A stretch of 64,000 nucleotides of DNA, from the NCBI RefSeq assembly GCF_002005105.1, contig NZ_MSCV01000007.1, positions 1 through 64,000 of the forward strand, given 5' to 3'. The notes below the pieces were generated by a model. The model was not told where the DNA came from. It did no database searches and saw nothing but the letters and a program-made list of their open reading frames with translations. The stretch comes from Methylocaldum sp. 14B (GTDB taxonomy: Bacteria > Pseudomonadota > Gammaproteobacteria > Methylococcales > Methylococcaceae). Both the position numbers and the translations under genes were made by a program. The first letter of the stretch is position 1; each line of letters begins with the position of its first letter. Of the stretch, positions 1 through 64,000 are shown piece after piece.

Positions 1-2405
1 TTAACAGTAACCTGCGTATAAGTAACACCAGCTTTAAAGAAAGTTGATTCGTTCTTAACGGTTCTTGATGCTGATCCGTAGCACTGTTGTGCATTTGCCT
101 TGATCTCAGACCCGTTACCCTTCCAACGAACTACCAGTGAGAAATCCGATAGCCAGCGTGTAGAGGTCCCACCTTTTGCGTACGTAGCCCAAGCATCCTG
201 TCCAATTCGCTCAGCTGGAATTTCCCATCGGCAACGCAGGAAGCGAAAGTTGTCCCCGGTAGCGATCCCCTGATAGATATGACCATATACTGGAGCAAAT
301 GCCTTCTTTGTTCTGAATAGGTTAAGAAAGCCTTTACTGACCCAATAGCAAAATGGACCGTGAGGGATATCAGAAAATTCTGCAACATCTCGCTGCCACG
401 CAATTCCTTTGGGTAGCTCCCCCCGCCTCACCTCCCTAACGGTGCTATCAAGCACGCCAGATTTATCAGCCTCATGAGTAAGCCTGATAAATGCCGTTAG
501 CGGCGTCCCCTCTTGATGCGCACCAGTAATGGTGTACATCATCGTCTCCACCATCGCTGTGTCTAGGACGCCAAAACCGAGATCTACCGCTGTCGCTACG
601 CGGTTGACTTCTGAGGAAATGAGACGCCGCCAATCTTCGAATGTCTGAAGGAAGAAACCCGTTTTATTGGTAATAGCACCCAAGTACCCCGAGGGCCTCA
701 ACAATGAGAGACCTCTTTCTACAAATGTCGAATAGAGGTCATTTTTTGAACGTGGATAGTTACCAACAACATACTGCTTTGTCGCTGTGGCAATCTGCCC
801 AAATGGCGGATTCATTACCACCACATCGAACACTTCACGGCACAAATCGATTAGTCGGAGCCCCTGCAACGCATCCTGTGCAAACAGACGTCCCTGATAT
901 GTCGACTTGGCTGCCTGAGCGAACTCAGTGAGTGCCGTACGCAGGCGTGTCTCCGCTTGCTGCCAGTTCTCTTGCTCCTGCGCAGCAAACAGGCCGGTGC
1001 CTTTGCCCACATAAACCTGACGAATCAAGTGCGGCAACTCCCGCTCGACCTGGAGCAGCACTCCGAGCTCCGGCAGCCCCTTGAGCAGTTGCAGGGTCTT
1101 CTCGAACAGCTCGGCATCACGCTGATCGAGTTTGGCGGCAAACTGCTGGCGCAACTCTCGTTCTGCCGGCGGCGCAATGGCGGCGACGACATGGCCCCGC
1201 CCGATCAGCGGGCGATCTTTGGCTTTGACGCCGGCATCGTGCCAGGCGCGTTGTGCCCGCAGCCACAGCGCCAACGAGGCGATCTGGGCAGCGCGCGGGT
1301 CGATGTCCACGCCGTAGATGTTGTGTTCGATGATCAGACGCGGCACATCGCGCAGAAATGCCGCCTCGTCCTCGTAGGTCTGGCTCAGTGGCTTTAGTGC
1401 AGCCTGGGGTTGAGTCGACACATCCAGCGAGCCGGGGCCGTTTTGTCGCTCCCAGGCCCATGCCTCGCGATAGATCTCGGCAAACAGATCGAAGGCATAC
1501 AGGCCGAAGTGCATGGAGCCGCAGGCCGGGTCCAATAGCTTAAGTGTGCGCGGATCGCGCAGTTTGGTGGCGGCTTGTGGAGTTTCGTCCGGCTTCACCA
1601 GCAGGTATTGGCAGCGATCGCGCAGGCCGGTGGTCCCGCCCGTGGCGTTGAACCAGAGGCGCCCGAGGGTGTTGTCCACCAGAAACTCGACCACGTAGCG
1701 TGGCGTGAAGAACTGGTTCCGTACCGCCAACTCGCGGCTGTTGCGCGGCGCCTGGCTGGCATCGCGCATGGCCTTGCGCTCTTCCTTGGAGTTGAAGTAC
1801 TGGTAGATCCAGCCGATGGTTTCGTCCTCGCTCCACAGCGGGGCGATGTCGGCATCGTTGATCAGGTTCAGCACTTGCAGCAGCGCGGCCTCTCGCGGGA
1901 ACAGGCGGCCCTGCGGCGAGTAGCGGTCAAACAGGCCCGGTAGGTCCTGGGCAAGCTCATCGAACACGCTAAAAAGGTACACGCGATAAGCATCGCCGGT
2001 TTCGCCCAAGCCAGTACCGGCCAGGCGTGCGTAGAGCTGAAAGCCCTTGGCCTGAAAGCCGTTGCCGACTGATTCAACCAACAGGCCACGCGCTTCCGCC
2101 ATACGCAGCGCCGCCAGTCGGTTGAGCACGGTGAAGGCCTGCTCACGCACGATGCGATCCAGCCCTTGGGTGGCGTTCATGTCGCCGCTGGCGGTGTAGT
2201 GCGCCAGGGTGTCGCGCAGAATGCGGGCAGTTTCGCGCTGGGCGTCGTTGATATGCCTCAGGTTGCCCAGCTCCGCCACGGTGCCCGCGTTCGGGTCCAT
2301 GCCGTAGTCGTTTTGCAGCTGGCGAGTGAATTCCTCTTCCAGCACCCGGCGCGCATCGTTGACGAAGCGCTGTAGGCGGTTTCTTGTTGTTTGGTCGAAG
2401 GCCAT
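1..2405 (-). CDS. pglX: BREX adenine-specific DNA methyltransferase PglX, C-terminus beyond the left edge
   Basis: An uninterrupted frame of 801 codons starts at an ATG at 2405 and runs off the left edge, so the C-terminus is missing. It looks like an N6-adenine methyltransferase of the PglX type. The SAM-binding motif I reads LLDPACGSMHFGLYAFDLF near residue 291 and the catalytic motif IV reads VVMNPPFGQ near residue 530. The N-terminal ~280 residues are helical, as is usual for PglX. In BREX, PglX modifies the host's own sites and takes part in phage exclusion. The start lies 10 nt after the helicase stop, with AGGA about 8 nt upstream. Base composition becomes more AT-rich beyond about residue 540, where the target-recognition part should lie; this may reflect a swapped specificity domain. 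The family call is firm and the subtype less so. Confidence 0.88.
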   Translation of the reverse strand, partial: MAFDQTTRNRLQRFVNDARRVLEEEFTRQLQNDYGMDPNAGTVAELGNLRHINDAQRETARILRDTLAHYTASGDMNATQGLDRIVREQAFTVLNRLAALRMAEARGLLVESVGNGFQAKGFQLYARLAGTGLGETGDAYRVYLFSVFDELAQDLPGLFDRYSPQGRLFPREAALLQVLNLINDADIAPLWSEDETIGWIYQYFNSKEERKAMRDASQAPRNSRELAVRNQFFTPRYVVEFLVDNTLGRLWFNATGGTTGLRDRCQYLLVKPDETPQAATKLRDPRTLKLLDPACGSMHFGLYAFDLFAEIYREAWAWERQNGPGSLDVSTQPQAALKPLSQTYEDEAAFLRDVPRLIIEHNIYGVDIDPRAAQIASLALWLRAQRAWHDAGVKAKDRPLIGRGHVVAAIAPPAERELRQQFAAKLDQRDAELFEKTLQLLKGLPELGVLLQVERELPHLIRQVYVGKGTGLFAAQEQENWQQAETRLRTALTEFAQAAKSTYQGRLFAQDALQGLRLIDLCREVFDVVVMNPPFGQIATATKQYVVGNYPRSKNDLYSTFVERGLSLLRPSGYLGAITNKTGFFLQTFEDWRRLISSEVNRVATAVDLGFGVLDTAMVETMMYTITGAHQEGTPLTAFIRLTHEADKSGVLDSTVREVRRGELPKGIAWQRDVAEFSDIPHGPFCYWVSKGFLNLFRTKKAFAPVYGHIYQGIATGDNFRFLRCRWEIPAERIGQDAWATYAKGGTSTRWLSDFSLVVRWKGNGSEIKANAQQCYGSASRTVKNESTFFKAGVTYTQVTV

Positions 2406-2415
2406 CGATCGATTC

Positions 2416-5136
2416 CTATTGTTCTGTGCCTGGTTGCTGTGAACCGGGCGCTTGCCAATCCTGGCCAAAGTGAGCGCGCAGGCTCTCGATGGCGGGCGGC
2501 AAGGCGCCGTCGCAGGTCACGCCCAGGTAGGTGGCCGCACGCGTGGTGCCCACGTACAGGTACTTGTCGAAGAGCGCTGGATGCAGTGCGGCGAGTTGGT
2601 CGATGCCCACGAAGAACACCGCTTCGAACTCCAGGCCCTTGATGTGCTGGATGTCGAACACGCGCACGTTGCTTTCCTGGCCCACCGCCTGACCCTCGCG
2701 GCAGGCAATGACCTGGATGTTGTGTTCGGACAGGGCAGCGTTCAGCGCCTCAGCCACTGGTGCCACGTCGTCTTCGGCATTCACAAAGATGGCAGTGGAC
2801 GGCAGCTGGCCGACGAAACGCTCGATCTCTCGGATGCGGTCTGCCAACCAACTGACCACGATTGCTGTGTCTGTGGCGTGCTCCAGGAGCGCGGGCGCGA
2901 CGCCGCCACTATCCACATGGGCGGGCAAGCTGACGTTCTGCTCAGTGCCGCCGACGGCATGGATCATGGCGCGAGCCAGATCGTTCAGTTGCTTGCTTTG
3001 CCGGTAGGAGACGGTGATCTCCTTGATGTCGAAGTCGGCAAAGACCCACTTCATTTCGTCGGCGGAGCGCGCACCCCAGGTGGTTAGACGCTGGTTGAAG
3101 TCGCCGCAGGCAAAGAACGAGCGCAGCCGTGGATGCGCCAGGGCGGCCATGCAGGCAAGCTGGATAGGCGAAAAGTCGGTCGCTTCATCCACCAAGACCT
3201 GGTTGCGGTAGTGCCCCAGGATGGGCTGGAGTGCCGACCAAGCGGGGCTGTCGATATCGCGCTGCACGTTGGGCCGGCTGATCAAGTCGCCTGCGGCGCG
3301 CAGGATGGCGAGCAGCACAATGTCCAGTTCGAGCGGATGGATGTCGCGGGCTTCGAAGCCTTCGTTGCGATACCAGTTCTCGGCTTGCTGGCGATCGCGC
3401 CGGAACGCGCGGTAGCGCTTCGGAATGCCCTCGAGATAGCGCTTGACCGGGTTCACGAAGCGGCGGGCGTTGGTCTGCACCAGGAGACTCGCTCCCACAT
3501 CGGTGCGGTCGGCTTCTGTCAGGCCACGATCTGCCAGCCACTCAATGATTTTTCCGTTGCGTGATGACTTGCTGACCGCGCGCTTGGAGGCTGCGGCCCG
3601 GGCTTGGGCGCGCACCGCTTGCATGTAGGCGTTGAGAGCGGCGGCACGACCGGTGCGCGGTGCCGTGGTGTCTTCGTCCTCATCAGCATCAAGCTCGTCT
3701 TGTTCGTCGACGTCGGTGGTCTGGGCCTGCTGCAGGCCGTCGATGAACCGCGCCAACTCATCCAGGAACACCCGACTGCGATTGAGCTGGAGGTTGAGCG
3801 CTGCTTTGATCTTGCCGTCAGAGGCTTCTTTCAGGCTGGCGACGAGCGCCTGTACTTTAGGGAGCTCGGCTGCCAGCGATCCGAAGGTGGATGCCAACGC
3901 GCCATCGCTTGCTTGCGTCAGGATGCTGCTCAGCCGCTCGCCCAAGCTCTGGACTTCTGGCGCCTTGGCTTCGCGGAGCATGTTGGCCGCTTCATGCAGC
4001 TCTTGCACGTAGGCGTTGCGCTGCCATGTGTTGAAATCGTCGAACCACTGAATTGGGCGATTCAGCGCCTCTGCGCTCAGGCTTGGCAGGCTGTCTTTCA
4101 GGACAAATGTGCCACCACCCGATGCGGTTCTGAGGACGCCGAAAGCGTTTCTGGCCAGCTCGCGCCGGTAGTCCTGCCAGGTTCTGATGCGCAGATCGGA
4201 GGCGGGAACGCCTTCACGAGCGAAAGCCTCCTTGAGGTACTGTTTGAGCAATTCGGTGGGCGTGAACATCAGCCAACTGTTGGCGTGCGCGACGCCCTGG
4301 GCAGTGGCCACTATTTCAACCAGACGTTGTTCGCCTTCTTCCAGGAAGGCAGTGTCGAGCTTCTGGCCAAGGCGGCGGATCAGGGTCGTCGTCTTACCGG
4401 TACCGGGCGGGCCAAGAATCAGCAAGCGCTTGTCGAGGGGAAGACGGAAGATCTCATCCTGGTACTGATCCAGAACGGGCTGATCGCGTAGCCCCATCTT
4501 GGTGATGACGCTGCGGCGCACGCCGTCGATGATGTTGGCCTTGACGGTTTCTTCGGCCAGCAGTTGACCCAGGAGGTCTTCGGTGACTTCTTCTCCGGCA
4601 ACCTCAGTCAGTAGCGCTCGCAACGACTCGATGGTGAGTGGGCCGAAATGCTCGGCTTCCACCACGGTATCGCGCGAATCCCAGCCGTCTGCCAGAGCCG
4701 CAGGCCTGAGTTGGGCTCGCTCCAAGACTTCGACGACGGTGCCATTGGGAAGAGTGAATTCAGCCCCGATCGCCAAAGAGGCCAGACGACCAACCGGGGC
4801 GCGGTAACTGGCCAGATTCTGGAATCCTGAAACCGGCGTGGTTCGGCAGATGTAATAGGTGCGCTCTTCGCCTTCCTCATCCACAACGACAACACGGGCG
4901 ATTGCAGGCTCGGCCGCCAATACCTGATAGCTCTCTCGGTTTGCCTGACTGATCTGATCCAGTTTCTGGATGGCCGAACTAGACGTCATCGTATTGACGC
5001 TCGCCAAGGCATCGGAGCCCAGCGTTCGCCCATCGTGCAGATTGCGTTTTGCAGCCGTAGCGATGCTGTCGAGCTGGGTGAGCGCCTCGCCAGCGACCTG
5101 CTCGATGTGCTGCCTAGATTCGGTGGTCAGCTCCAT
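2416..5136 (-). CDS. SF1 (UvrD-like) helicase with Gre-factor-like N-terminus, in the BREX operon
   Basis: This 906-residue protein is encoded between brxC and pglX. Residues 1-75 are charged and helical. Residues ~80-145 resemble the C-terminal domain of GreA/GreB: a TYYI strand, then NLASYRAPVGRLASLAIGAE, then a G-x-x-V-E-V-L-E ending. A superfamily 1 helicase core follows, with Walker A GPPGTGKTT (242-250), an acidic linker near 480-500, a VDEATDFSP Walker B, GDFNQRLTTWG, a motif V region (IKGLEFEAVFF) and YVGTTRA (motif VI). The order matches UvrD/HelD-like enzymes. The start follows the brxC stop by 2 nt, so the genes are probably translationally coupled. A helicase at this place is not part of the standard type 6 gene order. 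The Gre likeness is my alignment by eye. Confidence 0.82.
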   Translation of the reverse strand: MELTTESRQHIEQVAGEALTQLDSIATAAKRNLHDGRTLGSDALASVNTMTSSSAIQKLDQISQANRESYQVLAAEPAIARVVVVDEEGEERTYYICRTTPVSGFQNLASYRAPVGRLASLAIGAEFTLPNGTVVEVLERAQLRPAALADGWDSRDTVVEAEHFGPLTIESLRALLTEVAGEEVTEDLLGQLLAEETVKANIIDGVRRSVITKMGLRDQPVLDQYQDEIFRLPLDKRLLILGPPGTGKTTTLIRRLGQKLDTAFLEEGEQRLVEIVATAQGVAHANSWLMFTPTELLKQYLKEAFAREGVPASDLRIRTWQDYRRELARNAFGVLRTASGGGTFVLKDSLPSLSAEALNRPIQWFDDFNTWQRNAYVQELHEAANMLREAKAPEVQSLGERLSSILTQASDGALASTFGSLAAELPKVQALVASLKEASDGKIKAALNLQLNRSRVFLDELARFIDGLQQAQTTDVDEQDELDADEDEDTTAPRTGRAAALNAYMQAVRAQARAAASKRAVSKSSRNGKIIEWLADRGLTEADRTDVGASLLVQTNARRFVNPVKRYLEGIPKRYRAFRRDRQQAENWYRNEGFEARDIHPLELDIVLLAILRAAGDLISRPNVQRDIDSPAWSALQPILGHYRNQVLVDEATDFSPIQLACMAALAHPRLRSFFACGDFNQRLTTWGARSADEMKWVFADFDIKEITVSYRQSKQLNDLARAMIHAVGGTEQNVSLPAHVDSGGVAPALLEHATDTAIVVSWLADRIREIERFVGQLPSTAIFVNAEDDVAPVAEALNAALSEHNIQVIACREGQAVGQESNVRVFDIQHIKGLEFEAVFFVGIDQLAALHPALFDKYLYVGTTRAATYLGVTCDGALPPAIESLRAHFGQDWQAPGSQQPGTEQ

Positions 5137-5138
5137 GC

Positions 5139-8100
5139 TCAGCTCCCACCCGTTCCAGGCTGTTCACCCAGGACAAGAGACACTTCGATCTCGGCATACA
5201 GAGCGAGTTGAGCCTTGATTTCATGAAGCTGTTGAATCAGCGCATCGATGTCCGCCGCAGAGGTCATCTTCACCGGCACAGCGATCGATTTGGTGAGCTT
5301 CGCCGGACCTTTCTCACCAGTCTTGGCTCGCTCTTCCTCCATGCGCTTGCGCAGGCGTTCCTGCCCTTGGCGCTGGATGGAGCGCTTCAGATCTTCGAGG
5401 GTACTGTTGATGTCGTAGTCACGGGCCAGCAGCTTCTTGAGTCCGGCCAGATCCTGAGTGGCGGCCAGGGCGAGCCCGTCCAGCCGATTCACGGCGTTGC
5501 CGCGCTCCTCCTGGGTGAGTTCTTCCCACTCGGGGATGCGCTGCAGATCCTCGACCCCCTCCTTCAAACGCAGCTTTTGCTGATCGGAGAGCGTGATGAC
5601 CGCATCGCGCACGCGGCCCTTCAGATGGGTGAGCTGCGAGTTGAAGTCAGCGGTGTGTTTGTAGAAGTCTTCTTTGCCCAGGCGCTCTGACAGGGTTCCC
5701 AGGTCTTCGGCAAGTTCGCGGCGCAGCTCCCCTGGCACGCCGGTGTCCGGCAAGGCTTCGATGTCGCGGCGATGGGCTTGCAAGTCACGCAGAGTGGCGT
5801 CGAGTCCGTTGTCGAGCACCCGCTTCACTTCGAGCGCCCACTTGAGGTTGTCGTAAATGGCGGAGGTTTCGGCACCCAAGCGCTGCGGAGCATCGGATGC
5901 ATCGGTGAACAGGACATCGGCAATGTCCTGGTTCAAGGTGCGAATGCGGTCACTGCCCGCCAGCCCGAGGCCGCTGAGTTTTTCGGCCAAGGAGCCGTAG
6001 TCGTGCTGGAAGCGCGGGAAGTGCCTCGCTGCCGCCTTGCTGATCTCCTGCTCCAGCGGAATAACCATGTCACCGACCAGCTCGGTGAGTCGCTCCGCCG
6101 CCCGGCCAAGCGTTTCGATGGACGGGCGCTCGTCGCGCAGTGCGACGCCGATCTGCTTGAAGGAGTTGTTGGTCTTCAGCGCATCGATCGCCTGTTGCCC
6201 AGCAGCTGTAACCTCACGACCCGAGACCTTGAGCTTGATTTCGCCCCCCATCAGCATGGCGGCCACGATGTAGCGCGTGGTATCGGGTGACCAGCCAAAC
6301 GGATCGTTGCTGAAATCGTCGAGCAGGCGCTTGCCGTCGACGGTACCGCGCTTGTCGATGTAGTCGCGGATGCTGATCATCGCCTTATGGTCAGTTTTGA
6401 ACGAGGCACGACCGGCCACGGTTTGCACCAGACCGAGCGGGTCCAGCGCACTGCTGATGGCTGCGGGGTTAGCGACCTTGAGAAATTTCTCGGCGGTGTC
6501 GGTTCCCGCACGCACCGGCGCCTCGACATAACGGTCGAACACCTGGTCGGCCACGTCAGAGAGCAGTTTTTTAGCGGCTTCCAGTAGGTCGGCGTCCAGT
6601 GCCGATACCGCCGTGGCCTGGCCACGGAACACAAACGAGCCTGCTTGCAAGGTTTGCTTGATCTTGCTCTGGAGCTGGGTAGCCAGCTTGGCAGCACGGT
6701 CGAGCTGGCCGGTGCAGTAGTCCTTGACCTCTTGGTCAGGCTCGTTGCGATGCAGTTCGGCGATGCGCTGGCAGCGATAGATTTCGTTTGCCAGATCGTC
6801 GAGTTCGGAATTGGCGCGAGCCAAGAGCCCGATGACATTCCGACCCGCCCGGCTGCGGGAATCATCCAGCATCCGGTTCTTGGCGGTGTCGTAATCGCTG
6901 GCGGGCACCAACTCGACAACGGTTTGAATGGTGCTCTGATCACCGGCCAGGCTGGTGATGGCGCTGCCGGCCTGGACCTTCAGGCCCGTTGCGACGGCCA
7001 TCGTACCGTGGAGGCTGACGCGAGGCAGCGGATCGAAGGACTCGCGCAGCGCATCGTTGAAAATGCGCTTCACATCCACGGTGCGCAGTGCAATGGCACC
7101 GCGCTCCTGCTCGATATCCCGCAGCTTCTCGCTGAGGAACACGAGGTTGCCATCCTTCTCACCCAGCGGCACATGCACGTCGTTCAGCATCTCTTCGACG
7201 GCTTTCTTTACCGTATCGAGCTGCGATGCTGCAGTGATGGACGGGTGCATCAAACTGGCGACGTTCTGCACCGACACCGGCAGGTTACCGAGGATCTGCA
7301 GTACGGCGACGGACTTGGCAATGTCCTGATGGAGCTGCGAATCCGGGAAGCGAATCTGGACCTTGCCAACCGCCTGGTGAATGGACGTGAAGGCGCGGCG
7401 GATGTCTTTTTCCAGTTCGTCGTACAGCGTGACCGTGGTGGCCAGCCAGCCCACAGGCTGATCGGCCATTGCCTTGGAACCGCCTTCTCCTTTCAGAACA
7501 TCCTGGATCACCTTAATCGCAGAGCGCAGGCCGATACCGCCGGTGGACTTGGCGAGCGCGCCCAACAGGTGCAGTAGGATGTCGAAGTGAGCCGGCAGGA
7601 ACGGGTAGAGATTGGTGAAACTCTCCTTGCTGAAGTCCGCGTCGTAGTACTTGGCGTCTTGCAGCTTGGTGTTGTGTCGCAGTGCCTGGCCGTGGGCATC
7701 GAACAGCTTGCCAAGCTCGGTCTCGCCCGCTGGCGATTTGCCGAGCAGACGGCGGTAACAGATCTCCTTGATATCGCTCGACTCAAGGTCGATCTGGATC
7801 GGGAAGCGATCTTTCAGCTTGTAGAGCTTGTCCGAGTTCAGCGCTGCGCGCGGGTCGTCCTCGGTAAGGGTCTGCTGCGCGGTGGAGATGATCCAGGCCT
7901 TGCCATCGCCGAGCCGCTTGAGGTTCTTGGCCAGGCCATCGAGGTTAAGGATCAGATTGTCGCGCGAGGCCACGTACTGGCCGACTTCGTCGACGATGAA
8001 GATGATGTTCTGCTTGCCGCTCTTCTCGCGGACGATGTCGATCATCTCTTGCACGCGCTGGTCTTCGAACTGGAAGAAGCCTTCGGTGCTGGACGAGAAT

Positions 8101-8780
8101 GACTTGGCCTCCGGGAAGAGTGCCGGGTACATCTCATGGGCGATTTTTGGGATCAGCCCGTCGATGGCCAGTGGGTTGTTTTGCACGCGTGCCCAGGTGG
8201 CACCCGGCAACGCATGGGCGATGCGCTCATGCAGTTCGGGGGTGCGGCCGTCCTTCTCGACCATGCGCTCGAAAGCGGCAACCTTCAGGTTGCGCGAGTA
8301 GCCCGCCCACTGCAGCACCTTGAAGTAGAGGACGGTGGAGACGTCTTCCATCGTGGCGCCGGCGAGCATTTCACTGGCCAGATCCAGCATGACCACGGCG
8401 GCCGGGAAGCGCTGCGCCACGGTGCTGAGGAGGGCCTTGGTCTGCGGCTTGTGCAGGCGGTCCTGCAGGTACTTGATGAATGGCGTGCCGTCGATGGTGC
8501 GCTGATCATCAAACGCCAAGCCGAGGTACTTGGTGAACGAGCTCTTACCGGAACCATAGAAGCCCGAGACCCAAACGCCCACCTCATTCTCGCCACCGGA
8601 CTCCATCGCGAGCTGCATGCGATCGAGGAGCTTACGGAACTGCTCCTCAATGCTCTCGGTGACCACGTACTCGGAGATCTCAGCCTTGAGGCGGCCTTCT
8701 TGCGAGGCGCCATAGGTGATGACCTTCTCGATGGTCCGGTAGATGTCCTTGCTTGGGTCGAAGAGTGAGCGAATGGTCAT
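5139..8780 (-). CDS. brxC: BREX P-loop ATPase BrxC
   Basis: A 1213-residue BrxC/PglY-type ATPase. Walker A is GFYGSGKSSFTKYLG (73 onward) and Walker B is IIFIVDEVGQYV (259-270). The remainder is long and mostly helical, the usual size and layout of BrxC. BrxC is a core component of all common BREX types and probably forms the AAA+-like platform of the complex. The start at 8780 is 28 nt downstream of the brxB stop (brxB ends at 8809). The 3' end nearly abuts the helicase gene. No frameshift or missing motif was seen. Confidence 0.93.
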   Translation of the reverse strand: MTIRSLFDPSKDIYRTIEKVITYGASQEGRLKAEISEYVVTESIEEQFRKLLDRMQLAMESGGENEVGVWVSGFYGSGKSSFTKYLGLAFDDQRTIDGTPFIKYLQDRLHKPQTKALLSTVAQRFPAAVVMLDLASEMLAGATMEDVSTVLYFKVLQWAGYSRNLKVAAFERMVEKDGRTPELHERIAHALPGATWARVQNNPLAIDGLIPKIAHEMYPALFPEAKSFSSSTEGFFQFEDQRVQEMIDIVREKSGKQNIIFIVDEVGQYVASRDNLILNLDGLAKNLKRLGDGKAWIISTAQQTLTEDDPRAALNSDKLYKLKDRFPIQIDLESSDIKEICYRRLLGKSPAGETELGKLFDAHGQALRHNTKLQDAKYYDADFSKESFTNLYPFLPAHFDILLHLLGALAKSTGGIGLRSAIKVIQDVLKGEGGSKAMADQPVGWLATTVTLYDELEKDIRRAFTSIHQAVGKVQIRFPDSQLHQDIAKSVAVLQILGNLPVSVQNVASLMHPSITAASQLDTVKKAVEEMLNDVHVPLGEKDGNLVFLSEKLRDIEQERGAIALRTVDVKRIFNDALRESFDPLPRVSLHGTMAVATGLKVQAGSAITSLAGDQSTIQTVVELVPASDYDTAKNRMLDDSRSRAGRNVIGLLARANSELDDLANEIYRCQRIAELHRNEPDQEVKDYCTGQLDRAAKLATQLQSKIKQTLQAGSFVFRGQATAVSALDADLLEAAKKLLSDVADQVFDRYVEAPVRAGTDTAEKFLKVANPAAISSALDPLGLVQTVAGRASFKTDHKAMISIRDYIDKRGTVDGKRLLDDFSNDPFGWSPDTTRYIVAAMLMGGEIKLKVSGREVTAAGQQAIDALKTNNSFKQIGVALRDERPSIETLGRAAERLTELVGDMVIPLEQEISKAAARHFPRFQHDYGSLAEKLSGLGLAGSDRIRTLNQDIADVLFTDASDAPQRLGAETSAIYDNLKWALEVKRVLDNGLDATLRDLQAHRRDIEALPDTGVPGELRRELAEDLGTLSERLGKEDFYKHTADFNSQLTHLKGRVRDAVITLSDQQKLRLKEGVEDLQRIPEWEELTQEERGNAVNRLDGLALAATQDLAGLKKLLARDYDINSTLEDLKRSIQRQGQERLRKRMEEERAKTGEKGPAKLTKSIAVPVKMTSAADIDALIQQLHEIKAQLALYAEIEVSLVLGEQPGTGGS

Positions 8781-8808
8781 AGGTTTGTCCCAGGGTTCTT
8801 TTGTCTGT

Positions 8809-9384
8809 TCAGCCGCCGACGTGGACGGAGCGGTAATTGCCGTCTTCCGGGTAGAAGCCGAGAAACTTCAGGCGCGTCTTGCCGGTTCGCACGCCGGGGT
8901 ACAGAAAAATCGTCGGCACGTGAAACTTGCCCTGGAGCTGGCTTTCGATGGCGCCGATGCGCATAAACGGATGCAGTGCCTCAAGGTCCGTTACCAACAG
9001 CAGCGCGTTCTGCTGGCCTTCGAGCGGCTGCAGGGCATCCTCCAGCCGCTTCAGCAGGCCGTTATCCGCCGTCAGGATGTCCGCCAGCGCCTTGTTGGTA
9101 CGTGGCCAATCCAAGGGCGCTGACTTGTCCTCCATCACGCACAGTGACCAGAACGGGTCGTCTTTCAGCAGGGCCCAGATCTGTTCAGCGATGGAGAACG
9201 TGTGCACGTCCCAGCCTTCCTGGTGCAGCTTGGCCACCCAAGCGGGCGTTTGCCGCTTCACCTCGAGGATTTGTTCCGGCGGGAAGACGAGGTAGTAGAT
9301 CGGCTCGAAGCTCGCATGACCGAGCTCACGTCCGTGGCGGATGCGCTCGCGCAACTCGTCGAAATCAGCTTTGAGTGAGGACAT
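8809..9384 (-). CDS. brxB: BREX protein BrxB (DUF1788)
   Basis: A 191-residue protein matching the DUF1788/BrxB family. The N-terminal part has the FEPIYYLVFPPEQILEVKR motif. The C-terminus has the characteristic LYPGVRTGKTRLKFLGFYPE followed by DGNYRSVHVGG. It overlaps the 3' end of brxA by 20 nt, so the two are translationally coupled. BrxB is a conserved small BREX subunit whose biochemical role is not settled. It is in the normal position, between brxA and brxC. Confidence 0.93.
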   Translation of the reverse strand: MSSLKADFDELRERIRHGRELGHASFEPIYYLVFPPEQILEVKRQTPAWVAKLHQEGWDVHTFSIAEQIWALLKDDPFWSLCVMEDKSAPLDWPRTNKALADILTADNGLLKRLEDALQPLEGQQNALLLVTDLEALHPFMRIGAIESQLQGKFHVPTIFLYPGVRTGKTRLKFLGFYPEDGNYRSVHVGG

Positions 9385-10159
9385 CGCAGAGCGCCTCCAT
9401 GTCTTGTTGTTTCCAGCTGATGCGGATCACGTCGCCAGCAGCCTGGACGATGAGCAATCCCTTCAGCGAGAGTCGTTTGATTTCCTCCAGCACGTCCTCG
9501 CGCGCCAGGCCAAACAGCTGCCAGTCTTCGTGGGTCAGCAGAGCGTTGTCACCGACGCCGGAAAAGTGCAGTTCGTAGGCCAAGTAAGCGGCCACGGCTG
9601 GCGAAATACGGAACGGCAGGATGCGACGACTCGAACGCAAACCGCGCTCAAGCATTCCGTAGTCGGCGCAGCATCCGGTCAAATAGGCGGAGACACGCCG
9701 CACTGTCGTCTCAGACCAGCGTTTAACTGTCTTGCCGTCATCGATGCCTCGCTCGACAAAGGTTCGCGCGTCTTCATTGGTGATCTGGGTATATCCACCG
9801 GCATACCGAGCCCAGTAAACGTGGCGCACGAAGTCGCCAAGGATCGGGTTGGCCCGACTCGTAAAAACGAGCATGAGCTGCGTCAGGTCAGCCGTGGATA
9901 TCGTTGCGGACAGCCGCTTGAGATGTGCCGCTGGTGCGCCACCTGCCACGAGATAGCGTGGAGCGAAGCATTCGACGACGATGTTGCGAAGTCGGCGCGC
10001 GGTAACGGTGGGGAATCGCCCCGATTCCAGTGCGACCTGATGCAACTGGTTCGCCGACATGCCGGGCGACCACAGGTCGAGCAGCGTCTTGGTCTCGTTG
10101 ACGAGCCCAAGGCCTGCTTGTAACTGAGTCGTGTAGGGCGTGTTGTCGGCCACGATCAC
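9365..10159 (-). CDS. brxA: BREX protein BrxA (DUF1819)
   Basis: A 264-residue member of the DUF1819/BrxA family. It carries the typical N-terminal pattern YTTQLQAGLGLVNETKTLL and ESGRFPTVTARRLRNIVVE. BrxA proteins are small, DNA-binding, winged-helix-like subunits of BREX. The gene overlaps the upstream brxE-like gene by 4 nt and the downstream brxB by 20 nt, so brxE-brxA-brxB form one tightly coupled transcript. Confidence 0.92.
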   Translation of the reverse strand: MIVADNTPYTTQLQAGLGLVNETKTLLDLWSPGMSANQLHQVALESGRFPTVTARRLRNIVVECFAPRYLVAGGAPAAHLKRLSATISTADLTQLMLVFTSRANPILGDFVRHVYWARYAGGYTQITNEDARTFVERGIDDGKTVKRWSETTVRRVSAYLTGCCADYGMLERGLRSSRRILPFRISPAVAAYLAYELHFSGVGDNALLTHEDWQLFGLAREDVLEEIKRLSLKGLLIVQAAGDVIRISWKQQDMEALCDVLTQS

Positions 10160-10656
10160 CCCACCAGATACGGATAAGTTTTGGTGTTCTGCGTGAACGC
10201 CGATAGATAGGCCGCAGCGATAGTCTTCAGGGTGTCGGTGGAATCGAGATCCTTGATGCCCCCGACCGCCGTTGGACCAACGCTGGACGTGCCGCCCGTG
10301 GCAGCCAATCGCTTCAACGCATCCAGCGCAGCCTCTTTGCTTTGTGGCGCCTGGCTGGCGAGTTCTTCTCCCACGCTGCTTTGCACGGTCGCGTGCAGGT
10401 CTTGCTCGACCTCCTCGGGCAACCGGAACAGGTGGTAGCTACCCACGCTCAAATGCTCGTCGTGCAATCGTCTGGCTGCTTCCAGCACACCGTGGTACTG
10501 CGCAAGGCGAGACGTTTTCGAGAAGACCGGCTCCAGGAAGAGCTTGCTCGATGACTCATAGAACGCCGTGGGCCACCAGGCGCACTGAGCACGCTCGCCA
10601 AGGAAGCCGACGAGCATCCTCATCTGCAGTAATGTCGGTAGGTAGGATTCCTTCAT
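10156..10656 (-). CDS. brxE: BrxE-like small BREX protein
   Basis: A 166-residue protein that opens the BREX operon after the regulator. The N-terminal half has the pattern I associate with BrxE: LLQMRMLVGFLGE, a W-W pair, then a run of SRLAQYHGVLEAARRLHDE and FRLPEEVEQDL. BrxE marks BREX type 6, in which it precedes brxA, brxB and brxC exactly as here. The C-terminal third (rich in A, T and S) is not recognisable. The start is supported by AGAGATGAG just upstream. The function of BrxE is unknown. The family call rests on recognition of the pattern rather than on a search. Confidence 0.72.
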   Translation of the reverse strand: MKESYLPTLLQMRMLVGFLGERAQCAWWPTAFYESSSKLFLEPVFSKTSRLAQYHGVLEAARRLHDEHLSVGSYHLFRLPEEVEQDLHATVQSSVGEELASQAPQSKEAALDALKRLAATGGTSSVGPTAVGGIKDLDSTDTLKTIAAAYLSAFTQNTKTYPYLVG

Positions 10657-10719
10657 CTCATCTCTCTTTTTTCATTGGTTCTACCGACGCAAACGGCGTA
10701 AGGCAGAGGCATCCGCATT

Positions 10720-11634
10720 TCAGTCATATTCCGCTCCAGCTCCAGTGGCTTCTGGCGCCGCATACCCTGGAGCCAGCACGGCATTGCGAACACCGTAGAT
10801 GGCGAGGTGGTCTTTCAACCAAAGCCGGTACTCATGGCCACGCAGGCTGTGATCCGGGGAGCAGTCGACACTCCATTTGCGCAGGATGTATCCGGCCGTG
10901 GCGGCACGCAGCTTCATCCGCAGCAGGCCGTCGCGCATGCCGTAATCCATCTCGGTGATCTCCGGCCGGGGTTGATCTGGGTGCGGCACCAGCTCCAGCT
11001 CGACGATCCGGGTCCACTGAATGTCCTGATCGCTCATCTCGTGGGGTGCCACTGGCTGCCCCTTGAGCACCATCGGGCGCTTGATCCGGGTGATGACGAA
11101 ATCCCGGAACTCCTGCGACTTCCGGTCGAAGGCGCGGACGTGCCAACGGAGGCCGTTGTCGATCAGCGCGAACGGGACGATCTCCCGCTCGGTGCGGCCA
11201 CTGGAGATGGAGTGGTACTCGATGCCGAGCGGACACTCCTGGTGAATCGCACGGGTCACGCTCGCCAGCACATCCAGATCCGGGTGCGTGAGCCGTGACG
11301 GGCTCTCGCTGGCCACCCACGCCTTGAGCCGCATCGGCTCACCATCGCCAAAGCCCTGGGTCAGCCAAGACAGCACCCGCTCTGGGGGAAAGTCGAATAC
11401 GGGCCGGAAGTCCGGCCCCAGGACGTAGGACTTGCCCTTGGGGTCGTAGTCGATGTTGCCGGGCGCCAAGTCCTTGTACAGCGCCAGATCCCTGGATGCG
11501 GCGGCGGACTGGATGCCAAACCGCGTGACCAGGTCCTGACGGCGTATCTCCCCGATGAAGCGCACGCGCAACTCCACGAACGCGAGCCGGTCGCGTTGTG
11601 GCTGGGTTAGATCTGCAAGCTGTTCGTTCGACAT
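10720..11634 (-). CDS. brxR: WYL-domain transcriptional regulator (BrxR type)
   Basis: A 304-residue regulator. Residues ~8-75 form a winged helix-turn-helix (RLAFVELRVRFIGEIRRQDL, then FGIQSAAASRDLALYKDLAP). A WYL domain follows around residues 125-200 (EREIVPFALIDNGLRWHVRA, then FDRKSQEFRDFVITRIKRP), then a C-terminal WCX-like extension. This is the architecture of BrxR/CapW-type repressors, which control BREX and other defence operons by binding inverted repeats and sensing a ligand through WYL. It is the first gene of the minus-strand operon, 63 nt before brxE, and is divergent from jetA. It could control either or both systems. Confidence 0.85.
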   Translation of the reverse strand: MSNEQLADLTQPQRDRLAFVELRVRFIGEIRRQDLVTRFGIQSAAASRDLALYKDLAPGNIDYDPKGKSYVLGPDFRPVFDFPPERVLSWLTQGFGDGEPMRLKAWVASESPSRLTHPDLDVLASVTRAIHQECPLGIEYHSISSGRTEREIVPFALIDNGLRWHVRAFDRKSQEFRDFVITRIKRPMVLKGQPVAPHEMSDQDIQWTRIVELELVPHPDQPRPEITEMDYGMRDGLLRMKLRAATAGYILRKWSVDCSPDHSLRGHEYRLWLKDHLAIYGVRNAVLAPGYAAPEATGAGAEYD

Positions 11635-11789
11635 CCTGGCTGGCTCGTTCGGGTTAGCGAATGCTTGTACGGGTTATTGCGGAAAGTATATGGTCTGCCC
11701 TAGAATCTGTCCATGACTCTATTTTGATTTGTGTGTACGTCGTATTGTGATAACCATGTGGTAGTGACCCGCCACTTTGGAGCACGGGA
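11635..11789. promoter_or_regulatory. Divergent brxR-BREX / jetABCD promoter region
   Basis: This 155-nt gap separates the minus-strand brxR-BREX operon from the plus-strand Wadjet operon and must hold both sets of promoters. It is more AT-rich than its surroundings. It contains an imperfect direct repeat (TCGGGTTAGCGA near 11650 and ACGGGTTATTGCG near 11675), a possible site for the adjacent WYL repressor. I could not assign -35/-10 boxes with confidence. Confidence 0.5.
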
Positions 11790-13250
11790 GTGAAAGCAGA
11801 CAAAGCCATCGCGACCTACCGGCGCATGCGGGCGCAACCGTTGTGGCGCCTGCTTGCCTCGAACACTGGACCTACCGTCATTGGCCTGCTCCAAGCCCAT
11901 CTCTACGAGAGCGAGCGGAGCCTTCCTGCCTCCATTTTTCACGAACGAATCGCAAGGGATCTGGAAGAGCTGCGCGCACATGGCGAAGACTTTCCCCAAA
12001 CCGCACAAGCGTATGTCGCCAGCTGGCTTGCCGATGGGTACTTGGAGCGACGCTTCCCGGCTGGGGCTTCAGAGGAGGAATATGAACTCTCCACGGCCTC
12101 CGTCGAAGCCATCCGATTTGTCTCTGGCCTGGAGCAGCCGCACTCAGCAGCGACCGAAAGCCGCCTGACGCTTGTTATCGAGGCGCTGGCCCGGCTTGCA
12201 GAGGACACCGACACCGATAAATTCCGCCGCATCGACCGGCTCATGGCAGAGCAAGCCCGAATCGACAAGGAGATAGACGCCATCCAGAAGGGGCAGATGC
12301 GCGTGCTGCCCCATGCAACGGCGTTGGAGCGTACGCGCGAAATCATCACGCTGGCCGACGATCTTGCGGGTGATTTCCGTCGTGTCCGCGACCAGTTCGA
12401 TCAGCTAAATCGAGATCTCCGTGAACGCATCATGGACAACGATGGCAATCGGGGCGACGTGCTGGATTCGCTGTTTGCCGGAATCGACCTGATTTCAGAA
12501 AGCGACGCGGGAAGAACTTTCGCTGCTTTCTGGCGATTGCTAACGGACCCACAGCAGGCCGCCACACTTGATCAGGCTCTCGATAGCGTCATGTCGCGGG
12601 AGTTTGTAGGTCAGCTCGAAGCCAAGGAGCGCCGATTCCTACTTCGGCTGACACGAACCCTTCTTGAGCAGGGCGGCATGGTCCACGAAGTGCTCCAGAC
12701 GTTTGCCCGCAGCCTGAAGCATTTCGTCCAGAGCCGTGAATACCTCGAGCAACGCCGACTCAATCACCTTCTGAAATACGCTCAGCGAGCAGCACTCGCT
12801 CTGAAGGACGAAGTCAGGGCCACAGAAACCCTACAGTACACGCTTGAGCTCACGAGCAGCCGTTTGCGCTCCTTGTCTCAATGGGTGCTGTACGACCCAT
12901 CCCTACAAGCCTTGCCCGGTCAAATGGCGGAAGGTGACGCCCCACCAATCGACCTGGAGTCTGTCAGCGAACTGGTCGCCCAATCCGAGATCGACTTCCG
13001 AACATTGAAGGCCAACGTCCTGGCTGTCCTGGAGCAACGGTCCCAGGCATCCATTGCTGAAGTGCTGGAGCAGTTCCCCGCTGCACAGGGTTTGGGCAGC
13101 GTCGTCGGCCTGCTTGCATTGGGCAGTCGGCATGGTTTCAAAGCCGACCATAGCGAAACCGTAGGCTGGGTTGGAGGCGACGACGAGCTTCGTAGCGCCC
13201 GAATTCCAAAGATCTTCTTTTTGAGGGAGCGGGCCAATGAACTGGTCTGA
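11790..13250 (+). CDS. jetA: Wadjet subunit JetA (DUF3375)
   Basis: A 486-residue protein starting at GTG, with GGAGCACGGGA just upstream. The N-terminus (DKAIATYRRMRAQPLWRLLA and HFVQSREYLEQRRLN further on) and the length fit the DUF3375/JetA family, a kleisin-type (MukF-like) subunit of the Wadjet condensin. Wadjet recognises and cleaves closed circular plasmid DNA. JetA should bridge the SMC heads of JetC and recruit JetB. The 3' end overlaps jetB by 14 nt. The four-gene order jetA-B-C-D is that of type I Wadjet. Confidence 0.93.
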   Translation: MKADKAIATYRRMRAQPLWRLLASNTGPTVIGLLQAHLYESERSLPASIFHERIARDLEELRAHGEDFPQTAQAYVASWLADGYLERRFPAGASEEEYELSTASVEAIRFVSGLEQPHSAATESRLTLVIEALARLAEDTDTDKFRRIDRLMAEQARIDKEIDAIQKGQMRVLPHATALERTREIITLADDLAGDFRRVRDQFDQLNRDLRERIMDNDGNRGDVLDSLFAGIDLISESDAGRTFAAFWRLLTDPQQAATLDQALDSVMSREFVGQLEAKERRFLLRLTRTLLEQGGMVHEVLQTFARSLKHFVQSREYLEQRRLNHLLKYAQRAALALKDEVRATETLQYTLELTSSRLRSLSQWVLYDPSLQALPGQMAEGDAPPIDLESVSELVAQSEIDFRTLKANVLAVLEQRSQASIAEVLEQFPAAQGLGSVVGLLALGSRHGFKADHSETVGWVGGDDELRSARIPKIFFLRERANELV

Positions 13251-13944
13251 GAACGACGAAACGGCGATGCCAGCCGAAGCACAAGCACCAGATCCTGCGC
13301 AGGAATCTGCCGCCCATCTTTTCATGGGTGACAGCGGCGAGTTGGCGCTGGATACCCGGCGCGCCCTGGTGCAGCTACTTGCGGGACCTTCGCTCGACGG
13401 ACGTCGACATCCAAAACTCTGGCCGATACTAGTGCGAGACGAAGCGGTGATACGTCGGCGCCTTGCCGAACTGTTTCTCGAACTAGTCATCGACCGGGAC
13501 GTACAAGTTGCCTTCACCCGCCAGGCAGATACCGGCGACCTCGAAGTGCCACTTCTGCTGCGTCGCGCGCAGCTGACCTTCATTGACTCCATTCTGCTGC
13601 TCCACCTTCGCCAGCGATTGACCCAGGCAGACTCGCAGGGCGACCGTGCCGTGGTATCGACGGACGAGATGATGGAGTTTCTTACCCTCTATGAGCGAGC
13701 TTCCAACACCGACCGCGCGGGATTCGCGAAACGGGTTCATGCATCCATCGAGAAGATCAAGAAGCACAGCATCCTCCAGAAAATTCGCTCGAGTGAGGAT
13801 CGCTTCGAGATTTCGCCCACGTTGAAGCTCCTCTTCTCAGCAGAGGAAATACAAGCTCTTACCCACTTGTATCAGCGCATGGCTGCCGGAGAGACGCCAG
13901 GGCAACTGGCTCAGACTGAGCCTGATGAGGAGGCCGACCAATGA
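13237..13944 (+). CDS. jetB: Wadjet subunit JetB (DUF4194)
   Basis: A 235-residue protein of the DUF4194/JetB family, the KITE-like (MukE-like) small subunit that binds the JetA kleisin. The central part, with RAQLTFIDSILLLHLRQRLT and the later DEMMEFLTLYERASNTDRA, and the acidic C-terminal tail are typical. The gene overlaps both neighbours (14 nt with jetA, 4 nt ATGA with jetC), so it is translationally coupled to them. It has no enzymatic motif, as expected. Confidence 0.92.
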   Translation: MNWSENDETAMPAEAQAPDPAQESAAHLFMGDSGELALDTRRALVQLLAGPSLDGRRHPKLWPILVRDEAVIRRRLAELFLELVIDRDVQVAFTRQADTGDLEVPLLLRRAQLTFIDSILLLHLRQRLTQADSQGDRAVVSTDEMMEFLTLYERASNTDRAGFAKRVHASIEKIKKHSILQKIRSSEDRFEISPTLKLLFSAEEIQALTHLYQRMAAGETPGQLAQTEPDEEADQ

Positions 13945-16900
13945 TCTCGGAACCCCAAACCGCCTCCTTGTTCGCCCGGGAACAGTTCCGGATGACTCGC
14001 CTGCAGGTCTACAACTGGGGCACTTTTTCTGGCCTGCATGACGTACCGATCAGCGAACGAGGCTTTCTGTTTGTCGGTCGATCGGGGGCTGGGAAATCGA
14101 CTCTTCTCGACGCTTTTTCGGCGTTGCTGGTGCCACCTCGCTGGATCGACTTCAACGCTGCCGCGCGCGAGGCTGACCGCAGCGGTCGTGACCGAAACCT
14201 CGTCTCCTACGTACGTGGTGCATGGGCCGAACAGAAGGATGGAGATTCAGGTGAGATCGCCACCCGTTACTTGCGCTCGGGGACAACGTGGTCAGCCTTG
14301 GCACTGACTTACCAGAACGCATTGGGCCAGTTTGTGGTGCTTGTTCAGGTGTTTTGGCTGCGTGGTAATGCAAATGGAAACACAGACGTCAAACGCCACT
14401 ACCTTGTCCTGGAGCGGGCCTTTGACCTGCGCGAGTTGGAGGACTTCGGCCAATCCAACTTCGACATCCGAAAGCTCAAGCAGTCATTCCCCGAGGCGTT
14501 CGCCCGCGACGAGTTTCGTCCCTATTGCGAACGATTCTCCCGCTTGCTCGGTATCGAGAGCGAAATGGCGCTGCGTTTGCTGCACAAAACACAGTCGGCC
14601 AAAAATCTCGGCGATCTCAATACCTTCCTGCGCGATTTCATGCTGGACAAGCCAGAAACCTTCGAGGTGGCCGATCGCTTGGTCAGCGAATTTGGCGAAC
14701 TCAATGCGGCCCACCAGGCGGTAGTGACAGCTCGCGAGCAGGTTCAAACACTTGCGCCAGCGCGGGAGCAGTATCAGCGGAGAGATTCGTTGATGCTGCA
14801 GCGCAATGGCCTGGATGAGCTTCGGCTGGGCGTTGATGGCTACCGGGAAACCCGCCGCATTGAACTCCTCAAGCGGCATATCGAGTCCCTGGAGGTGCAA
14901 GCCAGCGGCTCGGAAGGTGAAGTGAGTCGACGCCAGAGCATCCTGGATAACCACGTCACAACCTTGCGCGATCTGGAGCGACAGCACCGTGAAGCCGGCG
15001 GTGATCAGATCGAGCAATGGGAGGCAGAGAAATCTGGTCTAGAAGGCCAGCGCACGGATCGTCTGCGCAAATGCGGCCAGGCTGAAGAAGCATGCAAGAA
15101 GCTTGGCTGGAGCCTCCCGGATTCGCCTCAGGTCTTCGCTGAGCTGTTGGGCAACGCGCGGCAGGAAGTCGAAAACTGGGAGCAACGTAGCAGCGAGAAC
15201 CGCGAAGAACAGTTCCGCTTGGCAGGTCAAAAGAAGGACGCCGAAACCGCATTTTCGCAAGCGGTGAAGGAGGTGCAGGCACTCCAGCGCCAACCATCGA
15301 ATATTCCAGCCGATATGCTGGAAATGCGCCGAGACATCGCCTCAGGCATCGGGATCTCGGAGTCGGCGCTGCCCTTTGTTGGCGAACTCATCGAGGTAAA
15401 GCCTGACGAGGCCGAGTGGCAAGGTGCCATCGAGCGCGTACTGCACGGATTTGCGCTCTCACTCTTGGTGGACGAGCGCCAGTATTCGGCGTTGGCCAAT
15501 CACATCAACAACACCCACCTTGGGCAGCGCCTGGTGTATTACCGGACTGGCCGACCGGAGACGTGGCAGGCCAAGCCCATTGGTGCCAATTCGCTCGTCC
15601 TCAAGCTGAACGTCAAGGAGGGTACGTATGCCGATTGGCTGCAGGCCGAGCTACGGCAACGCTTCGATTACGCGTGCGTCGAGTCCATTCAGTCGTTCAG
15701 GAGCGCTGATCGAGCCATCACCCGCGAGGGGCAGGTCAAGCACAGCAAAACCCGGCATGAGAAGGACGACCGGAGAAGTGTCGGCGACCGACGAAACTGG
15801 GTGCTCGGGTTCGATAACCGCGAGAAGCTTGGGCTCTTTCAAGCCCAGGCCCAGGAGCTGGCTGCGACGATTACGCGCCTCGGGCGAGAAATCGAAACCC
15901 TCGCCGACCAAGACAAGAATCGTGCGACCCGAGCGATGCAGTGCCAGACCTTGGTGAATCTCCAGTGGCAGGAAATCGATGTAATACCTTTGCTAGACCG
16001 CATTTCCACCATCGAGCGGCAGATTCGCGAAGCGCGGGAAGGCAATACAGCCTTACTGCATATCAGTGAGCGGATCGACAAGCAAAAGCACTCGGTTGAT
16101 CAAGCAGACAAGGACCTCCGCGAAGCCAAGGTCGCGCATGACTCCGTTCTCAAGCAGATCAACGACAGCACGCAGAAGCTTGAATCCCTCCTCCAAGATG
16201 CTTTCCGGGTTCCATTGACTCCCCATCAGATCAAGGGGCTCGACGAACGTTTCACCAAGCAGTCAGACGCGATCAGGCTCGAAAGCCTCGACAAGGTAGC
16301 AACCGCTGTTGAGAGGGGTCTCAACACAGAAATCAGTGAGATCAAAGATAAGATCGGCGATTGCGAGAAGGAAATAGAAGCGCGCTTCGCCGCATTCAAA
16401 CGGCAGTGGCCTATGGACGCTGGCGACATGGACACGAGCCTCGCCAGCGCACCAGACTTTTTCGCCAAGTTGGTTCGACTGGAAACGGATGGCCTGCCCG
16501 CCTACGAGCAGCGATTCTTCGAACTGTTGCAGAACCAAAGCCACCAGAATCTAGCAGCACTCTCCACCTACCTGAACGACGCTCGTAAAGCCATCCTAGA
16601 ACGAATGGATCTGGTCAACGACAGTCTTGGCCAGGTGCCGTTCAACCAAAGCGTCAATCAACGCACCTATCTCCACATCGACGCCAGTGACCGGCAACTT
16701 GCTGACGTCAAGGAGTTCAAGCAGGAAATCCAGCAGGCACTTAGCCATGCGTGGACGGAGGACCACGAGTTTGCCGAGGCGCGGTTCCTGGCCCTGCGCC
16801 GACTTGTTGATCGACTCGCCAGTCAGGACCCCGAGCAAAAACGCTGGCGCGAGACTGTGCTCGACGTTCGACAGCATGTTGAGTTCATCGGACGGGAGAT

Positions 16901-17315
16901 CGATGAAGGTGGTGTCGAGGTCGAGATCTACCGAAGCGGTGCTGGTAAGTCTGGAGGCCAACGCCAGAAGTTAGCCACCACGTGTTTGGCCGCAGCCCTG
17001 CGGTATCAACTGGGCGGAAACGACCACGGCGTACCGATGTATGCACCCGTCGTGCTTGATGAGGCATTCGACAAGGCTGACAACGAGTTCACCACTTTGG
17101 CGATGAATATCTTTACCAATTTCGGATTTCAAATGGTCGTCGCTACGCCGCTGAAGTCCGTCATGACCCTCGAACCATTCATCGGTGGCGCCTGCTTCGT
17201 AGATATCAGTGACCGGCGAGTGTCAGGCGTCCTGCTGATCGAGTACGACGGTGACCGTCAGCGGTTGAAGCTGCCGGAGCACGCTCGAGAGGAGGCTAGC
17301 GTTGAAGCTTCCTGA
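13941..17315 (+). CDS. jetC: Wadjet SMC-like ATPase JetC
   Basis: A 1124-residue SMC/MukB-like ATPase. Walker A GRSGAGKST is at 46-54, the ABC signature SGGQRQK is at 1004-1010, and Walker B VVLDEAFDKAD begins at 1037. The intervening ~900 residues are largely charged, helical coiled-coil, interrupted around 470-600 by a hinge-like segment. JetC is the motor that extrudes DNA loops before cleavage by JetD. It overlaps jetB by 4 nt, and the stop overlaps the jetD start by 14 nt. All ATPase motifs are intact, so the system looks functional. Confidence 0.96.
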   Translation: MISEPQTASLFAREQFRMTRLQVYNWGTFSGLHDVPISERGFLFVGRSGAGKSTLLDAFSALLVPPRWIDFNAAAREADRSGRDRNLVSYVRGAWAEQKDGDSGEIATRYLRSGTTWSALALTYQNALGQFVVLVQVFWLRGNANGNTDVKRHYLVLERAFDLRELEDFGQSNFDIRKLKQSFPEAFARDEFRPYCERFSRLLGIESEMALRLLHKTQSAKNLGDLNTFLRDFMLDKPETFEVADRLVSEFGELNAAHQAVVTAREQVQTLAPAREQYQRRDSLMLQRNGLDELRLGVDGYRETRRIELLKRHIESLEVQASGSEGEVSRRQSILDNHVTTLRDLERQHREAGGDQIEQWEAEKSGLEGQRTDRLRKCGQAEEACKKLGWSLPDSPQVFAELLGNARQEVENWEQRSSENREEQFRLAGQKKDAETAFSQAVKEVQALQRQPSNIPADMLEMRRDIASGIGISESALPFVGELIEVKPDEAEWQGAIERVLHGFALSLLVDERQYSALANHINNTHLGQRLVYYRTGRPETWQAKPIGANSLVLKLNVKEGTYADWLQAELRQRFDYACVESIQSFRSADRAITREGQVKHSKTRHEKDDRRSVGDRRNWVLGFDNREKLGLFQAQAQELAATITRLGREIETLADQDKNRATRAMQCQTLVNLQWQEIDVIPLLDRISTIERQIREAREGNTALLHISERIDKQKHSVDQADKDLREAKVAHDSVLKQINDSTQKLESLLQDAFRVPLTPHQIKGLDERFTKQSDAIRLESLDKVATAVERGLNTEISEIKDKIGDCEKEIEARFAAFKRQWPMDAGDMDTSLASAPDFFAKLVRLETDGLPAYEQRFFELLQNQSHQNLAALSTYLNDARKAILERMDLVNDSLGQVPFNQSVNQRTYLHIDASDRQLADVKEFKQEIQQALSHAWTEDHEFAEARFLALRRLVDRLASQDPEQKRWRETVLDVRQHVEFIGREIDEGGVEVEIYRSGAGKSGGQRQKLATTCLAAALRYQLGGNDHGVPMYAPVVLDEAFDKADNEFTTLAMNIFTNFGFQMVVATPLKSVMTLEPFIGGACFVDISDRRVSGVLLIEYDGDRQRLKLPEHAREEASVEAS

Positions 17316-18465
17316 AGATGTCCGACAGTTTCTCGTCCGTCGCTTTCAAAGCAAACAACGCGAGTGGCTGATTGGCGAGGCTGGCGAGAGCCAATGGCCG
17401 CTGGAAGTTCCGCTCAGCATACCGACGGAACAGGCTGCGCTGAGGCAAGTCGACGGCGTTCGCGCTTGGGTGAGCGCATGGCAAGGTTGGCAAGGAGTCG
17501 GCACCCTGTCCTGGTGTGAGCGCCGGTGGAAAGCGCTCGGCGTCCAGCGACTGCCAGAGAAACTGGCGCTACGAAGCCCTGAAGATGTTGCCTTGTGGAT
17601 CGGAGAATCCGCACGGTGGGCCCGTGCCCAATCTCGCTATCAGACGCTCACTGCTCGCTGGCCGGTACTGGCGCAGCAGTTGCCGAGATATTTTGATGTC
17701 CTCGCTGACTACGGCGATGCCGATTTTCGTCGGCTGGCAGAGATGCTGGGGTGGATCAATCTCAATCCGAAATCGAATCTCTACCCGCGACAAATTCCGA
17801 TCGCCGGCGCCGACAGCAAATGGCTGGATTCTAGAAAGGGTCTCATCTCTGACTTGGTTGCGACGCTCCAGGGTGACCCGACAGGAGAGCGCGACTTCTT
17901 TAGGCGCTGCGGTTTGAGGGCACAGCCGCAGTTAATGCGCATGCGCGTTCTAGACCCAGAACTGAGAGCCCGTTTGGGCGGTCTTGGCGATATCTCTGCT
18001 CCTTGTGAGGAAGTGGCAAGCGTTGGCATTCGACCAAAGAATGTATTCGTTGTTGAGAACCTTCAAACTGGGCTTGCGTTTGATGACCTGCCAGGGGCGG
18101 TTGTGATCATGCGCCTGGGTTACGCGGTTGACGTTTTGGGACAGCTTCCATGGCTACAACAGGCGCAATGCATCTACTGGGGTGACATTGATACGCATGG
18201 CTTTGCCATTCTGAATCGAGCCAGAACATACATCCCTAGCCTGAGAACTGTGCTTATGGATGAGTCAACGCTGATGAGTCATCGTGATTTATGGGTCGAA
18301 GAGAAAGATCAGCACTCTTCCACAGAGCTCCCACTACTCACCAGTACCGAACAAAAGCTCTATCAGTCAATCAAGGGAAATGCCTGTGGTCAACAAGTCC
18401 GCCTCGAACAGGAGCGGATACGCTGGGATGTGGCGTGGAATGCCATACAGGCAAGTATTCGATGA
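17302..18465 (+). CDS. jetD: Wadjet nuclease JetD (DUF3322/DUF2220, Toprim-like)
   Basis: A 387-residue protein starting at TTG at 17302; GGAGG at 17291-17295 is 6 nt upstream and supports this start. The N-terminal DUF3322 region includes WINLNPKSNLYPRQIPI. The C-terminal DUF2220 domain is Toprim-like, with the acidic residue in VFVVENLQT (E252) and the D-x-D pair in YWGDIDTHG (D295, D297). JetD is the nuclease that cuts DNA after loop extrusion by JetABC. All putative catalytic acids are present. The reading frame closes the operon. Confidence 0.93.
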   Translation: MKLPEDVRQFLVRRFQSKQREWLIGEAGESQWPLEVPLSIPTEQAALRQVDGVRAWVSAWQGWQGVGTLSWCERRWKALGVQRLPEKLALRSPEDVALWIGESARWARAQSRYQTLTARWPVLAQQLPRYFDVLADYGDADFRRLAEMLGWINLNPKSNLYPRQIPIAGADSKWLDSRKGLISDLVATLQGDPTGERDFFRRCGLRAQPQLMRMRVLDPELRARLGGLGDISAPCEEVASVGIRPKNVFVVENLQTGLAFDDLPGAVVIMRLGYAVDVLGQLPWLQQAQCIYWGDIDTHGFAILNRARTYIPSLRTVLMDESTLMSHRDLWVEEKDQHSSTELPLLTSTEQKLYQSIKGNACGQQVRLEQERIRWDVAWNAIQASIR

Positions 18466-18487
18466 CTCAGGATTAGGGAAGTCAGTC

Positions 18488-18997
18488 GTGAGCGGAAATC
18501 GATGGGATCAGCCGGGAGTGCCCCACAAAGGATGGCACTGCGTTGACGTGGTCGACCTGCGGGCCGACGGCGAGTCGGCGGACGAAACCGATTACGCGAC
18601 CTGCCAGATGTGCGGCAACGAGAAGATCCGCTACGTCCACGTCATGGAACACCCGGATCTGGACGAGAACTTCGACGTCGGCTGCGTCTGCGCCGAGAAG
18701 ATGAGCGGCGACTACGAGGGGCCGAAACGGCGTGAGGCCAAGTTGCGCAACCGAGCAGCACGCCGAACCCGATGGCTGCAGCGCAAGTGGCGGGTGTCCG
18801 CCAAGGGGAACAGCTTTCTGAACGTCGATGGGCACAACCTCGGCGTCCACATGAACAAGTTCAAGCGCTGGGGCTACCTGATCGGCAGCCGGTTCAGTGC
18901 CAAGACCTACGCAACCAAGGACGAAGCCAAGCTGGCCCTGTTCGATGACTTCTGGGCCGCGACCCAGGATGACGATCGGCTGTGGGCTTCGGACTGA
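18488..18997 (+). CDS. Small CxxC (probable zinc-binding) protein, function unknown
   Basis: A 169-residue basic protein, probably starting at GTG 18488, 22 nt after jetD; AGGGA lies upstream. It has a CQMCG pair and a second pair in VGCVCAEKM, spaced like a zinc ribbon, flanking a RYVHVMEHPDL segment. An Arg/Lys-rich helical stretch follows (RREAKLRNRAARRTRWLQRK). I do not recognise a named family. Its basic character and zinc-like cysteines suggest nucleic-acid binding, which is inference. Its position directly behind jetD and ahead of a glycosylase-like gene makes it a candidate accessory gene of the island. Confidence 0.7.
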   Translation: MSGNRWDQPGVPHKGWHCVDVVDLRADGESADETDYATCQMCGNEKIRYVHVMEHPDLDENFDVGCVCAEKMSGDYEGPKRREAKLRNRAARRTRWLQRKWRVSAKGNSFLNVDGHNLGVHMNKFKRWGYLIGSRFSAKTYATKDEAKLALFDDFWAATQDDDRLWASD

Positions 18998-19043
18998 TTC
19001 CAGCAGGCTGGCGGACCAGTCGTAGACCAGGACACATCAAATA

Positions 19044-19805
19044 ATGAAAACAGACTTTATCGAAAAGTACGCGCCGATTCTTTGTGGGTCGACGCCTCCG
19101 GTGGTGCGCGACCCGCGCCTTTTGATGGGTGCAAGCGGCGACGTGAAGATCTATTACGCGCCGTTCGAGTACATCAACCCCAGTGCGCGGATCGTTCTGG
19201 TCGGGATCACACCGGGCCCCACCCAGATGGTCAATGCCAACAATGAGGCGCGGCGCGCGCTTCAGGCCGGCAAGTCCAGCACGGAAGCGATCCAGGCCGC
19301 CAAGAGCGTCGGCGCATTCAGTGGCGAGCCGTTGCGGAGCAACCTCATCAACCAGCTCAACCATTGGGGCTTTCACAAGTGGCTCGGCCTGACCGATTCG
19401 GCCGACCTGTTCTCCAATTCGCGCCACTTGGTGCAGACAACCTCGCTGTTGCGCTATCCAGTGTTCGTCAAGGGCGACGATTACCGTGGCTCACCTGACA
19501 TGACCAAGCACCCCTTGCTGAGGAAGTACCTGCTGGAGAACTTCGCGGCGGAGGTCGAGGAACTCGAGGATGCCGTGTTCGTCGGGCTCGGTCCGCAGGT
19601 CCAGAAGGTGCTGGACCGTCTGATCCAGGAGCGGGTCCTGAAACCCGACCGGGTGATTGGCGGCATGCTGCACCCATCCGGCAACTGCACCTACCGGATC
19701 AATTACCTCATCGGCGACAGAAGAGCCCCGGTCCCGCACGCCACCAACCCTGTGCCTTACGACCAGGGCCGGCGAGCATTTCGGGAGCGGTTCGTCACCG
19801 CCTGA
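19044..19805 (+). CDS. Uracil-DNA-glycosylase-superfamily-like protein
   Basis: A 253-residue protein with the hallmarks of the UDG fold. An early ARIVLVGITPGPTQM strand-loop corresponds to the catalytic motif A position (G-x-x-P-G). A late GGMLHPSGNC corresponds to the leucine-loop H-P-S motif. The middle contains VEELEDAVFVGLGPQVQKVL, a typical beta strand and GLG turn of the family. No strong RBS was seen before the ATG at 19044. It may remove or recognise modified bases, or act only as a DNA-binding scaffold. The neighbours (Wadjet, BREX) suggest a defence role, which is inference. Confidence 0.65.
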   Translation: MKTDFIEKYAPILCGSTPPVVRDPRLLMGASGDVKIYYAPFEYINPSARIVLVGITPGPTQMVNANNEARRALQAGKSSTEAIQAAKSVGAFSGEPLRSNLINQLNHWGFHKWLGLTDSADLFSNSRHLVQTTSLLRYPVFVKGDDYRGSPDMTKHPLLRKYLLENFAAEVEELEDAVFVGLGPQVQKVLDRLIQERVLKPDRVIGGMLHPSGNCTYRINYLIGDRRAPVPHATNPVPYDQGRRAFRERFVTA

Positions 19806-19828
19806 TCGAAGGTCGGGTGAGTCGATGC

Positions 19829-20056
19829 GGACGCGGGTTCAATTCCGCAAACGGGAATCGAACTGGCGTCCTGTCTGATGCACTTGGCTGGTGACCCCGG
19901 CCGGGCAGAACTGGTAGGATTGTTGGGAGTTGGGGCTAGATTCCGCACCTTTCCGCAGGAGTTCGCAGCGGTTCTAAGGCGCTGAGTTACATAGGTTTGG
20001 CGCAGGGTTCCACCCCACCACCAAACACCCATTCAAAGACATCCAAAGAAATCCGT
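19829..20056 (+). other. tmRNA 3'-end-like fragment and tandem decamers: possible island attachment region
   Basis: GGACGCGGGTTCAATTCC (19829-19846) matches the T-arm side of the 3' end of proteobacterial tmRNA (ssrA), but no tmRNA body is present upstream. A CCACCACCA string at about 20014-20022 is followed by ATTCAAAGAC-ATCCAAAGAA-ATCC (20031-20054), a tandem decamer of a kind found next to integrase attachment sites. Together they look like a broken or rearranged attachment site at the right edge of the defence island. No integrase gene is visible in the window. This is inference from short matches. Confidence 0.35.
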
Positions 20057-20082
20057 AAGCCCGCGTAAATGCGGGCTTTTTC
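20057..20082 (+). terminator. Intrinsic terminator
   Basis: AAGCCCGC-GTAAAT-GCGGGCTT forms a perfect 8-bp stem with a 6-nt loop, followed by a T-rich run. It could be the former terminator of a tmRNA gene or the end of the UDG-like transcript. Confidence 0.75.
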
Positions 20083-20543
20083 GTTTATATTCCATCCATC
20101 GCGATCCTATAGAGTCCGTTGACATCCGGGGTAACTGGGGGCACTTTCGGGGTAATTCAGTTATCCTACAAGGCGTTACCTCCATGCTCTGACCGATACC
20201 GCGCCGCGATCCGCAATACAAAGGCCGGGGCAAAGCCGATCAAGCTGGAATGACTGAAAGTCTTACTCCATAAGGCTTTCGTCGATTTCCGATTGACGCC
20301 GCCTCAACGAGATGAAAACCGCGTCTGACCTCTTTCGGCGGCGCGTTTTACTTTGGATGTTCACAACTTACGCCGCTTTTCGTGCAACAACACTTTTACC
20401 TCGCGCACGTACGCCTCGGAAATCACGCCAGCCGTTTCTGGGCGAACCTGGTCCAGATCACCCGAGAAAGACTTTGATCTGGACATAGAGGGCACGACCG
20501 TCACGATCGCCCATATCGAGCGACCTCGAAAGGTATGTGGTGA

Positions 20544-20862
20544 GTGACGCCTCCAGCGGATCACTTCCAGGTATTGATGCACGACCTCTTCCGGTGGCTG
20601 GCGACCGGTGAAGAGCACTCTGATTACCAGTTCCGTGTTTCACTACGAGTTCAAGTTCATCCATCCCTTCACAGACGGCAACGGCCGCATGGGGGACCGT
20701 GGCAGACCTTAACCTTCCCGCTGGAATCCCTCGTTCGCCGGCATCCCGGTAGAAAGCCTGATCTATAAGCATCAGGCGAAGTACTACCAGGCACTGCAAA
20801 ACAGCATGAAGCAAACCGACTCAGCTCCCTTTATCGAGTTCATCCTCAGGATGATCCTTTAG
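20544..20862 (+). pseudogene. Fic-domain protein remnant (frameshifted)
   Basis: Pieces of a Fic (AMP-transferase) protein occur in successive frames. PPADHFQVLMHDLFRWLATG comes first. The catalytic motif HPFTDGNGRMG follows at 20662-20694, preceded by FHYEFKFI. Then comes PWQTLTF, and finally PVESLIYKHQAKYYQALQ to IEFILRMIL and a stop near 20862. At least three frameshifts separate the pieces, and the N-terminal inhibitory region is absent. The motif itself is intact, but no continuous product is possible. Its place just outside the defence island fits decayed accessory DNA. Confidence 0.82.
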
Positions 20863-21216
20863 GTGAGGGCGGAAAACTTGCAACACAACAAGTGATAACC
20901 TGCCATGGCCTGAATTAGCGTTGGCGTTTCCGGCAGCCGCTCCGGCTTCGGACGGTGGTGCTCGGGGTGCTACACCACATTCGAAAATCCCCGATCCAAC
21001 ACACCCCGAGATCAGCGCCAAGCGCATTCGTCCGGATCGAGCGTGAGCTTTAGACACAGCGAGTACGGCATATCCCACAGATCCGCTCTACCTGGCTTTT
21101 CTTTTTTAGGCTTTACAACAACTTATAGACGTCAGAAAAATTTTTTCTATCGGAAGTGCGGGATTAGCCGCGCTCATACGTCATTAGGGATAAGAAGCAA
21201 CAAAAAAGGAATCGTC
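20863..21216. other. Intergenic stretch before the first tonB operon
   Basis: About 350 nt without a credible gene. The last 130 nt are AT-rich and probably carry the promoter for the downstream 142-codon gene and tonB. No Fur box was recognised. Confidence 0.5.
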
Positions 21217-21645
21217 ATGAGGATCAAGCAAGGCCGCCCCGCCTCTAGCCGAAGGGTCGACCCGAACGGAACTCGAGCCTCGGAATCCGGGACAACGAGC
21301 GGACCGGAGTTTCCTTCGGCGCGCTATTTTCAGGTTCATTTCGAATATCTCGAGGAGTTGCTCGCCGACGTTCGCCTGCGCCTCGATGCGTTGCGACAGC
21401 AAGTCGCCGATTTTCAACAAGATTCCAGTTACAGTCCTGCCGATAACACCGGATGCCAGCCCTCCGGGCAAGACAGCCGGATTGCACGCCAAGTGCCGGA
21501 AGAGTGCGGGACGGAGGCACACCGCAACAAATCATCCTCCGTCGGACCGACACTCTCGCTCCAAGGCGTCGACAAGTGCCAGAAGTCGCGGCGCAAGACG
21601 ACGAGCGCGGTCGCTCCCATATTCGGCACGGTGTCCCGAGAATGA
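21217..21645 (+). CDS. Hypothetical protein upstream of tonB
   Basis: A 142-residue frame chosen from the ATG at 21217, which has AAAAAGGA 7 nt upstream; longer in-frame starts lack this. The middle contains a short heptad-like helix (YFQVHFEYLEELLADVRLRL, then DALRQQVADFQQD) and both ends are polar and low in structure. No family was recognised. The stop overlaps the tonB start (ATGA), so it is probably co-translated with tonB. It could be a spurious leader frame, though the coupling and RBS argue that it is expressed. Confidence 0.5.
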   Translation: MRIKQGRPASSRRVDPNGTRASESGTTSGPEFPSARYFQVHFEYLEELLADVRLRLDALRQQVADFQQDSSYSPADNTGCQPSGQDSRIARQVPEECGTEAHRNKSSSVGPTLSLQGVDKCQKSRRKTTSAVAPIFGTVSRE

Positions 21646-22400
21646 GCACATATTTCTTTTCCGGGGACCCGCCGTTCGATGGTCCCGGAGGTACGCCGGT
21701 CACGATGGCCGAGATTCCCGTTACCTGGAAGCGACCGCTCGCGGTGGCTGCCGCCGCCGGACTGGCCGCCGTACTGCACGGTTTGCTTTTCTTCTGGTAT
21801 CTCGCCCGCCCGGAACCTGTGCCCTTCACCGAAGCCGCGCCGCTGCCGATGATCGACATGGTTCTGTCCGCGCCTCCCGCACCGGCGGTGACCCAGCCGA
21901 CCGTACCGTCCCCGCCGACACCTCCGAAGGAAGCGAAGAAACCCGATCCCAAGCCGGTGAAAAAACCCAAACCGAAACCGGTGCGCAAGGATTCCGCGGT
22001 CAAACAGGTCGAGCCGCAAAAGCAGGAACAAGCGGACACCGCACCGCCGGCACCGGCGGCACCGGCGGCACCTTCCGCACCGCCCCAAGACCGTGCCGCT
22101 GCTCCGCGCAACGACACCTATACGCCGGCCAGTTCGAACGCCAACTATCTGAACAATCCGAAACCGGTTTATCCGGGCATCGCGCGCCGCCGACACTGGG
22201 AAGGCCTGGTCCTGCTGCGGGTCTACGTTACCGCCGACGGCCGCTGCGGCGAGTTATCGGTGCAACGATCGAGCGGCCACGACGTATTGGACGAAGCAGC
22301 CCTCGAGGCGGTGAAAAAATGGCGCTTCGTGCCCGCCAAGCGCGGTGATGTCGCGCAGGCAAGTTGGGTTACCGTGCCCATCGAGTTCCAATTGGAATGA
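21642..22400 (+). CDS. tonB: TonB energy transducer (first set)
   Basis: A 252-residue TonB. There is a single N-terminal membrane anchor (PLAVAAAAGLAAVLHGLLFF), then a long Pro/Lys-rich periplasmic spacer (KKPDPKPVKKPKPKPVRK). The C-terminal TonB domain ends with ALEAVKKWRFVPAKRGD and VPIEFQLE. It transmits proton-motive force from ExbB/ExbD to outer-membrane receptors. exbB and exbD follow after 214 nt. A second tonB set lies 24 kb away. Confidence 0.93.
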   Translation: MSTYFFSGDPPFDGPGGTPVTMAEIPVTWKRPLAVAAAAGLAAVLHGLLFFWYLARPEPVPFTEAAPLPMIDMVLSAPPAPAVTQPTVPSPPTPPKEAKKPDPKPVKKPKPKPVRKDSAVKQVEPQKQEQADTAPPAPAAPAAPSAPPQDRAAAPRNDTYTPASSNANYLNNPKPVYPGIARRRHWEGLVLLRVYVTADGRCGELSVQRSSGHDVLDEAALEAVKKWRFVPAKRGDVAQASWVTVPIEFQLE

Positions 22401-22614
22401 CCCGGATGAGAGGAACGTTTCGTTAGGTGGCTAGGCGCGTCGGGCAGAGCTTTGTCTTTGACGGTCGGCCGTCGCCCGCCTTAACCATCGTTCGGGACTG
22501 ATCGGTGAGTGATGCTGTGCGGCGAAGTTGCGACAGGCACGAGGGCGCAGAAACCGTGCGGCCCACAACCGCGCGAAACAAACGAAATCACAATCTTAAA
22601 CGCGAGAGGAGATC

Positions 22615-23304
22615 ATGTTTAACCTATCGGAAACCGCCATTGTCGACGGCACTCTGTGCATGCTCGGCTGTTTTTCTCTGCTGACCTGGAGCGTGATTCT
22701 GCTGAAAGCGGGGGAACTCGGTTTGAACAAGCTGCGCAACCATAGCTTTCTGAAAATTGTCAGGAACGGCTCGGAGCTCGGTATCGATCAAGAATCGGTA
22801 AGCCACAGCGCGGCTCAGCTCGCCCGGGTGCAGCAGACCGGGCTGAAAACCCTGGCGCGGGCCAAGGTACAATTGGCTTTCCGCGCCGATAAGCATGAAG
22901 CCTGGCACGACCTGATCGAACGCGCCATGCGTTTGCAGATTCAAAAGGAGAAGGCCCGGATGGACGCCGGTCTCGGCTGGCTAGCCAGCATCGGCAGCAC
23001 GGCGCCGTTCGTCGGCCTGTTCGGCACGGTATGGGGCATCATGCACGCCCTCAAGGACATCGGCGCCAAGGGTTCGGCCAGTCTGGAAGTGGTGGCCGGC
23101 CCCATCGGCGAGGCGTTGATCGCGACCGCCTTGGGCATTGCCGTGGCGATTCCGGCAGTGATCGCCTACAACTTCTTCCTGCGTCAGAACCGGCGCATCG
23201 TCATCGCACTGGACCACTTTGCCAGCGAGTTCCTGCACGCGACAATCCAAGACCATCTGATCCAACAAACGGTGACCGAACATGGCCATACAATTGCCCA
23301 ATGA
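22615..23304 (+). CDS. exbB: ExbB (MotA/TolQ/ExbB proton channel)
   Basis: A 229-residue inner-membrane protein with three expected membrane segments. The conserved TolQ/ExbB stretch is GWLASIGSTAPFVGLFGTVW (from ~residue 121), followed by IGEALIATALGIAVAIPAV. It forms the proton channel that energises TonB. GAGAGGAG lies about 7 nt before the ATG. It overlaps exbD by 23 nt. Confidence 0.95.
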   Translation: MFNLSETAIVDGTLCMLGCFSLLTWSVILLKAGELGLNKLRNHSFLKIVRNGSELGIDQESVSHSAAQLARVQQTGLKTLARAKVQLAFRADKHEAWHDLIERAMRLQIQKEKARMDAGLGWLASIGSTAPFVGLFGTVWGIMHALKDIGAKGSASLEVVAGPIGEALIATALGIAVAIPAVIAYNFFLRQNRRIVIALDHFASEFLHATIQDHLIQQTVTEHGHTIAQ

Positions 23305-23692
23305 CGACGACGGCGGCGAAATGAGCGAGATCAACGTCACGCCTCTGGTGGATGTGATGTTGGTGCTTCTGGTGGTGTTCATCGTCACGGCGCCGCTGCT
23401 GACCCAGGTGGTTCGGGTCAAATTGCCCAAGACCGAGCAAACCGAACCGGCACCGGACCAACACATCGCCATCCTCAGCGTGAACGCGGAGGGACAGCCG
23501 ATGCTGGACGACCGTCCGGTGCCGCTGGAATCCTTGGAGGCCGAGTTGAAAGCCCTACAGGAGCGCGATCCCGAGATCGGCATCCAGCTCCAGGCCGATC
23601 GGGCGGCAGTGTTCGATGCCGTGGCCAAGGTCATGGCCAGCGCCCAGCGTTCCGGGATAGGCAAGCTGTCGTTCGTGACCGTCCAGCAATGA
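23282..23692 (+). CDS. exbD: ExbD (biopolymer transport)
   Basis: A 136-residue protein with one N-terminal membrane helix. It has the conserved EINVTPLVDVMLVLLVVFIV, in which the aspartate of PLVD carries protons, and a periplasmic domain. It works with ExbB to power TonB. Its start lies within exbB, so the two are coupled. A GGGGTT/AACCCC hairpin just downstream (about 23698-23725) may end the transcript. Confidence 0.95.
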   Translation: MAIQLPNDDDGGEMSEINVTPLVDVMLVLLVVFIVTAPLLTQVVRVKLPKTEQTEPAPDQHIAILSVNAEGQPMLDDRPVPLESLEAELKALQERDPEIGIQLQADRAAVFDAVAKVMASAQRSGIGKLSFVTVQQ

Positions 23693-23772
23693 GAGGGGGT
23701 TTTCGGCCGATCGGAACCCCGGAATCCTAGGTTCGTGGCGACGCATGCCGTCAAGCAAAACTTCCGCGACGC

Positions 23773-25428
23773 TTATTTTGCGGACCACATGTCCTTCCGG
23801 CCCAAGTATTGGAGGCTGCTCTTGCGATTCCTCGAATTTGCGGCATCGAAACTTAGCCGTTCCACGCCCGAGATGCAGCTCGTGTCCGGCTCACCGTACG
23901 GATCATCGAGGAAGGAGAGCATCACGCGTGTCCCGCAATGATCAGCCGGTTTATCGCCTTTGGCGCCAGCCATAAGCGAATTCAAAATCACCACGTGCCC
24001 GGCGTCGGGCACTGTGACGAACCGCTGATTGGGGCCATTCAAGTCCTCTCGAATCGGTATGGCTTCGGCCAGGGGAGTATTCGAGTCGATATCGCTGTTG
24101 AGCATCAACACGGGGGCTCGCGTGTTAGCGTGCAGATCGCTCAATGGATCGCGGTACACCGGCCAGACCTGCGCATCGGCCAATAGAGCCAGCGAGGGCG
24201 CCACGTTCAACCAGGCGTAGAATCCCTCCGCTTCGTTCATGATTTGCGCGAAAGAAGTACCTTCCCACAGCTCCGAAAGCGTGATGTGCGAACTAAGGGG
24301 TGCCGAGTACTTCACCTGTTCGTAAGGTACGAAGCCAGGTCCCGGATCGGCCGCGGGCGCTTCCGAATCCGCCGCCGAAAAGAGCGACTCCGAAGAGAGT
24401 GATCGGATCAGATGTTCCAGTGCCATAACGTCGTCCGGAACACAGCGATTCAGCCGTAACACCACGGCCGGCATCAACCCTCGCAGGTCGGTCCTCTCGA
24501 TCATCGTACCGAATAAACTGCGTAAATAGGAACGGGTGAGGGGCGAATCCAGTCGCGCCTGCAACTCCGAGCACAGTTGCCCCTGATCGAGGCGCGCGAA
24601 AGTCACGCCGAGAGCGGTCCACGGATCGGCGGCGATGCCGGCCAGGCGCCGACGGCAGTCGGCGTCCTTCGCGCAGCGGTCCATCACCATTCGTGCCGCC
24701 GCATTGGTACCGCGTTCAATCGTGTCGTACGCTTCGTACCCGGCTGCGACGATCGAATCGAGAATTACCGCATCGGGCTGCTCACCGCGCAGGGCCAAGT
24801 ACCGCTGCACCAAATACGTGCCGTAGGAGACGCCGTACACTACCACTTCCCGACCGGGCGGACGTAGCCGGTCGATGATGTGAGCGAGATCACGTGCGGT
24901 GTTGGTGACGGTAAAATCCTCGATACCCTCCGGCCAAGCTCGGCGCAACTCGGCCAGGCAGTCCAGCGCATCCTCGGGCGCAACGATCGCCTCGTCAGCC
25001 GCGGCGGCACAGTAGAGCGGCGCCGAATTGCCGATGCCGCGCTGCTCGAAGATGTAGTAGTCCCATTCCGGGCGCAGTTCCGCAAAGGATTGAGACTGTT
25101 GCGCGAACCCGATGGCCGATGCGCCCGGCCCGCCGGTGACAAACCATAACTGTCCGCGCTTTTCGGTTTCCGGCGCGCTGCCCCGCACTCGCGCAACGAA
25201 TATCGGAATCGTTCTACCGGGATTCGAGTATCTGAGCGGTACCGGAATGAAGGCGCATTCCGCAGCTACATCCTTAAATTCCGGGTAATCGGGACACTCG
25301 CCCCACTGGATCGACGGCTCGGACGTCGAACCGACAACACCACCGCTGACCGCTAGGACGCACAGGACTAAGGCCAAGTGCAGCGGATTCCTGAATGAGA
25401 TTTCGAACCGAAGCGGCATGATTCCCAT
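23773..25428 (-). CDS. Secreted S33-family alpha/beta hydrolase (TAP-like peptidase)
   Basis: About 551 residues from the ATG at 25428, which has AGG 5 nt upstream; a GTG 23 codons earlier is possible but would spoil the signal peptide. It has an N-terminal signal (LALVLCVLAVSGG), an oxyanion-loop FVTGGPGASAIGF, and the nucleophile elbow VVYGVSYGTYL (Ser near residue 200). The TAP-like C-terminal domain has VLMLNSDIDSNTPL (Asp) and PDAGHVVI (His). The full catalytic triad is present. It is probably a periplasmic or secreted proline/tripeptidyl-type aminopeptidase. It is convergent with exbD. Confidence 0.85.
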   Translation of the reverse strand: MGIMPLRFEISFRNPLHLALVLCVLAVSGGVVGSTSEPSIQWGECPDYPEFKDVAAECAFIPVPLRYSNPGRTIPIFVARVRGSAPETEKRGQLWFVTGGPGASAIGFAQQSQSFAELRPEWDYYIFEQRGIGNSAPLYCAAAADEAIVAPEDALDCLAELRRAWPEGIEDFTVTNTARDLAHIIDRLRPPGREVVVYGVSYGTYLVQRYLALRGEQPDAVILDSIVAAGYEAYDTIERGTNAAARMVMDRCAKDADCRRRLAGIAADPWTALGVTFARLDQGQLCSELQARLDSPLTRSYLRSLFGTMIERTDLRGLMPAVVLRLNRCVPDDVMALEHLIRSLSSESLFSAADSEAPAADPGPGFVPYEQVKYSAPLSSHITLSELWEGTSFAQIMNEAEGFYAWLNVAPSLALLADAQVWPVYRDPLSDLHANTRAPVLMLNSDIDSNTPLAEAIPIREDLNGPNQRFVTVPDAGHVVILNSLMAGAKGDKPADHCGTRVMLSFLDDPYGEPDTSCISGVERLSFDAANSRNRKSSLQYLGRKDMWSAK

Positions 25429-25658
25429 CCGTGCCTGACATCCACACCAATCCTTATTAGACGAGCATCCTCGGCAAAGATCGCGATCCGATGGCACGTT
25501 CCCGATCGTCGGCTGGTGCCGGGGGATTCGGTTTCGCGCACTAGGCCGTCCGAAATGTCATTCGCAGCGGAACCGCTTCGCCATTCCGCTCTACCGCGGA
25601 CCACCAGATGAAATATATTTAGCGGCAGAGAGTCTGAACGATCATGGAGGTGCGCAGA

Positions 25659-26024
25659 ATGAATATCGACGTATCGAATATCCGGAACGACAGGTCTCTC
25701 TCCTGTCTCCTTTATTTGTATCTGTGGCCGCTCTGGATCTTTGAAAACGTAAATGTGGGCTCCTTCCTGGAGCGCGCTGCGGCATACCGCCGCAACCGAT
25801 CCAAGCGGGTCTACCTGCCAGGCTACACGGCGAAGTGGATTGTCATCTTCGCGATACTCATGGCCATGCTATCGGCGCTCGAATGCATGGGAAACGTCTT
25901 TGCCGCATGGAAATTCTCCTTCACCCTTCTGGCATGCGGAACGGGTATATTGGCAATTTTGGCTTTCGTTGTGGTTGTGATGACCGTCGCCATTTATTTG
26001 TTATTGACTCATTGGGAGTACTGA
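25659..26024 (+). CDS. Small membrane protein, function unknown
   Basis: A 121-residue protein. The start at 25659 is chosen because GGAGG (25647-25651) lies 7 nt upstream; an ATG at 25644 overlaps that RBS. It has a hydrophobic N-terminal stretch (LLYLYLWPLWIF) and two strong membrane segments (IVIFAILMAMLSAL and ACGTGILAILAFVVVVMTVA). A basic loop (RRNRSKRVY) lies between them. I do not recognise a family. It stands alone between the hydrolase and the DUF1232 gene. Confidence 0.65.
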   Translation: MNIDVSNIRNDRSLSCLLYLYLWPLWIFENVNVGSFLERAAAYRRNRSKRVYLPGYTAKWIVIFAILMAMLSALECMGNVFAAWKFSFTLLACGTGILAILAFVVVVMTVAIYLLLTHWEY

Positions 26025-26374
26025 GATTCTACTTGCAAGAGTAATCGAATCGGCACGGGCGCCGGGGCCGTCATCCGCCTCCGGCGCTCGCCAGATGTAG
26101 CGAGCGGATATTCGTCACCATGCTCTTCAGGCACTGAGTTACGGCACAGCCAGCCGGCAGCATCCGACAAGATAGCCACACTTGCCACTTCGCTCCCGGC
26201 TCATCCCGCACCTTTCGAACGCTCACAGGCGTTCCCGTCATCCCGTGATCGAACAAACCGGAAAATACGCCAAAGATTGCTGCGGAGCACACACGGAGAG
26301 CGTAAATTAGACCTGCCGCTGATCGTGTGAAACCGCGATCAAAGGTCCTCGAATTTCCTTGAGAGGAAAAACCA
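26025..26374. other. Intergenic stretch, no feature seen
   Basis: About 350 nt with no convincing gene, repeat or RNA. The DUF1232 promoter should lie in its 3' part. GAGAGGAAAAACC just before 26375 serves as its RBS. Confidence 0.4.
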
Positions 26375-26761
26375 ATGTTGAGACAAAAGATTAAAGAACG
26401 GCTGAACGCCGACGCCAAAAAGCTCACCGAGAGCGATATCAAGCGAGTGATCGAAAAGGCCGACGACATAAAGCGGACGTTCGAATCCAAAGGTCCGCTC
26501 GGCCGTTTCCTGCGGGACGTCAAACTGATGATCGCACTGGTGCGGGACTATCGGAACGGCACCTATCGCCAAATCCCCTGGTATGCGCTCTCGGCGATTG
26601 TCGCCGCCCTCCTCTACGTCTTGAGTCCGGTCGATCTCATCCCGGACGTCATCCCGATTCTGGGCTACACGGACGATGCGCTGATGTTGAGCGTTTGCCT
26701 GCTTCTGGTCGAGCAACAACTTGCTGAATACGAGTCCTGGACCGCCGAAATGTCCACCTAA
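26375..26761 (+). CDS. YkvA-type DUF1232 membrane protein
   Basis: A 128-residue protein with the DUF1232 signature YVLSPVDLIPDVIPILGYTD around residues 88-107, preceded by a hydrophobic stretch (WYALSAIVAALLYVL). The N-terminal 50 residues are a charged helix. DUF1232 proteins are small membrane-associated proteins of unknown role. GAGAGG upstream supports the start. The gene appears to be monocistronic. Confidence 0.85.
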   Translation: MLRQKIKERLNADAKKLTESDIKRVIEKADDIKRTFESKGPLGRFLRDVKLMIALVRDYRNGTYRQIPWYALSAIVAALLYVLSPVDLIPDVIPILGYTDDALMLSVCLLLVEQQLAEYESWTAEMST

Positions 26762-26932
26762 GCTAGCGATTTTCGCAAGATACGGCGAGTATCCGAATCG
26801 CATCATCTGCAAACCGCCGCTTCGATCACGGCCTAGGAAAACTCGGTTAGCCCGCATTTCTCATACCCCTTCGTAGCGAGGGCGTCGAGACGCCGCTGTG
26901 GCGCGCCGCACGGACTGAGTGACGGTGTCGTT

Positions 26933-26988
26933 GTAGGTCGGCAATCCTTTGCCGACGAGCGTGTGTCGGGAAAGGATTGCCGACCTAC
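26933..26988. repeat. REPIN-like doublet 1
   Basis: GTAGGTCGGCAATCC-type unit followed, after a short spacer, by its inverted copy ending ATTGCCGACCTAC. Each unit is itself a hairpin (GTCGGCAA/TTGCCGAC with a short loop). The same unit recurs at 34568, 46407, 54527 and, as shorter forms, at 50722 and 55768. Confidence 0.85.
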
Positions 26989-27099
26989 GATACGACGTCG
27001 AGCCGGCGTGAAGGGCTTCTCCGAGCGGGTGGCCAAGGAAGGCCACCCCGAACTTGGCGCGGAGCCGGACGGCGCGTCACGGCGAGCGGATCGGCGTCC

Positions 27100-27199
27100 G
27101 CAGTAGGAAGGGCGGCTCCGGCGCTCCCGGCCAGCCCCTTCCCCGGATAACCGTTTGCGATTGGAAGGGTCGCGGCTAAAGCGACCGTTTGCGATTGGA
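27100..27199. repeat. GATTGGA-box hairpin repeat, copy A
   Basis: CCGTTTGCGATTGGAA at 27151-27166 and again at 27185-27199, spaced by 34 nt. Between them GGTCGC-GGCTAAA-GCGACC forms a hairpin. A CCGG-CGCTC-CCGG hairpin lies just before (about 27109-27121). The same module occurs at 34630-34665, 35954-36098 and 52283-52313. Confidence 0.8.
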
Positions 27200-27402
27200 G
27201 GGTATGAGAAATGCGGGCTAGGTAACCCCACGTATTGTCTTAACCTATTCCGAGCGATCTAATACCTGCTACTCGGCTCGGACATCCGCCATAACCCGCG
27301 GGACGCGCGGATTGATGCGCCGAGTGCGAAACGGGATGTTTCGTCCCAGAGAGCCAAGGGAATAGCGGTCTTCTGGACGTCTCCACGGATGGCGAGTATC
27401 AG

Positions 27403-27495
27403 CACTGAGTGATGACGGGGGTCAACGGGTGGGAGGCCACTCGGGCTCGCCGAAGTCGGCGGGAACACGGAGGTTCAGCCCGTCATCACTCAGTG
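27403..27495. repeat. 17-bp perfect inverted repeat
   Basis: CACTGAGTGATGACGGG (27403-27419) and its exact complement (27479-27495) flank 59 nt that contain no gene. The rest of 27200-27717 has no credible gene either. It could be a small palindromic mobile element, an operator pair, or the end of a lost insertion. Confidence 0.7.
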
Positions 27496-27717
27496 GCTTT
27501 CCCGCGAACGTGCACGCGCAGCCATGATCCAAATTTCTTCCTCGTCGCGATTTCCCCGCTGGGCACGGACGGCAACCCGCATCTTCGTCGCCGGACAGTT
27601 GCTCAAGGCGGTTTCCCGGCTGACTGTAGGCAGCCCGGTGGCACGGGCCATAGCGCTCGTCAAAGTGATCCGGATGGTTCGGAACCGACGGCGCGTTTGA
27701 TCGGTAATCGGATCGCC

Positions 27718-30015
27718 TCACGAATGAAGTCGATCTTCAACCGCTGGCGCCCATCTTCGACGCAACGTTCTTGCCGCCTCGACCATATGAGCCAGGGTTT
27801 GCTCCGCCTCCGGCCATCCGCGCGTCTTGAGTCCGCAGTCGGGATTGACCCAGAGCCGTTCCGGAGAAATGGCCTCGCACGCTTTTTCCAGAAGGCGCAG
27901 CATCTCCTCTTTGTCCGGTATGCGGGGAGAGTGAATGTCGTAGATACCGGGGCCGATGTCGTTGGGATAACGGAAATCGCGGAAAGCGGTCAGCAAATCC
28001 ATGTCGGAGCGGGAGGTTTCGATGGTGATCACGTCCGCGTCCAGATCGGCGATGGCCGGCAAAATGTCGCTGAATTCCGAGTAGCACATATGGGTGTGGA
28101 TCTGGGTATCGTCCGCCACGCCGGATGAAGCCAGGCGAAACGCTTTTACCGCCCAATCCAGATAGCCGTTCCGGTCCCGCCGCTTAAGCGGCAAACCTTC
28201 CCGAATAGCAGGTTCGTCGATCTGGATGGCCGCGACGCCCGCTTGCTCCAGGTCGTCGACTTCGTCGCGAATGGCCAGGGCGATTTGCAGAGCAGTGGTA
28301 GCTCGGGGCTGATCATCGCGTACGAAGGACCATTGCAGGATAGTCACGGGACCGGTCAGCATGCCTTTAACCGGCTTTCGGGTCTGCTTCTGGGCATAGG
28401 CGATCCATTCCACGGTCATGGGCTTTGGCCTTGACACGTCGCCCACGATGATCGGCGGCTTGACGCAACGGGAGCCGTAACTCTGCACCCAACCCTGCCG
28501 GGTGAAGACGAAACCCTCCAGTTGCTCGCCGAAATACTCCACCATATCGTTGCGCTCGACTTCTCCATGCACCAGGAGATCCAACCCGAGCGCTTCCTGT
28601 TTGTGCACGGCTTCGCGTATGGCTTTGCGCATGGTTTCCCGGTACAGGGCGTCGTTCAGCTCCCCGTTGCGGTAATCGGCGCGGGCCTTGCGGATGTCCG
28701 GCGTCTGCGGGAAGGAACCGATCGTGGTGGTCGGAAAGACAGGCAGCCGCAGCCTTTTCTGCTGCAATGGGATCCGTTCGGGAAAGGGCGAGTAACGCCG
28801 AAAATCCGCTTCGGTCAACTGGTCGAGACGGGCCCCGACCGCCGGATTGTGAATCCGCGGTGACGTCGCCCGGTTCTGCAACACCCGATCCTGGGCTTCC
28901 AGTTCGGTCCGGATGGCATCCACGCCCAGCCGCAAGCCTTTGTCCATGATCGCCAGCTCATCGAGCTTCTGCACGGCAAAGGCCAACCAGTCTTTGATCT
29001 CTGGATCCAGTTCGGACTCCGGCTCCACGTCTACCGGTACGTGGAGCAGTGAACAGCTCGGCGCCAGCCACAGCCGCTTGCCCAGCTCGGCACGGGCGGT
29101 TTCGGCCAGCGCCAGCGTGCGTCTGAGGTCGGTACGCCAGATGTTGCGGCCGTCGATGAGCCCCAGCGACAGAATTTTGTCCGAAGGATACCCGTCGACG
29201 AAAACCGGCACCTGATCCGGCGCTCTGACGGCATCGATATGCAATCCAGCCACCGGCAGCGCCTTCAGCAAGCTCGCCTGATCCGCCGCCGAATCGAAAT
29301 AGGTCGCGAGGAGAATTTTCGGCCCCGCCGCTGCCAGAGCGCGGTAAGCCTCCCGATAGCCGGCGAGCCAATCCAGCGGCAGGTCGAGCACGAGGGCCGG
29401 CTCGTCCATCTGCACCCAGGCGACGCCTTGATCTTTAAGTCTCCGGAGGATTTCCGCATAGACCCGCACCAGATGGGGCAGTAATTCCAGCCGGTCGAAC
29501 CCTTCTTCCTTCGCCTTGCCCAGAAACAAATAGGTCAAGGGACCGATCAGCACAGGCTTGGGATTGAGTTTCAGAGCCTTGGCCTCCTCCACCTCTTCGA
29601 ACAACCACTCCGCGCCCAGGCGGAACCTCGTGTCGCGATGGAATTCCGGGACGATATAGTGGTAGTTGGTGTCGAACCACTTGGTCATTTCCATGGCCGG
29701 CTGATCCTTGCTGCCTCGGGCCAGTTCGAAATAGCGGTCGAGATCCGGAGGCTCGTCGCCGAAACCGAAGCGTTCCGGAGCGGCTCCCAGCAATACCGCC
29801 ATGTTCAGCATTTGATCGTAATAGGCGAAATCGCCCACCGGCACCAGGTCGATCCCGGCTCGGGCTTGGAGTTTCCAATGCCGTTCGCGCAACTGTCGGC
29901 CGGTTTGCTTCAAATCCGAGAGACCGATCTTGCCGGACCAGTAGGCTTCCAGAGCCTGCTTCAACTCGCGCTTAGTCCCGATGCGGGGAAATCCCAAAGA
30001 ATGCGTCACCGCCAT
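27718..30015 (-). CDS. metE: Cobalamin-independent methionine synthase MetE
   Basis: A 765-residue 5-methyltetrahydropteroyltriglutamate-homocysteine methyltransferase, full length for the family. It starts with [20 protein letters not shown]. The C-terminal catalytic half contains the zinc ligands in THMCYSEF (H and C) and in [11 protein letters not shown] (C). It makes methionine without vitamin B12. GAGGAG lies 7 nt before the ATG. The divergent metR is the expected regulator. Confidence 0.97.
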
Positions 30016-30115
30016 GAGTCTGCTCCTCTTGTAGGTCGATTCGGAGCTGGCATGATCGGCTCGCGATGATTATTATTCAAACTCAACTTTTTCATAAACT
30101 TCATCGATTTTGTTC
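30016..30115. promoter_or_regulatory. Divergent metE/metR promoter region
   Basis: A 100-nt AT-rich gap between the divergent metE and metR. Several TGAA/TTCA half-sites occur (around 30075-30115), as expected for MetR, but no exact TGAA-N5-TTCA dyad was found. The regulatory role is inferred from gene order. Confidence 0.55.
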
Positions 30116-31042
30116 ATGATTCAGTCGATTTTGGAGCTGCGCCATTTGCAAACCCTGCTGGCCCTGGTGGAAACCGGCACCCTGTCCCGAGCCGCGACCC
30201 GGATATATCTCTCCCAATCGGCGATCTCGCATCAGATCAAGCAGCTGGAGGAGCACTACGGCGTCAGCCTGTTCGAGCGCAAGAGCCAGCCGCTGCGGCT
30301 CTCGCCGGCGGGCCAGCGCCTGCATACGTTGGCGGAAACAGTCATGAAACTGGTCGGAGATGCGGAGCGGGACGTCGCGCGCATCGCCCAGGGCGAAGCC
30401 GGGCAGCTCCGCATTGCCGTGGAGTGTCACACCTGCTTCGATTGGCTCATGCCGGCCATGGACCAATTCCGGGAGCACTGGCCGGAAATCGAGCTGGATC
30501 TGGTCTCGGGCTTCCACACCGACCCGTTGGCCCTACTGCTGGAAAATCGCGCGGAACTGGTGGTGGTTTCCGAGCCGCAGCACCGCTCGGGGCTTGCTTT
30601 TCATCCACTGTTCAGTTTCGAAATCGTCGGCTTGGTGTCGCGGCAGCATCCGTTCGCGCCCAAACGCTTCCTGAAACCCGAAGATTTCGCCGCGGAAACG
30701 CTGATCAGCTATCCGGTGCCGGACGACATGCTGGACATCGTGCGCAAGGTCCTGAAGCCGGTCGGTATAGAACCGAAACGGCGCACCGCCGAACTGACGG
30801 TGGCTATCCTACAACTGGTGGCCAGCCGTCGCGGCATTGCGGCCTTGCCCAACTGGACGGTTCAGAGCTATCTGGAGCGGGATTACGTCTTGGGAAAACC
30901 GATCGGCAAAAAAGGTCTGTGGAGCGCCTTGTACGCGGCGACTACCGCGCCGATGGCGACATCGGCCTTTATGCTGGACTTCCTAGATACCGTACGTTCC
31001 AGCAGCTTCCGGAACCTGCGGGGACTTCAACCGCTGTCGTAG
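30116..31042 (+). CDS. metR: LysR-family regulator MetR
   Basis: A 308-residue LysR regulator. The N-terminal winged helix-turn-helix reads LRHLQTLLALVETGTLSRAA, then SQSAISHQIKQLEEHYGVSLF. The effector domain that follows fits MetR, which senses homocysteine and activates metE. The ATG at 30116 is preferred over the TTG six bases earlier; no strong RBS is visible. The divergent arrangement with metE is the classic one and supports the name. Confidence 0.92.
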   Translation: MIQSILELRHLQTLLALVETGTLSRAATRIYLSQSAISHQIKQLEEHYGVSLFERKSQPLRLSPAGQRLHTLAETVMKLVGDAERDVARIAQGEAGQLRIAVECHTCFDWLMPAMDQFREHWPEIELDLVSGFHTDPLALLLENRAELVVVSEPQHRSGLAFHPLFSFEIVGLVSRQHPFAPKRFLKPEDFAAETLISYPVPDDMLDIVRKVLKPVGIEPKRRTAELTVAILQLVASRRGIAALPNWTVQSYLERDYVLGKPIGKKGLWSALYAATTAPMATSAFMLDFLDTVRSSSFRNLRGLQPLS

Positions 31043-31241
31043 CCGGTTGGGTCTGCCCGAAGACGGCTCGTAGGTAATTTTACGTGCTTACAAGGCGCGC
31101 AAAGGAGGCTTGAATAGAGTCCTCTGTAAATTTGTCGCACCTTATCTTTGATTTCCTCAGTCACGACCCGAACCTGTTTCGGTATCGATTTACACCGACC
31201 ACTCGTCGAGATCAGTTCCGCTCGATGTCGTCGACATTCCG

Positions 31242-31502
31242 ATGCGGTTTGAGCGTATAATGGATAAATCTTCCACGGCTATGAATCCTCGATTGTCACA
31301 ATCAAGCACCAAAATTCCCCTCGGTACGGCAGTACTGTATAAACCCAAACGACCGCGCTTTTTCAAGGACTCCTACCTCCCCGGTCAACCCGCCATCGTC
31401 AAACGCTATTCGCGCTTCAACAGCGACGACTGTTTTATCGAATTTCCTTCCGGCGGCATTTTGCGGGTACCCGAGAGCGACATCGAACCCGTGGTAGCGT
31501 AG
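31242..31502 (+). CDS. Small hypothetical protein
   Basis: Up to 86 residues from the ATG at 31242, or 80 from the ATG at 31260; neither has a clear RBS. The C-terminal 50 residues look like a small beta-barrel-type domain (GTAVLYKPKRPRFFKDSYLP, then CFIEFPSGGILRVPESDIEP), reminiscent of short binding domains. No family was named. It stands alone between metR and hisC. Confidence 0.5.
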   Translation: MRFERIMDKSSTAMNPRLSQSSTKIPLGTAVLYKPKRPRFFKDSYLPGQPAIVKRYSRFNSDDCFIEFPSGGILRVPESDIEPVVA

Positions 31503-31660
31503 CTACAATCTGGTGAATTCGGTAATCACCCCAAAATCGACCATGGGTCCAACGTAGCGATGTGGTTTGATGCCGCGGTTGCAGGCGTTCGGGTCCGTTG
31601 TGTGCCGTTGCTTCCGCCAGAGATCCCCGCGTTTTATGCCGGTGGCCGGTATGAAACGAC

Positions 31661-32728
31661 TCAGCGCGGCGATTCCAAGATAGACGCTAGCGCCTCCGCC
31701 AACGCTCGGCACTGAGCGTCGGTGCCGACGGTGATGCGCAGGAATTGCTCTATCCGCGGCTGCCTGAAGTGCCGCACGATAATATGCCGCTGCCGAAGCA
31801 GCGCAGCCAGCTCCGCTGCGTCCCTACGGGGATGCCGGGCGAATACGAAGTTCCCGCCGGACGGCAATACCTCGAATCCCAATCCGGATAGCTCCCGAAC
31901 GAGCTGATTCCGGCTCCGGATGATGGCTAGCCGCGTGCTCTCGAAATAGTCCCGGTCCTCGAACGCCGCCACCGCGCCGGCGATGGCCAAGCGATCCAGC
32001 GGATAGGAATTGAAGCTGCCCTTCACGCGCTCCAAAGCCTCGATCAAACCGGCGTCTCCGATGGCGAAACCTACCCGCAGGCCGGCCAGGGACCGCGACT
32101 TGGACAACGTTTGTATCACCAGCAGATTGGGGAAGCGTTCGACCGCCGCCACGGCGGATTCGCCGCCGAAATCGATGTAGGCCTCGTCTATCACCACGAC
32201 CGATTCCGTGTTGTTTTCGAGCAGCGCTTTGATATGGGCGAGCGGCAGCAGGCAGCCGGTAGGCGCGTTCGGGTTCGGGAAGATGATCCCGCCGTTCGGG
32301 CGCCGGTAATCGTCGATCCGGATGTCGAAGCGCTCGGTCAGCGGAATGCAGGTGTGCTCGATGCCGTAAAGACCGCAGTAGACCGGATAAAAACTGTAGG
32401 TGATATCGGGAAACAGAATGGGCAAGTCGTGCTTCAGCAGCGCTTGAAAGGCATGGGCCAGCACCTCGTCCGATCCGTTGCCGACGAAGATTTGATGTTT
32501 CTCGACGCCATAAAATCGGCCAATGGCCTCTTTCAGGCGATCGGCATCGGGATCGGGATAAAGCCGGAGCGTTTCGCCCATCTCGCCACGCAAGGTTTCT
32601 AACACCTTGGGCGAAGGAGGATACGGATTTTCGTTGGTGTTGAGCTTGATGAGATCGTTCAACCTGGGCTGCTCGCCGGGCGTATAACGCGTCAAATCCC
32701 GAATGGCGGGACTCCAAAATTTATTCAC
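31661..32728 (-). CDS. hisC: Histidinol-phosphate aminotransferase
   Basis: A 355-residue fold-type I PLP aminotransferase. [12 protein letters not shown] near the N-terminus is typical of HisC. The PLP lysine is K210 in [16 protein letters not shown], and the Asp of [10 protein letters not shown] binds the pyridine nitrogen. It makes histidinol phosphate in histidine biosynthesis. It is not next to other his genes here. It overlaps the upstream GNAT gene by 8 nt, so they are probably co-transcribed. Confidence 0.93.
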
Positions 32729-33188
32729 GAATTACCGACTCCAGTTTCATGGGTATACAAATCACGCCCGAAACGTCGACCGCTTCGGATTGCCTGACGA
32801 ATCCGAATTTTTCGTATACGGCGACGGCATAACGAGACGAATTCACGGTAAACACACCTGGATTTCCGGCACTGAGACTCGCGGCTTTGGCGACTTCCCA
32901 GAGCCTTCTGGCCACGCCCTTGCTCTGGAAACGTTCGGATACGAACAAATGATAGAGATGGCGATTGTCCCTGATTGCGATCACACCGGCCAATTCGCCA
33001 TTTTCCTCGGCAAGGTGATAGCGGTAACCCGACTCCAGGTAGCTCCTGATCGCGACCTCGCTCATCGACTCGAGCAAGCGGCCGGCTCCTTCCTCGGAAA
33101 ATTCGTGCGCGATGTACTTGCCGGCGAGATCGCGAAGGAGCGCGCTGATGCGTCGCGCATCATCCGGAGTGGCAGCTCGAATGTCCAT
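32721..33188 (-). CDS. GNAT-family N-acetyltransferase
   Basis: A 155-residue GNAT protein: [20 protein letters not shown] at the start, the acceptor strand [20 protein letters not shown], then [19 protein letters not shown] with the acetyl-CoA-binding Q/R-x-x-G-x-A pattern. The substrate is unknown. It sits between a cupin gene and hisC, 19 nt after the cupin stop, likely in one operon. Confidence 0.88.
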
Positions 33189-33207
33189 TCATGGCTCGCC
33201 TGGAACC

Positions 33208-33696
33208 TCACTCGTAAGGCGTACCGTCTTTGCGGAAGAACCGATAAGAGCCGCGAACCGCACGCGCCTCCAAATCTTCGTCGGGATAGTTGGCAAGGTC
33301 CCCCGGAAGCCGGTCGCCGATTTCCAGATAGACCGCGACGGATTGTCCGCGGTTGATCAGCTGATGCCCGTCCGGCTGGCCGCCCGGAAATCCGGCACAT
33401 AGTCCGGGGACTAGGATTTGCTCCCCTTGCTCGGTTACCAGGGTCAATTCCCCCTCCAGAACGTAGATGAACTCGTCCTGCCGGGTATGCCAATGCCGCA
33501 GCGCCGACACGGCGCCCGGCTCCAGTGTGACCAGGTTGACGCCGAAGGTCTGCAGGCCCAGCGCATCGCCGAGAGCCCTTTTGCTTCGTCCGGCGGTCAA
33601 TGAACGGAGTCGTTCCGTCGGATAGGTCGAGGCGGTTCTGGCGGGAACACGGGAAGGGTCGAGCGCGGGTAATGTCAAAGATGTTTCTGTCTTCAT
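33208..33696 (-). CDS. Cupin-domain protein
   Basis: A 162-residue single-domain cupin, starting at the ATG at 33696 with GGAAA upstream; a TTG five codons earlier is less likely. The metal-binding motif 1 is seen in SALRHWHTRQDEFIYVLEGE (two His and Glu), and motif 2 in PDGHQLINRG (His). Such proteins are often small metal enzymes or sensors. The substrate is unknown. It is the first gene of the cupin-GNAT-hisC group. Confidence 0.85.
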   Translation of the reverse strand: MKTETSLTLPALDPSRVPARTASTYPTERLRSLTAGRSKRALGDALGLQTFGVNLVTLEPGAVSALRHWHTRQDEFIYVLEGELTLVTEQGEQILVPGLCAGFPGGQPDGHQLINRGQSVAVYLEIGDRLPGDLANYPDEDLEARAVRGSYRFFRKDGTPYE

Positions 33697-33781
33697 CGGG
33701 CAAATTTCCAATTAGGCTGGTTCGAAGAGTGGCTCACCGGTCGTCGTGCTTGGGGAAATCTCCGCTGCATTCGATGATGCT

Positions 33782-34207
33782 CTATGCGGACTGGAGGTCT
33801 TTCTCCATGCCGTCAATACCTGCGCTGATAGCACCGCGCACTAGCTCGGCCACCGATGCGGCATCTTCGGGCTGCGATTCGAAATCGATAGTCCACACTA
33901 CAACGCCCAAGCCATCATAAGACTTAAAGACTTCGACCGTCCCTTTGTAATAGGTTACGGGAAATGGAGATATCGGCCGAAGATATATCAATCGCATGTT
34001 TATGTCGTCGATTTCTTCAATAGTGTCTTTTATCTCGCCGCCGCCTGCTACGGTCATATATCGCAATGCGCCCTTTCCATCACCCTCTACTCTGCACGTT
34101 TCGATGAACGGAAACCAAACGTCGAGTCTTCCTATTTTTCGGATCGCTCCCCAAACCATATCGGCGGGGACATTTAGCTTTTTCGTAATCGGTTGTTTAG
34201 TAAACAT
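33782..34207 (-). CDS. SRPBCC-family protein (polyketide-cyclase/START-like)
   Basis: A 141-residue protein. AAGGAG lies 6 nt before the ATG at 34207, which decides the start. It matches the SRPBCC pattern: an N-terminal strand (KKLNVPADMVWGAIRKIGRL), a WFPF-E-C turn, and a C-terminal amphipathic helix (VAELVRGAISAGIDGMEKDL). It should bind a hydrophobic ligand in its cavity. Nothing nearby identifies the ligand. Confidence 0.82.
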   Translation of the reverse strand: MFTKQPITKKLNVPADMVWGAIRKIGRLDVWFPFIETCRVEGDGKGALRYMTVAGGGEIKDTIEEIDDINMRLIYLRPISPFPVTYYKGTVEVFKSYDGLGVVVWTIDFESQPEDAASVAELVRGAISAGIDGMEKDLQSA

Positions 34208-34714
34208 CGACATCTCCTTAACCAGTTTTCGCGATCGAATGAACACCTTTGTGACAATGCCGCACCGTTCTATCGATCTACAACGACTTCAATCTACAAC
34301 GAACCTTTTGGCGGCCCGTGCGGCGTACTGTAGCAACACGATCTATCGTTCGTATTGGAAAAAACCGACAAGCGGAAGCGGCACAGTCCTAAACAGCGTG
34401 GCCGAGCGTGAAACGGAGAGAAATATAGAGGCGCGAGAAATGGCCAAGAGGGTTCTTCGAGCGATAAAACAATCACCCTTAGAGCGTTTTCATCGCGCTC
34501 GTACGGCAAAACCGGCTTGGCGGACGTCGTTGGCGCCTTCGGCTCGGGTGAATGGATTCAAGTATTCGTAGGTCGGCAATCCTTTGCCGACGAAGACGCT
34601 CGCCGGGACGTGGCGTCGGGAAGGGGGGCTTCGGCGCTCCCGAAGACGCCGTTTGCGATTGGGAAGGATTCCCGACCTACTCGTGAGTGCCCGTACAGCA
34701 GATATGAAAATGCT
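34208..34714. other. Intergenic stretch holding a REPIN-like/GATTGGA composite repeat
   Basis: About 500 nt without a supported gene. GTAGGTCGGCAATCC (from 34568) and the inverted end CCCGACCTAC (to 34680) enclose a CTTCGG-CGCTC-CCGAAG hairpin and a GTTTGCGATTGGGAA box (34650-34665). It therefore combines both local repeat families. Confidence 0.75.
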
Positions 34715-35542
34715 CTAGCGTCCGGCTCCATGTAGATTCAATAATCCGGAAAACTGTATGGTTTTGGAAGCTTCCAATCGAGGATGGATGGATTCCGGCG
34801 ACATCCCGTAAAGCTCATGGAAATCGCGAATCATGTGGCTCTGATCGTAGTAACCTGCTGCATATGCCGCATCCGCCCAATTTGAAAGCATTCGGCGCTG
34901 GAAAAGCGCGTTCCGCAAACGGACGATACGAGCATATTTCTTGGGCGTAGCGCCGACATGAAACTGGAACCGCCGTTCGAGCGTGCGTTCGGTCAAGCCT
35001 AAAGTTCGGGCGAGCTTCGAAATGGGATGATTTCCGTTTGACTTATCCAACTCCTTGCACGCTGTTTGAATCAGCAAATCCTCATTGTCCCGATTCAAAA
35101 TCGAAAGCAAGAAATGCTCGACACATTGGACGCGCTCGCTAGCGCTCCTCTTAAGAGACAAGTTATCCTCGATTTCTTCTATCGAATATTTGGGGAAAAT
35201 ATCTCTACAGTCCACCCGCCTTTCGGCGCAATCTCTCACTATGCCGCGACAAAAAACATTTAACCCCCATGGGGTAAGGCGCGCCGAAACCCCGGATACT
35301 TTTCCAAAAGACCCAAGATCACTGCGAAAACTTTGAAAACCGGCGAGTCCGCTACGGGTTGTATAAATTCGGTCCTTGTGCGCCGTGGTCAATAAATCGG
35401 CATACAAAAAACATAAATAGGTTGCGGTATCCGGCAAGATCGTCAGCGCCGAGTTGTCAGCACCCATTAAATCGTCATAGTCCCAAATCGCCGTAACATA
35501 AGGTGCCAGCAAGCGAGATGGCCGAAAGATTCTTAAACTCAT
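34715..35542 (-). CDS. AraC-family transcriptional regulator
   Basis: A 275-residue AraC/XylS regulator. The C-terminal ~100 residues hold two helix-turn-helices: SKLARTLGLTERTLERRFQF, then YARIVRLRNALFQRRML and WADAAYAAGYYDQSHMIRDF. The N-terminal domain is of the DUF6597 type (RLLAPYVTAIWDYDD). It may sense a ligand. Target genes are not evident from the neighbourhood. Confidence 0.9.
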   Translation of the reverse strand: MSLRIFRPSRLLAPYVTAIWDYDDLMGADNSALTILPDTATYLCFLYADLLTTAHKDRIYTTRSGLAGFQSFRSDLGSFGKVSGVSARLTPWGLNVFCRGIVRDCAERRVDCRDIFPKYSIEEIEDNLSLKRSASERVQCVEHFLLSILNRDNEDLLIQTACKELDKSNGNHPISKLARTLGLTERTLERRFQFHVGATPKKYARIVRLRNALFQRRMLSNWADAAYAAGYYDQSHMIRDFHELYGMSPESIHPRLEASKTIQFSGLLNLHGAGR

Positions 35543-36486
35543 AATGACACACCTGTTTATCGAGCACGGCAGGCCGTGATCTCTCGGTTGTCCCTGCCCA
35601 TGAGTCGCGACTTTGAGAGGCGGGTAATTGAGCTATCTTGGGCCCAGCGCATTTTCATCCCGATAGTACGGACACCGCGACGGGAGAGATGAACGCAATC
35701 CCCCCTGGCCCAATGCTGTTAAGTTAACTCGTCATTCCGGCAGGGATTGCTCACCCCATCCCTGGGGTTCGTCCTACGGACCGTGCTCCGCACGTCCAAA
35801 TTTGCTCCTGGCAAATTTGTGCCGGACAAATCGGCAGGATGGCCGATTTGCACGCGAAGCGTCCGTAGGGTGCCGCACAGGGACTGTGCGGCATGAATCC
35901 AGGGCACAGGGAAATGACACGCCTCTGCCATCCATGGCTTCTGGACCCCGGCATTCCAATCGCAAACGGTGTCTTCGGGAAGGGCGTGGCCGGCGCTCCC
36001 GGCCAGGCCGTTTGCGATTGGAAGGGTCGCGACTAAAGCGACCGTTTGCGATTGGAAGGGTCATCCCAGCGCTCCTGGGATGACCGTTTGCGATTGGAGC
36101 ACCGAAGCCACCCTTCCCTGCCGGGGTGACGTCATTCGCCTTAACTTAACGGCATTGCCCTCCCTGGCCCCTTTTGCAAAGGGGGGAATGACGCTTGCCT
36201 CCCCCCATTGTGAAAGAGGGATCGAGGGGGATTCAAAACGCCGGCCGAGCACCGGATCCCTGTCGGTTTTCTCATCGGACCGACACGACCTAACGTCCAG
36301 TAGATGGCGCGTTGCCGCGTAAGCCGTCGTCGGTAAGCGAAAACGCCATATCCGCCGCGAATCTACGCCGCCAAAGTATCCCCGTCAATTGCAAGCAGGT
36401 TGAGACTCAGCGCACAACTCGAGACGTCCGGCCCGATAAATTCCGGAATGTGGCGCCCCGTCTCTTTTCAAAGACATGGACCCGGT
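35543..36486. other. Long intergenic region, mostly repeats
   Basis: About 940 nt without a supported gene. It contains several short inverted sequences (for example CAAATTTGCTCCTGGCAAATTTG near 35807), the GATTGGA-box array at 35954-36098 (listed separately) and C-rich/G-rich inverted stretches near 36170-36230. The sequence looks like accumulated non-coding repeats. Confidence 0.6.
35954..36098. repeat. GATTGGA-box hairpin array, copy B
   Basis: TTCCAATCGCAAACGG (35954-35969, inverted) then CCGTTTGCGATTGGAA at 36008, 36042 and 36084. Hairpins fill the gaps: TGGCCGG-CGCTC-CCGGCCA (35987-36005), GGTCGC-GACTAAA-GCGACC (36025-36043) and a 10-bp stem GGTCATCCCA/TGGGATGACC around GCGCTCC (36059-36085). 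Loops are conserved and stems vary with kept pairing. Confidence 0.85.
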
Positions 36487-38454
36487 TTAGTGCCGTTCTT
36501 GTCGTTCCCGCTCTTTTTCCGGAATTTTCTCTTTGGATGTGGCGGCATCGACCAGTGCGTGGCACGCGCTGTCCTCGGCCAAGCCGAGTTCGATCCAGGG
36601 AATCAATGCTGCCGCCGGAGTCAGGAGCGCTCCCAGCGCTACGGAAGCTGCGCCGCGGGCGATCAGGGGCGCAGGCTCGGGATAGGGGCGCGGCTTTTTC
36701 AGGTTTCCTTCGATCTTGATCGGATTTCGCGCGCTGAACGGGCTGAAGTCCTTGGGATGGGCGGTCAGGCGGAGATCCAGGGCCTCGGTGGCCAGATTCA
36801 CCTGGCCTTCCATCAGCACATTGGTATCGGTGGTATCCATCAGGAACAACTGAGTCTTCACCACGCCGTCGCTGACGATGAAGTCGGCGATGGTGCAGCG
36901 GACCGGAATGCTCGGATCCGTGCCGATGAGTTTCTGGAGACTCTCCGCGAAGTCGATACCGAACAGTTCCATCATCAGGTTGCTGATGCGGCCCTGTTCC
37001 ATCAGGATGGTTATGCCGCCGTCCGCGTGAGCGGCCATCTCCGCCACCGAGTTGCCGGCGGTGGTCAGATTCACGCGGCCGAAAAAGGTGCCGGCGGTTT
37101 CTTCTTCGAACGGGGTTCCGGCCACCAGCCGCTTGAACGGCACCTTGTCGATTTTTCCTTTGACTTCGGTCTGTAATTTGTCGCCGCGTGCGTTCAGAGT
37201 CACATTGGATTCGATCGCCCCGAAACCCACGGTAAGCTTTACCGGTTGGATCGTCAGCATGCCTTGATCCATTTTGACATGCACGGACACATCGTCCACC
37301 GGCATCCAGGGGGTCACGATATTGCTGCTTTGGAAGCGCACGTCCCCGTCGGCGGCGCGCAAGCCCTCCACGGGATACGGCTTGTCGGGAAGCAGTCTCG
37401 GGCGCTCCGGTTCCTCCGGGGACGGCGTCGGATCGGCACCGAAGACGCCCACGAAATCCTTGAAGTCGAGTTTGCGGGAAACCACGTCGCCTTGCAGGTA
37501 GGGCCGCTCGTCCCGCATCGTGAACATCAGGTCGCCGGTGAGATCGCTGTTGCCGAGACTGCCCTCGAACCCCTTCAACAGCCAGCGTTCGCCCTCACGG
37601 TTAATCTTTCCGCTGAACCGATACGGCGGCGTTTCGGGTATCCACATGGGCGCTATGGAGGCGAGCGCCGCGAGATCCGGCCCTTTCGCCTCGAACTGCA
37701 AATCGGGGCCCTGAAGCTCCAAGGGTTCGGCTATCGTGCCCGATACCTTGGCCTCGGTCTTGCCGTACTCGACTTCGACGTTAACCGGGAAAGGCTGATC
37801 TTCTTGCCAAAGATCCAGCACCGAACCGCCTCTGACCTTCAGCGTGAATTGTTCCTGCTGCAATCGGCCCTGGCCGCTCAGTTCGACCGCCTGCTCGTCC
37901 GACTCGCCGACCACCGTCGAAACGTTCATGTCCAAGCGGGTATCCGTGGTCGGATCGCGGAACAACAAGCGGCCGTCGTCGATGGCGAGGCTATCGATTT
38001 TCGGAACCCATCTTTCGCTAACGGGGGCTCCGGCCGGTTCCCGCTTCTCTTTTTTGTCGCCGAACTCCCAATTGGCCATTCCCTCGGGATTCCGTTCGAG
38101 CAATATGTGGGGTTTCGAGACGCGGACTTCCGGAAGCACGATGCGCCCTTTGAAGAGTTCCGGAATTCGGACGGCGAACGCCAGCCGGTCGAGGGTGAAC
38201 ATCTCCGGTTCGCTTCCCCAGGGCGCATTGGCCAGTTCCACGTCGTTGATCGTGAAGCGCGGCGTCCACGACCAGTCGGCGCTCAGATCGCCATTGATCG
38301 CGAATTCGCGGCCCAGGGACTTGCTGACCGCCGTGGATAGCGGCTCGCGAAGCCTGTTCAGGTCGAAGAAGGCTATGACGAGAACGATGGTAAGAATCAG
38401 AATCCCGATCAGGGCACCGATTCCGATAGCGATCCATTTCAAGACGCGCAGCAT
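36487..38454 (-). CDS. AsmA-family protein
   Basis: A 655-residue AsmA-like protein from the ATG at 38454 (GGGAAAG upstream; the TTG four codons earlier overlaps that RBS). There is one N-terminal membrane segment (WIAIGIGALIGILILTIVLV), followed by a large periplasmic domain with the AsmA-type start LSTAVSKSLGREFAINGDLS. The C-terminal AsmA_2 region (EGRVNL-like strands and QLFLMDTTDTNVLMEGQVNL) is followed by a Lys/Glu/Arg tail. AsmA-like proteins move phospholipids between membranes or aid outer-membrane assembly. It is monocistronic. Confidence 0.87.
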   Translation of the reverse strand: MLRVLKWIAIGIGALIGILILTIVLVIAFFDLNRLREPLSTAVSKSLGREFAINGDLSADWSWTPRFTINDVELANAPWGSEPEMFTLDRLAFAVRIPELFKGRIVLPEVRVSKPHILLERNPEGMANWEFGDKKEKREPAGAPVSERWVPKIDSLAIDDGRLLFRDPTTDTRLDMNVSTVVGESDEQAVELSGQGRLQQEQFTLKVRGGSVLDLWQEDQPFPVNVEVEYGKTEAKVSGTIAEPLELQGPDLQFEAKGPDLAALASIAPMWIPETPPYRFSGKINREGERWLLKGFEGSLGNSDLTGDLMFTMRDERPYLQGDVVSRKLDFKDFVGVFGADPTPSPEEPERPRLLPDKPYPVEGLRAADGDVRFQSSNIVTPWMPVDDVSVHVKMDQGMLTIQPVKLTVGFGAIESNVTLNARGDKLQTEVKGKIDKVPFKRLVAGTPFEEETAGTFFGRVNLTTAGNSVAEMAAHADGGITILMEQGRISNLMMELFGIDFAESLQKLIGTDPSIPVRCTIADFIVSDGVVKTQLFLMDTTDTNVLMEGQVNLATEALDLRLTAHPKDFSPFSARNPIKIEGNLKKPRPYPEPAPLIARGAASVALGALLTPAAALIPWIELGLAEDSACHALVDAATSKEKIPEKERERQERH

Positions 38455-38466
38455 AAGCTTTCCCAA

Positions 38467-38918
38467 GGAAATCGGTTATCGGGCTGATCGGCAACCCGCC
38501 TGGTGAAGGCCGGTACCGCTCCAAGTTCCTCCCGGATTCCGCTCTCAATGTCCATAGTACCCTCGGCGCCGCGAGCGATTTACACGGTCCGTATCTTTCA
38601 AGCCTCGCTGCCGGCGAATCCGCTCGGTCGTACGATGCCTTGCCGGATAGACCTGTCGCCGTCCAAATTCTCTTAAATCGTTATGACCGCCGATCCGGCA
38701 AAAAGGTCGTTGGAAAGACGCTTTCCATCCTTAGACAGTACGGATGATTGTTCCCCCACGATTTCGCTATCGACCCGATCCGCCCGCTCACGGAACTTTT
38801 GATTTAGTATCGCGTCAATACGATCGTCATCGCCTCGGTACCCCGCATTGGGTGGTGTAAGCCAGGCGTAAGTATCAACGAGATGAATCCGCGTCCTTGG
38901 AGATTTCTGGAGACAATC
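38467..38918. other. Intergenic stretch, no feature seen
   Basis: About 450 nt between divergent genes without a convincing gene or repeat. It should contain the promoters of the AsmA-like gene and the small secreted protein. Confidence 0.4.
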
Positions 38919-39245
38919 ATGTTCAAGCTTTTCCCGCCGAATTCTAAAACCACGGGATCCGCCATCTTGGCCTTGAGCGCTCTAATTTTCTCGGCAACGA
39001 CACTGGCTGACGAGCCGCCTGTCGAGGCCACATCCGATGCAGTCGAGTATTGCGAATCGCTCGGCATGGTGAGCGGGCACTCGGGCTACGGAAAACATGG
39101 CGGCGTGCACTGGGAGCGAGTCGCAAAAGGCCGGGCGCTACGGAAAGCGGACAATCTCGGAGCCACTCATATCGTATGGGAAAGCGCCACCCCTCGCGGT
39201 GCATTCAATGGTCATGTGACCGGCAACATCTACGAGTGTGAATGA
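38919..39245 (+). CDS. Small secreted DUF4156-like protein
   Basis: A 108-residue protein. The start at 38919 is supported by GGAGAC about 6 nt upstream. A signal peptide (TGSAILALSALIFSATTLAD) ends near residue 31. The mature part includes KADNLGATHIVWESATPRG and GHVTGNIYECE, similar to small DUF4156-type envelope proteins in which GATHIVW is typical. There is no lipobox cysteine. The function is unknown. Confidence 0.7.
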   Translation: MFKLFPPNSKTTGSAILALSALIFSATTLADEPPVEATSDAVEYCESLGMVSGHSGYGKHGGVHWERVAKGRALRKADNLGATHIVWESATPRGAFNGHVTGNIYECE

Positions 39246-39313
39246 GTAACCGGCTCCGCGAGAGGTGAAACGCCGCTCGCGGAGCCGATCGCGCAGGTCT
39301 TTCGCATCCCGCC

Positions 39314-39665
39314 GCGCGTTGGGGCAGAGGACTCGATACCGGTATCGAAGAAAATATCCGAACCGTACTCGATCACCGTTATCCGGGAGAGGTCGAAACG
39401 CTCTTCATTTTCGACGACGCACACGAACCGGCGCTTCCCTTATTAATCAGGCCCGTAAATACCCTCCTGGTATTTCGGGCCGCCGCCCGGGCCGGTACAC
39501 GCCCGGCCTGGGCTCACGCGGCTTGTCGCCGCGCCGGGGCATCCCTGTCCCGGATTAACCCGGCCTATTATTTATAGGCCGGGTTAATAGTCGAAAAAGC
39601 GCTTGCCGAGCGGAAGCGAGCCGGACAGGCCGTCGACGCGCGAGTCATTTTTTGCGGCCACACGC
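39314..39665 (+). pseudogene. Glycosyltransferase (GT2-like) relic split by a hairpin element
   Basis: The frame before the hairpin element encodes GLDTGIEENIRTVLDHRYPG, then EVETLFIFDDAHEPALPLL. The frame directly after it encodes VEKALAERKRAGQAVDARVI then FCG. Joined, these give a continuous stretch typical of a family 2 glycosyltransferase (EENIRT...YPGEVE...FDD...ALPLV...ARVLFCG). The start and the catalytic C-terminal half are missing. Removing the element (39448-39588) restores the frame exactly (LPLLIVEKAL). The family call is by eye. Confidence 0.65.
39448..39588. mobile_element. 141-bp five-hairpin element, copy 1
   Basis: Five consecutive hairpins: GGCCCG.../CGGGCC (39450-39481), GCCCGGGCCGG/CCCGGCCTGGGC (39485-39513), CGCGGC-TTGTC-GCCGCG (39517-39533), CCGGGGCA-TCCC-TGTCCCGG (39534-39553) and ATTAACCCGGCC/GGCCGGGTTAAT (39554-39588). 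A near-identical copy is at 60488-60628. This copy splits a glycosyltransferase relic, which shows it moved in. It codes for nothing. The subterminal hairpins and lack of a clear target duplication resemble IS200/IS605-type non-autonomous elements (inference). Confidence 0.75.
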
Positions 39666-39729
39666 CGATTCTCAAAACAGACGTCCGCGCCGAATCGTTC
39701 GCTGGATACGCCTGTGCGAATGCCGTTCG

Positions 39730-40044
39730 CTAGCGGTTTTCCAGTCGGCTGAAGGTGGAATCCAGCGCTCTCTTCAGCTTTTCCGCGGCTCCGTTGACCG
39801 CCTGCTCGACGCTGTCGGCCCTGTGACTGACCGCTACCGGCTTCAGGCCCGCAGGGCGAGCCTCGAGCAGGCAGCGTATATCGTCTTGACCGATCTTGTG
39901 AGCGTTGATGTCACTGAGATGAGCTTCCACCCGGGTGACCCTTTCGCCGAAACGACCCAAAATCGCCGCTACCGAATCCTCGACCCAGTGGGCCAGTTCG
40001 TCGCGGCCTTCGATGTTGCTGTCGGTGTTGAACTGAATCTGCAT
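39730..40044 (-). CDS. Ribosome hibernation factor HPF/RaiA family
   Basis: A 104-residue short-form HPF/RaiA protein: MQIQFNTDSNIEGRDELAHW, VEDSVAAILGRFGERVTRVE and AHLSDINAHK, then RPAGLKPVAVSHRADSVEQA, the beta-alpha-beta-beta-beta-alpha pattern. These proteins bind the ribosomal A/P sites in resting cells. AAAGGA lies 7 nt before the ATG. It follows the baeRF3 gene by 40 nt and is probably co-transcribed with it. Confidence 0.83.
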   Translation of the reverse strand: MQIQFNTDSNIEGRDELAHWVEDSVAAILGRFGERVTRVEAHLSDINAHKIGQDDIRCLLEARPAGLKPVAVSHRADSVEQAVNGAAEKLKRALDSTFSRLENR

Positions 40045-40084
40045 GGACGCGTCCTTTTGCCTAGGCTATCCGGGAACGACCCCC

Positions 40085-41236
40085 TTAATAGCGATAAATC
40101 GCGGCAACCCCGGTCCCGGTGGGCATCCGCTCGGGGGGAACGACGACCACCTGGCCGCCGCTCCTCATGACCCACTCCGCGAGATCGTCGAGCAGATCAT
40201 CGACCTCGGGGTGAGCCAGATCGTCGAATTCGACCTGTCCGGTCGTGGAATCAATTCGGCCGGGAATCTCGCAGCCGGCGTCGATCAGCAAGCTCGTAAC
40301 CCGACCGGCTACGGCCGCCTCGGCGACCTGGGCCGGATCGTCGGCACCGAGCCCTTTGGCTTTCGCCGCGCCGAACGCCTCCACCAGCTCGTCCAGCCTT
40401 GCCAGATAATAAGGCTCGACCGCCCGCCACGCGCGCTCCCGCAGTTCGCCGGCAGACACCGCGTCCGGATGGACATCGATGCCTTCCTCCAGCAGGAACG
40501 GGTTATGGCTCACCCGGCGGAAGAGATGATGGTGTTCCGGCAGCGCCGCGAGCACCAAGGGCAAGCCCGAGGGCCGCGAATGATGTTCCAGCACGGCGCG
40601 GTCGACGACGCGAAAGAACCGTTCCGCATCAAGGTCCACCTCGTCCTTTCTCCCGCCCTGGCCATGGTGCATCGCCGGACCGGCGGGGCCGGAGCCATAG
40701 GTGGAGACGGTCAGGTGCGGCTCGGTCAACTCCTCGCCCAGCGCTTCGATGATGGTGCGCGGGACCTCATCGGCCAGTTCGATTTCGTCCAGTGCGTCGC
40801 GATTCCCTTCAAAAAGCTTGATTTCCTTACGATTCAGTCCGAGAACCTGGTAGCGATCGGCCGACTGGAGGATGCACAGCAGGGGTTTGGTGTGGAAGCT
40901 GTCGGCCACTACCGCCAATTCCGGAACCGGCCGCTGCAGCCTATAGGCTAGGAACAAGCCGGGCGCGGCCAGTACGGCTAGTCCATCCAGCGTGTGATTC
41001 CAGAAGCCGCGATCGGCGGCCAGGTTTCGAAACGGCTCGATGAGCGCTCGAATCTTTTCTTCCGGATAGGTCCGCCGCAACGAGTCTTCCAAGGCTTTCA
41101 CCAGGTTCCGAAACCGGATTCGGTCCTGCTGGTTATCCGGATGGGACCGGTGAGTCGGCGCGTACAGCGAGAGGCATGGGGGCCCTTGAACGTCGAAGAA
41201 GAGCCCGGTGGGGTAATCATGTGCCGGTGAATCCAT
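40085..41236 (-). CDS. baeRF3-type release-factor-like protein
   Basis: A 383-residue protein from the ATG at 41236; GGAGG 5 nt upstream decides the start over an upstream in-frame ATG. It resembles the bacterial archaeo-eukaryotic release factor family (baeRF3): PCLSLYAPTHRSHPDNQQDR, IRFRNLVKALEDSL at the N-terminus and the terminal SGGQVVVVPPERMPTGTGVA. The central part has PLVLAALPEHHHLFRRVS. The proposed role is ribosome rescue or peptide release in stressed cells. The adjacent HPF gene fits a ribosome-stress pair. Confidence 0.75.
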   Translation of the reverse strand: MDSPAHDYPTGLFFDVQGPPCLSLYAPTHRSHPDNQQDRIRFRNLVKALEDSLRRTYPEEKIRALIEPFRNLAADRGFWNHTLDGLAVLAAPGLFLAYRLQRPVPELAVVADSFHTKPLLCILQSADRYQVLGLNRKEIKLFEGNRDALDEIELADEVPRTIIEALGEELTEPHLTVSTYGSGPAGPAMHHGQGGRKDEVDLDAERFFRVVDRAVLEHHSRPSGLPLVLAALPEHHHLFRRVSHNPFLLEEGIDVHPDAVSAGELRERAWRAVEPYYLARLDELVEAFGAAKAKGLGADDPAQVAEAAVAGRVTSLLIDAGCEIPGRIDSTTGQVEFDDLAHPEVDDLLDDLAEWVMRSGGQVVVVPPERMPTGTGVAAIYRY

Positions 41237-41392
41237 AAAGCCTCCGGGGCAAGGCGAAAGTCCTGGAAAATACCCAAGATGAATAAGTATCAATGACCAA
41301 GAACGTTCGCCAATCGTTCCCCTGCTTTCAGCCGGCCGCCTTCCGCTGCGATGATTCCCGTTGTTCCGGTCGGCGCGACCTCCCCCGTCTCT

Positions 41393-42091
41393 CTATAGAG
41401 CCTGCCAGACAAACCAGAGTCCCAGACCGAGCGAGCCGAGGCCGAGCCCGGCGGCGGTGAGCCGGCGGCCATGCAGCCGGGTCCACAGCAGCACGCCGGT
41501 CAGGCCGAGCACGATCAGTCCGCCGGCCAGCGTGTCCGCCAGCAAGATCCAGCCGACGCCCAACCCGGCGCCGCGGTGCAAGTTGCCGAGCAGGGCGAAG
41601 ACATTCGCTTCGCCGCGCTTGACGGTGACGAAAGCATTACCTTCCCAATATTCCGCTTGGAGGAAGCGTTGCGGCGTACGCGCGGCGATCTGCCAGCGCG
41701 CCGGCTGCCGCACCTCCACGCCGTTCCAGATAACGGTCTTGCCAGGCTCCTGCATGATCTTCGCCTTGTCGGATGGGAACTGCAGCGCTTCTGCTAGCCA
41801 TAGTGCCAAGGCCTTGGGATCGGCGGGACGCGGTTCCGGCAGCGGCAGCTGTATCACGGTCTGCTCCATCCGGGCGGCCGGAATTTTCAACTTCTCGTGG
41901 TGATTGAGCAGAATTCCCGTGGTCCCGAACAAAAACCCCAACGCCGCGCCCCACAGCCCTATCCAGGCGTGAGTGCGGCGCAGCCATTTGAGGAATGCCC
42001 CGCGCGCCAGACGCCTAGGGAGGAACAAGTATCCGCCCGAGGGCTTGGAGCGCGGCGAGTGAGCCGGAAGACCGAACTCGGCGGGCTTCAT
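41393..42091 (-). CDS. PepSY-associated membrane protein
   Basis: A 232-residue protein. The first membrane helix (WIGLWGAALGFLFGTTGILL) follows a basic KWLRRTHAW motif, as in PepSY_TM proteins. A periplasmic domain is followed by LLADTLAGGLIVLGLTGVLL and a third membrane helix. Such proteins often sit with siderophore receptors and may reduce ferric siderophores at the inner membrane. It overlaps the receptor stop by ATGA, so it is co-translated. Confidence 0.85.
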   Translation of the reverse strand: MKPAEFGLPAHSPRSKPSGGYLFLPRRLARGAFLKWLRRTHAWIGLWGAALGFLFGTTGILLNHHEKLKIPAARMEQTVIQLPLPEPRPADPKALALWLAEALQFPSDKAKIMQEPGKTVIWNGVEVRQPARWQIAARTPQRFLQAEYWEGNAFVTVKRGEANVFALLGNLHRGAGLGVGWILLADTLAGGLIVLGLTGVLLWTRLHGRRLTAAGLGLGSLGLGLWFVWQAL

Positions 42092-44238
42092 CAGAATCTC
42101 ACCCGCAGCGCGGCTGTGGCGGCAATCGGCGAGCCCGGCATGATGTTGTTGTTGCTGTGCGCCGAAGCGTAATACTCCTTGTCGAATAGGTTTTCGACGT
42201 TGACCTGCACCTGGACATTGTCGTTGACCGTGTAATAGACAGCCCCGTCGAAGCGGAGGAAGCCCGGCAGGGTGACGTTATTGTCGGTGGCCGCGTACAT
42301 TTCGCTGCGGTATACCGCGCCGAGGCCGACGCCCCAATGAGGGGTAATGTCGTAGCGGTTCCAGAGCGAAACCGTGTGTTCCGGGACCTGTGCCACCTTG
42401 TTGCCTTTCGGAGCGCTGGCCGACAAGCTCTCGGTGATTTCGGCATCCTGGTAGGCGTATCCGCCGATCACGCGCCACTGGTCGGTGATGTTGCCGCTTA
42501 TCCCCAGTTCTATGCCTCGAGTGCGCTGGCCGTCGACCAGGAACGACGTCGCGGGGTTATTGGGGTCGGTAGCGATGGCGTTGAGGCGATCGAGCTGATA
42601 AAAGGCCAGGGTCGCCGACAGGTCGGGACGGATGTCCCACTTCGCACCCACCTCGTAGTTCTTGAACTCTTCCGGCTCCAACGAGCTATTGGCCAGTGTC
42701 AGCGAGACCAATTGATCGCCCGCCCGCGGCACATAGGCCATGCTGTAGCTCGCATAGATCGAGAGCTCGTCGAACGGCTTGAAGATCAGGCCCCCGCGCG
42801 GCGACCAAAGGTCGTCATTGGTGTAGAAAGTCTGGCCGTTGCGGTTGTTGCGGAAATCGACCTCGAAGTTGTCGTAGCGAAGCCCCGCCACGAGTTGCCA
42901 GTGCTTGGTGAGCTCGATCTGATCCTGAAAATAGCCTGCCGCGATGGTCGCGAGGCCGTGGTTGTCCGCATCCGTGGCGCTTTGCCGGAAGGTGACGGGG
43001 CCGGTATATCTCGGATCCGCCACGGGAACCCTGGCCGATGTCGCATTGGGACCCACCGCCGTGAAATATCCGGTCTGGCGAAAGTTGTCGGTTTCCTGGT
43101 GACCGAACTCGGCGCCGGTCAACAGAGTGTGTTTGAACGGTCCGGTTTCGAGCTCGAACGTCAGATCGGTCTGGTTGAAGAAATTCTCGCGCTGGGTCGC
43201 GTTGTTGTAGGCCGAGATCGCCACCTGGTCGCCCGCGGCATTGACCGCCCCCGGGAAGATGTTCTGGTAGAACTTGTCGTAGATCGCATAACGGGTGCGG
43301 TTGCGGAACTTGATCCCGTTCCCGAAGTCGTGATCGATCAAGGCGTTGAACGCGTCGACTTTCGACCAGGTCGGACTGCGCCTCGGATCGCCGAAAAACG
43401 TGGAAACGTCGATCTCGACCGGGCGGCCCGAGAACGAGGAAATGCCGCGGTCCGCGACACGGTCGTCCTCGTAATGCTCGTAGCCGAAGGTCACTTGGGT
43501 CTGATCGCCCAGACGCCAGGACACGGTTGGATTGACGCCCCAGCGCTCGGCATGGAAACCCTCGCGAAAGCTGCGTGAACTCTCCCACATGCTAGTGAGA
43601 CGAACGGCGAAATTCTCGTTGATGGCTTGGCCGAAGTCCCCGGTTAACCGGAATTTGTCCCAGGAACCGACCTGAAAGCTCGCCTCGCGCGGGTTCTCCC
43701 AGTTCGCTTGCTTGGTTACCCGGTTGATCAGACCGCCGGAGCTGCCGCGGCCGAAAATCATCGCGTTCGGGCCTTTCAGCACCTCCACCCGGTCGATGTT
43801 GTAAAGATCGCGGAAATACTGGACATCGTCGCGCATGCCGTCGACGTACATATCGCCGGTCGTGGCGTTGCCGCGAAAAATCACCGCATCCCGGTTGCCT
43901 TCCCCTTGCGACATCACGACGCCGGGCACGTAGCGGACCGTATCGGCGATGCTCTGCATGTTCTGGTCCTTGATCAGCTCCTGCGTGATGACGGTGATCG
44001 ACTGCGGAACGTCAATCAGGGGAGTGTCGGTCTTGGTCGCCGTCGTGGTGCGTTTGGCCATGTAACCTTTCGTGTCGCCGCCCGCCTGTTCCACCTTGCC
44101 GACCACTTTGACCTGGTCGAGCGTGGTGAGATCTTCGTCCGCCGCGATGGCGCCATCCGTCGCGCACGCCAGGGCAAGCGCGAGTGGCGTTCCGGCCAAC
44201 GCCGTGGATTTAAGCCGGTAGTTGTTATTCTTAGTCAT
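42091..44238 (-). CDS. TonB-dependent siderophore receptor
   Basis: About 715 residues from the ATG at 44238 (GGGGAAAAC upstream; a TTG five codons earlier is less likely). It has a signal peptide, then a plug domain with DVPQSITVITQELIKDQNMQ and SIADTVRYVPGVVMSQGEGN. The 22-strand barrel ends in a terminal aromatic-type residue (ALRVRF). This is the FhuA/FpvA-like hydroxamate siderophore receptor subfamily. It imports a ferric siderophore, powered by the adjacent TonB-ExbB-ExbD. The ligand cannot be told from sequence. Confidence 0.93.
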   Translation of the reverse strand: MTKNNNYRLKSTALAGTPLALALACATDGAIAADEDLTTLDQVKVVGKVEQAGGDTKGYMAKRTTTATKTDTPLIDVPQSITVITQELIKDQNMQSIADTVRYVPGVVMSQGEGNRDAVIFRGNATTGDMYVDGMRDDVQYFRDLYNIDRVEVLKGPNAMIFGRGSSGGLINRVTKQANWENPREASFQVGSWDKFRLTGDFGQAINENFAVRLTSMWESSRSFREGFHAERWGVNPTVSWRLGDQTQVTFGYEHYEDDRVADRGISSFSGRPVEIDVSTFFGDPRRSPTWSKVDAFNALIDHDFGNGIKFRNRTRYAIYDKFYQNIFPGAVNAAGDQVAISAYNNATQRENFFNQTDLTFELETGPFKHTLLTGAEFGHQETDNFRQTGYFTAVGPNATSARVPVADPRYTGPVTFRQSATDADNHGLATIAAGYFQDQIELTKHWQLVAGLRYDNFEVDFRNNRNGQTFYTNDDLWSPRGGLIFKPFDELSIYASYSMAYVPRAGDQLVSLTLANSSLEPEEFKNYEVGAKWDIRPDLSATLAFYQLDRLNAIATDPNNPATSFLVDGQRTRGIELGISGNITDQWRVIGGYAYQDAEITESLSASAPKGNKVAQVPEHTVSLWNRYDITPHWGVGLGAVYRSEMYAATDNNVTLPGFLRFDGAVYYTVNDNVQVQVNVENLFDKEYYASAHSNNNIMPGSPIAATAALRVRF

Positions 44239-44314
44239 GGATGTTTTCCCCAAGTTAACTGGTTCTGTTGGCTGGCTACCTGGCTGGAAAACGGCTGGGT
44301 GGCTAATTCGTATG

Positions 44315-44743
44315 TCAAGGCTTGGCTTCGTTCGGATCGGAGACGAAGCCGATGCGTGTCACGCCGGCATTGGCCGAGGCGGCGAGCACTTCGGCGATGA
44401 TCTGGTAGGCCGTGGCTTTATCGGCCCGGAGGTGCACCTCGGGCTGAGGCTGCTGCCGTGCCGCCGCCGCGAAGCGCTCGCGCATCCCTGCCCGGTCGAT
44501 CGCTTCATTGTTCCAGAAAAGCCGGCCGGCTCCGTCGATCGCCAAATCGATGTGCTCGGCCTGGTCTGCGCTCGGCTGGCTCGCCGCTCTGGGCAGATCG
44601 ATCTTGACGTTGTGGGTGAGCAAGGGCGTCGTGATCATGAAAATGACCAGCAAGACCAGCATGATGTCGATGAGCGGGATCATGTTGATCTCGGCCGAGG
44701 GACGCATGCCGCCCTGCCCCTGGCTGAAGCTTCCGAACGCCAT
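44315..44743 (-). CDS. exbD: ExbD (second set)
   Basis: A 142-residue ExbD. GGGAGG lies 6 nt before the ATG at 44743, which overlaps the exbB stop (ATGA). The membrane segment carries EINMIPLIDIMLVLLVIFMI with the proton-carrying Asp. The C-terminal domain ends in DKATAYQIIAEVLAASANAG. It serves the adjacent siderophore receptor. Confidence 0.94.
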   Translation of the reverse strand: MAFGSFSQGQGGMRPSAEINMIPLIDIMLVLLVIFMITTPLLTHNVKIDLPRAASQPSADQAEHIDLAIDGAGRLFWNNEAIDRAGMRERFAAAARQQPQPEVHLRADKATAYQIIAEVLAASANAGVTRIGFVSDPNEAKP

Positions 44744-45489
44744 CACGCACCTCCCGCGACGGCCTGGCCGACCGCGGCGCTTCGGTCATCGGCTTCGGTC
44801 CCGACGCAATGCGCGCCGGTGGTCAGGAAGGCAAACAGGTCGTGGGCGAAGGCATCGAGCTTTGCCAGCAGCAGCCGATTGGAGCGGGCGAAGGCGTTGT
44901 AGGCCAATACGGCGGGAATGGCCACGGCGAGGCCGGCGCCGGTCATGATCAGCGCTTCACCCACCGGACCCGCGATCTGATCGAGGCTCCCCTGCCCGCT
45001 CATGCCGATGTTGACCAGGGCGTGGTAAACGCCCCAAACGGTGCCGAACAAGCCGATGAAGGGCGCTGTGCTGCCGATGGATGCCAGCACGGTCAGCCCC
45101 CATTCGAGGGACGCGGTTTCCTCGTCGATGACCCGGCGCATCGAACGCGTCAGGAATTCCGCCGCCGAACCCGCTTCGTTCAGCCGCCCCGCGCCGTGCC
45201 GGGCATGATGCCGGGATGACACCAGCGCATGATAGGCGAGATGGGAAAACGGTTCGTCCGGGTGGTGCTCTTCCAATTGCAATTCCACGGCATGCAGGGA
45301 AGAGGCGTTCCAGAAGGACTCCAGAAAGCGGGCCGTCCGGCGGCGCGCGATCAGCGCCTGCAGGTTCTTCGCCACGATGAAATACCAGCTCGCGACGGAC
45401 ATGGCGACGAGGATCGCGAAAATCGCCTTGCCGGCCGAGTCGCTTTGCGCCAGGAAATGGGTCAAGCCCAGGGTTTCTGTCGTTTCCAT
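44743..45489 (-). CDS. exbB: ExbB (second set)
   Basis: A 248-residue ExbB/MotA/TolQ channel. The conserved stretch LTVLASIGSTAPFIGLFGTV is followed by GPVGEALIMTGAGLAVAIPA. It forms the proton channel for the second TonB complex. It lies 4 nt downstream of the tonB stop and is coupled to exbD by ATGA. Confidence 0.95.
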   Translation of the reverse strand: METTETLGLTHFLAQSDSAGKAIFAILVAMSVASWYFIVAKNLQALIARRRTARFLESFWNASSLHAVELQLEEHHPDEPFSHLAYHALVSSRHHARHGAGRLNEAGSAAEFLTRSMRRVIDEETASLEWGLTVLASIGSTAPFIGLFGTVWGVYHALVNIGMSGQGSLDQIAGPVGEALIMTGAGLAVAIPAVLAYNAFARSNRLLLAKLDAFAHDLFAFLTTGAHCVGTEADDRSAAVGQAVAGGA

Positions 45490-45493
45490 AGGA

Positions 45494-46255
45494 TTATCCT
45501 TCGAGTGAGAATGAAATCGGGACCAAGACCCACGCCGGCACGGACTTGTCTCCCTGGCGGGCGGGAACGAATTTCCACTGCTTTACGGTTTCGAGAGCGG
45601 CGGCATCGAGCCGGTCGTATCCGCTGGAGGTCTGGACCTTCACCGTTTCGGCGCCGCCGCCGGCATCCACCAGGACCCGAAGCACGACTTTGCCCTGCTC
45701 TTTTCGGCGTAGGGAACCGACCGGATAGACCGGCGCCGGATTGCGCAGATAAGCCGCGTTGAAGCGCGGCGGAACGACCGGTCCCGGCGACGGAGCCGTC
45801 GCCGATACGGCTGATGGCGGCAGTACCGGGCCCGGCGCCGCTTCGGTCGAAGTTTGACGTGGAGACGGTTCCTGTTCGGCAGTCGTCTGCTGCACGGCTG
45901 CCTGGCTGGGCCTGGACAGGATCGGCGACCGCTTGGCCGACGGTCGGACCTGTTTCGGCTTGGGCTTCGCTTTCGGTTTGGGCGTTTCGGTCTTGGGCTT
46001 GACGGGTTCTACCGGTTTCTGTACGGCCTGGGGCGCATCGGCTCGCGGCTGCGCCGTCGAAATCAGGTCGACCATGACCGGCGCCGCTTGCGGACTCTGC
46101 ACTGCCGGCACCGACTCGTCCTCTATCAGCATCGGTAGCACCGTGACATGGACCAGGGCAGCCCCCAATATGCCGGCGGCGCGAACTCCCCAACAACGAT
46201 CGACGATTGAGATGCCGGGCCAGAGACGGTCCGGCGGAAAAGTGGCTGCCCACAT
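45494..46255 (-). CDS. tonB: TonB (second set)
   Basis: A 253-residue TonB with a membrane segment (AAGILGAALVHVTVLPMLI), a Pro/Lys-rich spacer (KPKTETPKPKAKPKPKQVR) and a C-terminal domain with DAAALETVKQWKFVPARQGD and WVLVPISFSLEG. It opens the operon tonB-exbB-exbD-receptor-PepSY. Its C-terminal domain is similar to that of the first TonB, so the sets are paralogous. Confidence 0.94.
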   Translation of the reverse strand: MWAATFPPDRLWPGISIVDRCWGVRAAGILGAALVHVTVLPMLIEDESVPAVQSPQAAPVMVDLISTAQPRADAPQAVQKPVEPVKPKTETPKPKAKPKPKQVRPSAKRSPILSRPSQAAVQQTTAEQEPSPRQTSTEAAPGPVLPPSAVSATAPSPGPVVPPRFNAAYLRNPAPVYPVGSLRRKEQGKVVLRVLVDAGGGAETVKVQTSSGYDRLDAAALETVKQWKFVPARQGDKSVPAWVLVPISFSLEG

Positions 46256-46406
46256 GATGCTGCCTCACCAACAGAAGCGTAACTAAACCAAACTGTCTGG
46301 CTGGCTACCTATGCCGTGAGGCCGGGTGGCTGGCTACAAGGGGTGTCGGAACCTGCGACGCGTTCCACTAAAGCATTTTCCGATTCGGTGTAAGGGATCC
46401 CGATGT

Positions 46407-46477
46407 GTAGGTCGGCAATCCTTTGCCGACAGCAACAGTCCGGCCAGCGGGTTGTCGGCAAAGGATTGCCGACCTAC
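46407..46477. repeat. REPIN-like doublet 2
   Basis: GTCGGCAATCCTTTGCCGAC preceded by GTAG, and its inverted copy ending GACCTAC at 46477, separated by about 20 nt. It lies between hemP and tonB. It is not near-identical only in the stem: the two units are also kept in inverted orientation, as in other copies. Confidence 0.85.
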
Positions 46478-46508
46478 GCTCTCCCGGGACGAGTCTCACA
46501 CACCCAAA

Positions 46509-46697
46509 CTATTTCGTCAGAATGAGCTTGTCGTTGCTGGTTAGGCGCAGACGGTATTCGTCTCCGCCATGTTCGATCACGATTTCACGACCGGAGCCCA
46601 ACAACTCCGTACTTGTGACTCTGCGCTTCGAATGAAAGGGCCCCGCATCACCCCGACGATGCGGGCGATCGGTTTCGGTTCGGTTGCTTGGGCTCAT
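46509..46697 (-). CDS. hemP: Hemin uptake protein HemP
   Basis: A 62-residue protein with the HemP C-terminal signature: RRVTSTELLGSGREIVIEHG followed by DEYRLRLTSNDKLILTK. GAGGAAAA lies before the ATG. HemP proteins are small and Fur-controlled, and help iron/haem uptake gene expression. A Fur-box-like sequence lies 54 nt upstream of the start. Confidence 0.85.
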   Translation of the reverse strand: MSPSNRTETDRPHRRGDAGPFHSKRRVTSTELLGSGREIVIEHGGDEYRLRLTSNDKLILTK

Positions 46698-46750
46698 ACT
46701 TTTTCCTCATGTCGTTCAGCGGCGGCGGACGGCACATCCACCCTGTCGCA

Positions 46751-46775
46751 AATGATATCCATTATCATTTTCATT
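46751..46775 (-). promoter_or_regulatory. Fur box upstream of hemP
   Basis: AATGATATCCATTATCATTT followed by TCATT contains the overlapping NATWAT hexamers of the Fur consensus. It is 54-78 nt upstream of the hemP start. It lies 110 nt before hpd on the other strand and could also influence hpd. Confidence 0.75.
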
Positions 46776-46885
46776 GACAACCGTTCTTGCTGCGCCTGAC
46801 TCGTCGAGCCATGGGAATCTTTATGCGACCACCGAGGTCATAGGAATCAAAGAACTCAAAAAAATCCGCCACTGGGGTATCCAAT

Positions 46886-47941
46886 ATGACAAGCGACGAC
46901 GTCCCCCCCATAAGGACCGATGGATTCGAATTCATCGAATATACCGCCCGTGACACTCAAGCCTTGGCGAGACTTTTCGAGCAGATGGGATTCAAGGCCG
47001 TGGCCCGCCACCGGTCCAAGGATGTGGTTCTATACCGGCAGGGAGAGATCAATTTCGTCATTAATCACGAACCGGGGAGTTTCGCCCAGCGCTTCGCGGA
47101 GCGGCACGGGCCTTCGATTTGCGCCTTCGCGATTCGCGTCGAAAATGCCGCCTGGGCCTTCCGGCGCGCGCTCGAACTGGGCGCCAGGCCGTCCGCCAGC
47201 GAGGCAGGTCCCATGGAACTCAATATCCCGGCCATCCGCGGGATCGGACGGAGCCTGATTTATCTGGTCGACCGTTATGGAGAGCATTCGATCTACGATG
47301 TCGACTTCGTTCCCATCGAAAACGAGCCGGCGGAACCTTTCGGGGTCGGCCTGACCCGCATCGACCATTTGACCCACAACGTACGCAAAGGCCACATGGA
47401 CGAATGGGCCGATTTTTACGAGCGCGTCTTCGGTTTCAGGGAGATCCGCTATTTCGACATCCACGGCAAGGCGACCGGGCTGAAATCACGGGCGATGGCG
47501 AGCCCCTGCGGAAAGATCCGCATTCCCGTCAACGAGCCTTCCGATCCCAAGTCGCAGATTCAGGAGTACCTCGACCTTTATCACGGCGAAGGCATTCAAC
47601 ACGTTGCTCTGGCCACGGACGACATCTACGCCACCGTTGAGCGGCTCCGCGAGAACGGCGTCCGCTTCATGGACGTGCCCGATACCTATTACGAGCGGGT
47701 GAACTCCCGCGTTCCGGGCCACGGTGAGAATTTGGAGCGGCTGCGGCGGAACCGGATTCTCATCGACGGCCTGCCGGGCAACAAAGTGGGCCTTCTCCTG
47801 CAAATCTTCACCGAGACCGTGATCGGGCCGATTTTCTTCGAGATCATCCAGCGGAAAGGCAACGAAGGATTCGGCGAGGGCAATTTCCAGGCGCTGTTCG
47901 AGGCGATAGAAGACGATCAAATGAGACGGGGGGTAATCTGA
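46886..47941 (+). CDS. hpd: 4-hydroxyphenylpyruvate dioxygenase
   Basis: A 351-residue Fe(II) dioxygenase that makes homogentisate from 4-hydroxyphenylpyruvate (tyrosine degradation). The metal ligands are visible: H161 in RIDHLTHNV, H239 in GIQHVALATDDI and E319 in FFEIIQRKG. It also has the family's first domain (LFEQMGFKAVARHRSK). The stop codon overlaps the hmgA start, so translation is coupled. It is divergent from hemP. Confidence 0.95.
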   Translation: MTSDDVPPIRTDGFEFIEYTARDTQALARLFEQMGFKAVARHRSKDVVLYRQGEINFVINHEPGSFAQRFAERHGPSICAFAIRVENAAWAFRRALELGARPSASEAGPMELNIPAIRGIGRSLIYLVDRYGEHSIYDVDFVPIENEPAEPFGVGLTRIDHLTHNVRKGHMDEWADFYERVFGFREIRYFDIHGKATGLKSRAMASPCGKIRIPVNEPSDPKSQIQEYLDLYHGEGIQHVALATDDIYATVERLRENGVRFMDVPDTYYERVNSRVPGHGENLERLRRNRILIDGLPGNKVGLLLQIFTETVIGPIFFEIIQRKGNEGFGEGNFQALFEAIEDDQMRRGVI

Positions 47942-49059
47942 TGTTCCGCTGGATTTCACTGCCGAGAGTCGAGGGCGTCGCCGCCCGCCAGGCTCACGCC
48001 GATCTGCCCGAGGGTACTTACGAACGGGAATTGGGGCGGGAGGGCTTCTACGGCCCTTCCACGCAAATGCTCCACCGCCATCCGCCGACCGGCTGGATCA
48101 GCGTCGAGGGACCGCTCAGGCCGCGCGCCTTCGATACCAACCAGCTCACCGGAACCAGCGTCTCGCCATGGGACGCCACGCCGATGCTGGGCAATCTGCA
48201 CGTCAAGATCCGGTGCTGGCATACCTATTCCGCCATGGATCATCTGGTTCGGAACGGGGACGGCGACGAAATGCTGTTCGTCCACGAGGGCTCCGGACAT
48301 CTTTATTGCGACTACGGCCATCTCGCCTTTTCCGAGGGCGATTACCTGGTGATTCCACGGGGCACCCTGTGGCGCATCGAAACCTCCGGAATGGGCGTCT
48401 TCCTCCTGATCGAGGCGTCCAACAGCACCTACCGGCTTCCCGAAAAAGGCATCGTCGGAGCCCATGCCGTGTTCGACCCGGCGGTCTTGGACACGCCCAA
48501 GATCGACGACGCCTTTCTCGCCCAGCAGTCGGACCGGACCTGGCGGGTGCTGGTCAAGCGGCGGGATCGGCTCAGCGCCGTGACCTATCCCTTCAATCCG
48601 CTCGATGCCGTCGGCTGGCAGGGCACGCTGATGCCGGTCCGGCTCAACTGGCGCGATATCCGCCCGCTGATGAGCCATCGCTATCATCTTCCGCCTTCGG
48701 CCCATACCACCTTCGCCAGCGAGCGCTTCGTCGTGTGCACCTTCTGCCCGCGGCCGCTGGAAAGCGATCCGGGCGTGCTCCGGGTGCCCTTCTATCACAA
48801 CAACGACGACTACGACGAGGTGATCTTCTATCACCGCGGCCATTTCTTCTCCCGCGACAACATCCATCCGGGCATGATGACCCTGCACCCCAGCGGAATC
48901 ACCCACGGCCCTCATCCCAAGGCATTGGAGGCGGCTAAGGCGAGGTCGCGCACCGAAACCGACGAGGTGGCGGTCATGATCGACGCCCGCGACGCTCTCG
49001 AAGTGGCCGACCTGCCCCGTGGGGTCGAGTGGGCGGGCTACGTGGATTCCTGGAAATAG
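47941..49059 (+). CDS. hmgA: Homogentisate 1,2-dioxygenase
   Basis: A 372-residue enzyme of the homogentisate dioxygenase family, shorter than the usual ~430. The cupin part holds the iron ligands in the region of FYHNNDDYDEVIFYHRGHFF and HPSGITHGPHP. It opens the ring of homogentisate to maleylacetoacetate. It overlaps hpd by 1 nt and is followed 2 nt later by the hydrolase gene. Confidence 0.92.
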   Translation: MFRWISLPRVEGVAARQAHADLPEGTYERELGREGFYGPSTQMLHRHPPTGWISVEGPLRPRAFDTNQLTGTSVSPWDATPMLGNLHVKIRCWHTYSAMDHLVRNGDGDEMLFVHEGSGHLYCDYGHLAFSEGDYLVIPRGTLWRIETSGMGVFLLIEASNSTYRLPEKGIVGAHAVFDPAVLDTPKIDDAFLAQQSDRTWRVLVKRRDRLSAVTYPFNPLDAVGWQGTLMPVRLNWRDIRPLMSHRYHLPPSAHTTFASERFVVCTFCPRPLESDPGVLRVPFYHNNDDYDEVIFYHRGHFFSRDNIHPGMMTLHPSGITHGPHPKALEAAKARSRTETDEVAVMIDARDALEVADLPRGVEWAGYVDSWK

Positions 49060-49061
49060 CC

Positions 49062-50039
49062 ATGAAACTCGCTTCGCTGAAATCCGGAAGCCGCGACGGA
49101 ACCCTGGTTATCGTCGACCGGGAGCTGAAAACGGCATTCCCCGCCCTGGAGTCCGGCTTCTCAACGCTGCAATCGGTACTGGAGAACTGGGAAGACGCCG
49201 CACCCGCACTCGAGACCACCTATCGCGCCCTCAATCAGCGCGAGCTCGATGCGCTCCCCTTAAGACCTACCGAGCTGGCGTCGCCCTTGCCCCGAAGCTA
49301 TCAATGGCTGGACGGAAGCGCCTATCTGTCCCATGTCGAGAGGGTGCGAAAGGCCCGCGGCGCGCCCATGCCGCCGAGCCTGTACACCGACCCCCTGATG
49401 TATCAGGGAGGATCGGCGGCTTTCCTCGGCCCACGGGACCCGATCCGGCTCGCCGATGAAAGCTGGGGGCTGGATTTCGAGGCGGAAGTCGCGGCGATCA
49501 CCGACGACGTGCCTATGGGAACGACATCCGAGGAAGCGGCCCCGCACATCAAGCTGCTGATGCTGGTCAACGACATTTCGCTGCGCAACCTGATTCCCCA
49601 GGAACTCGCCAAAGGCTTCGGGTTCCTGCACGGCAAACCCGGACCCGCCTTCTCGCCGGTTGCGGTCACGCCCAACGAATTGGGAAATGCCTGGGACGGC
49701 GGCAAGATCCACCTTCCGCTGCTGACCCACCGGAGCGGTATTCTCGTCGGCAATCCCGACGCCGGCCAAGGCATGCAATTCGACTTCCCCGCCCTGATCG
49801 CCCACGCTGCCAAGACCCGCCCCCTCCCCGCCGGCACCATCATCGGCTCCGGCACCGTCAGCAACGCGGACACCGGCCGGGGTTATTCCTGCATCGTCGA
49901 AAAACGCGTCCTCGAACAGATCGAATCCGGCGAAGCCCGGACGCCTTATCTCCGGCACGGCGAGACGGTACGGATCGAAATGCTGGACCGGAACGGACGC
50001 TCCGTTTTCGGCGCCATCGAACAGGACGTGCTGCAGTGA
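49062..50039 (+). CDS. fahA: Fumarylacetoacetate hydrolase family protein
   Basis: A 325-residue FAH-family enzyme. The start at 49062 is 2 nt after hmgA. The family's core reads DFEAEVAAITDDVPMGT, LMLVNDISLRNLIPQELAKG, and the late GTIIGSGTVSNADTGRGYSC. The Asp/Glu residues bind the metal. It splits fumarylacetoacetate to fumarate and acetoacetate. It is shorter than the eukaryotic enzyme. The place in the operon supports the name. Confidence 0.9.
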   Translation: MKLASLKSGSRDGTLVIVDRELKTAFPALESGFSTLQSVLENWEDAAPALETTYRALNQRELDALPLRPTELASPLPRSYQWLDGSAYLSHVERVRKARGAPMPPSLYTDPLMYQGGSAAFLGPRDPIRLADESWGLDFEAEVAAITDDVPMGTTSEEAAPHIKLLMLVNDISLRNLIPQELAKGFGFLHGKPGPAFSPVAVTPNELGNAWDGGKIHLPLLTHRSGILVGNPDAGQGMQFDFPALIAHAAKTRPLPAGTIIGSGTVSNADTGRGYSCIVEKRVLEQIESGEARTPYLRHGETVRIEMLDRNGRSVFGAIEQDVLQ

Positions 50040-50683
50040 TGGGGCTGGAGCTGTACACCTACTTCCGAAGCTCGGCCGCCTACCGGGTCCGCATCGCCTT
50101 GAACCTCAAAAGATTGTCTTACCGGCCGCAATTCGTGCATCTCGCGAAGGGCATGCAGCGGCAACGCAAATATCGTGAAATCAATCCGCAGGGACTGGTA
50201 CCGACCCTGGTGGACCGGGGAACGCCGTTCACGCAGTCCCTGGCGATCATAGAGTATCTGAACGACACCTATCCCGACCCGCCGCTGCTGCCACGCCGCC
50301 GCGACGAGCGGGCTTACGTCCGAGCGCTTGCGCAAATCATCGCCTGCGACATTCATCCCTTGAACAATCTTCGGGTCCTACGGTATCTCGCGGAGGTGCT
50401 GGGCCAGGACGAGCTGGCCCGAAACGCCTGGATTCGGTACTGGATCGAGGAAGGGTTCGGGGCGTTCGAGGAACAGCTCGCCCGCCACGGAGGCAGCAGC
50501 CGATTCTGCTTCGGCGACACGCCGACCCTTGCGGATATCTGCCTGGTGCCGCAGGTGTTCAACGCCCGGCGCTTCGGCTGCGATTTGAACGGGTTCCCCC
50601 GAATTCGAGCGATCGACGAAAGCTGCCTTGCGCTCACCGCATTCCGCGACGCGGCACCGGAGCAGCAGGCGGACGCCGAATAG
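50039..50683 (+). CDS. maiA: Maleylacetoacetate isomerase (zeta GST)
   Basis: A 214-residue glutathione S-transferase of the zeta class: the catalytic SSAAYRVRIALNLK, the INPQGLVPTL cis-proline turn, and FGDTPTLADICLVPQVFNAR in the C-terminal domain. It isomerises maleylacetoacetate to fumarylacetoacetate. Its ATG overlaps the fahA stop (TGATG), so the four genes hpd-hmgA-fahA-maiA form a coupled operon. Confidence 0.93.
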   Translation: MGLELYTYFRSSAAYRVRIALNLKRLSYRPQFVHLAKGMQRQRKYREINPQGLVPTLVDRGTPFTQSLAIIEYLNDTYPDPPLLPRRRDERAYVRALAQIIACDIHPLNNLRVLRYLAEVLGQDELARNAWIRYWIEEGFGAFEEQLARHGGSSRFCFGDTPTLADICLVPQVFNARRFGCDLNGFPRIRAIDESCLALTAFRDAAPEQQADAE

Positions 50684-50721
50684 TGAATTTTTCGGGTTGG
50701 CGTAGCGCCGGGAGTGCCCAT

Positions 50722-50741
50722 GTCGGCAACGGATTGCCGAC
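50722..50741. repeat. REP-like hairpin (single unit)
   Basis: GTCGGCAACGGATTGCCGAC is a single diverged unit of the REPIN family, with GTCGGCAA/TTGCCGAC stems. It sits between maiA and the haem-oxygenase-fold gene. Confidence 0.75.
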
Positions 50742-50813
50742 CTGCCGGAGAAATTCGGAACGAATTCGCGGGTCAAATAAGTAGTTTTCCTTCTTATGTT
50801 ATGAGGAGGTTCC

Positions 50814-51749
50814 ATGATAGCCGTCGCCGACTCCAAACTTGAGCGCTATGCCGAGGAACACCGCTTGTCGGGCCTGACCGCTCCGACGCTCGAGGCGCTT
50901 GCGACGAACCGGACCGGGTATTCGGTCGACAAGGCCCAACGCTTTCTCGCCTTTCAGCGGCGCATAGACACCGAAATGCTGAGACACCGGATCATCACCG
51001 ACAATCGTTATACCGCCTGGTTCAGCCAGGGCGAGCAAACCTTCGATCAGGTCCGGGCGTTCATCGTCCAGTTCTCGGTGTTTTCGAACCAGTTCCTGGT
51101 GGCCCAGCTTCAAAAAATGATCAATGCCGATTCTCTCGAAGGCATGCGGGCCTCCAAGGAAATTCTAGCCAACGAAATCGGCGTCGTCTTCAATGCCGGG
51201 CGGAAAAGGTCCGCCACGCGCGATCCCGACCATGAGGTCGATCCCGAACTGGTCTCCACCGAGGGCACGGTGGAAGGCGGCATATTCCATTTCCGTGCGG
51301 CGCATTTCGAGTGGCTGCTGCGAATCGCCGGGGAGCTCGGACTCGGATTTCTGGATCTCGGCGGCCGCAGGCACGGCACCCCCGCCACCCTCCATTTCTG
51401 CGACGAACTGATCCGGCTCTACGGCAACGAGAACTACGCAATCACCCAGGCCGCGAGCTATGCCGTGGAAAACTGGGCGGCGGCCGGTTTCTGGCAGGAA
51501 CTGATCGACGGTTTGGTCCGCTACAACGCGCGTACCGGCTCGAACTTGCCGCTCGCTTTCTTCACCTGGCACAACCGCCTCGAAGCCCAGCACGCCCAGC
51601 ATACCCAGGAGGAACTGGAAGAGCTTTATTTCACCCGCGACATCGACGAGGATGATTTCATCCGTTACGGCAACGAAATGCTCGACGGCGTGGCGGTGTT
51701 TTGGGACGGTCTGGACGAGCAGCGGCGGGCGTTGGCGAAAGCGGCTTAA
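50814..51749 (+). CDS. Haem-oxygenase-fold (HDO-like) protein, function unknown
   Basis: A 311-residue all-helical protein with GAGGAGG upstream. It resembles haem-oxygenase-like di-iron or TenA-type proteins. Candidate metal or cofactor residues are the E/H pairs in ILANEIGVVF, FRAAHFEWLL, AVENWAAAGFW and, most striking, HNRLEAQHAQHTQEELEELY (E-x-x-H-x-x-H). Whether it binds iron and what it oxidises is unknown. It follows the homogentisate operon by 130 nt and may be a separate transcript, since a REP unit intervenes. Confidence 0.65.
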   Translation: MIAVADSKLERYAEEHRLSGLTAPTLEALATNRTGYSVDKAQRFLAFQRRIDTEMLRHRIITDNRYTAWFSQGEQTFDQVRAFIVQFSVFSNQFLVAQLQKMINADSLEGMRASKEILANEIGVVFNAGRKRSATRDPDHEVDPELVSTEGTVEGGIFHFRAAHFEWLLRIAGELGLGFLDLGGRRHGTPATLHFCDELIRLYGNENYAITQAASYAVENWAAAGFWQELIDGLVRYNARTGSNLPLAFFTWHNRLEAQHAQHTQEELEELYFTRDIDEDDFIRYGNEMLDGVAVFWDGLDEQRRALAKAA

Positions 51750-52502
51750 GCAGCGCTTCCCGCAAATCGTAAATATGAGGAGTCGCTTGCGCGACAGCTA
51801 TTTGAATGTGGGTTTCCGAACCCACGGTCGGCTTACTTTCTTTTGCTCGGCCAAAAGAAGGTAACCAAAGAAAAAGCCGCCCGGTTGCCGCTTGGGTCCT
51901 GCGCTGCTACGAAAACCATCCTTGGTTTTCGCCCTTCGGGCCAGCGTACCGCTGTTCAAATTCGCTCCCGGCGAATTTGTCGCTTTCGGCGGGAGGCGAT
52001 CGAAGGGTCATCCATGACCCTCGATCGCCGCGCAGAATCCATTCTGCGCCCCTTACGGGTTATTCCCGCAGAAAGCTCCGATGCTCGGCGCGGCAAACGG
52101 GATAAGAACACAAAGCCGGAAACGCAGAACCTGTCCTGAGAAAAGTCGAAGGACTTATTCCGGCTATTGGAGTTTGCGTGAAGTAACGATCCACCGGCAA
52201 AGCCAGTGGCTTTCGACGGCTGGCCCCTCAAAGGGGCCTGACCGCCATCGGGCAAAAGCCATGTCGTCACCCCGGCAGGGAAGGGGCCGACTAAAGGCCC
52301 GTTTGCGATTGGAGTGCCGGGGTCCAGTGACCACGGATGGTTTCGACCATTCACAATCCCTGTGAACTGGATTCCGGCAATCCCTGCCGGAATGACGGCC
52401 CAGCGAAATTGGGACAATACCTGACTCCCGGAAATGTCAAACTTTGCGAGTCCCTCGGCAGAACCGGGGGTTTTCCCGCGATAAATAATCTGGAGCGCCG
52501 TC
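51750..52502. other. Long intergenic region with repeats
   Basis: About 750 nt with no supported gene. It has an inverted CGGCTTACTTTCTTTTGC / GCCAAAAGAAGG area near 51831-51870, a CTTTCGGCGGGAG segment, and one GATTGGA box (CCGTTTGCGATTGGA, 52299-52313) behind a GGGCC-GACTAAA-GGCCC hairpin. The sequence looks like a relic of a repetitive insertion. Confidence 0.6.
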
Positions 52503-54458
<1,956 letters not shown>

Positions 54459-54526
54459 GGGATTTGAGCCGGGCATGTCATGCCTGATGCCGTTCTCCCG
54501 CCCGGCCGAACGGAACGCGCGTTCGT

Positions 54527-54592
54527 GTCGGCAAAGGATTGCCGACTTACTTGGGTTTGCCTACAAGCGTAGGTCGGCAATCCTTTGCCGAC
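54527..54592. repeat. REPIN-like doublet 3 (opposite order)
   Basis: GTCGGCAAAGGATTGCCGAC comes first and GTCGGCAATCCTTTGCCGAC last, so the outward ends are reversed compared with the other doublets. A short spacer lies between. It lies between the acetoacetyl-CoA synthetase and tryptophan dioxygenase genes. Confidence 0.85.
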
Positions 54593-54629
54593 AATACCTG
54601 TATAACATCAATCAAGCGGAGACACCCCG

Positions 54630-55721
54630 ATGAATCAGCGCTCCACGAAAGAAATCTACTACGCCGACTACCTGCAACTCGAGCGTCTCTTGAGCGCTCA
54701 GACGCCCGAAAGCCGCCGGCATGGCAGGGAAGCCCACGACGAGATGCTGTTCATCATCACGCACCAGGCTTACGAGATCTGGTTCAAGCAAATCCTGCAC
54801 GAACTCGAGTCGGTGCTCGGTGCATTCGCGGTCACGCCTTTGGACGAACACAGCATGGGCGTCATCGTCGCCCGTCTCGAGCGCGTCATTGCGATACAAA
54901 AGGTCTTGAATCAGCAAATCGACGTTCTGGAGACCATCACTCCGCTGGATTTTCTCGATTTTCGCGATTACCTGATCCCCGCTTCCGGATTTCAGAGCGT
55001 GCAATTCCGCGAGATCGAACTGCGCCTGGGGTTGGGCGTTCACGTTCCGCAACCGGTCACCGGCCGGCTCAGATCCGAGGATGTCGCATACCTGCGTGAA
55101 ATCGCCAGCGAGCCAAGTCTTTTCGAACAGGTGGACGCCTGGCTGGCGCGCATGCCCTTCCTCAAGTTCGAGGGCTATGACTTTTGGGAAAGCTACCGTC
55201 AGGCGGTCATGGCTATGCTGGCGAAAGACCGGCGCTCGATCGAGACGAATCCTTTATTTTCCGATGCCGAGCGAAGCGCGCAGCTCGCCGAGCTGGAAAA
55301 CACCCGGCGGAAATTCGATTACCTGCTCGATCCGGCAGGATTCGAGCGGCTCAAGGCGCAAGGCATGTTTCATCTCTGCCAAACGTCCGTGCTATCGGCC
55401 CTCTTCATCCAGCTTTACCGCGACGAGCCGATTCTGCACCTGCCGTTCCGCCTGCTCAGTCACCTGATGGACATCGACGAACAGTTCACCGCCTGGCGCA
55501 GCCGCCACGCCCTGATGGCGCAACGCATGCTGGGGAGCAAAATCGGTACCGGGGGAAGCAGCGGACACGAATATCTCCAGGAAACGGTGGACAAGAAGCG
55601 GATCTTCAAGGATTTGTTCAATCTCTCGACCTTTCTGATCCCGCGCTCGTCCTTGCCGGCCCTGCCCAAGCGGCTGAAGCAAAGTCTCGACTTCCACTTC
55701 ACCGGAGAGAGGTGCAGCTGA
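54630..55721 (+). CDS. kynA: Tryptophan 2,3-dioxygenase
   Basis: A 363-residue haem dioxygenase, larger than the ~280-residue bacterial form and closer in length to animal TDO. IYYADYLQLERLLSAQTPES is followed by HDEMLFIITHQAYEIWFKQI, with the substrate-binding His/Phe/Arg. A distal GTGGSSGHEYLQ loop holds the proximal haem His region. It opens tryptophan's indole ring to N-formylkynurenine. kynB/kynU are not in the window. Confidence 0.93.
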   Translation: MNQRSTKEIYYADYLQLERLLSAQTPESRRHGREAHDEMLFIITHQAYEIWFKQILHELESVLGAFAVTPLDEHSMGVIVARLERVIAIQKVLNQQIDVLETITPLDFLDFRDYLIPASGFQSVQFREIELRLGLGVHVPQPVTGRLRSEDVAYLREIASEPSLFEQVDAWLARMPFLKFEGYDFWESYRQAVMAMLAKDRRSIETNPLFSDAERSAQLAELENTRRKFDYLLDPAGFERLKAQGMFHLCQTSVLSALFIQLYRDEPILHLPFRLLSHLMDIDEQFTAWRSRHALMAQRMLGSKIGTGGSSGHEYLQETVDKKRIFKDLFNLSTFLIPRSSLPALPKRLKQSLDFHFTGERCS

Positions 55722-55767
55722 GCCGGCAACATTTTGTATCGGTTTAGCGGTGAGGATCGTGAAATTC

Positions 55768-55795
55768 GTAGGTCGGCAAGGGATTGCCGACCTAC
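55768..55795. repeat. REP-like hairpin (perfect 12-bp stem)
   Basis: GTAGGTCGGCAA-GGGA-TTGCCGACCTAC is a collapsed REPIN unit with a perfect 12-bp stem. It may also work as a terminator or mRNA-stabilising hairpin behind tryptophan dioxygenase. Confidence 0.8.
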
Positions 55796-55995
55796 TGGAC
55801 CTTGACGGCGCTGCGCCAAACCTGAAAATGTGCTCAGGCCCACCCCCGCAGAGCCTTATCCAACAACTTAAGCCTATCTACCGTTCGATGTTCGACGAGA
55901 CAGAAGGCAGACATCGTCCACCGCTGGATCGGACGGACTAGGGCAGCGATATCCATCCTGCTAAGCTGTCCAAATCACGCTCTTCACGTACACCC

Positions 55996-57096
55996 ATGAC
56001 CGATTTCTCCGCCAGTGAATCGACGTCCTTCGAGCCTCGACAGGGGTTGCTCACTCGTCCGGTGATGCGCGCCCTCCCCGAACTGCGGGAGCTTCTGATA
56101 CTCGCGGAGCACGTCGCGGATGCGGGCTGGGATTGGGCGCGGGTGGAAGTTTTGGCGGAATTGCATCACGGTGAGGAATCGTTTCCGCTGCTGGCCTTTC
56201 GCTTCGGTCCGCCCGATCCCGCCTTGCCGGCTCTGGCGCTGTTCGGCGGGGTCCACGGGCTCGAGCGTATCGGCACGCAGGTCGTGACCTCATATCTCCG
56301 GACCCTGGTGGAAATGGCTCGCTGGGACCGGGTGACCCGAGACATGCTCTCCACGACTCGCCTGCTGATCATGCCGCTGGTCAATCCGGTCGGCATGTAT
56401 CTCAAACGACGATCCAACGGCAACCGGGTCGATCTCATGCGAAACGCGCCGGTTCGGGCGGAAGGATTGTCCCGTTGGCATCTATTCGCCGGGCATCGCA
56501 TTTCTCCCGCATTGCCCTGGTATCAAGGGCAGGAAGACGCTCCCATGGAGATCGAGGCGCAAACCCTTTGCGATTGGGTGCGCCGCGAGCTCTTTCCCGC
56601 CCGAACCGCACTCAGCATCGACGTGCACTCCGGCTACGGGAAGGTAGACCGCCTGTGGTTTCCCTTCGCGAAAACCCGGAAGCCCTTTCCGGCACTGGCG
56701 GAAGCCGTCGCCTTGAAGCACCTGATCGACAAGACCCATCCCAACCACGTCTATTGCATAGAGCCCCAGTCCCGACAGTACCTCGCCCACGGCGACTTGT
56801 GGGATTACCTCTACGACGAATACAGAACCGTCCGGCCCGACGGCCGCTATATTCCCTTCACCCTGGAGCTGGGTTCGTGGCTTTGGGTGAAGAAGAACTG
56901 GTCGCAGGCATTCTCGGCCCTCGGCGTCTTCAATCCGCGCCTTCCTCACCGCGTGCGGCGGACCCTAAGGCGTCATCTTTTGCTGTTCGAGCTTTTCTAC
57001 CGCGCCGTACGCTCGCCCGAGCCATGGACCGAGCTCGACGAAGCCGAGCGAGAGCGGTTAAGGCGTCAGGGCTTGGAATGGTGGTATGACGGATGA
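55996..57096 (+). CDS. M14-family zinc carboxypeptidase-like protein
   Basis: A 366-residue M14-type metallopeptidase. Zinc ligands: H87 and E90 in FGGVHGLERIG and H211 in SIDVHSGYG. The substrate-binding Arg and Asn lie in GNRVDLMRN (NxRxDL pattern), and the catalytic Glu is E291 in FTLELGSW. There is no signal peptide, so it is probably cytoplasmic. The substrate is unknown. A partial relative of its 3' end is found at 60776-60880. Confidence 0.82.
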   Translation: MTDFSASESTSFEPRQGLLTRPVMRALPELRELLILAEHVADAGWDWARVEVLAELHHGEESFPLLAFRFGPPDPALPALALFGGVHGLERIGTQVVTSYLRTLVEMARWDRVTRDMLSTTRLLIMPLVNPVGMYLKRRSNGNRVDLMRNAPVRAEGLSRWHLFAGHRISPALPWYQGQEDAPMEIEAQTLCDWVRRELFPARTALSIDVHSGYGKVDRLWFPFAKTRKPFPALAEAVALKHLIDKTHPNHVYCIEPQSRQYLAHGDLWDYLYDEYRTVRPDGRYIPFTLELGSWLWVKKNWSQAFSALGVFNPRLPHRVRRTLRRHLLLFELFYRAVRSPEPWTELDEAERERLRRQGLEWWYDG

Positions 57097-57311
57097 TGAG
57101 ACGCGCAAACGCCGGACCAATCGGCCGGATGTCGATTGGCACGCACTGTGCCCATATGATTCGCCGACGCATATTCTGGTCTACGGTACATTTTCGTGCG
57201 TGCTGAATTCTCCTGTATGACGCGCAGGATCAGCGCGCCGCCGGGTTGTCTGCTGATTTCGCATCCTCCCCGGCGCTCGCCCGCTGGGCGCTTCACGCAT
57301 CCAAATCGACT

Positions 57312-57554
57312 CCCGCCGGTGAAGTTCCTCTGCCGACCGCCGAACTTCCTGGCGATTTGGATCGCACGCTTACCCTTGATGTAGCCCACCACGTTCGAAA
57401 CCGCATACTTCGGCGGAATGCTGATACACATATGAACGTGGTCGCCCATCAGGTGACCTTCAACAATTTTCGATTCCTTGTGCCCGGCGAGCTCCTGAAA
57501 TATCTCTCCAAAATGCCGCTTGAGCGCACCAAAAATCAATTTCTTCCGCCGCTT
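57312..57554 (-). pseudogene. IS200/IS605-like TnpA transposase fragment
   Basis: The central part of a Y1 (tyrosine) transposase: KRRKKLIFGALKRHFGEIFQ, then the HUH-type GDHVHMCISIPPKYAVSNVV, and GYIKGKRAIQIARKFGGRQR. The N-terminal strand and the C-terminal part with the catalytic tyrosine (usually ...FWARGYFVSTVG) are replaced by unrelated sequence. It is therefore inactive. It is the only transposase trace in the window, next to the SBBP gene. Confidence 0.8.
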
Positions 57555-57681
57555 CGAACCGTCCCCGCCGCAGAAGACCTGCAACAGGCCGCGCACTCCC
57601 CCTGGTTTTGCATGCTCTCCTCGATGGCCGCACCGGCGCGGCCTGCGTCGGCCAGGTCTTGAGCCGCTATGAGCTTGGATG

Positions 57682-60306
57682 TCAGGGAGTCGGCGCTCCC
57701 CAAGCTGCCGATCGTCCCGAGTTCCTCTCCTGGAGCGGGCTGATCGTCTGCATGGTGCTGGGGATCGTAGTGACGACGTTCACGGTCACGGGGGCCGCGT
57801 GCGCGACCGAGGTCCCCGGAAACCCGACGATCCACAGCGTGTACGTGCCGGGCGTGACGGTGGACGCGACACCGATGGTGAGCGTGAAAGAGAAGGACCC
57901 ATTGGGCGGGAGGGAGCCGATGTCCTGGGGGAAACCGGGCGCCGTGAAGCCGGCCGGCAGCGCCCCTCCGGTCGGCTGGGCGAAGATCCCGAGCTTCACG
58001 GCCTCTCCCGTGAACCCGTTCAGCGAATTCACCGTCACCGTCGCCAGGCCCTGTCCGCCTTGGGTGACGTTGATCGTAGGAAGGGGCGAGAAGGAGTAGT
58101 CGCTGACGAGGACGAGTTTGTCGGCGAAGCCATCGCTGGCGCCACCGCCGTACCTCGGCTGAGCGGCTCCCATCTGGTCTGCGTTGCTCGGTGGGATCTC
58201 GCCCGCCAGATAGACATTGAACCCCGAGATGGACGGCGGAACGGCGAGGGCGGTCGCGACGTCGGACGATCCAAAGGAGTTGAAGGACGAGGTTCGGAGG
58301 GCCGCCGGGTTCGTGATCGGGGTTTCGGCGAAGTCCTTCAGGTCGTACCCGAGTACCCACAGGAAGGCATCAGGGCCGGTGATCCCCTCCGGGTCTGTAT
58401 CGAACGACCCCGCCACATTGACGACCGGTCCGAAGAACGAGCCGCCGATACCCAGCGCGAGCACCCGATCGAAGCCGCCGGCTCCCACAAAGCTCGCCTG
58501 GATCACGCTCGCCAGGCTGGAGTTGAGGCGAGCCACGAAGCCGTCCGTGGCCCCTCCGAACGTCGGTGTGTGCCCTCCCAGCGTTCCGGGGAAACTCGAG
58601 GCAGTGGTCTCTCCCCCCACGAAGACGTCCGGCCCTGAAACGGCTATGGCGTGCGCGATGTCCTGACCAAGCCCCCCGAGGTAGGTGGCCTGCACGAGCG
58701 AGGTCAAATCGCTGGTCAGGAGCGCCACGAAGGCGTCGGACTGGCCGTCGGGATAATGGATTTCCTGAGCGCCCCCTCCTGTCTTCGGAAAGTCCGTCGA
58801 GACGGTTTCCCCCGTCACGTAGACGAACCCCGCCGAGATCGCGATGGCGTTGATGAAATCGGAGGAGCGACCTCCCAGGTACGTCGCCTGCGTCAGGTTC
58901 GTCAGATCAGCGGAGAACGCGGCGATGAAGCCGTCGTTCGTATTCTGCCCGACGGGGCGGATGATCGGGTCCCCGTTCAGCGGCTGAGCGCTGTCGAGGG
59001 TCCCGACGAGATCGTGCGAGGCCGTCCGGCCCGCCACGAACACGGCATAGGCGCCCCCGAAAAGAGCCACGCTGCTGGCGGCGTCCTCGTCGGTCCCTCC
59101 GAAGTAGGTCGCCTGGGTCAACGCCTTCAAGTCCGAGGTAAGGAGCGCGGCGAACGCGTCTTTGCCCCCCGCGCTCTGCGGTCGGGCGCCTCCGGTCGTT
59201 CCCGGAAAGTCCGTCGATGTCGTCGAACCTGTGACGTAGATGCCGGCTTCCGAGACCGCGACACCGCTCACGGAGTCGTCGCCGGTCCCCCCCAGGTACG
59301 TCGCCTGGATGATCGTCTTCAAGTCCGAACTGAGGAGAGCGACGAAGCCGTCGCTCGGACCCGCCAGGGCAGGTCGAGCCCCTCCCGCCGTCCCCGGGAA
59401 GTCCGTCGAGTCGGTAGTCCCCGCCACGAGCACGTTCGACGCCGTGGCCGCTGCGGCGGTGACGCGGTCCCCTCCCGATCCCCCGAGGAAGGTGACTTGG
59501 ATCAAAGGGTCGATCTCGAGGTCCTTCGTCCGATCGTACTGCCCCACTTCGAAGCGGTAGCTCGTTCCCTCGACCGCATAGGCGACCTCCACAGGGTGTG
59601 CGCGGCCCGCGACCGTCTGGTAGGCCTTCGGCCTGCTGAACACGACCGTGCCGAGCCCCGTGCCGACCTCCAGCTCGCCCTTGTCGTTCGCCCGGAGGAA
59701 TGTCGCGCCAGAAATCCTCACTCCGATCTTCTCGGGCCTCGCGCCAGGCCTGACGTGGAAGAGTTTCTCGACGGTTGCGCCCGACGCCCTCAGCTCGAGC
59801 TCGATCCCCTCGTACACCTCACCGAGGGTCACGCGATCGTAGGTCGGGACGTTCGTTCTCCAGGCGGATTCCTCACTCCCGATCAGATAGTTCACCTCGG
59901 TTGGGGCCTTCTCTGCGCCGTCCACCAAGGCAGCGGCGCCGCCGACGAGCGCCTCCTTCAGGGACCAACCCGTTGTCCCGGTCTTGCCGGACACCTTCGG
60001 GAGGTCGTACACGATCTCGCCGATGCGGGTGACATAGACAGTGCCGCCGTCGATCCCCGCATAGAACCTCACCCGCTCGTCGGTCTGCCCCTGGTTCGCG
60101 ATGAAGGGGACGCTCGGATGAATGAGCTTCCCGCTCACCTGCGGCGAGGGCGAGCTCGAAGCGTCATGCGGCTCACCGCCATGCTTGGGCCGGGCGAGCA
60201 GGATCGCCCCCAGCAAGGCCAGCAGCCCCAGGAAAAAGTACCGTAAGCCCGGAAACCGGCCGCGGGAGCTCGGCTTCCTGTCCCTTTGCCGCGTCGAGTA
60301 TTGCAT
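57682..60306 (-). CDS. SBBP beta-propeller repeat surface protein
   Basis: About 874 residues from the ATG at 60306 (GGAGAGGGAATC upstream; a GTG 13 codons earlier is possible). There is a single N-terminal anchor (YFFLGLLALLGAILL), then a start region with HPSVPFIANQGQTDERVRFY, as in SBBP proteins. At least six repeats follow, such as ATYLGGTGDDSVSGVAVSEA and VTGSTTSTDFPGTTGG. A C-terminal Ig-like region includes SPLPTINVTQGGQGLATVTV. Arginine codons AGG/AGA are frequent (for example 59700-59880) and rare in the neighbours, so transfer is likely. The function is unknown; surface adhesion is a guess. Confidence 0.85.
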   Translation of the reverse strand: MQYSTRQRDRKPSSRGRFPGLRYFFLGLLALLGAILLARPKHGGEPHDASSSPSPQVSGKLIHPSVPFIANQGQTDERVRFYAGIDGGTVYVTRIGEIVYDLPKVSGKTGTTGWSLKEALVGGAAALVDGAEKAPTEVNYLIGSEESAWRTNVPTYDRVTLGEVYEGIELELRASGATVEKLFHVRPGARPEKIGVRISGATFLRANDKGELEVGTGLGTVVFSRPKAYQTVAGRAHPVEVAYAVEGTSYRFEVGQYDRTKDLEIDPLIQVTFLGGSGGDRVTAAAATASNVLVAGTTDSTDFPGTAGGARPALAGPSDGFVALLSSDLKTIIQATYLGGTGDDSVSGVAVSEAGIYVTGSTTSTDFPGTTGGARPQSAGGKDAFAALLTSDLKALTQATYFGGTDEDAASSVALFGGAYAVFVAGRTASHDLVGTLDSAQPLNGDPIIRPVGQNTNDGFIAAFSADLTNLTQATYLGGRSSDFINAIAISAGFVYVTGETVSTDFPKTGGGAQEIHYPDGQSDAFVALLTSDLTSLVQATYLGGLGQDIAHAIAVSGPDVFVGGETTASSFPGTLGGHTPTFGGATDGFVARLNSSLASVIQASFVGAGGFDRVLALGIGGSFFGPVVNVAGSFDTDPEGITGPDAFLWVLGYDLKDFAETPITNPAALRTSSFNSFGSSDVATALAVPPSISGFNVYLAGEIPPSNADQMGAAQPRYGGGASDGFADKLVLVSDYSFSPLPTINVTQGGQGLATVTVNSLNGFTGEAVKLGIFAQPTGGALPAGFTAPGFPQDIGSLPPNGSFSFTLTIGVASTVTPGTYTLWIVGFPGTSVAHAAPVTVNVVTTIPSTMQTISPLQERNSGRSAAWGAPTP

Positions 60307-60487
60307 GATTCCCTCTCCGGGATCGGACCTGTCCATGGCGCTCACCCCCGTTTGGGCAGAATCTTAGCCTCGCAGAGTTTGAGTCCAGGAAAAATAAACG
60401 TCCTTTTTCTAATTCCTATGACCGGCTTCGCGGCATCAAATTCCGATCAGGGCTGTTCAATGCTTGATGCCCTGAGAGTTTATGAAT

Positions 60488-60628
60488 CAGGCCCGTAAAT
60501 ACCCTCCTGGTATTTCGGGCCGCCGCCCAGGCCCGGTACACGCCCGGCCTGGGCTCACGCGGCTTGTCGCCGCGCCGGGGCATCCCTGCCCCGGATTAAC
60601 CCGGCCTATATATATAGGCCGGGTTAAT
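60488..60628. mobile_element. 141-bp five-hairpin element, copy 2
   Basis: It matches copy 1 (39448-39588) over its whole length except for a few changes, all consistent with hairpin pairing. In hairpin 2 a G-T pair becomes A-T, in hairpin 4 a G-T pair becomes G-C, and the hairpin 5 loop differs (ATATA against TTATTT). The left flank here is TGAAT, against TTAAT at copy 1, and both are followed by CAGGCCCG. Confidence 0.8.
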
Positions 60629-60775
60629 AAGATGCGCTCCAGGTTAATGGCGTTGTCATAGAGAGCGGCAGCGATATTGGGGGCTGATCCCAAAATGGGA
60701 AATATAGTCCGCGTTGGGCGCAATAGGGTACTCCCGTATTGCGCCGCATGAGGAGGTTTCCCATGCGGCTCTACG

Positions 60776-60880
60776 GCCCTGTTCGATCTGTTCTACCGCG
60801 CCGTCCGCTCGCCGGAACCCTGGGTCGCACTTGGCGACGCCGAGCGCGAGCGGTTACGGCGTCAGGGGTTGGAATGGTGA
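60776..60880 (+). pseudogene. Relic of a second M14 gene (3' end only)
   Basis: The frame ALFDLFYRAVRSPEPWVAL, then GDAERERLRRQGLEW and a stop matches the C-terminus of the M14-type protein (LFELFYRAVRSPEPWTELDE, then AERERLRRQGLEW). The two copies differ at many third codon positions, so this is a diverged paralog or homeologue rather than a fresh duplication. No upstream part is present. Confidence 0.8.
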
Positions 60881-61069
60881 TATTAGGTGTCGCTGACGCG
60901 GCGCCCCCTTCAATCATGCTTCCAACCGTCGACCGCCAAGACGAAAAATACTCCGAGCCAAAACGGATCGCCTGCGGCGCTTGTCATCATTTCGTCACCA
61001 AACCGCAATATTTGCGTCATACCGCCTCCGTAAAGTGCCTTTCCATCGAAGCACAGACGGAAGGCTTAC

Positions 61070-61861
61070 ATGTCAGTACAAGACGCTATTTCTCTCTCGT
61101 CCCGTCCTCGCCGTTACGCCGCCGAAGTCGCCAGCGATCCGGCGACCGTCCGCGCAACCCAAGCCCTGCGCTACCACGTTTTCGCCGAAGAGATGGGCGC
61201 GCATCTGCATACCCGGATCGAGGGTCTCGATTATGACGAAATCGACGATTACTGCGATCATCTCTTGGTGCGCGACACCCAAACCGGGCAGATCGTCGCT
61301 TGCACTCGTTTGCTGGACGACATCCAGGCTGCGCGCCTGGGACGTTTCTACTCCGAGGGCGAATTCCAACTCGACGAGGTTCTGGCCTTGCCCGGACGCT
61401 TCCTGGAGATCGGCCGCACCTGCGTCGATCCGTCCCACCGCGGCAGCGTGGTTCTCGGAACCTTGTGGAACGGGCTGGCGGAATACGTCTACAACGGCCG
61501 TTTCAACTACCTGATGGGCTGCGCCAGCATCCCGCCTGGCCCCAGCGGCTTCGCCGTCGATGCGGTCTATCGGCAGATCGAGCCGCACCAGTTCGGCCCG
61601 TCGGAACTCTTGGTAAGGTCCAAAAATCCGGTTCCTGCGCACAAGCGCTGCGTCCAGGACGAAAGCGGCATTCCGCCTTTGTTGCAGGCTTATCTCAGGC
61701 TGGGCTGCTGGGTCTTGGGCGATCCTTTCTGGGACGAGGATTTCAACGTCATGGACGTGTTCATTCTGCTGGACCTCTCCCGCATGCAGGCCCGCTACGA
61801 GAAGCGCTTCATCGCCAGCAAACAGGAAAATTCGCGTGCAGCGCTGTCGGCAGTGGTTTAA
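61070..61861 (+). CDS. olsB: Ornithine-lipid N-acyltransferase OlsB
   Basis: A 263-residue GNAT-like acyltransferase of the OlsB/hemolysin type. ALRYHVFAEEMGAHLHTRIE is the typical family start, then YDEIDDYCDHLLVRD and RFLEIGRTCVDPSHRGSVVL. It attaches a 3-hydroxy fatty acid to ornithine in ornithine-lipid synthesis. It overlaps olsA by 26 nt. A 190-nt leader from the M14 relic precedes it. Confidence 0.9.
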   Translation: MSVQDAISLSSRPRRYAAEVASDPATVRATQALRYHVFAEEMGAHLHTRIEGLDYDEIDDYCDHLLVRDTQTGQIVACTRLLDDIQAARLGRFYSEGEFQLDEVLALPGRFLEIGRTCVDPSHRGSVVLGTLWNGLAEYVYNGRFNYLMGCASIPPGPSGFAVDAVYRQIEPHQFGPSELLVRSKNPVPAHKRCVQDESGIPPLLQAYLRLGCWVLGDPFWDEDFNVMDVFILLDLSRMQARYEKRFIASKQENSRAALSAVV

Positions 61862-62612
61862 AGCCCTGGCCATCGCCGCCATGTTCGTGGCCGGCATCGT
61901 GGCCGTCAGCACGGTCATGCCGGCCCTGAGGCTGCTATTGGGGAAGAAGTCGGCCGCCTTGAACGACGCCATCGTGGTGAGCTGGAACCGTGCCGTCTGC
62001 CGGATTCTCAATCTGCGCTTGCACATCCGCGGGCGGCCCGACGCGAACGCCCGATTAGTGGTGGCCAACCACATTTCCTGGCTGGACATCATCGCCCTCG
62101 GAGCGCAAGGCCCCTGCTTGTTCGTCGCCAAACGGGAAGTGGCGGATTGGCCGGTCATGGGCTACCTGGCGAAAGGCATCGGCACGCTTTTCGTCCAGCG
62201 CGGCGATACCGGGCAGAGCGCAGCCGTGGCCGAACGGATGGCCTGGCAATTGCGCCAGGGGAAACGCCTGGTGCTGTTCCCGGAAGGCACGACAACCACC
62301 GGCGACCGCGTGCTGCGTTTTCACGGCAAGCTGCTCCACCCGGCGCAGTTGGCGGGAGCGCACGTCCAGGCGGTCGCCCTGCGTTACGACGGCGCGGCGA
62401 AAGAATGCGCACCCTTCGTCGGCGAGGACGAATTTCTGCCGCATCTCCTCGACATTCTCAAGCTGGAACGGATCGATCTCCATGTGCACTATTGCCCCGC
62501 CGTTCCGCCCGGACCGGGCCGGAACGAGTTGGCGCAAACCACGCGGCAACAGATCGTGGCCGCGCTGGATGCCGGCCATTCTTGCCGCGGACTGGCCGTC
62601 ATGAATTCTTAA
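61836..62612 (+). CDS. olsA: Ornithine-lipid O-acyltransferase OlsA (PlsC family)
   Basis: A 258-residue 1-acylglycerol-3-phosphate acyltransferase-type enzyme from GTG 61836. There is one N-terminal membrane segment (IAAMFVAGIVAVSTVMPAL). The HX4D motif is NHISWLD and the second motif is LFPEGTTTTG. It adds the second acyl chain to lyso-ornithine lipid. It is coupled to olsB. Confidence 0.9.
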   Translation: MQRCRQWFKALAIAAMFVAGIVAVSTVMPALRLLLGKKSAALNDAIVVSWNRAVCRILNLRLHIRGRPDANARLVVANHISWLDIIALGAQGPCLFVAKREVADWPVMGYLAKGIGTLFVQRGDTGQSAAVAERMAWQLRQGKRLVLFPEGTTTTGDRVLRFHGKLLHPAQLAGAHVQAVALRYDGAAKECAPFVGEDEFLPHLLDILKLERIDLHVHYCPAVPPGPGRNELAQTTRQQIVAALDAGHSCRGLAVMNS

Positions 62613-62684
62613 CCGGTCCGTCACGGCGCTTTAAGAAAATCGGTTTAAGTTCTTTGCCAGTTTCAACCGCAGCGAGGACTATCC

Positions 62685-63494
62685 ATGAAGCTGAAATACC
62701 GTACCGTCTGGATTTCCGACGTACATCTAGGGACGAGGGGCTGCAAGGATGAATATCTCCTCGATTTTCTGCGGCACATCGAATGCGAACGCCTTTATCT
62801 GGTGGGCGATATCATCGATTTCTGGAAGCTCAAGAGCGGTGTTTACTGGCCCCGCCTGCACAACGAGATCGTCCGCACCGTCATGGCGATGGCGGCTCGG
62901 GGCACACGGGTGATTTACATTCCGGGCAACCACGACGAAATCTTCCGCGGCTATATCGGCACGGTGTTCAACGGCATCGAGATCCACGCCAGCGCGGTCC
63001 ACGAGACGGCGGCCGGACGCCGGCTTCTGGTACTGCACGGCGACGAGTTCGACGGCGTGGTCTGCTCCAGCCGCTGGCTGGCGGTTCTCGGCAGCGGCGC
63101 CTACGACTTCCTGATCGAGGTCAACCGCTGGTTCAATCACGTCCGCCGCATTCTCGGCTTTCCCTACTGGTCGATGTCGGCCTACATCAAGCACAAGGTG
63201 AAGAACGCCGTGAACTTCATCTTCGATTTCGAGCGGGCGCTGATTCACGAGGCCTATGAACAAAATCTGGACGGCGTGATTTGCGGCCACATTCACCACG
63301 CCACGATCCGGACGGCCGAGCACGGCACGCTGTACGGCAACTGCGGCGACTGGGTGGAAAGCTGCACCGCCTTGGCCGAAAGCCACGCCGGAACGCTGTC
63401 CGTCATCCGCTGGCTGGAAGAAAGCACCCAACTCCTGGAGGATCTCGCACTTGAAACTCGCCCTGATCACGGACGCCTGGCTCCCACAAACTAA
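62685..63494 (+). CDS. UDP-2,3-diacylglucosamine diphosphatase-like metallophosphatase
   Basis: A 269-residue calcineurin-like phosphoesterase with RTVWISDVHLGTRGCKDEYL, YLVGDIIDFWKL, IPGNHDEIFRG, VLHGDEFDGV and CGHIHHATIR, giving the full two-metal set. It resembles LpxH-type enzymes (lipid A synthesis), although it could act on another lipid phosphate. It overlaps the next gene by 44 nt. Confidence 0.85.
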   Translation: MKLKYRTVWISDVHLGTRGCKDEYLLDFLRHIECERLYLVGDIIDFWKLKSGVYWPRLHNEIVRTVMAMAARGTRVIYIPGNHDEIFRGYIGTVFNGIEIHASAVHETAAGRRLLVLHGDEFDGVVCSSRWLAVLGSGAYDFLIEVNRWFNHVRRILGFPYWSMSAYIKHKVKNAVNFIFDFERALIHEAYEQNLDGVICGHIHHATIRTAEHGTLYGNCGDWVESCTALAESHAGTLSVIRWLEESTQLLEDLALETRPDHGRLAPTN

Positions 63495-64000
63495 CGGCGT
63501 CGTCACCACGCTTCGCACGATCTCTGAGCAGCTCCGCGCGATCGGACATACGGTCGAAACCTTTACGCCGGATCAGTTTCGCAACTGGCCCTGTCCGAGC
63601 TATCCCGAAATCCGTCTGGCGCTGGGCTGCGGCTCGAAACTCCGAGCCCGGCTGGACGAATTCCAGCCCGATGCCATTCACATCGCCACGGAAGGCCCGC
63701 TCGGCATGGCCGCCCGGAGTTTTTGCAAACGGCGCGGGCTTCCCTTCACGAGTTCTTTCCATACCCGATTCGCCGAATATATCCATCTCCGCACCGGTCT
63801 GCCGCTCGCTGTCGGCTATTCCTTTCTGCGCTGGTTTCATGGCGAAAGCGAGCGCCTGATGACTGCGACGCCCACCTTGCTGGAGGAGCTCAAGGCGCGA
63901 GGCTTCAAGAACCCGGTGCTGTGGTCGCGCGGAGTGGACACGGACTTGTTCCGTCCCCGAGACAAGGGTTTTCTGCCCGATGCCCGCCCCGTGCTGCTCT
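63451..64000 (+). CDS. GT4-type glycosyltransferase, cut by the right edge
   Basis: From a TTG at 63451 (GGAG 10 nt upstream) the frame stays open to the window end, giving about 183 residues. It begins LKLALITDAWLPQTNGVVTT, typical of family 4 glycosyltransferases, and contains EFQPDAIHIATEGPLGMAAR and SSFHTRFAEYIHLRTG. The C-terminal nucleotide-sugar site lies outside the window. Its place after LpxH-like suggests glycolipid synthesis. Confidence 0.88.
   Translation, partial: MKLALITDAWLPQTNGVVTTLRTISEQLRAIGHTVETFTPDQFRNWPCPSYPEIRLALGCGSKLRARLDEFQPDAIHIATEGPLGMAARSFCKRRGLPFTSSFHTRFAEYIHLRTGLPLAVGYSFLRWFHGESERLMTATPTLLEELKARGFKNPVLWSRGVDTDLFRPRDKGFLPDARPVLL

Follow-up and report, generated by a model that had tools for sequence, protein, structure and literature searches.

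What kind of element lies inside the remains of a glycosyltransferase gene in Methylocaldum sp. 14B, and how did it come to be there? The window analyzed here, i.e., the whole 64-kb stretch of DNA, carries two copies of this element, both on the plus strand and 96% identical. A preliminary description of the locus had delimited a 141-bp unit of five successive hairpins (39448-39588 and 60488-60628) without a clear target duplication, and had likened it to an IS200/IS605-type element moved as single-stranded DNA or to a mobile structured RNA. That a small mobile element, itself non-autonomous, has landed in what is left of a glycosyltransferase gene is supported by our analysis. Judged from genome comparison, the element is very likely an IS630-type MITE that would be moved by a related IS630 transposase in trans.

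The unit itself had to be redrawn. Copy 1 spans 145 bp (39443-39587), as does copy 2 (60483-60627), in which the second base of the left end is changed. In copy 1, the left terminal inverted repeat TTAATCAGGCCCGTAAATA (39443-39461, plus strand) and the right one TTAACCCGGCCTATAAATA (39569-39587, minus strand) were located by a pattern search, and the left one was also compared with IS630 ends; about 100 of the 199 matches of this search in the own genome were listed, and an isolated diverged end could escape it. Read inward, both ends are imperfect inverted repeats, alike at 15 of 19 positions (counted by eye). The consensus of the copies starts with TTAATCAGGCC and ends with GGCCGGGTTAA, from which individual copies differ. 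The AAT preceding the 141-bp unit and the TTAA closing it are both part of the element's own inverted ends. A TA dinucleotide, to which no strand is assigned, is present on either side: at 39441-39442 and 39588-39589 for copy 1, and at 60481-60482 and 60628-60629 for copy 2. For copy 1, both are identified from the sequence and the flank counts given below, and the left one additionally from an empty orthologous site, so the target duplication overlooked earlier is a duplication of TA. The element has a GC content of 64-66% and, at 145 bp, no room for a transposase gene.

The two copies seen at first are indeed both in the window, but many more are present in the genome, which comprises 5.62 Mb in 84 contigs. 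A core pattern of the element matches 77 times with at most three mismatches, 54 times exactly (the reversed pattern matches 11 times), and BLAST located 67 copies or pieces in 60 stretches around most of these core-pattern matches and in the window, leaving out rows below 60 or 62 bits. For a structure-and-sequence model, 43 of the 93 located copies were used; they come from nine genomes and were chosen for being full length and diverse. With 150 candidates scored per genome, for which reason the counts may be low, this model has 84 matches in the own genome, pieces included, followed by 65, 61, 50, 41 and 27 in the same-family relatives G002, G007, G001, G003 and G006, respectively. Low counts are found in G005 (n = 8), G017 (n = 4), G012 (n = 1) and G031 (n = 1), and there is no match in G028, G004 and G010. 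Ten of the 13 selected genomes, the own genome included, thus have model matches. A DNA search of 151 genomes, again including the own one, gave matches at E 0.001 or better in 11, among which that in G055 is marginal (34 bases). Marginal matches of 31-55 bases (G055 and four genomes of a class sample) were excluded from the carriers, which leaves the own genome and nine relatives, all belonging to one family. Among the 369 genomes of the class sample, for which at most two candidates per genome were scored, good matches are restricted to the own genome and G012. The features of a short, dispersed element with a transposase-free interior are therefore all present.

A pattern scan of contigs from other genomes, which may omit records close to the window's genome, returned 25 stretches, two of which carry the element while 23 match around a 19-mer only. 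Both element-bearing stretches (L111 and L114, from G002) derive from a MAG labelled Methyloversatilis universalis TT109_59_23. This MAG groups with the window's genus, and the name of the record may be wrong. The methane/ammonia monooxygenase A subunit is encoded in eight of the 11 genomes searched, the own genome among them, and has no match in G002, G005 and G007. The host bacterium is probably methane-eating.

The flanks of the copies reveal a target preference. Both flanks are readable in 66 of the 67 own copies: TA precedes the element in 62, follows it in 60 and occurs on both sides in 56. The base ahead of the TA position is a pyrimidine, and the one behind it a purine, in 62 copies each. 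Copies in relatives (n = 26) behave similarly, with TA before the element in 21, after it in 21 and on both sides in 18, a pyrimidine ahead in 24 and a purine behind in 25. The preferred target is thus YTAR. TA is missing on at least one side in 10 of the 66 own copies and eight of the 26 copies in relatives. One tandem pair (L065:4188-4331 and L065:4334-4461) has a single TA in common. Among the 59 own copies with sufficiently long flanks, 47 are intergenic according to a crude ORF caller, compared with around 14% of control points, and the orientation of own copies relative to the neighboring genes is even (13/12/12/10). Such an intergenic bias combined with an even orientation is more in line with a parasite that the host tolerates than with a regulator. 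Four own copies (L056:3022, L056:5813, L057:2954 and L063:8051) break off where hairpin 5 starts (GGATTAACC) and have neither a right end nor a TA. One possibility is a failure of the draft assembly at this palindrome.

The relic that is interrupted by copy 1 provides an empty site for comparison. Its left piece (39329-39441, plus strand), a family 21, HpnI-like glycosyltransferase fragment, is 88% identical to an intact gene in G003, a relative from the same genus, and its right piece (39590-39657, plus strand) is 87% identical to that gene, the remainder of which is missing here. The reading frame is open once the element is removed, as had been proposed, but the joint is different. The predicted LPLLIVEKAL is six bases off, as collapsing the element together with one TA yields LPLVEKAL, which is also found in the intact relative. 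The G003 gene encodes 402 amino acids, is assigned to Pfam family 21 (its score as HpnI, 105.5 bits, is below the cut-off of 310) and its protein reads EPALPLVEKAL, i.e., the joint of a collapsed TA. In the alignment, one G003 base lies between the two relic pieces, which is the length expected if a single TA is left. This base is a G where the collapsed target would have an A (TTG for TTA, both leucine); hence, the empty site reads TG instead of TA and one substitution must be assumed. Vertical descent of the element would be indicated by a relative with an intact gene and the element at the same place. In G003, the gene is intact and the site is empty at exactly this position, which speaks for insertion over vertical descent. 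Most simply read, this comparison places the arrival of copy 1 after the lineages of the window and of G003 had separated, while it may also be that G003 lost the element by clean excision. At the corresponding locus of G001, no glycosyltransferase piece can be aligned, so this genome provides no empty site for comparison. The joined relic of 97 amino acids gives no match in Pfam or NCBIfam, nor does the left piece alone in Pfam. The relic region as a whole (39302-39661) is short and lacks sequence on either side. Its two flanks are found far apart in G003, one at about 50 kb and the other at about 1.95 Mb, which points to a rearrangement of the region in one of the lineages.

A second, paralogous empty site stems from a dispersed intergenic repeat family with members at 35723-35969 of the window (minus strand), at L065:1304-1701 and at L068, which has received at least one insertion of the element. 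A comparison of flanks, in which other repeats dominated, yielded at least one useful pair: L068 has the repeat with the element, whereas L065 and the window, near 35.7 kb, have it without. In the window, the stretch 35601-35840 (minus strand) covers a member with an empty target and no MITE, to which L068 is the filled counterpart. Filled and empty versions differ by the element plus one TA, and by one to few base changes beside the joint. The orthologous and the paralogous empty site thereby both support a duplication of TA.

Which transposase could act on such ends? The best candidate occurs in G017, itself a carrier of the element (four model matches), which encodes five identical IS630 transposases of 345 amino acids (NF033545 IS630, E 1.5e-70; DDE_3, E 6.6e-41) in TA-flanked copies. 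The insertion sequence measures about 1.1 kb, is bounded by TTAACCCGGCCAAATAATACCGTAC and TTAACCCGGCCATAAAATACCGTAC, and has ends of the type TTAACCCGGCC..., with TA preceding 10 out of 10 ends. Both of its ends agree with the right end of the element at 16 of 19 positions, while their agreement with the left end of the element is 13-14 of 19. A comparison of this insertion sequence with the element showed likeness that is confined to the ends. In the same genome, the ends of a remnant (L212) match an element end at 15-16 of 19 positions. More broadly, one element end is matched at 13-16 of 19 by IS630 copies or remnants in each of G028, G031, G017 (L212), G035 and G058, and the ends of IS630 remnants within the window's own genus (G003 and G002) do so at 13 of 19. 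The background, determined for 20,728 TA sites in own loci with the copies masked, has a maximum of 12 of 19. The element thus has its ends in common with an IS630 element in a related host. A helper in the same genome is usual for a MITE, albeit not required. A DDE_3 search and end comparison found no intact IS630 helper with matching ends in the own genome. Three DDE_3 matches are present there (L143-L145), and these were rejected as helpers, since the ends that can be read (two of the three candidates) match at eight and five of 19 positions. DDE_3 matches occur in eight of nine relatives, and the loci of 30 of these matches were examined. G006 has no DDE_3 match despite its 27 model matches of the element, while G028 contains an IS630 with such ends and yet no model match.

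From these ends and targets, we infer an IS630 transposase as the mover and cut-and-paste as the mode. An IS630-family transposase with similar ends (TTAAYC[A/C]GGC...), supplied in trans, would bind both inverted ends, upon which the 145-bp piece would go by cut-and-paste into a YTAR target, with the central TA being duplicated on insertion. The outer hairpins derive partly from the inverted ends.

An IS200/IS605 origin, in which a hairpin-recognizing Y1 transposase would move the element as single-stranded DNA, was suggested by the strong hairpins and by a TnpA remnant located about 3 kb from copy 2. Hairpins near the ends are a feature of non-autonomous IS200/IS605 elements, and the remnant is genuine: a decayed IS200/IS605 TnpA gene lies at 57066-57596 on the minus strand (Y1_Tnp, E 3.3e-18), one of seven Y1_Tnp matches in the own genome, and there is no sign of it moving the element. 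Given that the model matches 84 times in this genome, a single neighboring remnant means little. IS200/IS605 elements are not known to have inverted ends or a target duplication, whereas the element under study has both, including empty sites for the TA, and its ends match those of IS630; moreover, some variants that lack hairpins are flanked by TA. Inverted ends, TA duplication and a matching IS630 together indicate an IS630-type MITE, and the single-strand mechanism is considered extremely improbable. The same Y1 proteins, along with the high number of mostly intergenic, palindromic copies, might alternatively evoke a REP/REPIN-type palindrome that is moved by a REP-associated tyrosine transposase. 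Yet, REP palindromes measure 20-40 bp (PMC3733652) against 145 bp for the element, which duplicates TA in addition. The Y1 remnant of the window, which is the one of the seven Y1 proteins covered by this classification, scores 69.4 bits as IS200 (cut-off 55) and 17.9 of the 80 bits required as REP transposase. The probability of this origin is practically negligible.

A different question is whether the fold itself has been selected. The five successive hairpins described before are confirmed in copy 1 by folding. The DNA fold has -59.1 kcal/mol and a z of -10.3, the RNA fold a z of -9.3, and none of 200 shuffles is as stable in either case. All on the plus strand, they comprise hairpin 1 (39450-39481), overlapping the left inverted end; hairpin 2 (39485-39513); hairpins 3 (39517-39533) and 4 (39534-39553); and hairpin 5 (39554-39588), a near-perfect palindrome in which the right inverted end faces an inverted copy of itself. 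All five are identified from folding and pair counts. In the set of 43 copies that underlies the model, which covers nine genomes, 94.4% of the cells pair. Changes on both sides of a pair occur in 23 cells (16 of them in hairpin 2), compared with 6.5 +/- 2.0 for shuffles, none of 500 reaching the observed number, and 4-10 for slid partners. They affect nine pairs compared with 2.9 +/- 1.3 and 3-7, respectively, all these covariation counts being inflated by related rows. Such covariation implies that the fold is kept in the spreading lineage or that the arms are corrected against each other. It is also, together with the high proportion of paired cells, what speaks for the view that the dispersed copies act as structured RNAs or regulatory elements, their fold being under selection for a function in the cell and transposition serving only to spread them. 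Correction between palindrome arms could produce compensatory changes as well, and young copies display no constraint on their stems: in 51 young own copies, the mutation rate is 0.85% in stems and 0.98% in loops, and 12 of 43 one-sided stem changes preserve the pair, which falls inside the random expectation of 17-50%. Young copies thus seem to decay neutrally. Considering also that the orientation toward neighboring genes is even and that a search of the window gave no Rfam family at gathering scores, a mobile structured RNA is not favored and appears very unlikely.

Within the reading as an IS630-type MITE, variants that lack hairpins provide a further view on the role of the fold. TA flanks both sides in three of the four variants without hairpin 1 and part of hairpin 2 (L260, L261, L264 and L265), in two of the four without hairpin 4 (L055, L262, L268 and L277) and in one of the three without hairpin 5 (L043:2969, L269 and L276). 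In the remaining ones, TA is absent on one side or an end is missing. The TA-flanked variants indicate that the fold is not needed copy by copy, and the full fold is probably dispensable for mobility. Selection of the five-hairpin row in the amplifying lineage, e.g., for recognition, replication or protection of the folded strand or transcript, is a rather doubtful proposition: the covariation across genera fits it, while the neutral decay of young copies and the TA-flanked variants set limits to it. If true, the modular fold would be a conserved trait of this MITE, and its interior more than filler between two transposon ends.

Among known systems, the closest described case is RUP together with IS630-Spn1. 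In the passages of PMC2229807 and PMC3049150 devoted to it, RUP of Streptococcus pneumoniae measures about 107 bp and has more than 100 copies, IS630-like inverted ends and a TA target; the latter source gives a GC content of 27.5%. RUP thus resembles the element in being short, present in many copies and bounded by IS630-like ends at a TA target. RUP is AT-rich with a putative helper in the same genome, whereas the element has a GC content of 64-66% and no intact helper was found in its own genome. The row of five hairpins in the element is a further difference. Correia/NEMIS (Neisseria) and ERIC/IRU (enterobacteria) are described in PMC2229807, including its Table 1, as small, with inverted ends, TA termini, a target duplication and a stable transcript fold. 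Small size, inverted ends, TA termini, duplication and a stable fold are in common with our element, as compared by description only. Correia/NEMIS and ERIC/IRU form one long stem, unlike the row of hairpins without orientation bias seen here. The IS630 of G017 is similar to the element in its ends, the TA on both sides and a common host, and is different in that it carries a transposase gene. The hairpins are comparable to those of non-autonomous IS200/IS605 elements, from which the element differs by its inverted ends and target duplication.

Within the open-licence PMC literature, including a MITE review (PMC10969869), no description of the element in methanotrophs was found. In the Methylocaldum genome paper (PMC10974252), 'mobile' and 'insertion sequence' are absent, and 'repeat' and 'transpos' occur once each, unrelated to such an element. 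The element hence looks like an undescribed TA-inserting MITE, with an anatomy and behavior of a known type. Its identification would explain an abundant repeat of a methanotroph family by tying it to a candidate helper transposase, and it places one gene-disrupting insertion, that in the glycosyltransferase relic with its empty site in G003, on the tree. Since a candidate helper, defined ends and empty sites are all at hand, IS630 mobilization in trans can readily be studied in this system, and the covarying hairpin row raises the testable question of why the interior of a MITE keeps its fold.

Finally, the flanks of the copies are crowded with several other repeat families. The sequence just right of copy 2 (60779-60883) is a decayed duplicate of 56983-57087 (84% over 105 bp), which forms the end of the gene at 55996-57096.
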